Below, in pieces: positions 1 to 37,729 of a DNA stretch of 37,729 bases; positions within the stretch are counted from its first letter, which is position 1; the number at the start of each line of letters is the position of its first letter. The translations under genes and the position numbers were made by a program. The stretch lies in contig JAHHGS010000112.1 of the NCBI GenBank assembly GCA_019359715.1, forward strand, positions 1 through 37,729. Direction: 5' to 3'. The notes beneath the pieces were generated by a model that made no database searches, was not told where the DNA came from, and saw only the letters and a list, made by a program, of their open reading frames with translations. This stretch comes from Aphanocapsa sp. GSE-SYN-MK-11-07L. Lineage in GTDB: Bacteria > Cyanobacteriota > Cyanobacteriia > Thermosynechococcales > Thermosynechococcaceae.

Positions 1-140
1 AGCGAGGTCTTGTTTTTGTAGCCGATGGACAGTCGGTGATTCTGCCTGTGGAGGACGGTTGCTTGGGAACCCCAATGAAGCAGGAAACCTCAAGAGTGAT
101 CTTGGGAAGCCCCACCTTCTAAAGGTGAGGAGGATGTCAC
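1..140 (+). mobile_element. Right end of an IS200/IS605-family (TnpB-type) element
   Basis: The first 140 bases look like the 3' end of a TnpB gene followed by the element's right-end hairpin. The stem is CCCCACCTT (110-118) against AAGGTGAGG (122-130) with a 3-base loop and one mismatch. It is followed by AGGATGTCAC (131-140), which resembles the conserved subterminal sequence of cyanobacterial IS605/IS1341-type elements (recalled, not searched). The rest of the element lies to the left of the window. The exact cleavage point is not visible; it is probably near 136-140. The right-end region of such elements is also the source of the guide (omega) RNA used by TnpB. Confidence 0.72.
3..122 (+). 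CDS. tnpB: C-terminal fragment of TnpB-like RNA-guided nuclease / IS605 OrfB (partial, cut by window edge)
   Basis: An open frame enters from the left edge and ends in TAA at 120-122, giving 39 visible residues that contain LPVEDGCLGTPMKQETS. This resembles the poorly structured C-terminal tails of cyanobacterial TnpB proteins. The stop lies inside the right-end hairpin, as is usual for these elements. No catalytic motif (RuvC DED or the zinc ribbon) is in view because only the tail is present, so integrity of the gene cannot be judged. It converges on and overlaps the acyltransferase gene by about 33 bases. The assignment rests on tail similarity plus the hairpin context. Confidence 0.6.
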   Translation, partial: RGLVFVADGQSVILPVEDGCLGTPMKQETSRVILGSPTF

Positions 141-1031
141 GACTAAATCATTGAGTGCTTGTTGCATCTGAGTGTAGACCAAGTTGTAGCAGGCGTTCAC
201 ATAATCGCGATCGCGAGCGGCTGAGTGACCGTAGTGTTCAAACATAATTGGTGGGCAGACTTGCGTGTGGATTTGCACAGGTAGAGGAATATTCGGCAGT
301 GGGCCGAGGGCGAGTCCCCACGGTAAACCGAGATAGACCGGAAACACGGTTGGGTCAAGACTTAAATACCAGGGCATTCCCCAGGCGTGCAGGTGTTGAA
401 CGAGCGGGTAAAGATCAGCCAAGACAATTAGGGTATCGTGGGCACCCTTGGAAATTAGCGGCACAATTGGCACTTTTTCCCGCAGGGCCAGCTTGATAAA
501 AGCTTGATTATTATCCAAGCAAATTTTGTGGCGCAGGGCGTGGGGGCGAAAAACGTCTTTTGCTCCGCCAGGGTAAACCAGCACACTCGCCCCTTGGCGC
601 AAAGCAGCGATCGCCATTTTGGGATGGGCGACCACCGCCCCCAACTCCGCGACTAGCTGGGCTAACTGGGGCGTTCCTTGCCAGACGTGGGGATGCATCA
701 GACCATGGACTGCCCGCTCTGTCCCAAACCGGCTAAACCAGTCGTAGAGCATCATCACCAGATCTGGCGCCGCTAGCCCACCGTTATGAGAGCCGACAAA
801 GAGGACATTGCGATCGGTGGGAATATGCTGCCAGCCGCTGGTTCGGACTCGAAAATAATAGCGATATAACCATGCCCAAATTGGCATCCAAGCTTGAATC
901 GTCTTGGGATTACGTTCAGTTAGCGACCAGCCTGGTCTTGTGGTTGGCTTAGAATGTTTTGGCATCAAGGCTTCGTTATCGCAGATTCTCAAGCTGATTT
1001 CAGGTTGAATCGGTTCTGTAGCAACCAACAC
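90..1031 (-). CDS. Phospholipid/glycerol acyltransferase family protein
   Basis: This 313-aa protein looks like a lysophospholipid/diacylglycerol-type acyltransferase (LPLAT superfamily), which moves an acyl chain onto a glycerolipid at the membrane. Visible motifs are SHNGGLAAPD at about 81-90, a variant of the H-x-D catalytic block, and VYPGGAKDVF at about 152-161, the acceptor-site motif. Aromatic residues at 48-61 may form a membrane-associating segment. The listed start is a GTG at 1031; an ATG at 965 (protein starting MPKHSKP) is an equally plausible start, and neither has a clear Shine-Dalgarno. The last roughly 15 residues are read from the IS right end, so the native C terminus was probably replaced by insertion. 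Substrate is unknown. Confidence 0.8.
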   Translation of the reverse strand: MLVATEPIQPEISLRICDNEALMPKHSKPTTRPGWSLTERNPKTIQAWMPIWAWLYRYYFRVRTSGWQHIPTDRNVLFVGSHNGGLAAPDLVMMLYDWFSRFGTERAVHGLMHPHVWQGTPQLAQLVAELGAVVAHPKMAIAALRQGASVLVYPGGAKDVFRPHALRHKICLDNNQAFIKLALREKVPIVPLISKGAHDTLIVLADLYPLVQHLHAWGMPWYLSLDPTVFPVYLGLPWGLALGPLPNIPLPVQIHTQVCPPIMFEHYGHSAARDRDYVNACYNLVYTQMQQALNDLVVTSSSPLEGGASQDHS

Positions 1032-1290
1032 TCAGGATGATCTTTTGAAACTTTGGTTCCGCAAAGCTTTCAAAAAATAACCGCGATTAAGAACTATACA
1101 CCCTCCTCTGTTACTTTTGCAAAATGTCATAGTAGCGTTGAGAAGGGGTATTTCCAAAGATAGATGGTTGCGTAGGCAAATTTGGCTGCAATGGCCGATC
1201 TATGCCTTGCCCATTGAAAGACGCTTTTAGAAGCAGAGATTGCCATGCTAGATGGATGTAAACCCGCAATGCATTTGTAAGGGGAGAAAG

Positions 1291-1542
1291 ATGAAAAAGG
1301 TACTTTTGACAGCCGCCATATTGTGTAGCTTTGGTTTGCTGACCATTTCTGAAACGGCAATGGCAAATTCAACAAAGTCTAAGGCAGAAAATGCTGGAAA
1401 CTCGACTAAAAAGACCCTCAAAAATGCTGGTGAGGGAGCAAAGGACACTCTCCACGACACCGGAACAGACGCCAAAGATACGATGGAAGGAGCCGGCAGA
1501 GTTCCCTACAGAGGTTTGAGGAAGTTTTTTATTGGCAAATAA
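1291..1542 (+). CDS. Small exported Lys/Thr/Gly-rich protein
   Basis: I chose the ATG at 1291 because GGGGAGAAAG lies directly upstream; a longer frame opens at 1252 but would bury the signal peptide. The 83-aa product begins MKKVLLTAAILCSFGLL and has a Sec signal peptide with a likely cleavage after AMA at residue 25. The mature part (about 58 aa) is hydrophilic with imperfect short repeats around NAG, AKDT and DTG, recalling low-complexity LEA-like or envelope stress proteins, and ends in a basic aromatic tail (RGLRKFFIGK). No enzymatic motif is visible and the function is unknown. It is a single-gene unit; a strong hairpin lies 138 bases downstream at 1680-1713. Confidence 0.7.
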   Translation: MKKVLLTAAILCSFGLLTISETAMANSTKSKAENAGNSTKKTLKNAGEGAKDTLHDTGTDAKDTMEGAGRVPYRGLRKFFIGK

Positions 1543-1902
1543 GCGATCGCCGAATTCTCAGCCCGATATCGATTGCTGTAGGTCATAGGCCAAAACCTTC
1601 GCAAAGAAAAATATTAAATATCCCTGTCCAAATCTCTGTCACGGTTGCTGTCGATGCAACTTGTGGACAAAGGTCAATTAAGAAAGGCACTTCCAAATGG
1701 GAGTGCCTTTCTTGATGAATAGGGCAGGCGATCGCCCCTTTACGCTTAGAGGGCTATTCTTGCCGTTGCTACCATTTTAAGGTCGCTATCGTATCTACTT
1801 TTGGGCAGACGCTATCCTCCTGCGATCGTGGTAAGTCTCAGATTGCTCTGAATTAAACTGTACATTTCAGACAGTACCTGCGATCGGATGAGACGTAAAA
1901 AC
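1543..1902. other. Intergenic region, 360 bases
   Basis: No coding frame is supported here. The region contains HIP1-like sites, the hairpin at 1680-1713, and presumably the promoter of the antitoxin-kinase unit in its last 100 bases. I could not recognise a clear -10/-35 pair. Confidence 0.6.
1680..1713 (+). terminator. Strong inverted repeat, likely terminator
   Basis: Perfect 12-bp arms AAGAAAGGCACT (1680-1691) and AGTGCCTTTCTT (1702-1713) are separated by a 10-base loop. The 3' arm ends in a pyrimidine/T-rich run. It lies downstream of the small exported protein gene and upstream of the antitoxin gene, so it probably insulates the two units. Because the 5' arm begins AAGAAA it could act on either strand. 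Confidence 0.65.
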
Positions 1903-2169
1903 ATGGCTAATCTTTCGACGGTAGAGGCCAGAAGCCAATTTGCTGACTTGATTAACCGGGTTGCCTATGGCAAAGAGCGGGTGATTCTGACTCGTCGAGG
2001 CAAGGCATTAGTCGCAGTGGTGCCGATTGAGCAGATCCAGATTTTGGATGCAGTGATTAGAGCCATTCAACCGTTCCCATTGTCAGATGCCCATCCGCAT
2101 GAGTCGCAATTTGATAGCGAATCTTACCCTTTACCTTCAGAAGTCGCCAGGGTACAAGAGCATGTCTGA
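1903..2169 (+). CDS. Phd/YefM-family antitoxin (orphan)
   Basis: The 88-aa protein starts MANLSTVEARSQFADLINRV, the classic Phd/YefM N-terminal DNA-binding fold, followed by the KERVILTRRGK...VAVVPIE core. Family members repress their own operon and neutralise a cognate toxin through the C-terminal tail (here about residues 50-88). I chose the ATG at 1903 over 1888 because family members begin at this point. No RelE/Doc/PIN toxin follows: the stop codon overlaps the start of the histidine kinase gene by 8 bases. The protein is therefore either a solitary antitoxin, a pure transcriptional regulator of the kinase gene, or a module that lost its toxin. Family assignment is firm; role is inference. 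Confidence 0.85.
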   Translation: MANLSTVEARSQFADLINRVAYGKERVILTRRGKALVAVVPIEQIQILDAVIRAIQPFPLSDAHPHESQFDSESYPLPSEVARVQEHV

Positions 2170-5005
2170 GTCGGAACCAGGGTTGAACAATATGCGGCAG
2201 GAGCAGGCGCTGCGACGAGAAGCAGAAACAGCCAAGCACCAGCTTGAGAGCATTCTGACCAGCATTCGAGATGGGTTTTATGTTCTGAATCGCAACTGGC
2301 AGTTTACCTACGTCAGCGATCGCTATTGCGAAATGGTTGGCCTGCCGCGTACCGAAATTTTAGGCCAAAATATCTGGGAGTTGTTTCCAGCAGCGGTTGA
2401 GACTGAAGCCTACGTTCAATTTCAGCGGGCGCTGACAGAACAAACGCCGATTCAGTTTGAGTATCTCTACCTGCCCTGGAACTGTTGGCATGAGCATCGA
2501 CTTCATCCTTCACCGGATGGGTTGACGGTTTTTCTGACCGAGATTACCGATCGCAAGCAGGCGGAACTGATCCTGGTTGAGCAGAAGCGGCTACTGGAGT
2601 TAATTGCCACCGGCACCCCGTTAGACGACTGCTTGGCCGCCGTCTGTGCCTCGGTGTCTAAGCTGAGTCCCCCTCTGCGGGCTTGCTTTTTGCTCACCGA
2701 TGCTCATCGGCAATCCTTTCTGCATTTAATTACGCCGGGATTCCCGCCCTCATTTGAACAAGGACTGGCAGGTAGTCCGATTAGTCAACTTTGTGTTGGC
2801 ACCTGCGGCGAGGCCGTGTATCACGGTCAACCCGTTACCTGTCAAGATATTGCCAACGACGATCGCTGGTCGCAGGCATGGCGAAACTTGTGTCTAACCC
2901 ACGGCATTTTGGCCTGTCATTCCCAACCCGTGATCGGGACTGACAATTTGCCGCTTGGCTCGCTGATGCTTTGTTTCGACCAGGCGCGAACGCCGACGGG
3001 CTGGGAGCAGCAACTGGCTGACTTTGGTAGCCAGATTGCCAGGATTGCCTTTGAGCGCGATCGGACAAACCTGGACTTACAGGAGAGCGAAGAACGCTTT
3101 CGTACCTTGGCAGAGCATATCTCGCAGTTTGCTTGGATGGCAGACAAAACCGGCTGGATCTTTTGGTACAACCGCCGCTGGTTTGAATACACGGGCACAA
3201 CGCTGGAGGAAATGCAGGGCTGGGGCTGGCAGCGGGTTCATCATCCAGACCACGTTGATCGCGTCGTCAAGCATATTCGTGATTGCTTTCAAACCGGGCA
3301 GGAATGGGAAGATACCTTTCCACTCCGGGGCAGAGATGGCAGCTACCGCTGGTTTCTGTCGCGCGCCATTCCAATTCGAGACCGGCAAGGACAGATTATC
3401 CGCTGGTTTGGCACTAACACAGATGTTACCGATCTGAGGCAAGTCGAGGCGGAATTGCGGCAAAAGAATGCGATTTTGGATGCGGTGAATGAATCAGCTC
3501 CAACCCCGATTTTTGTCAAGGATCGGCAAGGGCGGATTATCTATGCCAATCCAGCCACGCTGGAAGTATTGGGGAAACCGGCGGCGGAAGTAATTGGCGC
3601 TCGTGATTGCGATCTCTACCCCAACCCGGAAGATGCCGCTAGGGTAATGGAAAACGACCAGCGGATTATGGCATCGGGGCAAACGGAAGTGGTGGAAGAA
3701 TCTCCGGATGGGATTCGCACCTTTTTAAGCATGAAAGCGCCTTACCATGACGATGCTGGAGCCGCAATTGGGTTAATTGGGATTTCTAATGACATCAGCG
3801 ATCGCGTTCAACTTGAACGCGATCGTGAGCACATATTACAGCAAGAACAAGCAGCCAGATCAGCGGCTGAGCGAGCCAACCGGATCAAAGACGAATTTTT
3901 AGCGGTGCTCTCCCACGAGCTGCGATCGCCGCTGAACCCGATTCTGGGCTGGTCTCGCCTGTTGCAAAAGGGGACGCTTGATCCGGCTCGGCACACCGAA
4001 GCCCTGAAGACGATCGAGCGCAATGCCAGATTGCAGTCGCAGTTGATTGAAGATTTACTTGATATCTCCCGGATTATGCAGGGCAAATTGTCCTTAAAAG
4101 CAGCGCCAGTGAGTTTAACCTTTGTGATTTCAGCCGCAGTTGAAACGGTGCGGTTGGCCGCGGAGGCAAAAAATATTCAGATCTGGCTTGACCTCGACCC
4201 AGCGATCGCTGCTATCTCTGGTGATGCGGCCCGCTTGCAGCAGGTCGTCTGGAACTTGCTTTCCAATGCCGTCAAATTCACGCCGTCCGGTGGACAAGTT
4301 AGGGTCGAACTGCGGCAGCTTGCTAATCTGGCTCAGATTCAAGTTAGAGACACTGGCAAAGGTATTCTGCCGCAATTTCTGCCCCATGTGTTTGACTATT
4401 TCCGGCAAGAAGATAGTTCGACCACGCGGAAATTTGGCGGCTTGGGGTTAGGGCTGGCGATCGTGCGGCAAATTGTTGAGATGCACGGCGGCACGGTCGG
4501 GGTCGAGAGCGCAGGTGAAGATCAAGGCACTACCTTTACGGTTCAGCTATCGCTCACCCCGCAAGCTCCCAGCGAATCAGAGCCACCTGGCGACAATCTG
4601 ACAACAGCCTCTGCTTTGAGCAATCTGCACATTCTGCTCGTTGATGATGAAACCGACACCCGCGAGTTTGAAGCGTTTTTGCTAGAACAAAGCGGAGCCA
4701 AGGTAACAGCGGTTAGCTCTGGATTTGAGGCCCTGCAAGCCCTAGATCAATTGATTCCAGATCTATTAGTGAGCGATATTGGGATGGCGGAAATGGATGG
4801 CTATATGCTGATCGAGCAAATTCGCTCGCGATCGCCCGCCAACGGCGGCATGATACCGGCGATCGCGCTGACTGCATACGCCGCAGAGCTTGATCAGCAA
4901 AAAGTTCTCCAAGCAGGATTTCAGGCTCACCTGACCAAACCTGTGGAGCCAGAGAAATTAATCAGAACAATTGTCAGTTTGTCAGGGAGCAACGGATGTG
5001 TGTGA
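2162..5005 (+). CDS. Hybrid sensor histidine kinase (PAS-GAF-PAS-PAS-HisKA-HATPase-REC)
   Basis: This 947-aa hybrid kinase is probably cytoplasmic, as no membrane segment is visible. Domains in order are PAS (about 25-130), GAF (150-300), PAS with a PAC tail (310-425), PAS (435-548), HisKA with phospho-acceptor H585 in LSHELRSP, HATPase with N702, DTGKG (730-734) and GLGLGLA, and a C-terminal receiver (822-942) with D828/D829, phospho-acceptor D872, T904 and K926. All key residues are present, so it should autophosphorylate and pass phosphate to its own REC. The GAF domain has several Cys residues but no obvious bilin-attachment motif. The ATG at 2162 overlaps the antitoxin stop; an upstream in-frame ATG at 2087 would run through the antitoxin gene and is less likely. 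No partner regulator is adjacent. Confidence 0.92.
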   Translation: MSESEPGLNNMRQEQALRREAETAKHQLESILTSIRDGFYVLNRNWQFTYVSDRYCEMVGLPRTEILGQNIWELFPAAVETEAYVQFQRALTEQTPIQFEYLYLPWNCWHEHRLHPSPDGLTVFLTEITDRKQAELILVEQKRLLELIATGTPLDDCLAAVCASVSKLSPPLRACFLLTDAHRQSFLHLITPGFPPSFEQGLAGSPISQLCVGTCGEAVYHGQPVTCQDIANDDRWSQAWRNLCLTHGILACHSQPVIGTDNLPLGSLMLCFDQARTPTGWEQQLADFGSQIARIAFERDRTNLDLQESEERFRTLAEHISQFAWMADKTGWIFWYNRRWFEYTGTTLEEMQGWGWQRVHHPDHVDRVVKHIRDCFQTGQEWEDTFPLRGRDGSYRWFLSRAIPIRDRQGQIIRWFGTNTDVTDLRQVEAELRQKNAILDAVNESAPTPIFVKDRQGRIIYANPATLEVLGKPAAEVIGARDCDLYPNPEDAARVMENDQRIMASGQTEVVEESPDGIRTFLSMKAPYHDDAGAAIGLIGISNDISDRVQLERDREHILQQEQAARSAAERANRIKDEFLAVLSHELRSPLNPILGWSRLLQKGTLDPARHTEALKTIERNARLQSQLIEDLLDISRIMQGKLSLKAAPVSLTFVISAAVETVRLAAEAKNIQIWLDLDPAIAAISGDAARLQQVVWNLLSNAVKFTPSGGQVRVELRQLANLAQIQVRDTGKGILPQFLPHVFDYFRQEDSSTTRKFGGLGLGLAIVRQIVEMHGGTVGVESAGEDQGTTFTVQLSLTPQAPSESEPPGDNLTTASALSNLHILLVDDETDTREFEAFLLEQSGAKVTAVSSGFEALQALDQLIPDLLVSDIGMAEMDGYMLIEQIRSRSPANGGMIPAIALTAYAAELDQQKVLQAGFQAHLTKPVEPEKLIRTIVSLSGSNGCV

Positions 5006-5201
5006 ATCGCAAACATGTATGACGGAGATCTTGAACATGCCGAGGATTAATCTCTTAGCTGATCTAAATCTTCCATAAAGCACTTATCCTCCAAGACTGC
5101 TAAGCTATTTCAAGCCTCTGACAACCGCAGCCCTAATCCCTTTCTCAGTGATGCTTCTACACACTTTTGCCTCATGGATAGCTTAAAAAGCGGGAAATCT
5201 T

Positions 5202-5232
5202 AAAGCCCCCTTTTTAAGCGGGTTGGGGGAGC
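5202..5232 (+). repeat. Dispersed cyanobacterial palindromic repeat
   Basis: The stretch AAAGCCCCCTTTTTAAGCGG continuing to TTGGGGGAG folds as a GC-rich hairpin (GCCCCC...GGGGG) with a TTTTTAA loop. Near-identical copies are common between genes in many cyanobacteria (from memory). Here it lies between the kinase and TPR genes and may also act as a terminator for the kinase transcript. Confidence 0.55.
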
Positions 5233-5288
5233 CAACTGCGTAATTTCAACAAGCTCTCAACCTCAACTGACCGGAGCCATAGCCTGCA

Positions 5289-7181
5289 ATGGATCAAACA
5301 CCGCCACCCTCAATCGCTCAAATCTATGCCCAACGGATAGAAGAGATTGTCCAAGCCACGTTGAAAGGGCAAATTCGGGCCAAATCTCAGGTCGGGCAGA
5401 TGCTGCTGGAGTCCATTCAGCCAGGCACGGGAGAAATCTTTGAGCGTTGTTTGAGTGAGCGGCTGCAAGCCAGCCAAACCCAAATCGAGGCATTGACCGA
5501 CGAGCTAAAGCTGGCCAAAGCCAATCGCAGCCTGCGGGCCCTGCAAGCGATCCAGGCAGAATGGGAGCGCTTGCAGACGGAACTGCGATCGCAAGAAACT
5601 GTCACCAGCGCGGTGCAGGCGATCGGGCAAGCCAACCTGAATCAGCGGTTCAGTGCCTTTGTGCAATTGTTTGACCCCAATCTGCCGCAAAGCTTAAACC
5701 AAGCCCAACTGAAGCAAATTGCCAAGGCAGTTGAGCAACAGGCTGACTCGGCCGACCCCGAAGCGGCCGAAGAATTGCTGGCAGTGACAAAAGGGATTCA
5801 ATTGGGATTAGTGGACTGGCAGCAGGTAGAAAAACACCTGGTCAGTTGGATTTATGAGCGCCCGGATCAAGTTGGGTTTAGCAGCGGAACCAGAGAAGTT
5901 GGCCCGTGGGAACTGTGGTCGAAGCATGTCCAGGGCGGCTTGGTGCGATCGCTGTTTCAAGCCTTGGCGCAAGGAGACTCTCCGGTTGAGCTGGTTAGTC
6001 AGCAGCCGCAATTGGTGCTGGCAGAGTGGGTGGAACTGGTTGTCGTCGTCCAATATCTGCACCGGGGGCTAGTCGCTTGGTCAGAAAAAATGATCTACGA
6101 CGGCAAATTGGGAGCCAAACTTTCGATTACTGGCTTTTTAGTCTTTGCTGTTTTTTGGTCGCAGTTGGCTAATGGCAGCCAGCAAAATGTTCACTGGCAG
6201 AGTAGTCGCCGCGATCGCTTGGCTGAAACCTGTTTTCAAATCATGCTGCAAATTTTGCGGACGTTTACCCAACGCTCCTATTTCCCGCTTTATGGCGGCA
6301 TGTATGCTTCCTTTGGCGGTAAATATTTACGGGAGGCGATCACTTACCTTGACCAGCCGCTCCAGCAAATTCAGGGGCAGCCCGACCAGGCCAAGGCAAG
6401 AATTTTAACCCTGCTCGGCTATTCCCTCCGGGCCCAAGGGCGGTATGACGCAGCGGTCGAGTTTCATCAGGCGGCGCTGGAAATTGCTCAAACCGAGGGC
6501 GATCGCCCCTGCGAAATTGCCAGCTATAACCACCTGAGCCGAATTTGCGTTGCCCGCCAAACCTATGCTGAGGCAATCGATTACAGCCAGCGGGCCCTGA
6601 TGCTGAGTCGGCAAACTGGCGAGCTGCTGGGGGAAGCGAATGCCCTAGCTAACTTGGGCTTTAGTGAAGTCTTTCTGGCCAAAACCACCCAGGCTGAACC
6701 GGAAGCCTACGAGCGAGCAATTGAACTCCTAGAGCGAGGCAAACAACTGTCTGAGCAATTGGGCGATCGCCAAAGTCAGGCCCTTTGCCTCAGCAGTTTG
6801 GGGATTGCCCATGTTGTGGTTGAGCAGTTTGAACAAGCGATTCCCCACTTGGGCAACGGTTGGCAAGCCGCCCAAATGTCTGGCGATCTCTATCTACAGG
6901 GCTTAAACCTGTACTATTTAGCCCAAGCTTACTATCCGTTACAGCGCTGGGAGCAAGCCGTATTTACGGGCTGTGTCGGCATGTACCTGCTGGAGCAAGT
7001 GGGAGCGCAAGAGTGGCAGCAGGCGGCTGGCTTAATGGCGATCGGGCGAGGACAAATCGGAGCAGAGGCGTTTCAAGCCCATCTGAATAAAAGCCGCCCC
7101 AGTATCCTAGAAATCATTGGCGTAGATGGCTACGATCACATTTCTTACCTGCTGCAAACCTATCAAGCCGGCTTGGACTAG
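5289..7181 (+). CDS. Tetratricopeptide-repeat protein
   Basis: The 630-aa protein has an N-terminal, largely helical, Gln/Glu/Leu-rich region (about 1-150, probably coiled coil at 45-95), a middle domain I cannot place, and at least five TPR-like helical hairpins from about 355 to 600. TPR consensus is clear around YSLRAQGRYDAAVEFHQAAL, the NHLSRICVARQTYAEAIDYS unit and LGIAHVVVEQFEQAIPHLG. TPR arrays are protein-interaction scaffolds. No signal peptide or catalytic motif is visible. The gene sits between a hybrid kinase and a HlyD-type export gene in the same orientation, but gaps of 283 and 130 bases argue against one tight operon. Partner is unknown. Confidence 0.85.
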   Translation: MDQTPPPSIAQIYAQRIEEIVQATLKGQIRAKSQVGQMLLESIQPGTGEIFERCLSERLQASQTQIEALTDELKLAKANRSLRALQAIQAEWERLQTELRSQETVTSAVQAIGQANLNQRFSAFVQLFDPNLPQSLNQAQLKQIAKAVEQQADSADPEAAEELLAVTKGIQLGLVDWQQVEKHLVSWIYERPDQVGFSSGTREVGPWELWSKHVQGGLVRSLFQALAQGDSPVELVSQQPQLVLAEWVELVVVVQYLHRGLVAWSEKMIYDGKLGAKLSITGFLVFAVFWSQLANGSQQNVHWQSSRRDRLAETCFQIMLQILRTFTQRSYFPLYGGMYASFGGKYLREAITYLDQPLQQIQGQPDQAKARILTLLGYSLRAQGRYDAAVEFHQAALEIAQTEGDRPCEIASYNHLSRICVARQTYAEAIDYSQRALMLSRQTGELLGEANALANLGFSEVFLAKTTQAEPEAYERAIELLERGKQLSEQLGDRQSQALCLSSLGIAHVVVEQFEQAIPHLGNGWQAAQMSGDLYLQGLNLYYLAQAYYPLQRWEQAVFTGCVGMYLLEQVGAQEWQQAAGLMAIGRGQIGAEAFQAHLNKSRPSILEIIGVDGYDHISYLLQTYQAGLD

Positions 7182-7311
7182 ATAATAAAGGCAGAACAGG
7201 AAAAATACACAGCAGAAGCCCGAAGCGGATGAGGCGATCGAATAATGCTAGGACTCATCAATTGGCTAGCATCACGCCCTATAATTCCAGCAGTTCCACA
7301 GAATATTGATT

Positions 7312-8667
7312 ATGGAGAGTAAACCCGCTGATAATCAGGACTTGACAACGCCTGTTGAATCAGTGGCAGGTTCTGCCTCTCCACCTGAAATTCAGCCCAA
7401 TCTCTCCCTTGACCTAGCTCCAGTTGAGTCTAGCAATGGGTTGAAGCAGCCTTCTCCCCCGATCGCTGATTCCCAGACCCATTCGCGATTTCTGCTCAAG
7501 TATTTGCCTTGGGCAATTTTATCTTTGGCTCTTGTCGGTTGGGGGGTGTTGGGGCGGATTCCGATTTTGGCGGTTGGCAGGGGCGTGCTGATTGTGCCCA
7601 GAGATGCCGTGCAACTGCAATCGAGGGCGGCGGGGCAAGTGCTGTCGCTGAATGTTGAGGTGGGCGATCGGATTCAAAAAGGACAGGTGTTGGCGGTGCT
7701 CGACCAACCCGTGCTGCGGCAGCAGTTGCTGCAACTGCAAGCCAATTTGGCGGAGCTAGAGGGCCAAAACATCAGCGTGACGGCTCAGCAAAATCGCACC
7801 AGTCTCCAGCGCTTGCAGGAAATTGACCGCCAGCGACAGGCGCTTCAGCAGCAGCGGGCAGACTTAAAGCAAATTATTGCGGTTCAGAAGCAAAAAATGG
7901 ATCAACTCGACAAGCTGAGCCAGGAAGGGGCGATCGCCCGGTTTGATGTCGAACGGGTAAAAGTAGAAGATATTTACCTGCAAAACCTGCGTACCCTCAG
8001 CAATATTCCGCCTCAACTGGCGCAACTCAATGCTGAAATTGAGCAAATTCGGCTCCAAGACACCCAAGATAACTTGAAGCGGAAAAATCAAATCGATGAC
8101 TTGAAGCGACAAATTAAGGTTGTGCAGTCTCAAATCACCACTGCCAGCCAAATTCTCAGCGACTATACTGGTCAAATCCTTGACTTGACAATCAATCCCG
8201 GTCAGTTTGTGACAGCAGGTACCCGGCTCGGCACGATTGGGCAAGACCAAGTCGATCAGCCCTTACGGGGAATTACTTTTTTCGCGATCGCTGATGCGAA
8301 GCGAATTCGGACTGGGATGACGATCGAAATTACACCCGATATTGAATCGCGAGAGCGCTACGGTGGGATTCTGGGGCAAGTCACCTCGGTCGCGACCCTG
8401 CCGGCCACCGAAGCAGATATTTCTCGCTTGGTCGGCAACGATAATTTAGCCAAAGATTTAGTCAACGCTGGCACTGTAATTCAAGTTGGAGCTAACTTGG
8501 CTGCTAATCCAGCCAATCGAAAGCAGTATCAGTGGACGTTCTCGCAGGGGCCAGACTTTCCGATTCAGACGGGCACCACAACCAATGCTCGAATTGAGGT
8601 CGAGCAACGCACCCCGCTCGGCTATTTGCTTCCCAACCTAAGACGACTGACAGGCGTTTATCGATGA
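7312..8667 (+). CDS. HlyD-family membrane fusion protein (NHLP/NHLM-like)
   Basis: The 451-aa periplasmic adaptor would belong to an export complex. After a Pro/Ser-rich cytoplasmic N terminus there is one membrane segment at about 64-83, then a lipoyl/biotinyl half-motif (AAGQVLSLNVEVGDRIQKGQ, 106-125), a long coiled coil (about 132-270) and the second half-motif and beta-barrel beyond. The GRIPILAVGRGVLI stretch after the membrane segment resembles adaptors of NHLP/NHLM bacteriocin export. No ABC transporter, peptidase or precursor peptide gene is adjacent, so the inner-membrane partner must be elsewhere. I chose the ATG at 7312; a TTG two codons upstream is possible. Its TGA overlaps the ATG of the next small gene, implying translational coupling. 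Confidence 0.85.
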   Translation: MESKPADNQDLTTPVESVAGSASPPEIQPNLSLDLAPVESSNGLKQPSPPIADSQTHSRFLLKYLPWAILSLALVGWGVLGRIPILAVGRGVLIVPRDAVQLQSRAAGQVLSLNVEVGDRIQKGQVLAVLDQPVLRQQLLQLQANLAELEGQNISVTAQQNRTSLQRLQEIDRQRQALQQQRADLKQIIAVQKQKMDQLDKLSQEGAIARFDVERVKVEDIYLQNLRTLSNIPPQLAQLNAEIEQIRLQDTQDNLKRKNQIDDLKRQIKVVQSQITTASQILSDYTGQILDLTINPGQFVTAGTRLGTIGQDQVDQPLRGITFFAIADAKRIRTGMTIEITPDIESRERYGGILGQVTSVATLPATEADISRLVGNDNLAKDLVNAGTVIQVGANLAANPANRKQYQWTFSQGPDFPIQTGTTTNARIEVEQRTPLGYLLPNLRRLTGVYR

Positions 8668-8804
8668 GCAATTTCTGGTGGATTGTGGTAGATGCGGTAA
8701 TTTTTTGCATTCTGCTCGTCAGTGAGCCCCCACAGCTCTGGTTCTGGCTCGTGCTATTTATCGTCATCTTGGCCTATGGGATTGAGCGCTCTTTGCATCA
8801 GTAA
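8664..8804 (+). CDS. 46-aa two-helix membrane protein coupled to the HlyD gene
   Basis: This short gene starts at an ATG sharing ATGA with the stop of the HlyD-family gene and ends in TAA at 8802-8804. The product begins MSNFWWIVVDAVIFCILLVS, has a short PPQLW turn, and continues with a second hydrophobic stretch (FWLVLFIVILAYGI) before a basic/polar tail ERSLHQ. Both hydrophobic segments are long enough to span a membrane. The start-stop overlap and coherent topology argue that it is real. It could be a small subunit or stabiliser of the adaptor complex, but I know of no family for it. It converges on the DUF29 gene, overlapping its 3' end by 7 bases. Confidence 0.62.
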   Translation: MSNFWWIVVDAVIFCILLVSEPPQLWFWLVLFIVILAYGIERSLHQ

Positions 8805-9247
8805 CGTTCTGATTCGAGTTCCACTGGCTGCTCAAAGATTTCAGCTTCAGAAAAAGGGCAGGCTGGGGGAAGTTGGCTTGGGTCGAGAGGCGTTTCCCGG
8901 TCTACTAAATTGAGTCCTTTTTCGTAGCCAATCTCAATTGCTTCGCTCAGATAGGGCTTCAAACTGGGGTTTTCCTTCAGGTGCCGACGAATCTCTTGCC
9001 GCTGTTCCCGAATCGTGGCCCGCCAACTTTTCGATCGCGCCTCCGGTTGATAGCGACATTTCAGCAGATGCCCTAGTAAAACTCCCAACCGATTACGAAG
9101 CTCTTGGCGCTGCTGCTTGCCCAATGAGTCTAACTCCTCAATCAGGTTTTCAATATCCACTTGCTCCCATTGCTGAGCTTGCAGCAGCTCGATCTGGCGC
9201 TGCGTCCAAGCGTAGAAATCCTGATCATAAAGAGTCGTGGTTTGCAT
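8798..9247 (-). CDS. DUF29 domain-containing protein
   Basis: The 149-aa protein starts MQTTTLYDQDFYAWTQRQIE and contains IENLIEELDSLGKQQRQELRN and the LLKCRYQPEARSKSW stretch, the hallmarks of DUF29. The family is very abundant in cyanobacteria, usually multi-copy and of unknown function. I chose the ATG at 9247 because the family begins there; 21 extra codons upstream are probably untranslated. It is divergent from the lipoprotein gene at 9402, with about 150 bases of shared promoter space. Confidence 0.88.
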   Translation of the reverse strand: MQTTTLYDQDFYAWTQRQIELLQAQQWEQVDIENLIEELDSLGKQQRQELRNRLGVLLGHLLKCRYQPEARSKSWRATIREQRQEIRRHLKENPSLKPYLSEAIEIGYEKGLNLVDRETPLDPSQLPPACPFSEAEIFEQPVELESERY

Positions 9248-9401
9248 GGATATCACCGCATTGTCTGAGCTTATTCTGACATTAGAGTGAATTGTGTATG
9301 ATACATTCACATTGACTTCAAAACCACATTAGATGTGGCACCTTTGCCGAAAATTATTGGTTTTGACTGACATTTCTATAACAAAGCTCAATGTGATTAT
9401 C

Positions 9402-10022
9402 ATGAAATCAAAGCAACTTGTGCGCCAGCTAAGCATATTGATACCCTCTTTAATTTACTTAACAAACTGTTCGATTTCCGGAAATCAAGTCGAAAGTGAG
9501 ACAAGTCCCACAGCTTCGCCCACTGTACTAAACACTTCTAACGCTCCTGAGAAGAAATCTTTACAGGTTAATTCAATACCTAACGCAGATCTATGTAACC
9601 CAAATGTCAATCTAGCTGAGGAACCTGGGCTTGAGAGTGATTTAGGAGTTGAGGGCTTTTTTTCGTACAGTTGGCTTAGACCAGAAGACAAAAAACCTTT
9701 ATATCAAAGTACACTTTTCATTACGACTACAGGAAATAGACTTTGCGCGTATCGAGCTATTGAAAAAGATCCGTTTGGAAGTTTGGCTCGATGTGGTGGT
9801 CTAGGGTGTGGCTCACAACATGGCGAGTTATTAGCTACTCTTGATTTCAAGCCAAATACGGATAACACTTTCCTTGTTCAATCTGCCAATGGTTTAGCTG
9901 GCTTTATGAGTGGTGCAGTTTGTCAAATAGAGAAAGCTGGTTTACCAGAAATTGTTTGCCGCTCTTCTAAAAGTCCTAAATTTACAGGGGAATCTATCAT
10001 AGTTTTCTCGGCAGGAAGTTAA
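9402..10022 (+). CDS. Predicted lipoprotein of unknown function, AT-rich
   Basis: I chose the ATG at 9402; it yields a 206-aa protein beginning MKSKQLVRQLSILIPSLIYL followed by the lipobox L-T-N-C (Cys23), so the mature form is likely lipid-anchored. A Ser/Thr/Pro/Glu-rich linker (about 25-50) precedes a globular part with several Cys residues and the motif ARCGGLGCGSQHGE near the middle. I do not recognise a family. Codon use is noticeably more AT-rich than the neighbouring genes, suggesting recent acquisition. No strong ribosome-binding site is seen; an upstream frame opens at 9333 but would hide the signal peptide. Confidence 0.65.
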   Translation: MKSKQLVRQLSILIPSLIYLTNCSISGNQVESETSPTASPTVLNTSNAPEKKSLQVNSIPNADLCNPNVNLAEEPGLESDLGVEGFFSYSWLRPEDKKPLYQSTLFITTTGNRLCAYRAIEKDPFGSLARCGGLGCGSQHGELLATLDFKPNTDNTFLVQSANGLAGFMSGAVCQIEKAGLPEIVCRSSKSPKFTGESIIVFSAGS

Positions 10023-10106
10023 TTTCATTTGTTTGTTAAGCTCTCTGAATAGGTTGTAGCAATTGTCTGATTGTCAGCTAGAAATGATCAGTGAGAGGAA
10101 ACTCAA

Positions 10107-10322
10107 ATGGCAACCAACACTTCTTTAGAGGAACGACTTGCAGCAGTAGAAGCCGCGATTTCTCAATTGCAGCAGCAAGTTGCCACTCCTCAGCCGTCAA
10201 ATTGGCTGCAAAAAATTACAGGCTCTTTTAAGGATGAACCCGCGTTTGAAGAGGTGCTTGCTTACGGTCGAGCCATTCGTCAAGGCGATGAATCTATCCT
10301 CGAAGGGCAAAACGACTTGTGA
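10107..10322 (+). CDS. Antitoxin of a VapBC-like (PIN) toxin-antitoxin pair
   Basis: The 71-aa acidic protein has a short heptad-like helix (LEERLAAVEAAISQLQQQVA, about 7-26) and then the stretch GSFKDEPAFEEVLAYGRAIRQ. This layout (coiled coil, then a tail able to wrap around a PIN domain) is typical of cyanobacterial antitoxins found upstream of PIN toxins. No AbrB or RHH DNA-binding fold is obvious, so autoregulation is uncertain. AGAGGA lies about 9 bases before the ATG. The TGA overlaps the GTG start of the toxin gene, giving coupled translation. Confidence 0.72.
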   Translation: MATNTSLEERLAAVEAAISQLQQQVATPQPSNWLQKITGSFKDEPAFEEVLAYGRAIRQGDESILEGQNDL

Positions 10323-10747
10323 AGTATTTGTTGGATACGGATCATTTGAGCATTCTTCAGCGACAAGCGGGGCAGAATTACACCAATCTTTCAACCCGCA
10401 TGACTCACTACCCATTATCAGATTTCACCGTATCGACCGTGACGTTTCATGAGCAGATACTTGGTAGTCACGCATACATTAATCGCGCACGTAACCTGGA
10501 TGATGTCGTGAAAGGATATGCAATGATGGCGCGGCTCGTCAGCGACTTCAAAGTGTTGCCCCTCGTCTCATTCGATGCAGGTGCGGCTACAACATTCGAT
10601 CAGCTACAGTCACAACGGATTCAACTAGCGAAGATGGATGCGCGAATTGCGGCAATTGCGCTGTTTCGTGGGTTGATTTTGTTAACCCGCAATCATCAAG
10701 ATTTTGGTAAAGTAGCGGGGTTATTGATCGAAGATTGGACAGTTTGA
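10319..10747 (+). CDS. PIN-domain ribonuclease toxin (VapC-like)
   Basis: The 142-aa protein starts at a GTG within GTGA shared with the antitoxin stop. It is a full-length PIN domain: acidic metal-binding residues are D6 (YLLDTDHLS), E45 (TFHEQILG), D107 (KMDARIAAIAL) and D128 (RNHQDFGKV). PIN toxins cleave tRNA or other RNA in a Mg-dependent way and are neutralised by the co-expressed antitoxin. All four acidic positions are intact, so it should be active. The target RNA cannot be predicted. Confidence 0.9.
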   Translation: MKYLLDTDHLSILQRQAGQNYTNLSTRMTHYPLSDFTVSTVTFHEQILGSHAYINRARNLDDVVKGYAMMARLVSDFKVLPLVSFDAGAATTFDQLQSQRIQLAKMDARIAAIALFRGLILLTRNHQDFGKVAGLLIEDWTV

Positions 10748-10939
10748 AGCGCCAGTAAAAATAGTCGTGTTGATCGCAGCATAACCACTCCAGCACAGCG
10801 AACCTATAGGCTTTTTGCGCTTGGGTTTCACATATGTTGCCACTGCTTGGGAACTTTAAGATGACCCAGCAATAAATTGCCCGATCGCCAAAAGAGTCCC
10901 CTAAACTAGAATAGAGTCTGCTGGTTTGCGGGATGCTTT

Positions 10940-11746
10940 ATGCTGCAAGTTAGCGATCAGCCTACTGCTGCCTTCTTTTTGAGTATGACCCCAGAGTCGT
11001 TTGACCACATTGCCCAAGCCTTGGCTGCTCATCAACAGTCTTTGCGAATTAAGAAGCTGATGTTCGCCACCGTTAAAGGCAGTTGGGAAAACGATCAGAC
11101 CACCTTAGACCAGCATCCCATTGCTGAATTAATCCAAGCGGCTTGCGACAATTTTTCTGGGGCAGAGCAGTTCACCGGGCGGCTAATGCAGGTTGTCGAT
11201 ACGCTGAACAAAAAAGCCGAGTACGTGATGATTGCAGATTTAATTTGCCATCACCTGCGATCGCTCTACCCTGCTGCTAACCCTACTCCCGTCGAAGTAC
11301 CAAACTGGTTTGACCTCCGCTGCCAAATTGTCAAATCAATTAATCCGTTACGAACGAAAATTTTGCTATTCTCAGCCCTGTATCACCTTTTTAGCAACAG
11401 CGAGGCAGATTGGGTCAGCCTTAAAATGCACAGCTTGGATAATTTGCTCAAGCAATTCCTCAGTCGCCGTCTAGACCTATCCGCAATGACTGAAATCCTC
11501 AATTCCACTGTTCTTGATCTGCATCCCGCGCTTGAATATACTGCTGTCGCGAGTACGCTGCTGTCGGCCCTGCAAGCCTGGCAAACCCCAATGCCAGTCG
11601 GTCGGCAGGACACTACTGAGATTACGATTTTAGCTGCCCTTGACGCTGATGACACTGAAGTTGGCACGGTCGGCAACCTGGCTAACGATGATCAAAACAG
11701 TTCATTTTTGACCGACTTAAAGGGAGCACCCGCCAATGGACGCTGA
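10940..11746 (+). CDS. Conserved hypothetical helical protein paired with the pentapeptide-repeat gene
   Basis: The 268-aa protein starts at the ATG at 10940. It is predicted mainly helical, with no signal peptide or membrane segment; an acidic, Asp/Thr-rich tail covers about 225-268. I recognise no catalytic motif. Its 3' end overlaps the start of the pentapeptide-repeat gene by 11 bases, so the two are likely co-translated and functionally linked. Function unknown. Confidence 0.7.
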   Translation: MLQVSDQPTAAFFLSMTPESFDHIAQALAAHQQSLRIKKLMFATVKGSWENDQTTLDQHPIAELIQAACDNFSGAEQFTGRLMQVVDTLNKKAEYVMIADLICHHLRSLYPAANPTPVEVPNWFDLRCQIVKSINPLRTKILLFSALYHLFSNSEADWVSLKMHSLDNLLKQFLSRRLDLSAMTEILNSTVLDLHPALEYTAVASTLLSALQAWQTPMPVGRQDTTEITILAALDADDTEVGTVGNLANDDQNSSFLTDLKGAPANGR

Positions 11747-12725
11747 TGAATTAATCAGCCGCTACGAGGCGGGAGAAATTAATTTTCAGGCTGAGAGTCT
11801 ACGCCAAATTCAACTGCTAGCGGCTGATCTGATTGGGATTAACTTTGCCCAAGCCGATTTGCACAGAGCTAACCTCAGCTTGTGCTATCTCAACCGCAGC
11901 AATTTAGAAGCGGCCAGCTTGCGGCAAGCTCTGCTGAGAGGGGCCAATTTAACCCAAGCGAATTTGACTAAAGCCAACCTTCAGGATGCAGACCTGCATG
12001 GGGCAATTTTGCAAGGCGCGATCGCCTCAGAAGCCAATTTAGCCCTGGCCGATTTAGCTGACAGCAACTTGAGCGAGATTGACCTCCGCCAAAGCGATTT
12101 GAGTGGAGCCAACCTGGCAGGAGCCTGCTTGCGAGGGGCTAATCTGCGCCAGGAACGCAGCGGGCGAGTCAATCTGCGGGGCGCAAATTTAACGGGTGCC
12201 GACTTACAGGGAGCGAACCTAGCCGGGGCAGATTTGACCAAGGCGAATCTGCGGGGGGCTAACCTGCGGGATGCCAATCTGCGAGAAGCCAATTTACAAA
12301 CTGCTGACTTAGAAAAAGCAAATTTGCCAGCCACGATGCTGACTGGAACTAATCTCAGCTATGCCAATCTGTCTGGGGTTAACCTTAGTCAAAGTCGGTT
12401 GGGGCAGGCCAACCTGCAAGAGGCCAATCTCAGTCACGCTGATTTAACTGAAGCGAATTTGACCGAAGCCAATCTGCATCGGGTTAATCTGAGTTATAGC
12501 CTCCTGAAAGGGGCAAAGTTGAATCGGGCCAACTTGAGTCGGGCTGACCTGAGCGGCTGTAATTTGACAGCGGCTTTGTTAATTGAAGCCTATCTGGCTC
12601 GCACCAACCTGACGGAAGCCGACTTAACCAGAGCCAATTTGGTACGGGCCGAAATGAGCAGCGCGATTCTGCTGCACACCCTCTTACAAGAGGCAACCTT
12701 GCCCGATGGCAGTACTCACCCCTAG
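11736..12725 (+). CDS. Pentapeptide-repeat protein
   Basis: The 329-aa protein has a short N-terminal helical segment (MDADELISRYEAGEINFQ) and then near-continuous A(D/N)LxX pentapeptides from about residue 39 to 320, predicting a right-handed quadrilateral beta-helix of roughly 14 turns. One pentapeptide (ERSGR, around residue 140) lacks the central Leu without changing register, a likely kink. Cyanobacteria carry many such proteins, mostly of unknown role; some members elsewhere mimic DNA and protect gyrase, but nothing here points to that. GGGAG lies 8-12 bases before the ATG, inside the upstream gene. Confidence 0.93.
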   Translation: MDADELISRYEAGEINFQAESLRQIQLLAADLIGINFAQADLHRANLSLCYLNRSNLEAASLRQALLRGANLTQANLTKANLQDADLHGAILQGAIASEANLALADLADSNLSEIDLRQSDLSGANLAGACLRGANLRQERSGRVNLRGANLTGADLQGANLAGADLTKANLRGANLRDANLREANLQTADLEKANLPATMLTGTNLSYANLSGVNLSQSRLGQANLQEANLSHADLTEANLTEANLHRVNLSYSLLKGAKLNRANLSRADLSGCNLTAALLIEAYLARTNLTEADLTRANLVRAEMSSAILLHTLLQEATLPDGSTHP

Positions 12726-12758
12726 CAAAGTTTTCCAGTTTTGAATTGTTGACCCCCT

Positions 12759-13823
12759 ATGCGCAAAACCTCTGATTTGAAAGTTGTAGAAAATCGTCCT
12801 TTACTGTCTCCCGAAACAGTGTTGGATGAATTGCCAATTACCGAAGCCGCTGCCAGCTTGGTGGACGAAACCCGCGATCGCATTCGCAACATTATGCGGG
12901 GCAGCGATCGCCGCTTACTGGTGGTGGTTGGCCCCTGCTCGATCCACGATGTCGCCGCCGCCTGTGAGTATGGGCAAAAATTGCAGCAGTTACGCCTAGA
13001 CCTGGCAGATTGCCTAGAAATTGTCATGCGGGTCTACTTTGAAAAACCCCGCACCTCTGTCGGCTGGAAAGGGCTAATCAACGACCCGCACTTAGACGAC
13101 AGCTACGACATTAATAGCGGTCTGCGGTTGGCGCGTAAATTACTGCTCGACCTCACTCACCTTGGTCTACCCACGGCCACCGAACTGCTTGACCCGATTA
13201 TTCCCCAGTACATTGCCGATTTGATTTCTTGGACGGCGATCGGGGCCCGCACTACCGAGAGCCAAACCCACCGCCAAATGGCCTCTGGGCTATCGATGCC
13301 AGTCGGGTTCAAAAATGGCACCGACGGCAGTCTTTCTTCTGCTGTGAATGCAATGCTGGCAGCTCGTCAACAGCATCATTTTTTGGGGATCAATAATGCT
13401 GGGTTGGCCAGCATTGTCACCACCGCCGGGAATGCGGATACTCATTTGGTGCTGCGGGGCGGTAAGGACGGCCCCAACTATGATGTTGCCAACGTCAAAG
13501 CTGCTGCTCAACAGCTCCAGCGGTTAGCCGTCAACGCTCGGATCATGATCGACTGTAGCCACGACAACGCTGCCAAAGATCATCTCCGCCAAGTCACCGT
13601 TTTAGATGAAGTCAGCAGCCAGCTTTTGGACGGCTCCCAGAACATCATGGGGGTGATGATTGAAAGCCACCTGGTCGCAGGCAAGCAGTCACTGCCCCCA
13701 GATTTGAATCAACTCACCTACGGACAAAGCATCACCGACCCCTGCGTAGACTTTTCCACCACCACCCGCATGTTAGAAAAGCTAGCCGAAGCCGTCCGCG
13801 ATCGCCAACTGGTGTTGAGTTGA
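12759..13823 (+). CDS. aroG/aroF-type: 3-deoxy-7-phosphoheptulonate (DAHP) synthase, class I
   Basis: The 354-aa enzyme condenses phosphoenolpyruvate and erythrose 4-phosphate, the first step of the shikimate pathway. Family signatures include VVVGPCSIHD (about 55-64, with the metal-binding Cys), MRVYFEKPRTSVGWKG, the GARTTESQTHRQMAS active-site stretch, the FKNGTDG loop and IDCSHDNA. It matches the AroF/G/H (class I alpha) type that carries N-terminal allosteric residues for Phe or Tyr; which amino acid inhibits this copy cannot be told here. It follows the pentapeptide gene by 33 bases on the same strand. The ATG at 12759 lacks a strong Shine-Dalgarno. Confidence 0.96.
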   Translation: MRKTSDLKVVENRPLLSPETVLDELPITEAAASLVDETRDRIRNIMRGSDRRLLVVVGPCSIHDVAAACEYGQKLQQLRLDLADCLEIVMRVYFEKPRTSVGWKGLINDPHLDDSYDINSGLRLARKLLLDLTHLGLPTATELLDPIIPQYIADLISWTAIGARTTESQTHRQMASGLSMPVGFKNGTDGSLSSAVNAMLAARQQHHFLGINNAGLASIVTTAGNADTHLVLRGGKDGPNYDVANVKAAAQQLQRLAVNARIMIDCSHDNAAKDHLRQVTVLDEVSSQLLDGSQNIMGVMIESHLVAGKQSLPPDLNQLTYGQSITDPCVDFSTTTRMLEKLAEAVRDRQLVLS

Positions 13824-13847
13824 AATCATTGCAGCAAGGAGTACGTT

Positions 13848-14099
13848 ATGGCAGTAGAGCGCTGGACTGACGAAATGCTAGATAAGCTAGCGGAAAAAGT
13901 CAATCAGTTGGCAGAATCGATCGCAGAACTACGGGATGAAACGAAAGACTTCGATGAAGATTTGAGTCCGACGCAGAAATGGCAGGATAGAACTTGGACT
14001 GTGATTAAGTGGGTGGGGGGAATTTCAACCGGGGTTTCTATTAGTGCAGCGATCATCCTTTTGGGGTTGGGACTCAGATTTGCTGCCACTGGGCGATAA
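13848..14099 (+). CDS. Small C-tail-anchored coiled-coil membrane protein
   Basis: The 83-aa protein has an acidic amphipathic helix (about 5-40, LDKLAEKVNQLAESIAELRD) that probably forms a coiled coil, followed by WTVIKW and one hydrophobic segment (about 56-77). The topology suggests a cytoplasmic coiled coil anchored by its C-terminal tail. Similar short proteins are common conserved hypotheticals in cyanobacteria (from memory). AAGGAG precedes the ATG by 6-11 bases. It is 24 bases downstream of the DAHP synthase gene and could share its transcript. Confidence 0.75.
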   Translation: MAVERWTDEMLDKLAEKVNQLAESIAELRDETKDFDEDLSPTQKWQDRTWTVIKWVGGISTGVSISAAIILLGLGLRFAATGR

Positions 14100-14186
14100 T
14101 CAGAGCATTGTTGGCTTGCCTGAACAGAGCAATGCTTAAGCTCAGTTGTTGAAAGGAGCGATTTCGATTCGGCGATCGCCTAGCCT

Positions 14187-14546
14187 ATGAGCGGAATTAG
14201 TCGAAATATTACTCTTGATCCCCGTTCCAGCCTGATTGATCGCCATTTGCCGAATACTCCACAAGTTCAACGACTGCTCCGCAGAGAAGGTAGAGCGCAT
14301 GTATTTAACGATCGCGAAACCCTCGAACAAGTCACGCAAGCTATCATTGCAGGAGGAGAGCAAACTGGAATCGATGACGAAGAAGACGATTACGAACGGT
14401 ATGGACTCTACTTTTCAGAGCCGATCAGTTACATCATTAAAGTAGACGGAAGCCAAATCTCACTTTATTACGGTGAGATCAAAATTGTGAAAGCAACAGG
14501 TGAGTATCATGCAATCCCACGCACCGGCCCTCGCAGAACAAGCTAA
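14187..14546 (+). CDS. Conserved cyanobacterial hypothetical protein, first gene of a coupled pair
   Basis: The 119-aa protein begins MSGISRNITLDPRSSLIDRH and contains LPNTPQVQRLLRREGRAHVF, a stretch I associate with a cyanobacterial hypothetical family often found as small accessory gene pairs; this is recall, not a search. The middle is acidic (DDEEDDYERYGLYFSEP) and the C-terminal half predicts beta strands (YIIKVDGSQISLYYGEIKIV). Its 3' end overlaps the next gene by 38 bases. The arrangement resembles a toxin-antitoxin layout or a contact-dependent effector tail with an immunity partner, but neither is proven. Confidence 0.6.
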   Translation: MSGISRNITLDPRSSLIDRHLPNTPQVQRLLRREGRAHVFNDRETLEQVTQAIIAGGEQTGIDDEEDDYERYGLYFSEPISYIIKVDGSQISLYYGEIKIVKATGEYHAIPRTGPRRTS

Positions 14547-14766
14547 AACTTGGAAATTCCTAGAACTTTGGGTTGATCCAGTTCTTTTTCCACCTAAGAT
14601 TCTGATGTTGGTCGGCGATCAAGATGGCACTTGTCGTATATTTAACCCCGCCACTAACTATAAACTTGTAGTCACCTACTCTAACTATCAAACTGCTCAA
14701 GAATGGCTGCTGGAAGATGAGTATGAACGAGTTAAAGGACAACTTTTAGCTGAAGAAGTTCTTTGA
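14509..14766 (+). CDS. Small hypothetical protein overlapping the previous gene
   Basis: I chose the ATG at 14509 because CAGGTGAG lies 5-12 bases upstream; a GTG at 14500 is the alternative. The 85-aa protein (MQSHAPALAEQAKTWKFLEL...) is mixed alpha/beta with a Trp-rich N-terminal part and an acidic C terminus (LLEDEYERVKGQLLAEEVL). No family is recognised. It overlaps the previous gene in another frame and ends 43 bases before the permease gene, so the small pair is likely one translational unit. Confidence 0.6.
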   Translation: MQSHAPALAEQAKTWKFLELWVDPVLFPPKILMLVGDQDGTCRIFNPATNYKLVVTYSNYQTAQEWLLEDEYERVKGQLLAEEVL

Positions 14767-14809
14767 TCTTGCAAGGGGCGTTCAGGAAGTATCCCAGAGG
14801 GAATTGCCA

Positions 14810-15952
14810 ATGGACTGGTGGCGCAAACTGAAGAAAAATCCGTTGGCCCGCTGGGCAGCGCTGCTGTTGCTGGTGTTTTATGTCGCCGTATTTGCGGCTG
14901 ATTGGGTGGCTCCCTACGACCCCTACGCTGCTCAGATGGATGGAGCACTGCTGCCGCCGACTCAAATTTATTGGCGTAATCAAGCTGGAGAGTTTATCGG
15001 CCCCCACGTTTACCCAACCACTCAGGGGCCAGTGAGTTTAGAAACTGGCGATCGCCAACTGGTCGTCGATCGGCAACAGCCTTCTCCGCTCAGGCTATGG
15101 GTGAAAGGAGATGAATACAACTTTTTGCAGCTCTCGCTGCCCCTACCAACCCAGTGGTCGCTGACCGACCCCAAAATTGATCAGGTGGTAATTTTTCCGG
15201 GTTTTAAGGGCGATCGCCATTTGTTTGGGGCAGTTGGCAAAGGTAAGTTTAATCTGCTCGGCACCGATGAGCAGGCCCGCGATCAGTTCAGTCGGCTGCT
15301 GTTTGGCGGGCGGATTAGCCTCAGCATTGGGCTAATTGGAGTCGCAATTTCTTTTCCGATCGGAATGCTGATTGGCGGCATTTCTGGTTACTTTGGCGGC
15401 TGGACTGACAGCGTTTTAATGCGAGTCGTTGAGGTGTTAATGACCATCCCCAGCATTTATTTGCTGGTGGCTCTAGCGGCGGTTTTGCCGCCCGGTTTGA
15501 GCAGTGGCGAACGGTTTTTACTAATTGTGCTGATTACATCGCTGATTAGCTGGTCAGGACTGGCCAGAGTGATTCGCGGACAGGTGCTGTCGATTAAAGA
15601 ACTGGGGTTTGTCCAAGCGGCCCAGGCAATGGGAGGGCGATCGCTCTACATCATTACTCGCCACATTTTGCCCCAAACCGCTAGCTACGTGATTATCTCT
15701 GCCACTCTTTCAATTCCCAGTTTTATTGTGGCTGAATCAGTGCTGAGTTTAGTGGGCTTGGGGATTCAACAACCCGATCCTTCCTGGGGCAATATGCTTT
15801 CCCTGTCCACCAACGCCTCGATTTTAGTCTTGCAACCCTGGCTGATTTGGCCGCCTGCCCTGCTAATTATCTTGACGGTGCTGGCGTTTAACCTGCTGGG
15901 GGATGGGCTGCGAGATGCCCTCGATCCGCGCAATCTGCAAAAATCGCTGTGA
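14810..15952 (+). CDS. ABC transporter permease, OppC/DppC type, with large periplasmic insertion
   Basis: The 380-aa inner-membrane permease has a first membrane segment (about 13-33), a roughly 120-residue extracytoplasmic stretch (35-155), then five further segments in a BPD_transp_1 domain. The EAA loop that docks the ATPase is at about 268-289 (VQAAQAMGGRSLYIITRHIL). Family members import oligopeptides, dipeptides or nickel. The long loop between the first two membrane segments is larger than in enterobacterial OppC, but I recall it as common in cyanobacterial homologues. The ATPase, binding-protein and OppB genes are not adjacent. I chose the ATG at 14810 (AGAGGG upstream); a TTG two codons earlier is possible. 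Confidence 0.92.
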   Translation: MDWWRKLKKNPLARWAALLLLVFYVAVFAADWVAPYDPYAAQMDGALLPPTQIYWRNQAGEFIGPHVYPTTQGPVSLETGDRQLVVDRQQPSPLRLWVKGDEYNFLQLSLPLPTQWSLTDPKIDQVVIFPGFKGDRHLFGAVGKGKFNLLGTDEQARDQFSRLLFGGRISLSIGLIGVAISFPIGMLIGGISGYFGGWTDSVLMRVVEVLMTIPSIYLLVALAAVLPPGLSSGERFLLIVLITSLISWSGLARVIRGQVLSIKELGFVQAAQAMGGRSLYIITRHILPQTASYVIISATLSIPSFIVAESVLSLVGLGIQQPDPSWGNMLSLSTNASILVLQPWLIWPPALLIILTVLAFNLLGDGLRDALDPRNLQKSL

Positions 15953-16008
15953 TCAAGGCAGATTAATAATTTGAACCAGCTAATTCTGGACTGATTTATG
16001 ATTGGGGT

Positions 16009-16344
16009 ATGCAACGATTCATCTGCTTGATTTGGGGTATCCTGCTGGTTTGGTCAACAGGATTATTTTTGCCTGCCCTAGCAGCAAATTTGACCTCTGG
16101 AACAGAGATTTTTCAGATGCATTGTGCGGGTTGCCATTTGAATGGCGGCAATATTGTCCGTCGGAACAAAACGCTCAAATTGAAGGCGCTGGAACGAAAT
16201 AGGGTGAATACTCTAGAGGCGATCGCTACTCTGGTTGCTGAAGGTAAAAACAATATGTCTGCTTATCGCGATCGCCTCACCCCCGCTCAAATTCAAATCG
16301 TGTCTGAATATGTGCTTGAGCAAGCTAAACAGGAATGGCGGTAG
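16009..16344 (+). CDS. petJ-like: Cytochrome c6-like protein
   Basis: The 111-aa precursor has a signal peptide (about 1-25, ending LPALA) and a mature mono-haem c-type domain: CAGCH (Cys39, Cys42, His43) and the axial Met83 in GKNNMSAY. Spacing and the GNIV..NKTLK..AL pattern match cyanobacterial cytochrome c6. It would sit in the thylakoid lumen or periplasm and carry electrons between cytochrome b6f and photosystem I or an oxidase. The divergent mid-section (RNRVNTLEAI) suggests a c6B/c6C-type paralogue rather than the major PetJ; this is tentative. The stop is followed with no gap by the prmC start. Confidence 0.85.
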   Translation: MQRFICLIWGILLVWSTGLFLPALAANLTSGTEIFQMHCAGCHLNGGNIVRRNKTLKLKALERNRVNTLEAIATLVAEGKNNMSAYRDRLTPAQIQIVSEYVLEQAKQEWR

Positions 16345-17358
16345 TTGATTGGGGTCAAGTTGATAGACACTCAGAAATTGACGATTTTTCCAACGGCAGC
16401 CGTCAACACGGCGATTAGTGGCGAAGAGTTATGGCAGTGGTGTAGCCAAATTCGCCAGCAGTATTTAGCCTGCAATAGTGCCGACTCGCTTGCTTGGCTA
16501 GAGTTCAACACAGAAATGGCTTATCTGCTAGAAACGGTTGCAGGCTTAGATCGACTCAGCCTCAGGCTACAAACCTATCGACAACTTCCAGAAATTCACC
16601 TGACCAAATCGTTAGCAGAGTTGAACCAACTTTGGCGCGATCGCTGGCAGAAGCGGGTGCCACTGCAATACCTATTAGGAGTAGCGACTTGGCGAAATTT
16701 TCTGCTTCAGGTTTCACCGGCTGTGCTAATTCCACGTCCAGAAACCGAAGAAATCATTGATTTAGCCTTACATTCCATTGCTCAAAATTTAATCGAACAG
16801 CCCCAGCACTGGGCAGATTTGGGCACAGGTTCCGGGGCGATCGCCCTGGGTTTAGCGACCGCGTTTCCTAATGCCACAGTTCATGCGGTTGATTGCAGCC
16901 CTGAAGCATTGGCGATCGCCCAAGCCAATGTTCAGCAATACGGATGCGGTGGTTTGTCAGCACAGAAAGACTTAGAGCAAATTCATTCTGAACGAATTTA
17001 TCTTTATCAAGGGCAATGGTTTAGCCCCCTGTCATTGCTCAAAGGTAAACTAACGGGTGTGGTAGCTAATCCTCCCTACATTCCGACCGAGATGATTTCT
17101 GAACTGCAACCGGAAGTTGCTAACCATGAACCTCATTTGGCTTTAGATGGTGGTCAAGATGGTCTAGAGAGTATTCGAGAAATTATTGCGACTGCTCCAG
17201 ATTATTTAGTTAGCAATGGGTTGTTGTTACTAGAAATTATGATTGGTCAAGCGAGTACGGTTGTGAATTTGCTCCAACAGCAAACTAATTATTGCAATAT
17301 TCAGGTTCACACTGACCTGTCTGGAGTAGAGCGGTTTATCTTGGCTGATCGAGTTTAG
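16345..17358 (+). CDS. prmC: Peptide chain release factor N5-glutamine methyltransferase (HemK)
   Basis: The 337-aa SAM-dependent enzyme methylates the Gln of the GGQ motif in release factors 1 and 2. Signatures are LIPRPETEE (about 128-136), the SAM site DLGTGSGAIALGL (158-170), and ANPPYIP (241-247), whose NPPY is the catalytic motif. A helical N-terminal substrate-binding domain covers about 25-115. No ATG is available: the frame opens right after the TAG of the cytochrome gene, so translation probably begins at the TTG at 16345, with AGGAA about 10 bases upstream. TTGs at 16360 and 16378 are alternatives. It is likely co-transcribed and perhaps re-initiated from the cytochrome gene. Confidence 0.92.
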   Translation: MIGVKLIDTQKLTIFPTAAVNTAISGEELWQWCSQIRQQYLACNSADSLAWLEFNTEMAYLLETVAGLDRLSLRLQTYRQLPEIHLTKSLAELNQLWRDRWQKRVPLQYLLGVATWRNFLLQVSPAVLIPRPETEEIIDLALHSIAQNLIEQPQHWADLGTGSGAIALGLATAFPNATVHAVDCSPEALAIAQANVQQYGCGGLSAQKDLEQIHSERIYLYQGQWFSPLSLLKGKLTGVVANPPYIPTEMISELQPEVANHEPHLALDGGQDGLESIREIIATAPDYLVSNGLLLLEIMIGQASTVVNLLQQQTNYCNIQVHTDLSGVERFILADRV

Positions 17359-17382
17359 GCAAGTATTAGAGAACCAATATTA

Positions 17383-17763
17383 ATGGATATGATTGAAGCC
17401 CTCCGGCAAGATTACCAGCGATTTCCAAAAGACCAAACCTATAGCCTCTATGCTCCAGACGTGTATTTTAAAGACCCGCTTAACCAGTTTCGGGGCTGCG
17501 ATCGCTATCAAAAAATGATCCGGCTAATTGAAACCTGGTTTATTGATGTCCGAATGGATCTAGAAAACATTGAGCAAGTAGATAACTTGATCACAACGCG
17601 CTGGACTTTAAGTTGGCTGGCTCCTGTGCCTTGGCGACCTCAGATTGCAATTTCAGGTCGCAGCGAACTCACCCTCAATGCGGATGGACTGATTGCTTCT
17701 CACATTGACTTTTGGGATTGCTCTCGCTGGAACGTGCTCAAGCAATTGTTTAAGCTGAAGTAG
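17383..17763 (+). CDS. DUF2358 protein (NTF2-like fold)
   Basis: The 126-aa protein shows the cyanobacterial/plastid DUF2358 pattern: a short N-terminal helix (ALRQDYQRFP), the YAPDVYFKDPLNQFRG block, and a beta-rich C-terminal half ending in WDCSRWNVLKQLFK. NTF2-like folds often bind small ligands or act as scaffolds; no catalytic residue can be assigned. It lies 24 bases downstream of prmC on the same strand and may share its transcript. Confidence 0.85.
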   Translation: MDMIEALRQDYQRFPKDQTYSLYAPDVYFKDPLNQFRGCDRYQKMIRLIETWFIDVRMDLENIEQVDNLITTRWTLSWLAPVPWRPQIAISGRSELTLNADGLIASHIDFWDCSRWNVLKQLFKLK

Positions 17764-17769
17764 AAAAAA

Positions 17770-17940
17770 TCAAACCAAACGATTTATTAAAAGGGGTTGG
17801 CTAGGATTACGCTCAATCCGATAAGCAGCTTGATAACTAAAATAACAAACAACTAACAGCAGCAAGTTAACTAGCACTGCCAATAGCAATTGTCCGCTTG
17901 TAAATTCTTTTTCTTCTTTGCGCCACGAGCGGTGAAGCAT
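17770..17940 (-). CDS. 56-aa single-pass membrane protein
   Basis: The ATG at 17940 is preceded by GGGAGG at a 7-base spacing, one of the best ribosome-binding sites in the window, which decides this start over the longer frame to 18012. The product has a charged N terminus (MLHRSWRKEEKEFTSG), one hydrophobic segment (about 17-38, LLLAVLVNLLLLVVCYFSY) and a basic/polar tail. No family is recognised. It is convergent with the DUF2358 gene, 6 bases apart. Confidence 0.68.
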   Translation of the reverse strand: MLHRSWRKEEKEFTSGQLLLAVLVNLLLLVVCYFSYQAAYRIERNPSQPLLINRLV

Positions 17941-18072
17941 AGAGATACCTCCCAGCTGGGCCGAGTTGCAGATTGACCCATAAACCAAACATATCATTCT
18001 GATTTGCGCCAATCAGTCAGAAGGATGACTTTATCTATATTTTGTAACAAAGTTAACTAATCAAGGATTCAA

Positions 18073-18123
18073 GTAAAAATTTTGGGTAGCGCGGGCGAAG
18101 TCCGCGCTACCCAAAATTTTTAC
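18073..18123. repeat. Perfect 22-bp inverted repeat; candidate tRNA-Leu terminator or dispersed palindrome
   Basis: Arms 18073-18094 and 18102-18123 are exactly complementary over 22 bp with a 7-base loop (GCGAAGT). Each outer end is AT-rich (GTAAAAATTTT) and the core is GGGTAGCGCGG. It lies 34 bases downstream of the tRNA-Leu gene on the minus strand, so it could terminate that transcript. The GC core with a short loop also resembles mobile intergenic palindromes of cyanobacteria. Confidence 0.7.
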
Positions 18124-18156
18124 AAGTTCAGAACAACCAGATATGCAATAGGTCAA

Positions 18157-18239
<83 letters not shown>

Positions 18240-18248
18240 AAGCTGGCT

Positions 18249-18314
18249 CAAGGAGGGATTTCTGAGTTATTCAGAATAGCCAAAGATTAGCATAACTCAG
18301 AAACTCCTCTCTTG
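18249..18314. repeat. Long imperfect stem-loop between rnj and tRNA-Leu
   Basis: Perfect 12-bp arms TTTCTGAGTTAT (18259-18270) and ATAACTCAGAAA (18292-18303) enclose a 21-base loop. The stem extends outward through AAGGAG/CTCCT-type pairs with a small bulge. It is just downstream of the rnj stop on the minus strand and about 20 bases upstream of the tRNA. It could be the rnj 3' end/terminator or a processing signal for the tRNA precursor. Confidence 0.55.
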
Positions 18315-18326
18315 ACTCAGATATTA

Positions 18327-20096
18327 CTAAGAAGCTAAACGAGCGGGTTGCCTTTGGCTAACTGGCTTGGCGGTTACTCCAGCCACAACTGTTTCGGTCA
18401 CATTTTGCATCAAGAACAGCAGCGAGGAATTATTCTGCAACTGGCGGCGCAGTAGCTTGACCAGTTCGCGGTCAATTTGCACCTGTAGCCCCGCCCAGTC
18501 CACTTCAATCTCGCCATTGTTGCCAATCGGGCGGGCAAAGCTAGACCAGCGATCGCGCAAAACAGCCTCGATCGTTTCTTGCACCCACTTTTGCCAAACG
18601 GGCCGCTCAATTGGCGTGACAACTCCCCGCAGATGCACCTCTGGCTGAGCCAGCAGTTTACCATCGGAGCCAATTGTGGCAGCAACAGTAACTAAGCCAT
18701 CTTCGGCTAACTGCTGGCGCTCTTGCAGAACGTGGGCTTTGACAATTCCCGCCCGATCCACCAGTTCAATCCCCGACGGAACTTTATCGGACACGCGCAG
18801 CGAGTTTTGGGTCAGCTCCACCACATCGCCATTGTTGATAATCACCATGTTTTCGGCCGGAATGCCCATGCTCTGAGCAGTCTTAGAGTGCTTGATCAGC
18901 ATCCGATGTTCACCGTGTACCGGCAAGAAAAACTTGGGTCGAGTCAGAGCAATCATCAGTTTTTGATCTTCCTGGCAACCATGTCCAGAAACGTGCAGTC
19001 CGGCTTCTCGGCCGTAGACAACATTTGCGCCTTGGATCATCAGCGCGTCAATCATGTTGACAACGGCGATCGTATTGCCGGGAATCGGGTTGGCCGAAAG
19101 CACAACCGTGTCACCCGTTTTAATTTTGATCTTGTTGTGTTCACCTCTGGCAATCCGAGATAGCCCCGACATTGGCTCACCTTGGGAACCTGTGGTTAGG
19201 ATCAACACCTTATTGTCAGGGTAATTGCGAATGGCGTGTAGCGGCTCAAATACGCTATCAGGACACTTGATATAGCCCAAGTTGCGGGCATGGGCAATCA
19301 CGTTCAGCATTGACCGCCCGACCACAGAAACCGTCCGTCCCTGCTTTTGGGCCAGTTCTAAAATCATGTTGACCCGATGCACCGAGGAGGCAAAGGTCGT
19401 GACAATCACCCGCCCCTGAGCTTGATTAAACGCCCGCTCTAGGTTGGGAAACACCGATCGCTCAGAAGGCGTAAAGCCAGGAATTTCTGAGTTAGTCGAG
19501 TCGCTGATCAAACACAATACGCCTTTCTCACCGTGTTCAGCCAGTTTTTGGAGGTCAAAAAACTCACCATCAACGGGGGTGTGATCAATCTTAAAGTCTC
19601 CGGTGTGGATGACCACGCCCAAGGGGGTATGAATCGCCACCGTGAAGCTATCGGCGATCGAGTGGGTGTTGCGAATGTATTCAACCAGAAAGCTGTTGCC
19701 AATCCGGACAATATCACGGGGGCTGACGGTTCTCAGCTCGGTGCGATCGCTGACCCCCGCTTCTTCCAGCTTGCCTTGCAGCAGAGCCATTGCCAACCGA
19801 GGCCCGTAGATGACCGGAATATCAAATTGCTTCAGGTGAAAGGCAATCCCGCCAATGTGATCTTCATGACCGTGGGTGACAATCATGCCTTTAATTTTGT
19901 GGCGATTTTCCCGCAGATAGGTCATGTCTGGGAGAACAATATTCACGCCATGCATCCCGTCGGTTGGGAAAGCTAGCCCCGCATCGAGCAGAATAATTTC
20001 ATCGTCGTACTCGAACACGCAGGTGTTCTTACCAATTTCGTGTAGCCCTCCCAGAGGGATGATTTTTAAAGCAGTAGCCGATCCGTTCTTTGTCAT
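18327..20096 (-). CDS. rnj: Ribonuclease J
   Basis: The 589-aa metallo-beta-lactamase/beta-CASP nuclease degrades and matures RNA by endo- and 5'-to-3' exonucleolytic cleavage. The zinc site THGHEDHIGG is at about 74-83, with the downstream lactamase and beta-CASP motifs (DSTNSE, TTGSQGEP, NPIPGN, SGHGCQED, VHGEHRML) in order, followed by the C-terminal RNase J domain (about 455-560). I chose the ATG at 20096 because AAGGATG precedes it at suitable spacing; an ATG two codons upstream is too close to that site. The order asd-dapA-rnj on one strand is a recognised cyanobacterial cluster. Confidence 0.96.
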   Translation of the reverse strand: MTKNGSATALKIIPLGGLHEIGKNTCVFEYDDEIILLDAGLAFPTDGMHGVNIVLPDMTYLRENRHKIKGMIVTHGHEDHIGGIAFHLKQFDIPVIYGPRLAMALLQGKLEEAGVSDRTELRTVSPRDIVRIGNSFLVEYIRNTHSIADSFTVAIHTPLGVVIHTGDFKIDHTPVDGEFFDLQKLAEHGEKGVLCLISDSTNSEIPGFTPSERSVFPNLERAFNQAQGRVIVTTFASSVHRVNMILELAQKQGRTVSVVGRSMLNVIAHARNLGYIKCPDSVFEPLHAIRNYPDNKVLILTTGSQGEPMSGLSRIARGEHNKIKIKTGDTVVLSANPIPGNTIAVVNMIDALMIQGANVVYGREAGLHVSGHGCQEDQKLMIALTRPKFFLPVHGEHRMLIKHSKTAQSMGIPAENMVIINNGDVVELTQNSLRVSDKVPSGIELVDRAGIVKAHVLQERQQLAEDGLVTVAATIGSDGKLLAQPEVHLRGVVTPIERPVWQKWVQETIEAVLRDRWSSFARPIGNNGEIEVDWAGLQVQIDRELVKLLRRQLQNNSSLLFLMQNVTETVVAGVTAKPVSQRQPARLAS

Positions 20097-20229
20097 AGAC
20101 ATCCTTGCGTGTGGGTTAGAAAAAAATTGTGCCGATTAAATCAGAATTGCTAGAGAAATCGGTAAGAGATAGTCGCCACTCAGCTAGAGAGGTTGATCAG
20201 AAAATCGTGATTTATCAAGTCAGGCGGGG

Positions 20230-21120
20230 TCAGAGCAGAGCAAAATCTTTTAAGCAGGATTGCAGCAGTTGCCTGGTCTGAGCATCGGCTTCAGTCAAAG
20301 GAGGGCGAAATCCGCCTACACTCCAACCCTGGAGGCTCAGTGCGGTTTTGATTGGAATGGGATTAGTCGTCACAAACAAGGTTTTGAATAGTGGAAACAG
20401 TTTGAGATGGAGATTGATCGCCGCTTCAACTTGCCCGGTCAGAAATAATTGAATCATCTGCTGTAGCTGCTGACCAACTAAATGACTGGCGACGCTGACT
20501 ACACCATAACCCCCCACAGACAATAAAGGTAGCGTTAAAGAGTCATCGCCAGAATAAAGCAAAAATTCCGGTGGGGTAAGGCTGCGGATTTGGCTAGCGT
20601 GGTCAAGATTACCACTCGCTTCTTTGATGGCACAAATATTAGAAAGTTCCGCCAAGCGAACCACCGTTTCGGGCAACAGATTTTGCCCAGTCCGGGCAGG
20701 AATATTGTAGAGCATCAGCGGCAGTTCGGGAGCGGCAGCCGCGATCGCCCGAAAGTGCTCATACAGTCCATCTTGAGGTGGCTTGTTGTAATAGGGAACA
20801 ACCAGCAACGCCCCATCTAACCCTAGCTTAGCAGCCTTAGTCGTAGCGGCGATCGCCTCTTGGGTTGAGTTAGACCCTGTACCAGCAATCACCTTGGCTT
20901 TACCAGCTACCGCCTTCTGCACCACCTGAAAGAGCTGAAACTCTTCATCCCAAGACAGGGTGGGCGACTCGCCAGTTGTGCCGCAAACCACCAGCCCATC
21001 TGAACCGTGCTCGGTCAGATGCACCGCTAATTTTTCGGCAACAGCATAGTCAACCGCCCCTTCTGGGGTAAAGGGAGTGATCATGGCTGTAATTACCCGA
21101 CCAAAATCAGTTACACTCAT
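20230..21120 (-). CDS. dapA: 4-hydroxy-tetrahydrodipicolinate synthase
   Basis: The 296-aa enzyme condenses pyruvate with aspartate semialdehyde, the branch step to diaminopimelate and lysine. It shows [10 protein letters not shown] (about 46-55), Y138 and R143 in LYNIPARTG, and the Schiff-base Lys166 in CAIKEASGN. Length and motifs are normal. I prefer the ATG at 21120 (MSVTDFGRV) because homologues begin there; a GTG at 21141 adds 7 residues but sits directly against AAGGAGG, too close to use it. Asd, which makes its substrate, is encoded immediately upstream, and rnj lies downstream. Confidence 0.96.
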
Positions 21121-21173
21121 GCGTTTGGCATTGGTTGCCACCCTCCTTAACTAACGTCAGTAGCGATCTAGAA

Positions 21174-22211
21174 CTAAGCAGAAATCAGACGAGGACGCAG
21201 GAGTTGCTTTGTGACCAGTAGCTCAGCAATCTGAATTGCATTCAGCGCGGCTCCTTTGCGAATTTGGTCTCCGCTTAACCACAGTTCGAGTCCACAATCG
21301 TGAGAAATATCTTGGCGAATCCGCCCCACCAACACGTCGTCTTGCCCACTGGCATCAATCGGCATTGGAAAGTAGTTGGCTTGCCAGTCTTCCACTAGTT
21401 TAACCCCAGGCGCTCGACTGAGCAGTTGCTTGGCTTGCTCGACGGCAAAAGGCTGCTTAAACTCCAAGTTAATCGCTTCTGAATGAGCGCGCAATACGGG
21501 AACCCGCACACAGGTGGCTGTCACTCGCAGGTCGGGAGCATTAAAAATCTTTCGGGTTTCTTGCACCATCTTCATTTCTTCGGTGCAGTAGCCCTGCTGA
21601 TTCAATTCGGAATTGTGGGGAAATAGATTGAAAGCTAACGGATAGGGAAAAATTTCGGTGGTCGGCGATCGCCCGTCTAAAATTTCTTGAGCTTGCACTT
21701 TTACCTCGGCCATCGCCCGCGCCCCGGCCCCGCTGGCCGACTGGTAGGTAGCAGCGACAATTCGCTGCACGGGCTGAACTTGGTGCAGCGGCCAAACCGC
21801 CAAGGCCATTAAAATTGTCGTGCAGTTGGGGTTGGCAATAATCCCCTGATGCTGGGCGATCGCCTCTGGATTCACCTCCGGCACAATCAGCGGCACGTTG
21901 GCATCCATCCGAAAAGCGCTGGAGTTATCAATCACCACCGCATCGGCTGCAACGGCGATTGGGGCCCACTGCTGGGAAATTGAACCACCCGCCGAGGCTA
22001 AAACAAGGTCGATGCCCTGAAAAGAAGCTTCGCTGACTGGCTTCACGGTGAGGGGTTTGCCGGCAAATTCAATCACCTGCCCAGCCGAGCGGGGTGAAGC
22101 CAGCAGGCGTAGCTCTTGCAAAGGAAAATTGCGACTGGCCAGCAGCTCTAATAGCTCAGCCCCAACGGCTCCGGTTGCACCTAAAATGGCAACTCGATAG
22201 GCTTGACCCAA
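21174..22211 (-). CDS. asd: Aspartate-semialdehyde dehydrogenase
   Basis: The 345-aa NADPH-dependent enzyme reduces aspartyl phosphate to aspartate semialdehyde. The nucleotide-binding loop GATGAVG is at 11-17, the catalytic Cys130 in ANPNCTT, and SGAGARAM forms the usual active-site loop. Translation apparently starts at a TTG (22211) with AGAGGA about 8 bases upstream; no ATG lies near the conserved N terminus. The gene precedes dapA by about 50 bases and feeds it directly, so the two are probably one operon. Confidence 0.96.
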   Translation of the reverse strand: MGQAYRVAILGATGAVGAELLELLASRNFPLQELRLLASPRSAGQVIEFAGKPLTVKPVSEASFQGIDLVLASAGGSISQQWAPIAVAADAVVIDNSSAFRMDANVPLIVPEVNPEAIAQHQGIIANPNCTTILMALAVWPLHQVQPVQRIVAATYQSASGAGARAMAEVKVQAQEILDGRSPTTEIFPYPLAFNLFPHNSELNQQGYCTEEMKMVQETRKIFNAPDLRVTATCVRVPVLRAHSEAINLEFKQPFAVEQAKQLLSRAPGVKLVEDWQANYFPMPIDASGQDDVLVGRIRQDISHDCGLELWLSGDQIRKGAALNAIQIAELLVTKQLLRPRLISA

Positions 22212-22299
22212 AATAAAAATCCTCTTATCACGTACTTTTTTTAACCTTCCTTCATCCTACCAAAGGGGCGTTCGGCTCTGCCGTCCCGTAGGGAATCGC

Positions 22300-23244
22300 T
22301 CAACCATTTTTTAGCCAGCCCAGCCCTAAGCTGGTCAGCAGCAACAGCCCGAACCCCAGCCGATACCAAATAAAGACCCAGGTGCTTTTGGTTTTGAGAA
22401 AATTGAGCAGCCAGGCGATCGCCAAGTAAGAAAAAATAAAACTTGAAACAATCCCAACCGCGAGGGCAATCAGATTATCAACGCTGCCAAAGGCCTTTCT
22501 GGCTTGGTAAAGAGTGGCGATCGTTAGGGTCGGGATGCCAAGCAGAAAGGAAAACCGGGCCGCCGTCTGACGCTCTAGCCCTAAAAACAGCGCCGCCGTC
22601 AAGGTCGAGCCAGAGCGAGACGCCCCCGGAAACAGGGCAATCATTTGTCCGAAGCCGACTAGCACCCCATCGCGAATTTGCAGGTCATCAAACCGACGCT
22701 TGCGCCGACCGACTTTCTCAGCCAACCCCAACAGGAGGGACATCGCGATCGACATCACCGCAATCACCAAGACGCTCTCAGGCAGGACATCTTTGAGCAA
22801 AAAACCACCAATTAGGGCCGGCAGTGTCCCGACCGCAATCCCGACCAGCAGCTTCCATTCTTCTCGCTGCCAGGTTTTTTGCTGAAAGGCAGTCCAGGCG
22901 CCAGACAAAATATGCTGGATATCTGACCAAAAGTACATGACCACCGCAACGACACTGCCAAATTGGATCGCATCAACAAAATATTTTTGCCCAACGGTTG
23001 TCCAGCCCAACACCTTGGTAAATACCAGCAGATGGGCAGTGCTGCTAATTGGCAAAAATTCAGTAATCCCCTGGACAATTCCAAGCACAAAGGCTTCAAA
23101 GATTGAACTCAGCAGGCTAGGCTGTTCGGCGGCAGAAACTTGAGCCAAGGGAACAACAGACAAATCATTTCCCCAGCCCGCCCATCGGTCAAAATCAACC
23201 TGCCAAACGCCTGAGAACATCTCTATTCCGTCTATCCAGCTCAT
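22300..23244 (-). CDS. uppP: Undecaprenyl-diphosphatase (BacA type)
   Basis: The 314-aa integral membrane enzyme dephosphorylates undecaprenyl diphosphate to recycle the lipid carrier for peptidoglycan and polysaccharide export. Motif 1 is QGITEFLPISSTAHL (about 58-72, with the catalytic Glu62) and motif 2 is FPGASRSGST (about 203-212). About eight hydrophobic segments follow. The N terminus is about 45 residues longer than in E. coli BacA; I recall such extensions in cyanobacteria. The ATG at 23244 has GAGGAG upstream. It precedes asd by about 90 bases on the same strand. Confidence 0.95.
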   Translation of the reverse strand: MSWIDGIEMFSGVWQVDFDRWAGWGNDLSVVPLAQVSAAEQPSLLSSIFEAFVLGIVQGITEFLPISSTAHLLVFTKVLGWTTVGQKYFVDAIQFGSVVAVVMYFWSDIQHILSGAWTAFQQKTWQREEWKLLVGIAVGTLPALIGGFLLKDVLPESVLVIAVMSIAMSLLLGLAEKVGRRKRRFDDLQIRDGVLVGFGQMIALFPGASRSGSTLTAALFLGLERQTAARFSFLLGIPTLTIATLYQARKAFGSVDNLIALAVGIVSSFIFSYLAIAWLLNFLKTKSTWVFIWYRLGFGLLLLTSLGLGWLKNG

Positions 23245-23349
23245 CTGAAATGATCTCCTCTTGGTCGCTCACCTCTGGAGAGGCTTTCTTAGTTTACAGA
23301 CAGGGAGCAGAAATCCATTAGCTTTGCGATCGCTTTCGTCGAGCCAACA

Positions 23350-23970
23350 TTATTTTGCTGTCAGCGCTTGCGCGGTCATCATGCCCCACAGCCAGTTAAT
23401 CTTGTAGCGCTCTACTACAACTCGCTCAAATCCAGCCGCTTGCAGCAGGGTCTGAACCTGAGCAGCTCGATAAGTCCGAAAATGGGCCCGATTAAACAAA
23501 CGCAGCCAGAAGTCCAGCAGTTGACACGTCCAATAGTCATAGCACCAATCTGTCATCACCAACCGTCCGCCAGGCTTGAGAACACGCTGCATCTCTTGAA
23601 TCGCCTGCTCAGGATCACGAATGTAATGAAAAGCGCTAGTTGAAACTAAAACATCGAAACTGTGGTTGGCAAAGGGCAGGTCGGTGGCGCTGCCTAGTTT
23701 TAACTCAACCGCAGTAGGTAGCTTTTGTCTGGCCAGATTGAGCATTTCAGCTACTGGGTCAAGTCCAACCACCTGAACTTCAGGGGCAATCTGGAGTAGG
23801 GTTTGAATTAGCGTACCAGTGCCGCAACCGAGATCTAATATGCGATCGCCTGGATGCAGATTTAGCCGACTCAGCGTCGCCTGAGTAGTGGCTTGAACGT
23901 AAAACGACCAGCGGCTGTCGTACTGACCCGCCAGCCGAGCATACTCTTGTTTCACTGGATCACTGCTCAT
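23350..23970 (-). CDS. Class I SAM-dependent methyltransferase
   Basis: The protein (206 aa from the ATG at 23970) has the Methyltransf_11-type SAM site ILDLGCGTGTLI near residue 40, the acidic strand end VVGLDPVAEML, and FDVLVSTSAFHYIRDPEQAI with an RVLKPGGRLVMTDW motif. This is the general pattern of UbiE/small-molecule methyltransferases; the substrate cannot be named. A TTG at 23985 with GAGG upstream would add five residues and is a real alternative. It shares a short upstream region with the divergent DUF3120 gene. Confidence 0.9.
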   Translation of the reverse strand: MSSDPVKQEYARLAGQYDSRWSFYVQATTQATLSRLNLHPGDRILDLGCGTGTLIQTLLQIAPEVQVVGLDPVAEMLNLARQKLPTAVELKLGSATDLPFANHSFDVLVSTSAFHYIRDPEQAIQEMQRVLKPGGRLVMTDWCYDYWTCQLLDFWLRLFNRAHFRTYRAAQVQTLLQAAGFERVVVERYKINWLWGMMTAQALTAK

Positions 23971-24022
23971 CGGTTTCGGCGGCAAGATCTGCCCTCAAAA
24001 GAATGCCCCCAGGGGGGATAAC

Positions 24023-24043
24023 AAGTTAAAATTATGATAACTT
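24023..24043. promoter_or_regulatory. Inverted repeat between divergent genes, possible operator
   Basis: AAGTTA (24023-24028) and TAACTT (24038-24043) form a perfect 6-bp inverted repeat with a 9-base spacer, in an AT-rich stretch between the methyltransferase and DUF3120 genes. Spacing fits a dimeric regulator. A separate CCCCC-A-GGGGGG palindrome lies just to its left. No regulator can be named. Confidence 0.35.
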
Positions 24044-24074
24044 AGAGGACATATATACAAAAGTTAATAGTACT

Positions 24075-24821
24075 TTGTCTGCCTACACCCCCCTTTCCCC
24101 GACCGCTGCCTCTGTTGCAGCTCCCGTCCCTCAACAATTTTGGCGAGTTGGTTCCAAAAGAGCCTGGCTAGCCTTGGCTGCGGCCTCATTTCTGGTTTCA
24201 GTGCCCGTTTTTTTCCAAGCGCCTTTGGTACGGGCTTTCCCGTGGTTGAGTTTGGGGTTAACCGCTGGCTGGCTGCTGCTGAGCGGCTGGCTGTTGGCTC
24301 GACCCGCAACTCGGTTCTGGGGAGATTTGCTGCTGGGGTTTAGCGCCTGTTGGCTGGCGGGGTCAATTTACTGGGGCTGGCTGCGCTGGGAGCCACTGCT
24401 GCATTTGCCAGTAGAAGCGATCGCCCTGCCGCTGGCTGTTTGGGGTCTCAAGAAAAACTGGTATCGAGTTGGGATCTTCTTCTATCTGGGATCACTCCTA
24501 GGGACGGCAATTACAGACTGCTATTTTTACTTGGTTGATGTCGTGCCCTACTGGCGGCAACTGATGCAGGTTGATATTGGTGATACCAGCCTGACGATGA
24601 GTATTTTGCAGTCGGCGCTGGCTCAGGTGCAAACGCCTTGGGGTGTCGCTTGGGCAACGGTTTTAGCCCTGTCGTTGCTGGCCAGTGGGTTGTTGCCGCT
24701 GACGTTTACTAAGGTTCGCCTCGCTCATCCCCACGCCCTCCACTGGTGGGGATTTTCTGGAGCCGTCTTGAGCACGATTTTGGTGGACGGCTTATTTTTT
24801 GTCGCCGCCGCAGTTGGCTAA
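24075..24821 (+). CDS. DUF3120 integral membrane protein
   Basis: The 248-aa protein matches the cyanobacterial DUF3120 family: about six to seven hydrophobic segments, the motif WLAGSIYWGWLRWEP near the middle, and YFYLVDVVPYWRQLM in the second half. Function is unknown; it is probably in the cytoplasmic or thylakoid membrane. The only start available is a TTG at 24075, without a clear Shine-Dalgarno. A cupin gene follows 60 bases downstream. Confidence 0.85.
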   Translation: MSAYTPLSPTAASVAAPVPQQFWRVGSKRAWLALAAASFLVSVPVFFQAPLVRAFPWLSLGLTAGWLLLSGWLLARPATRFWGDLLLGFSACWLAGSIYWGWLRWEPLLHLPVEAIALPLAVWGLKKNWYRVGIFFYLGSLLGTAITDCYFYLVDVVPYWRQLMQVDIGDTSLTMSILQSALAQVQTPWGVAWATVLALSLLASGLLPLTFTKVRLAHPHALHWWGFSGAVLSTILVDGLFFVAAAVG

Positions 24822-24881
24822 TTTGGCTGTTTGGGGCCCAAATACCCCAGAATAAGTAGCGTAGCTAATCCGTTTGCCTCT

Positions 24882-25415
24882 ATGCCGACTCATGATCAGC
24901 CGCTGTACCGTCGGATTGTTACGGGCAGCGCAGCCAGCGGTCGATCGACAATTGTTTCTGACGATCGCCTACCCGTCTCCAATGTTTTAGGAATTGTTGA
25001 TTTTTGGCAAACTAATGCAGTGCCAGCCTCCCTGACAGAATCTTGGCAAGCAGAGGCAACGCCCAAGCTTTTGCCGAGCGCTGGGGGAACAATTTTTCGG
25101 TTTTTCGAGATTCCTGCCTTGACCAACGCGGCTAGCCATCAAGAATTAGTCGAGCAGGCCAAGCAAGCGTTTGCTGCCGCCGATGCAGCAGACTGCCAGG
25201 TCGATACGACTCGCCATCCAATGATGCACTGCACAGAAACCATTGACTATGTTGTGCTGTTGCGGGGAAATGTGACTTTAATTCTTGATGATGCTGAGAT
25301 TGACCTGGAACCGTTTGATGCAGTGGTGCAGCGGGGCGCCAATCATTATTGGGTTAATTCAGCGGACACGCCTGCTTTATTTCTGGGCGTGCTGCTTGAT
25401 GCCAAATCGACCTAG
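24882..25415 (+). CDS. Cupin-domain protein
   Basis: I chose the ATG at 24882 (MPTHDQPLYRRIV); the frame opens at 24831. The 177-aa protein has a C-terminal single-cupin domain (about 105-172): HPMMHCTETIDYVVLLRGNV is motif 1 (His and Glu ligands) and VVQRGANHYWVNSADTPAL is motif 2 with its His ligand. The N-terminal half is variable and resembles the substrate-binding cap of small-molecule-binding cupins. Family members include dioxygenases, isomerases and pure binding proteins, so the reaction is open. It may be co-transcribed with the DUF3120 gene. Confidence 0.88.
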   Translation: MPTHDQPLYRRIVTGSAASGRSTIVSDDRLPVSNVLGIVDFWQTNAVPASLTESWQAEATPKLLPSAGGTIFRFFEIPALTNAASHQELVEQAKQAFAAADAADCQVDTTRHPMMHCTETIDYVVLLRGNVTLILDDAEIDLEPFDAVVQRGANHYWVNSADTPALFLGVLLDAKST

Positions 25416-25463
25416 ATTCGAGGCCGTTCAGGAGCGGGTGATTGCAGATATTTCTATTTCAAA

Positions 25464-26042
25464 GTGGAAAATAGCAGTAGTGAATTGACCAAAGCTGAGT
25501 TACGGCGATCGCTGCTCTCTCAACGGCAAGCTCTGCCTTCGGAAGTTTGGCAAGCCAAAAGTCAAGAAATTTGTCACCACTTACTGGGGTGTGATTTATT
25601 TAAACCGGCCAAGACCGTTCTGGGCTACTTGAGCCACCGTCAAGAACCAGACCTGCGATCGCTGTTTAACACGCCTATCCGCTGGGGATTACCCCGCTGC
25701 CAAGGGACTGAGTTAATCTGGCACCGCTGCAATCCGAATCATCCTGAATCTTTGCAAGCTGGAGCCTACGGGATTCGTGAACCCTTGGCTGATTTACCTC
25801 AGTTGACAGCCGCGCAGGTAGACCTAATTTTGGTGCCAGCCGTGGCTTGCGATCGCCAGGGCTACCGCTTGGGCTATGGGGGCGGGTTTTACGATCAACT
25901 GTTTGCTCAACCAGAGTGGCAAGCGATTCCGGCGATCGCGATCGTGTTTGCCGCTGCCTTGCTGCCCAGCTTGCCAACTGACCCTTGGGATCATCCCCTG
26001 ACGGCCATCTGCACTGAGCAAGGATTGTTTTTGCCTTCTTAG
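25464..26042 (+). CDS. 5-formyltetrahydrofolate cyclo-ligase
   Basis: The 192-aa enzyme converts 5-formyl-THF to 5,10-methenyl-THF with ATP, returning stored folate to the one-carbon pool. The C-terminal ATP/folate motif GYGGGFYDQL is at about 135-144, with LILVPAVACDRQGYRLGYGG before it and the N-terminal KAELRRSLLSQRQ block. Length is normal. A GTG at 25464 is the likely start; no Shine-Dalgarno is obvious. Confidence 0.93.
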   Translation: MENSSSELTKAELRRSLLSQRQALPSEVWQAKSQEICHHLLGCDLFKPAKTVLGYLSHRQEPDLRSLFNTPIRWGLPRCQGTELIWHRCNPNHPESLQAGAYGIREPLADLPQLTAAQVDLILVPAVACDRQGYRLGYGGGFYDQLFAQPEWQAIPAIAIVFAAALLPSLPTDPWDHPLTAICTEQGLFLPS

Positions 26043-26558
26043 TAAAATTTTCTGCTGTGGTTTTGGTGGAGACAGATTTGGTTTTTTAGACGCCTTCAAG
26101 TCGGCTGGCCATGATGATAATCCTTTACATATCAATACATGAAATTCATAATTCAAATCTTCTGAATTGAGATCACTCATCTTTAATTTTGCCTAAAAAT
26201 ATTGCTATTAAAGGCTTAAGCTAAAAGATACTGCCTGGCATGAGCAGCCTACTTTTATGAGAAAACTAACTAAAAACCCCAGGCAAAACCTTTTTATTAA
26301 TAAATGTTGCACGATTTTGATCCCGATGTTACGGTTTGTTGAGTAGGTCAATTCTGCTTACACGTTCGCTAGGAGGCATAAGATTCATGCTTCAACCAAC
26401 TTTGATTTTTAGCAATTTTTAGCTGCCAGAGCGATTCAGCCTTTGATTAGCAGTTTCAAGAGTTGATCATCGCGGCTAGAGCGTTAGCAGGTAACAAGCT
26501 AGCCCCTGTATCGTTAGTCGTTTCCAATCTTTTTGTAATTGTCATACCTGTTTCTCAA

Positions 26559-26579
26559 GCCTTGAGCTGGACTCAAGGC
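26559..26579 (+). other. Perfect 8-bp hairpin in the SDR leader
   Basis: GCCTTGAG (26559-26566), loop CTGGA, CTCAAGGC (26572-26579). It is the first element of the structured leader upstream of the SDR gene. A T-run (TCTTTTTG) lies upstream rather than downstream, so it does not look like a simple terminator. Confidence 0.55.
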
Positions 26580-26593
26580 CTGAACACCGCATC

Positions 26594-26663
26594 TCTCACT
26601 GCCAACTGAAGTCTCTAAAGCTCTTTTGGCTTCAGTTTGCGATCGCCCAAACGGGCAGTGAGA
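26594..26663 (+). promoter_or_regulatory. Nested stem-loop directly upstream of the SDR gene (candidate cis-regulatory RNA)
   Basis: The outer arms TCTCACTGCC (26594-26603) and GGCAGTGAGA (26654-26663) pair perfectly over 10 bp. Inside them AACTGAAG (26604-26611) pairs with CTTCAGTT (26630-26637), stacked directly on the 5' outer arm. The structure ends about 9 bases before GGAGG of the SDR gene, so it could control translation or be a structured small RNA. It matches no riboswitch class I know. Confidence 0.55.
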
Positions 26664-26684
26664 CCCCATCTTTGGAGGTTTTAA

Positions 26685-27542
26685 ATGAATATTCGAGCAA
26701 AGACGGCTCTGATCACCGGAGCTTCGCGTGGAATTGGGCGAGCGATCGCCCTTGAGTTTGCCCAACAAGGGGTGAAAAAATTATTGCTGGTGGCCAGAAG
26801 TCAGCAGCGGTTGGCGGAAGTTGCCGCCGAGGTGGAAGCCTGGGGTGTGGAGGCCGTCATCTTGCCCTTAGATTTAACCCAGCCGGTTGCCGTGAATGTG
26901 GCGATCGCTCAAGCCTGGCGGGATCATGGCCCGTTTCATTTACTGGTGAATTGTGCTGGCGTGGCTTATCAAACCCCGTTTCTGAACTCTAATTTGCTTA
27001 ACGTGCAGGCGGAGCTGGAAACCAACCTGATGGGAATGTACACGATCACCAGCTTGGTGGCCCGCCGGATGGTGGCCCAGCAGTCCGGCACAATCATCAA
27101 TGTTTCTAGCCTAATGGGTAAAGTTGCCGCTCCCACGATGGCCACTTATTCAGCGACTAAGTTTGCCATTTTGGGCTTTACCCAAGCCCTCCGCAGTGAG
27201 CTGGCAGCTCATGGGGTGCGGGTGGTTGCTTTTCTGCCTTCGCTGACGGATACCGATATGGTCAAGAACTTTCAACTGTTCCGCTGGATGAAGCCAATCT
27301 CTACGGCGAAAGTGGCCAAAGCGCTAGTGATTGGGCTGCGCCAAGAGTCACCCGAAATCTTGGTCGATTGGCAAAGTCGGTTAGCCCTCTGGTGCGGTCG
27401 AATTGCGCCTTGGCTGCTGGAGCTGATTGTGCGGTGGGCGGCCCCCAGTCCCCAGCCGACTGCTCCTCTTCGCCAGCCGATCAGCATTAACCTGTTTAAG
27501 CACAGCGCCACAGCCAGCGAGCAACCCTATCAGCAACTGTAG
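26685..27542 (+). CDS. Short-chain dehydrogenase/reductase (SDR)
   Basis: The 285-aa classical SDR has the Rossmann motif TGASRGIG (11-18), NCAGV (89-93), and the catalytic Ser142 (VSSLMG), Tyr155 and Lys159 (YSATK). It resembles NAD(P)-dependent 3-ketoacyl/ketosteroid-type reductases with a C-terminal extension (about 215-285) that includes a hydrophobic, possibly membrane-associating stretch (LWCGRIAPWLLELIVRWA). The substrate is unknown. GGAGG lies 8-12 bases before the ATG. The structured leader suggests post-transcriptional control. It converges on ruvC, 6 bases apart. Confidence 0.94.
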   Translation: MNIRAKTALITGASRGIGRAIALEFAQQGVKKLLLVARSQQRLAEVAAEVEAWGVEAVILPLDLTQPVAVNVAIAQAWRDHGPFHLLVNCAGVAYQTPFLNSNLLNVQAELETNLMGMYTITSLVARRMVAQQSGTIINVSSLMGKVAAPTMATYSATKFAILGFTQALRSELAAHGVRVVAFLPSLTDTDMVKNFQLFRWMKPISTAKVAKALVIGLRQESPEILVDWQSRLALWCGRIAPWLLELIVRWAAPSPQPTAPLRQPISINLFKHSATASEQPYQQL

Positions 27543-27548
27543 GCTAAA

Positions 27549-28019
27549 TTAGCCGCCCCAGGCAGCGATCGCCAGCGCTAAGGCATCGGCAGCATCATCA
27601 GGTCTGGGAATCCGGTCTAACTTGAGTTCTCGTTGAACCGCTGCCTGGACTTCATGCTTGCCAGCATTCCCATAACCCGTCAGCGCTTGTTTAACCTGGG
27701 CCGGCGTAAACTCTTGAATCGGCAGTCGGTGCTGAGCCAATACTAATAACACCACACCGCGAGCTTGAGCGACCAAAATGGTGTTTCCCATTCGGTAGAA
27801 AAAGAACTTTTCGATCGCCACTAAGTCAGGCTGAGTTTGCTCCAGGACAATATGCAGGTCATCGTAGATCGTTTGCAGGCGATCGCCAATCTCGGTTTTG
27901 GGCAGGGTTTGAATAATCCCAAAGTCAAGCAGCGTTACCTCACCCTTCGATGCGACCCGAATTGAGCCGAATCCTAATGAGGCTAGACCGGGATCAAGTC
28001 CCAAAATTCGCTTTTCCAC
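27549..28019 (-). CDS. ruvC: Crossover junction endodeoxyribonuclease RuvC
   Basis: The 156-aa nuclease resolves Holliday junctions. The catalytic acidic residues are all visible: D9 in GLDPGLA, E70 in VAIEKFFF, and D142/D145 in [12 protein letters not shown]. Length is normal for the family. The start is a GTG at 28019 without a clear Shine-Dalgarno. No ruvA/ruvB is adjacent, as is usual in cyanobacteria. Confidence 0.96.
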
Positions 28020-28100
28020 TAATGTTCGCTAGAATTTAATGAGGCGCTTGGCTATGTTTGAGCCAAAATTTTATCGATCATGCAGATTTTATAGACCATT

Positions 28101-28688
28101 ATGATAGGAACTTACGACACGTCTATCATCGCGGCATTTTGGCCAATGTTGGACGGCATCTTTTCGACCCAAGGCGTGATGGTGATGCTGCTGATTGCCT
28201 ACGGCGGGGCGATGTGGATGTTTCTCTCCAGTGCCCCCAAGGTGCACACGATTATGGTTTCTGACCTGGAAGTGGCACGGCAGTTTTATGAAGGTGAGCT
28301 GCAATTATCCCAAGCCGAAGTGCCGCTGCATTACTACTACAACTACGAACAAACCCTCGGTATGGCAGCGATCGACCCCCTGTATATGCCGACCAGCATG
28401 GGTCAGTCTGCCAGTATGGGGCAACCTGCCACCAAGCGAGTCAGTCCCTCCGATGGTTTGTGGTATCAACTACGGAAGAATATTCAACTGCACATTATTA
28501 CTGGGGCCAGCTTGGGCGATAAAAATCGGCAGCGGCACGTTTGCTTTGACCGCGACTGCTTAGAGCAATTGCTGCTGAAGGTGCAAAGTCGCCATGTCCG
28601 CCACAAGGTGCGCCAAGATAAGCCGCTGCATTTTTTAGTCAAAGACTATCAAGACCGGGTGATTGAGTTAGTGGAAGTTTCGAATTAA
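28101..28688 (+). CDS. Membrane-anchored glyoxalase/VOC-like protein
   Basis: The 195-aa protein starts with a hydrophobic segment (about 24-43), followed by a single VOC (glyoxalase-like) module: KVHTIMVSDLEVARQFYEG at about 47-65, a strand with LHIITG, RHVCFD and a final VIELVEVS. His49 and the terminal Glu lie where metal ligands occur in the family. An insertion (TSMGQSASMGQP) falls in the middle. Activity may be lost or altered, as half a glyoxalase site needs a partner module or dimer. The TAA overlaps the murQ ATG (TAATG), so it is translationally coupled to murQ. Confidence 0.8.
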   Translation: MIGTYDTSIIAAFWPMLDGIFSTQGVMVMLLIAYGGAMWMFLSSAPKVHTIMVSDLEVARQFYEGELQLSQAEVPLHYYYNYEQTLGMAAIDPLYMPTSMGQSASMGQPATKRVSPSDGLWYQLRKNIQLHIITGASLGDKNRQRHVCFDRDCLEQLLLKVQSRHVRHKVRQDKPLHFLVKDYQDRVIELVEVSN

Positions 28689-29611
28689 TGACAGCGACCC
28701 CAGCCGGAGAGCGCGGACACCTGTTGACGGAGCAAGTCAACCCCAACAGCCAAAATCTAGATCAACTTTCAGCCCTCGAACTGGTTGATTTATTCAATCG
28801 AGAAGACGCGCAGACGATCGCCGCCATCGCCAAAGCCCGCACCGTCTTGGCAACTGCAATTGAGTTAACCAGCGATCGCCTCTACCAAGGCGGCCGCCTG
28901 TTTTACATTGGAGCCGGCACGAGTGGTCGCTTGGGTGTCTTGGATGCGGCCGAATGTCCACCTACCTTTTGCACGCCCCCTGAATTGGTGCAGGGAATTA
29001 TTGCTGGGGGAGCCGGGGCCTTAGTTCGCAGTTCAGAAGAATTAGAAGACCGGCCCGAAGATGGGGCAGCGGCGATCGCCCAACATAAAATCAACGTCTT
29101 AGACGTTGTGGTTGGAATTACGGCGGGTGGAACGACCCCTTTTGTCCACGGCGCTCTCCAAGCTGCTCGACAGCGGGGAGCTTGCACCGTGTTTATGGCC
29201 TGTGTGCCGATTGAGCAGGTGCCAGCCGAGGTTGATGTTGATATCCGGTTGTTGGTCGGCCCAGAGATTTTAGCCGGTTCGACCCGTCTTAAGGCTGGCA
29301 CTGTCACAAAGCTGGCGCTGAATATTCTCTCGACTAGTGTGATGGTGAAACTGGGCAAAGTCTACGGCAACCGAATGGTCGATGTGGCTGTCACCAACAG
29401 CAAGCTCCACGATCGCGCCCTTCGAATTTTGGCCGATCTAACCGACCTGAAACGGGAAGCCGCCTCAGAACTACTCGAAAAAAGCGGGCGACAAGTCAAA
29501 CTCGCCCTGCTAATGCATTGGACAGGGCTAGACCCAGAAGCCGGTTTAGCCCTCTTAGAAAAGCACCAAGGCAATCTGCGCCAGGCAAGTGAGCAAAGTC
29601 TGAGTCATTAA
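28688..29611 (+). CDS. murQ: N-acetylmuramic acid 6-phosphate etherase
   Basis: The 307-aa SIS-domain lyase cleaves MurNAc-6-P to GlcNAc-6-P and D-lactate in peptidoglycan recycling. The sugar-phosphate loop GAGTSGRLG is at 75-83 and the catalytic pair corresponds to Glu89 (DAAECPPT) and Glu120 (EELEDRPED); ITAGGTTPFV follows. Length is normal. No anmK or murP is in view. Translation is coupled to the VOC-like gene by TAATG. Upstream supply of MurNAc-6-P could come from an AnmK encoded elsewhere. Confidence 0.95.
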   Translation: MTATPAGERGHLLTEQVNPNSQNLDQLSALELVDLFNREDAQTIAAIAKARTVLATAIELTSDRLYQGGRLFYIGAGTSGRLGVLDAAECPPTFCTPPELVQGIIAGGAGALVRSSEELEDRPEDGAAAIAQHKINVLDVVVGITAGGTTPFVHGALQAARQRGACTVFMACVPIEQVPAEVDVDIRLLVGPEILAGSTRLKAGTVTKLALNILSTSVMVKLGKVYGNRMVDVAVTNSKLHDRALRILADLTDLKREAASELLEKSGRQVKLALLMHWTGLDPEAGLALLEKHQGNLRQASEQSLSH

Positions 29612-29938
29612 TCTGCATCCAGTGGAAATCAGCAGCTTTCAGGCAACCCTTGCCCATTGATCATCAACCTGACAAGAAAGGAGAAGAATTTCTGACGAAG
29701 AAATTAACTTATACCAAAACTTGATGAGCATGAATCATATAAATCTTTGTAAGACAAGCATTACAGGTATCTAATTCAGTGCAGTGCTGACGAGAACTGG
29801 TATTACCTGCTTGCAGTAGGATTCGGTCTGCTGACAATTGTGGCCTTTCTTTTGTTCGGAACAATATCTACAGATTTAGGATGTGTTCGCTGTGAATGCC
29901 TTGTTCCAGGACAATGCTCAGTTAGTGAGCTGTGAAAA
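29612..29938. other. Intergenic region between murQ and the MFS gene, 327 bases
   Basis: No conventional gene is found. An open frame of 60 codons (29753-29935) lacking any ATG/GTG/TTG near its beginning encodes a hydrophobic segment and a Cys-rich tail; it may be a decayed or non-canonically started small gene and is described as a finding. An AAGGAG at 29680 is not followed by a usable long frame. No terminator hairpin was recognised. Confidence 0.5.
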
Positions 29939-31351
29939 TCACATTTCTTCCAATTCTTTTCCCTTAGTTTCTTTGATCAGTAGCAAAACAAAGAAGATCG
30001 ATATGGCTGAGGCGATCGTGTATAGACCGTAGGCAGAGCCTAAGCCAAAGGTTTTGAGCAGCGGTGGGAAAGAGGTGGAAACAATAAAGTTAGCAATCCA
30101 CTGCACTCCAGCCGCTACGGAAAGAGCTGCCGCCCGAATTTTGTTGTTAAACATTTCGCCCAGCAGCACCCAGACAATTGGCCCCCAGGAAAAGCCAAAG
30201 AAAACAACGTAGAGGTTGGCTGTCACTAGGGCAACAATCCCGGCTCCGCCAGTCAGGGTCGGTTGCCCAGTGGCTGAGTCAACGACTGCGCTCCCGAAGG
30301 TGGCGGCCAGCGTTCCCAGGGTGAGGGTCATCCCGATCGAGCCAATCAGCAACAGCGGCTTGCGCCCAAACTTGTCAACGCTGGCGATCGCCACCAGGGT
30401 AGTTGCAATATTAACCAAGCCGGTAATCACCGTAATCCAGAGCGAATTTTCTTCTGAGAAGCCAACCGCCTGCCATAAAATGCTGCTGTAGTAAAAGATC
30501 ACATTAATCCCAACAAACTGCTGGAGGACTGATAGCCCAATCCCAATCCAGACAATCGGCAGCAGTCCACCGCTGCGGCTCAGTAGGTCAGAAAATTGCG
30601 GTTTGCGCTCCGTTAGAACCGTCAGCCGAATTTCCTCAATCTTGGCCAGTACGTCACCTCCAAGCACTTTGGTTAACACCTTTGCTGCCTCCTGATGCCG
30701 GTTTTGGGCAACCAAAAAGCGGGGTGACTCTGGAATCAGAAATGCAGCTACACCGTAGAGAATCGCTGGCGGAATTTCGGTCCAAAACATCCAGCGCCAA
30801 GCCGGGATGCCAAACCAAAATGGCGCATCTGCGGTGCCACCTGCTCCCAAGGCAATAAAGTAGTCGCTCACCAAGGCAATAAAAATTCCGGTTACGATCG
30901 CTAGCTGCTGTAAAGAGCCAAGCCGTCCCCGCAGGTGAGCCGGAGCCACTTCGGCAATGTAGGCCGGAGCAATCACGCTGGCAATCCCAACTCCGACTCC
31001 GCCCAAGGCGCGCCAAAAGATGAAATCCCAGATCCCAAAGGCAATCCCAGACCCAATCGCGCTCAGGGTAAACAGAATCGAGGACAGAATCATGGCTCTG
31101 ATCCGACCGTAGCGATCAGCGATCGTCCCGGCAATTAAAGCTCCCAAGGCAGAACCCAATAGAGCGCTGGAGACAGCGAAGCCTGTCATGACGCTGTTGG
31201 CACTAAAAACGTTGGAAATTGCCTTGACCGCGCCATTAATCACAGCCGTGTCAAACCCAAACAGGAAACCGCCGAGGGCAGCAGCACAGGCAATTAGAAC
31301 CACAAACATTGCGTTATTGCCTGCGATGATTGCGTTTTTTCTAGTGGTCAT
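29939..31351 (-). CDS. MFS sugar porter
   Basis: The 470-aa transporter has 12 predicted membrane segments and all sugar-porter signatures: GGFLFGFDTAVINGA (about 27-41), DRYGRIR after helix 2, the PESPRFLV loop after helix 6, QQFVGINVIFYYSS in helix 7 and DKFGRKPLLL. It is close to the bacterial glucose/xylose/galactose:H+ symporter group (GlcP/XylE/GalP). The exact sugar cannot be set. A glucokinase gene lies upstream on the same strand, suggesting uptake followed by phosphorylation. A perfect palindrome sits about 30 bases upstream of the start. Confidence 0.94.
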   Translation of the reverse strand: MTTRKNAIIAGNNAMFVVLIACAAALGGFLFGFDTAVINGAVKAISNVFSANSVMTGFAVSSALLGSALGALIAGTIADRYGRIRAMILSSILFTLSAIGSGIAFGIWDFIFWRALGGVGVGIASVIAPAYIAEVAPAHLRGRLGSLQQLAIVTGIFIALVSDYFIALGAGGTADAPFWFGIPAWRWMFWTEIPPAILYGVAAFLIPESPRFLVAQNRHQEAAKVLTKVLGGDVLAKIEEIRLTVLTERKPQFSDLLSRSGGLLPIVWIGIGLSVLQQFVGINVIFYYSSILWQAVGFSEENSLWITVITGLVNIATTLVAIASVDKFGRKPLLLIGSIGMTLTLGTLAATFGSAVVDSATGQPTLTGGAGIVALVTANLYVVFFGFSWGPIVWVLLGEMFNNKIRAAALSVAAGVQWIANFIVSTSFPPLLKTFGLGSAYGLYTIASAISIFFVLLLIKETKGKELEEM

Positions 31352-31379
31352 TTCTGATAATTAGCTTCTCCATAATCTG

Positions 31380-31395
31380 AATATTGATCAATATT
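31380..31395. promoter_or_regulatory. 16-bp perfect palindrome upstream of the sugar porter
   Basis: AATATTGATCAATATT reads identically on both strands and lies 29 bases upstream of the MFS ATG, 65 bases downstream of the glucokinase stop. Its position and symmetry fit a repressor operator controlling sugar uptake. No regulator gene is nearby. Confidence 0.45.
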
Positions 31396-31460
31396 TATCA
31401 ACGAATTTTTATCTTTTCGACTTAATGTTTGGATTGAGGTGGCTGTCTAAAATCACCAAC

Positions 31461-32543
31461 TCAGTTTTTCCGATCAAAAGCAGTTTGGGCTGCGTATAAG
31501 CCTGCCCCCAGCAGTCCCACCTTCGGGTTCAAGACAACGTGAACCGGAATTTGCACCATCAAATCTCTCATCCGACCCTTGGCCTGGAATGACTGCATAA
31601 AGTTACCCTGCTGAAGCAGCGTTAAATTTTTGGCTGCAATGCCGCCCGCAATGTACAAACCACCGTAGGGCAAGAGCTTCAGGGCTAGGTTGCCTGCTTC
31701 TGCTCCATAGGCTTCAATAAAAACCTTCATTGTCTTTTTGCAGAGCATGTCTGTGCCAGCTAAGGCTGCCTGGGAAATTTCCGCGGCTAGATCGATTGTT
31801 TTGTGGGATCGGCCAATTTCCTGCTGCCAAATTTGATAGCGCTCGGTTAGAGCTGGCGACTCTTCAGCTACATCCTGGCTGCGCAGAAACTGGTAAATCG
31901 AAACAATCCCCATCCCAGACACGACTCGCTCGACCGACACTCGCTCTAAATCGTTTTTCTCCTTCAGATAATCCAGTAATCGACAGGCTTGGGCAGACTG
32001 AGGGGCAAAGTCAGTATGTCCTCCTTCGGTCGGAAAAACCTGATAGCGACCGCCAGCCTGGGGAATTAAAAAACCTTCGCCTAAGCCCGTGCCTGCCCCA
32101 ATCACCGCGATCGGAGCCTGATGATTTGGCTCTCCAGTCTGGAGGGTGTAAATATCCTGCGATGATAAACCCAAAACACCGTAGCCGATCGCCGCAAAGT
32201 CATTGATCAAATTGACTTGCGGAATGGCCAAGTCGCGCTCTAACCGATTGGCTTCTAAAAACCAGTCTAAGTTGGTCAGTTCAGAGCTGTTATTGACGAC
32301 CGGTCCGGCAAGCCCAAAGCAGGCGGTTTCGATGCTGACTGGCTGTCCCAGGGTTTGGGTCGCTGTGGTCAGAAATTGACGCACGATCGGGACTAAATCC
32401 GCATATTCTTGACTCGGAAAAGTCTGCTCAGCTAAAAGGGTTTGGGAAGGCAGGGCTGGAGATGTTGCGACCAAATATTCCGATTCAACTAACCGTAAAA
32501 TCGTTTTGGTGCCGCCGATGTCGCCCGCCAAGATGGTGGTCAT
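31461..32543 (-). CDS. glk: Glucokinase
   Basis: The 360-aa enzyme phosphorylates glucose with ATP. The phosphate-binding loop GDIGGTKT is at 7-14, ACFGLAGPV (about 74-82), NDFAAIGYGV and GAGTGLGEG (about 151-159) follow, then the TEGGHTDFAP block and GGIAAK near the C terminus. It resembles the proteobacterial/cyanobacterial Glk family rather than the ROK type. It lies upstream of the MFS porter (109-base gap) on the same strand and diverges from the porin gene. Confidence 0.95.
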   Translation of the reverse strand: MTTILAGDIGGTKTILRLVESEYLVATSPALPSQTLLAEQTFPSQEYADLVPIVRQFLTTATQTLGQPVSIETACFGLAGPVVNNSSELTNLDWFLEANRLERDLAIPQVNLINDFAAIGYGVLGLSSQDIYTLQTGEPNHQAPIAVIGAGTGLGEGFLIPQAGGRYQVFPTEGGHTDFAPQSAQACRLLDYLKEKNDLERVSVERVVSGMGIVSIYQFLRSQDVAEESPALTERYQIWQQEIGRSHKTIDLAAEISQAALAGTDMLCKKTMKVFIEAYGAEAGNLALKLLPYGGLYIAGGIAAKNLTLLQQGNFMQSFQAKGRMRDLMVQIPVHVVLNPKVGLLGAGLYAAQTAFDRKN

Positions 32544-32556
32544 ACCGCTTATTTCC

Positions 32557-32588
32557 GACTGTAATAAAATTCTACTTTTACAACAGTC
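32557..32588. promoter_or_regulatory. Inverted repeat between glk and the porin gene, possible operator
   Basis: GACTGT (32557-32562) and ACAGTC (32583-32588) are inverted repeats with a 20-base spacer, 14 bases upstream of the glk ATG. A second perfect palindrome, AAGTATACTT, lies at 32612-32621. Both sit in the shared divergent region and could coordinate glk and porin expression. Confidence 0.3.
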
Positions 32589-32818
32589 CAGTCGTTAAGA
32601 CATCGGTATAAAAGTATACTTCATAGTCCATAAACCCTGGGCTTGCCCTCAAGATGCCAGAAATTTGAGGATTGGGAGTTTAGCGTCTGCGACTCAAATT
32701 CCTATTTATTTGTTGAAAACTCTGGCAGAGTGAAGATTTCAAAAAATAAACAATGCCCTACGCCATCGAAAATTGCTGTATGAATATCATGCATGCCGAG
32801 TGGATGTGAGGAATTTGT

Positions 32819-34495
32819 ATGTGGAAAATGCTTTATCACCAGAGTTTTTGCCATTCTGTGACCGTAGCTTCGGCAATTGGAACTGGTTTGGGCTGGACAC
32901 CTACCGTTTTCGCCAATCAGCCAACTTCTCTCGGCCAATGGACAACTGTCGAGGCGATCGCCGCTGACCCGATCGCCACCCCTCCTCCAGAGCCAACCCT
33001 TCAGCAAAATCGCAGTCAGCCCCAAGTCACCTCGGTTTCACAATTGTCTGATCTCCAGCCGACGGATTGGGCTTTCCAGGCTGTCCAGTCTCTGGTTGAG
33101 AAGTATGGCTGTCTGGTTGGTTATCCTGACAGCAGCTTCCGCGGCAATCAGGCTACCACTCGCTACGAGTTAGCAGCGGCTCTGAATGCTTGTTTGGAGG
33201 TGATCGGCGATCGGTTTGCCAGCAAAGAAGATTTAGCGACCCTCAGAAAGCTGCAAGCAGAGTTTGCAGCAGAGCTGGCTTTGGTGCAGGGACGAGTCAA
33301 TCATCTAGAAACTCGCACCACCGCACTAGAGGCAATTCAATTTTCAACCACGACTAAGCTCAGAGCCCAGGTAATTACGGCCGCCCAGGCTGTGGCGGGC
33401 GATCGAGTGGGTGGTGAGTCAAACCTGACAAACCCGGTTTATGGCTATCGAGTTCGCTTTAACCTTGAAACCAGCTTCACCGGAAAAGACCTACTCAGAA
33501 CTCGATTAGAGTTTAGAAACTTTGGCTCTATGGCAGCCGCTACCGGCACCAATATGACGCGGCTCAATTTTGATAACAACTTCAACTCAAATACCCCCGC
33601 GCCAAACAGCGTCGTCTTGCCCCATTTGCTCTATCGCTTCCCCGTCAGTCCCTCACTGACGATTACGACCGGGGCGCTGGGGATTGGTTACACGGATATT
33701 ACCGACACCTTAACTCCACCCATGATTGCCGATGACAGTTTGGGGATTCCCTCGCTGTTTGGGGAATATAGCCCCCTTTATCGCCAAGGCGGGGCGGGTG
33801 GAGCCTTGAACTGGAGCATTCGTAAAGATTTGATTTTGACCCTGGGCTATCTGGCAGCAAACCCAACTGATCCAACTCAGGGCGGATTTTTTAACGGCAA
33901 ATACAATGCCCTGGCTCAGTTGGCCTACTATCCCAAATGGGGGGCGATCGGCATTGCCTATTCCCGCTCCTACGCGCCGAGGGGGCAGGTTGATCTAACC
34001 GGCAGTACGGGGAGTTTCCTGGCCAGCAGTCCGTTTGGCGACCAAATTGCCACCTCCAGCAACATTCTGGCTCTGCAAGGATACTATCGAATTGCGCCCC
34101 ATTTTCAAGTTCATGCTTGGGGCGGCTATATCAATGCCAGCGCCGAAGAATCTGGGTTGAGCAATCTTGCCGATGGGCGGGGCGGCAGCATTACAGAGTT
34201 TGTCAGATCTGGCAACCAGGCCAATAGCTGGTTCGGGGCGATCGGCTTCTCCCTGCCAGATCTGACTGGCAGGGGCAATCTACCCGGTATTTTGATTGGG
34301 TTGCCGCCACGGATCACCAGTAGCGATGTCCGTCAAGAGGCCGACAGCTCCTTCCACATTGAGGCGTTTTACAGCTTCCGAGTTAACGACTATATTTCAA
34401 TTAGCCCCGACTTTTGGGTTGTGATTAATCCTGAAAACAACAGTCAAAACGCAACTCAATACGTTGGCGCTATTCGGGCCAGCTATAACTTTTAG
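32819..34495 (+). CDS. SLH-domain OprB-type outer-membrane porin (cyanobacterial iron-uptake-porin family)
   Basis: The 558-aa precursor has a signal peptide (about 1-32, ending TVFA), an SLH domain (about 74-127: LSDLQPTDWAFQAVQSLVEK and GYPDSSFRGNQATTRYELA) that binds the cell wall, a coiled coil (about 134-172) and a carbohydrate-selective OprB-type beta-barrel (about 185-558) ending in the aromatic SYNF. Cyanobacterial members pass ions such as iron and small solutes, and OprB relatives pass sugars, so sugar uptake here is suggested by the neighbours, not proven. GAGG lies about 7 bases before the ATG at 32819. It ends 21 bases from the convergent phosphoketolase gene. Confidence 0.92.
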   Translation: MWKMLYHQSFCHSVTVASAIGTGLGWTPTVFANQPTSLGQWTTVEAIAADPIATPPPEPTLQQNRSQPQVTSVSQLSDLQPTDWAFQAVQSLVEKYGCLVGYPDSSFRGNQATTRYELAAALNACLEVIGDRFASKEDLATLRKLQAEFAAELALVQGRVNHLETRTTALEAIQFSTTTKLRAQVITAAQAVAGDRVGGESNLTNPVYGYRVRFNLETSFTGKDLLRTRLEFRNFGSMAAATGTNMTRLNFDNNFNSNTPAPNSVVLPHLLYRFPVSPSLTITTGALGIGYTDITDTLTPPMIADDSLGIPSLFGEYSPLYRQGGAGGALNWSIRKDLILTLGYLAANPTDPTQGGFFNGKYNALAQLAYYPKWGAIGIAYSRSYAPRGQVDLTGSTGSFLASSPFGDQIATSSNILALQGYYRIAPHFQVHAWGGYINASAEESGLSNLADGRGGSITEFVRSGNQANSWFGAIGFSLPDLTGRGNLPGILIGLPPRITSSDVRQEADSSFHIEAFYSFRVNDYISISPDFWVVINPENNSQNATQYVGAIRASYNF

Positions 34496-34516
34496 ACCTG
34501 GCCCAAGCGGAGAACC

Positions 34517-36958
34517 TTAAAGTGGCCACTTCCAGTTGACGATATCTGGCCGGTCAATGCCGTGTTCATAGGCATAGTCACGACAATCAAGCTGCTCATT
34601 TTTGAGCATTTCTTTGACGTGGGCACCGGCAACTTTGAGCTGGGGTAAGCGATCGATGACATCAATTGCAATACTGAAGCGATCGATTTGGTTTTTCATC
34701 GCCAGATCCATTGGGGTGTTGATATTACCTTTCTCTTTGTAGCCCCGAACATGCAAATTCCTGTGGTTATGACGCCGGTAGGTCAGCCGATGAATTAACC
34801 ACGGGTAGCCGTGAAAATTAAAGATGATTGGCCTGTTGAGCGTAAACAGAGAATCAAAATCGTTGTCACTCAAGCCATGCGGATGCTCGGTATCTGGCTG
34901 GAGCATAAACAGGTCAATCACATTGATGAAGCGGATCTTCAGATCGGGGAAATTCTCTCGCAACAGCACCGATGCGGCCAGGGCCTCTTGGGTCGGGATG
35001 TCTCCAGAAGTTGCCAGAACAACATCCGGTTCGTGACCGGCATCTGTGCTTGCCCACTCCCAAATATCAATCCCCTTCGTGCAGTTGCGAATCGCCTCAT
35101 CCATGCTTTGATACTGCAAATGCATTTGCTTGTCAGAGACAATCACATTGATATAGCCTTTGCTGCGCAGGCAGTGATCGGCGACCGACAGCAGTGAATT
35201 CACATCCGGCGGTAGATAAATTCGCACCACTTCTGGACTCTTGTTTAAGACAACGTCTAGAAAACCAGGATCTTGATGGGTGAAGCCGTTGTGATCCTGC
35301 CGCCAAACGGTGGACGTAATCAGCAGGTTTAGGGAAGCGATTTCTTCCCGCCAGTGAACGTGGTTGCAGATCTCCAACCATTTAGCATGCTGGTTAAACA
35401 TCGAGTCAATCACATGGGCAAACGACTCATAGGTCGAAAAGAAGCCATGTCGTCCGGTCAGCAGGTAGCCTTCTAGCCACCCTTCCAAGGTATGCTCACT
35501 CAGCATTTCCATCACCCGCCCATCTGGGGATAGCTCACCGCCGTCTTCGTCTTCGGGTAAATAATCTGCAATCCAAAACTTCTTACTAACTTCGTAAATA
35601 GCATGCAGCTTGTTAGAAGTATTCTCATCTGGGCCAAAAACGCGGAAATTGGTCATGTTAGCTTGCATGATATCCCGGAGAAAATTGCCGAGGGGTTTAG
35701 TGTTCTCGACCCCAATTGTTCCAGGCTTCTCCACCTCAATCCCATACTGGCGGAAGTTGGGCATCTTCAAATCTTTTCGCAGTAAACCCCCATTGGCGTA
35801 GGGCGTAGACCCTAGCCGCTGATCTCCCGTCGGGGCTTCATCCTTAATTTCTGGGAGGAGCGTACCATTGGCGTCGAAGAGTTCCTCTGGCTTGTAGGAG
35901 CGCATCCACTCCTCCAACAGGCGCAGGTGTTCAGGATTGCTGTGCATGCCACCCATCGGCACCTGATGAGCCCGCCAGAATCCTTCTACTTTATGCCCAT
36001 CTACCTCGACTGGGCCAGTCCAGCCCTTGGGGGTTCGCATCACAATCATTGGCCAGATCGGACGAATCGCCTTTCCACTGCTGCGGGCCTGCTGCTGAAT
36101 GCTGTGGATTTCACTGACGCAGTGGTCTAAGGTTGCCGCCATACTCTGGTGCATCGATTCCGGGTCAGACCCTTCGACAAAATAGGGCGTGTAGCCATAG
36201 CCTTCAAACAGAGCTTTCAGTTCTCGGTGGCTAATCCGCGAGAGAATTGTCGGATTGTTGATTTTGTAGCCATTCAAATGCAGGACGGGCAGCACTGCCC
36301 CATCCCGGATTGGGTTAATAAATTTGTTGGAATGCCAGGAGGTTGCCAAAGGCCCCGTTTCTGACTCACCGTCACCGGGCATCGCCACCACAATCAGATT
36401 CGGATTATCAAAGGCAGCTCCGAAGGCATGGGAGAGGCTATAGCCGAGTTCACCTCCCTCATGGATTGAACCAGGCGTTTCTGGAGTACAATGGCTGCCA
36501 ACTCCACCAGGGAAGGAGAACTGCTTGAAGAACTGCTTCATCCCCCCTGCGTCTTCACTACATTCAGGGAAAAAGCGAGAGTAGCTTCCTTCTAAGTAGC
36601 AGGGGCCAAGGAAGCCAGGCGCACCATGCCCGGCTCCAACCATAAACAGCATTTCTTGATCAAATTTTTTAATGATCCGGTTGAGGTGAGTGTAAAGGAA
36701 ACTAATGCCGGGGCTAGACCCCCAATGGCCCAATAATCGCTGCTTAATGTTTTCCGCTTTTAAGGGTTCTTTCAACAAAGGGTTTTCTCGCAGATAAATC
36801 ATCCCAGCGGCTAGATAATTGGCGGCTCGCCAAAAGGCATGCATCCTGTGCAGATGATCAGGACTGAGGGGAGCGCCTGGCACTGTGGAGCGAGCCTGAC
36901 CATAGGCGCTAATAGACAGAATTTCATCTGTGGTGGGTTTTTGAGGTGTAGCTACCAT
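34517..36958 (-). CDS. xfp: Xylulose-5-phosphate/fructose-6-phosphate phosphoketolase
   Basis: The 813-aa thiamine-diphosphate enzyme splits xylulose 5-phosphate (or fructose 6-phosphate) with inorganic phosphate to acetyl-phosphate and glyceraldehyde 3-phosphate (or erythrose 4-phosphate). The ThDP/Mg motif is [11 protein letters not shown] at about 195-205; GAGHGAPG (108-115), [17 protein letters not shown] (156-172) and the HQDPGF and HGYPW motifs further on are family hallmarks. All three domains (N-terminal, central, C-terminal) are full length. In cyanobacteria the enzyme supports dark or mixotrophic carbon use and acetyl-P supply. It lies beside the glk-MFS-porin genes. Confidence 0.97.
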
Positions 36959-37729
36959 GATTAAGACCTTATAGATTGCGTGGATGTATCAGCAGAATCT
37001 TGAGAAAATTGGTGCCCCTATCTGGCCGATTGGTATACCCCCGATGATAAGAGTTGCTATTTTCATTTGCTAAGTATGGTAGAGATACTGACCAGATAGC
37101 AGAAGAGTGAAATTAACTTTTAACACAGCAATACAAACAAATTAAGAAATACTAGACTTTGCGTATTTTACTTGTGCGATTTTAGGAATTATTATAAGCA
37201 GGAATTCATGGAAGTCTAATTAATGTTACTTCAAGAAAGCCAAAATAAATATTGGTTTTAGATTTCATGCGAAAAACAGGACTCATCAGTGTATCAAGAT
37301 TAACAGAATAAGAATCTTGCTGCTGTTGAAGTATTGGGCTGGATTTCAGGTCAAAGCCTTTTCTGATCAGCAATGGATCTAGTTTGAGCGTCTAAAGTAG
37401 CACAAGTGGAAAGATAAAAATAACTTAAATTTAGATTAATCTGAGTTTAATCAAGTGAATCTCAGAATTGGTTTATCAGTAGAGGTCTAAGGCTGGAATC
37501 AATAATTTATTAATGTTGCTTTGTTTCGGGTAAAGTAGTTAAGAATATATCAAAACAGCCAGTAATAACAGTAATAAATAGTTGGATAGTCGCTACAGCC
37601 TATAGAGTGCATCTCAATTTTGTAAGACTGAGGTTGAGAAGTCCCCATTGAGGTAGGCAGAGCGATGCATTAACACTTGCGGAACATTGCTTTTTTTCCA
37701 CTGTGCTCCTGATATTTTAATCCGTCGTC
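36959..37729. other. Gene-free AT-rich region, 771 bases
   Basis: No coding frame or known RNA is supported. It contains an 8-bp inverted repeat CTATCTGG (37018-37025)/CCAGATAG (37092-37099) upstream of xfp, and a tandem 9-bp repeat CAGTAATAA twice at 37560-37577. The stretch after about 37608 (GTGCATCTCAATTTTGTAAG) resembles the terminal sequences of some cyanobacterial insertion sequences, but no transposase frame is in view. Confidence 0.5.

Follow-up and report, generated by a model that had tools for sequence, protein, structure and literature searches.

The window, the whole 37,729-nt stretch of DNA that was analyzed, is part of the 5.1-Mb draft genome of Aphanocapsa sp. GSE-SYN-MK-11-07L. 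It contains an intergenic gap flanked by a gene for 5-formyltetrahydrofolate cyclo-ligase (TIGR02727, with a score above the family cutoff) and a gene for a classical short-chain dehydrogenase/reductase (SDR). The positions of the features are listed in Table 1. No RNA genes were found in the gap by either Rfam or ARAGORN. When the gap DNA was compared with 57 related genomes, two short matches covering 46 bases or fewer were obtained, and none of these genomes gave a long match to the gap. A scan for promoter-like sites found 1 against 1.2 expected, which is the chance level. Short open reading frames are present in the gap, and inspection of the aligned leaders revealed no short reading frame common to them that might encode a leader peptide. 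Many of the leaders carry a block similar to AGAAATRTCTYG approximately 60 nt 5' of the outer stem, P1. The Nostoc-type leaders have this block in common with the others, and it may indicate where the promoter lies; its counterpart in the window is weak and lies near 26534-26543.

Table 1. Features of the gap and of the SDR leader, in window coordinates
Feature	Position	Strand	Description and basis
Intergenic gap	26043-26684		642 nt; 5-formyltetrahydrofolate cyclo-ligase gene on one side, SDR gene on the other
SDR gene	26685-27542	+	285 aa, PF00106; sole gene associated with the element
Upstream hairpin	26559-26579	+	8-bp perfect hairpin, GCCTTGAG-CTGGA-CTCAAGGC; direct reading
Two-tier stem element	26594-26664	+	P1 outer, P2 inner, long 3' internal bulge; direct reading, R1 match, covariation in relatives
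P1, 5' strand	26594-26603	+	TCTCACTGCC; direct reading; aligns with GUCUCACUGCG of relatives
P1, 3' strand	26654-26664	+	GGCAGTGAGA (26654-26663) and conserved stem-end C (26664); reading, relatives
P2 inner hairpin	26604-26637	+	AACTGAAGTC (26604-26613) with GGCTTCAGTT (26628-26637); reading, fold
3' internal bulge	26638-26653	+	16 nt; octamer GCGATCGC at 26639-26646
Spacer, P1 to Shine-Dalgarno	26665-26673	+	9 nt; direct reading
Shine-Dalgarno sequence	26674-26678	+	GGAGG of the SDR gene; ATG at 26685

The first-pass annotation had described an 8-bp hairpin followed by a two-tier stem that ends 9 bases before the ribosome-binding site of the SDR gene, and this arrangement was confirmed by direct reading. 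Both structures lie within the last 130 bases of the gap. The outer stem of the two-tier element is formed by 10 pairs between the two strands of P1. The core of the inner stem, P2, consists of 8 pairs between AACTGAAG (26604-26611) and CTTCAGTT (26630-26637), to which one G·U and one C-G pair are added. The octamer within the 3' bulge is known as HIP1. No terminator-like site was found within 26594-26685, and the element is thus not followed by an intrinsic terminator ahead of the gene.

The folding energy calculated for positions 26540-26700 was -52.2 kcal/mol, compared with -39.2 ± 3.75 kcal/mol for shuffled sequences (z = -3.47), and none of the 200 shuffles folded as well. The fold of the entire gap is unremarkable (z = -1.07). 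The best-placed 120-nt stretch, 26554-26673, ranks 7 of 474 in the window, with a start that was chosen by hand and adjacent starts that rank from 13 to 48. Given these values, the fold is out of the ordinary, though not extreme. In the minimum-energy structure the innermost part of P1 is replaced by a small GCCC/GGGC hairpin within the 3' bulge, and the robust part of the element is therefore the outer six pairs of P1 together with P2. The strongest fold z-score in the scan of the window (-6.6) belongs to a nearly perfect intergenic inverted repeat, TTTTTGGGTAGCGCGG / CCGCGCTACCCAAAA, at 18074-18125 beside tRNA-Leu(gag) (18156-18240); this repeat could be a terminator that works in both directions, or else a small repeat element. 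A terminator-like inverted repeat, AAGAAAGGCACTTCC / GGGAGTGCCTTTCTT, which also has a high fold score, is found at 1684-1716.

Among 385 other genomes of the phylum, 77 carry an ortholog of the SDR with 56-73% identity (E ≤ 1e-80). The named loci are the nearest 80 of 399 confirmed SDR relatives; in these best 80 the orthologs are 66-74% identical to the SDR and all are cyanobacterial. One locus with a truncated SDR (L017) was left out, and species shared between the named loci and the genomes were left in the counts. A pattern recurs 5' of the orthologous genes, in which GUCUYAC and GURAGAC are followed after approximately 9 nt by GGAGG and then by the start codon. A covariance model (R1) was constructed from the leaders of 15 relatives, with the window excluded. 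Over 94 SDR-ortholog loci (492 kb, both strands), R1 gave 63 matches at E ≤ 1, of which 55 were at E ≤ 0.01, and all 63 lie immediately 5' of the SDR start codon, on the same strand as the gene. Fifteen of the matched loci were the seeds of the model; without them, 48 of 79 loci match. The element does not accompany the SDR gene in every case, since no R1 match was obtained in several of the nearer relatives (L007, L009, L011-L016, and L033). A stem finder that uses no alignment was applied to 93 leaders (L091, whose start had been misassigned, was left out). In 45 of them it located a stem of at least 7 Watson-Crick pairs whose 3' end lies 19-24 nt upstream of the start codon; dinucleotide shuffles gave an average of 4.6 such leaders per 93, and other genes of the same loci gave 17 of 181.

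For the analysis of covariation, an alignment (A3) was prepared; its 61 input loci were selected from the 94 once the R1 result was available, and 56 leaders were kept. In 47 of the 56, P1 is separated from the Shine-Dalgarno sequence by 9 nt, and the distance between the ends of P1 ranges from 36 to 77 nt. In some lineages P1 is kept but P2 is lost, and in several matches, among them L067, L080, L101, and L108, both P2 and the bulge are gone. Only 5 of the 56 leaders, the window among them, have a hairpin of at least 6 Watson-Crick pairs in the 50 nt on the 5' side of P1, and the upstream hairpin was thus rejected as a part of the shared element. The genome contains one exact copy of this hairpin and two sites with 2 mismatches. 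The hairpin is lineage-specific, and the two structures do not form one unit, because the first of them is not part of the conserved element.

Compensatory changes in relatives had been proposed by the first-pass annotation as a check of the structure, and such changes were found. In A3, 83.0% of the cells hold standard pairs, and two-sided changes were observed in 16 of the 18 pairs. Nine of the 11 pairs of P1 show two-sided compensatory changes, and P2 covaries as well. The covariation score was determined to be 0.264, compared with 0.181 ± 0.009 for shuffled alignments (reached by 0 of 500) and 0.060-0.128 when the pairing partners were slid. Since A3 had been fitted to the structure, the 41 leaders that were not seeds were checked separately. 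In these leaders standard pairs occupy 301 of 319 cells for the eight outer pairs of P1 and 179 of 217 for P2, whereas after sliding by 1-2 columns the paired fraction was 0.38-0.46 for P1 and 0.14-0.38 for P2. Mapped onto a tree built from the 56 SDR proteins, the 18 pairs show a double change from one standard pair to another on 27 branches, against 3-7 for slid pairs. Changes from Watson-Crick to G·U pairs outnumber those from Watson-Crick to A·C (57 vs 34), and this excess points to base pairing within mRNA-sense RNA more than to pairing in DNA or the antisense strand. A scan of mutual information, aimed at additional pairs or a pseudoknot, placed P1 and P2 pairs at ranks 1, 4, 15, and 41 of 3828 (counted from 0); with an effective depth of 29 and with unrelated pairs among the top ranks, no additional pairs or pseudoknot are claimed. 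RNAalifold returned no structure for a MAFFT alignment of 52 leaders, because this alignment had scattered P2.

The association of the element with a single gene was assessed with a model made from the 56 leaders, window included (R2), and with one that lacks the Shine-Dalgarno region (R3). With strict filters, R2 gave 14 matches in 386 genomes, one per genome, and all 14 lie directly before the SDR gene. When these 14 genomes and 6 more that carry the SDR were searched with relaxed filters, 19 of the 20 were matched at E ≤ 1, once each and abutting the SDR gene. R3 matched 10 of the same 20 genomes, again once each and at the same places as R2. At 29 SDR loci (L128-L156), R2 matched 17 at E ≤ 0.01. 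Over the 42 short loci of that search, these 29 included, two of its matches fell outside the leader and were at chance level, one on the plus strand of L141 (E = 0.83) and one downstream of the SDR gene in L152 (E = 0.51). With one match per genome at the SDR gene and chance-level matches off the leader, the element has not been convincingly seen at another gene. The SDR gene has no conserved neighbors in the 80 loci, the commonest neighbor family being present in just 24 of them. Operon context was rejected as an explanation for this reason, and the leader thus travels with the SDR gene itself.

The copy in the window is a divergent member of the leader family. R1 matched the window at 26593-26687 with 29.6 bits (E = 1.3e-4), and in the entire genome this leader is the single match at E ≤ 10 (E = 0.017). 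R3 did not recognize the leader in its search of the window; in an unfiltered search of the gap, R3 scored the leader at 6.0 bits and the same spot on the other strand at 7.0 bits. The R1 score of the window therefore leans on the 3' strand of P1 and the Shine-Dalgarno tail, and membership in the family rests on that strand, the Shine-Dalgarno context, the position, the spacing, and the two-tier order, and not on the inner sequence. The 3' strand of P1 in the window (GUGAGAC), the 9-nt spacing, and the two-tier order are all the same as in the relatives, and P2 is found at the same position with a different sequence. Relative to its near relative L006, one pair of P1 differs on both sides (C-G vs U-A) and the pairing is kept.

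No Rfam family was found at the leader in the window or in the orthologous loci searched, in agreement with the earlier statement that the structure matches no known class. At the gathering cutoff, Rfam 15 returned tRNA only for the window and nothing at the leaders of 20 SDR-ortholog loci, and at E ≤ 1 nothing was found at the leaders of 5 loci. A search of the window region with a relaxed threshold gave seven matches, all far below the gathering scores, which were dismissed as chance. Elsewhere in the loci, Cyano-1 RNA (RF01701, 44.1 bits) was found on the minus strand of L006 at 2750-2835, downstream of the SDR gene, and a match to NsiR1 (RF02399) precedes the SDR leader at 1608-1663 of L049 (Microseira wollei NIES-4236).

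The covariation, the fixed place before one gene, and the lack of an Rfam family support the initial proposal of a candidate cis-regulatory RNA, and the two-tier stem is probably an undescribed control element of one SDR gene. We consider it reasonably probable, with considerable room for doubt, that the stem is a cis-acting element in the 5'-UTR of the SDR mRNA, passed on together with this single gene across many cyanobacteria, that regulates the initiation of translation or the lifetime of the 5' region of the mRNA. Transcription would be expected to pass through the element into the SDR mRNA. P1 is placed 9 nt 5' of the Shine-Dalgarno sequence and would thus be touched by a 30S subunit that docks there. 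The likeliest action would be on translation initiation or on the lifetime of the 5' region, and P1 may be the site at which the ribosome and a trans-acting factor, probably a protein, make contact. The constancy of P1 and of its spacing, against a variable length and variable loops, suggests that the element functions at the ribosome site through P1 and its placement.

The resemblance to a riboswitch that was noted originally was not supported by the analysis. In such a mechanism P2 and the bulge would bind a small molecule, perhaps the substrate or product of the SDR, and so set P1 and the access to the Shine-Dalgarno sequence. An element of a 5'-UTR that is confined to one metabolic gene at a conserved spacing would suit this mechanism, as would the conservation of some unpaired columns of A3 (27, 31, 43, 44, and 105). 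The unpaired positions as a whole are weakly conserved, however, with few unpaired columns above 1 bit and most loop positions below it, and P2 and the bulge are missing from the lineages given above. A hairpin between the end of P1 and the Shine-Dalgarno region, which could compete with P1, is possible in several leaders, but it does not covary (63.9% of cells paired vs 64.2% after shuffling) and was rejected as the sequestering helix. Switching by thermodynamics was rejected as well: the mean exposure of the Shine-Dalgarno sequence was calculated to be 0.43 with P1 forced, 0.41 with P1 free, and 0.41 with P1 blocked. Since exposure does not follow the state of P1, folding alone gives no switch, and the expression platform is unsupported; in the absence of an intrinsic terminator, a transcription attenuator is not indicated either. 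The designation as a riboswitch is unproven and we regard it as improbable. With both switch ideas unsupported and no terminator present, an element of translation initiation or mRNA stability, probably the target of a protein, is preferred over a metabolite riboswitch.

It is also conceivable, if rather unlikely, that the leader is passive and that the stem stabilizes the 5' end or provides a standby structure for the ribosome with no regulated change. The constancy of P1 and its spacing amid variable loops, P2, and length is consistent with this proposal, as is the failure of folding to predict a switch, but P2 covaries too, and long-lasting restriction to a single gene that has no conserved neighbors exceeds what a general stabilizer would need. 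We give very little credence to an inverted repeat that acts in DNA as the paired operator half-sites of a transcription regulator. The strands of P1 are indeed conserved in sequence (GUCUYAC/GURAGAC) 5' of a single gene, but half-sites placed at the two ends of elements that range from 36 to 77 nt would not keep their phase, and two-sided changes in 9 of 11 pairs, like the excess of G·U over A·C, are what one would expect of RNA rather than of a binding site. It is equally hard to accept that the stem in the window is a chance structure that has just the Shine-Dalgarno context in common with the relatives. R3 misses this leader and its fold is not extreme (rank 7 of 474), but its place, its GUGAGAC strand, its spacing, and its two-tier order match the relatives, and the double difference from L006 preserves a pair of P1. 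More speculatively, the cis-acting element could represent a new class of ligand- or protein-responsive RNA for one cyanobacterial SDR, in which P1 is the switch and the fast-changing P2 is a mere scaffold; we hold this extension to be doubtful.

If a leader has been kept by compensatory change before a single uncharacterized enzyme gene in many cyanobacteria, then the amount of that enzyme would appear to be worth control at the level of RNA. One stem and one gene also offer a defined handle for finding the signal and thereby the role of the enzyme. Metabolite riboswitches with translational control place a structured leader close to the Shine-Dalgarno sequence of a metabolic gene. The SDR leader is similar in these respects and differs in having no strongly conserved aptamer core and an unsupported expression platform. 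Leaders that are bound by proteins to control translation, such as those of the ribosomal proteins, hold a stem close to the ribosome site. The SDR leader resembles them in the location of the stem and in a stem and spacing that are more conserved than the loops, whereas it precedes an enzyme gene with no conserved neighbors and its regulator is putative.

No published description of the SDR leader was found in the literature searched, which does not span all print, and no dehydrogenase or oxidoreductase is mentioned in the accessible portions of Weinberg et al. 2010 (PMC2864571) and Voss et al. 2009 (PMC2662882). The cyanobacterial motifs in those portions of Weinberg et al. 2010 include glnA, Downstream-peptide, psaA, PhotoRC-I, and psbNH. 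Like the SDR leader, these motifs are conserved structures that were obtained from comparative genomics and lie in possible 5' UTRs of cyanobacterial genes; unlike it, they are found, as described there, at other genes, and no Rfam model matches the SDR leader of the window or of the 20 ortholog loci. We rate the SDR leader as a new family within a known kind, the structured mRNA leaders, and one that adds to this kind a family absent from Rfam.
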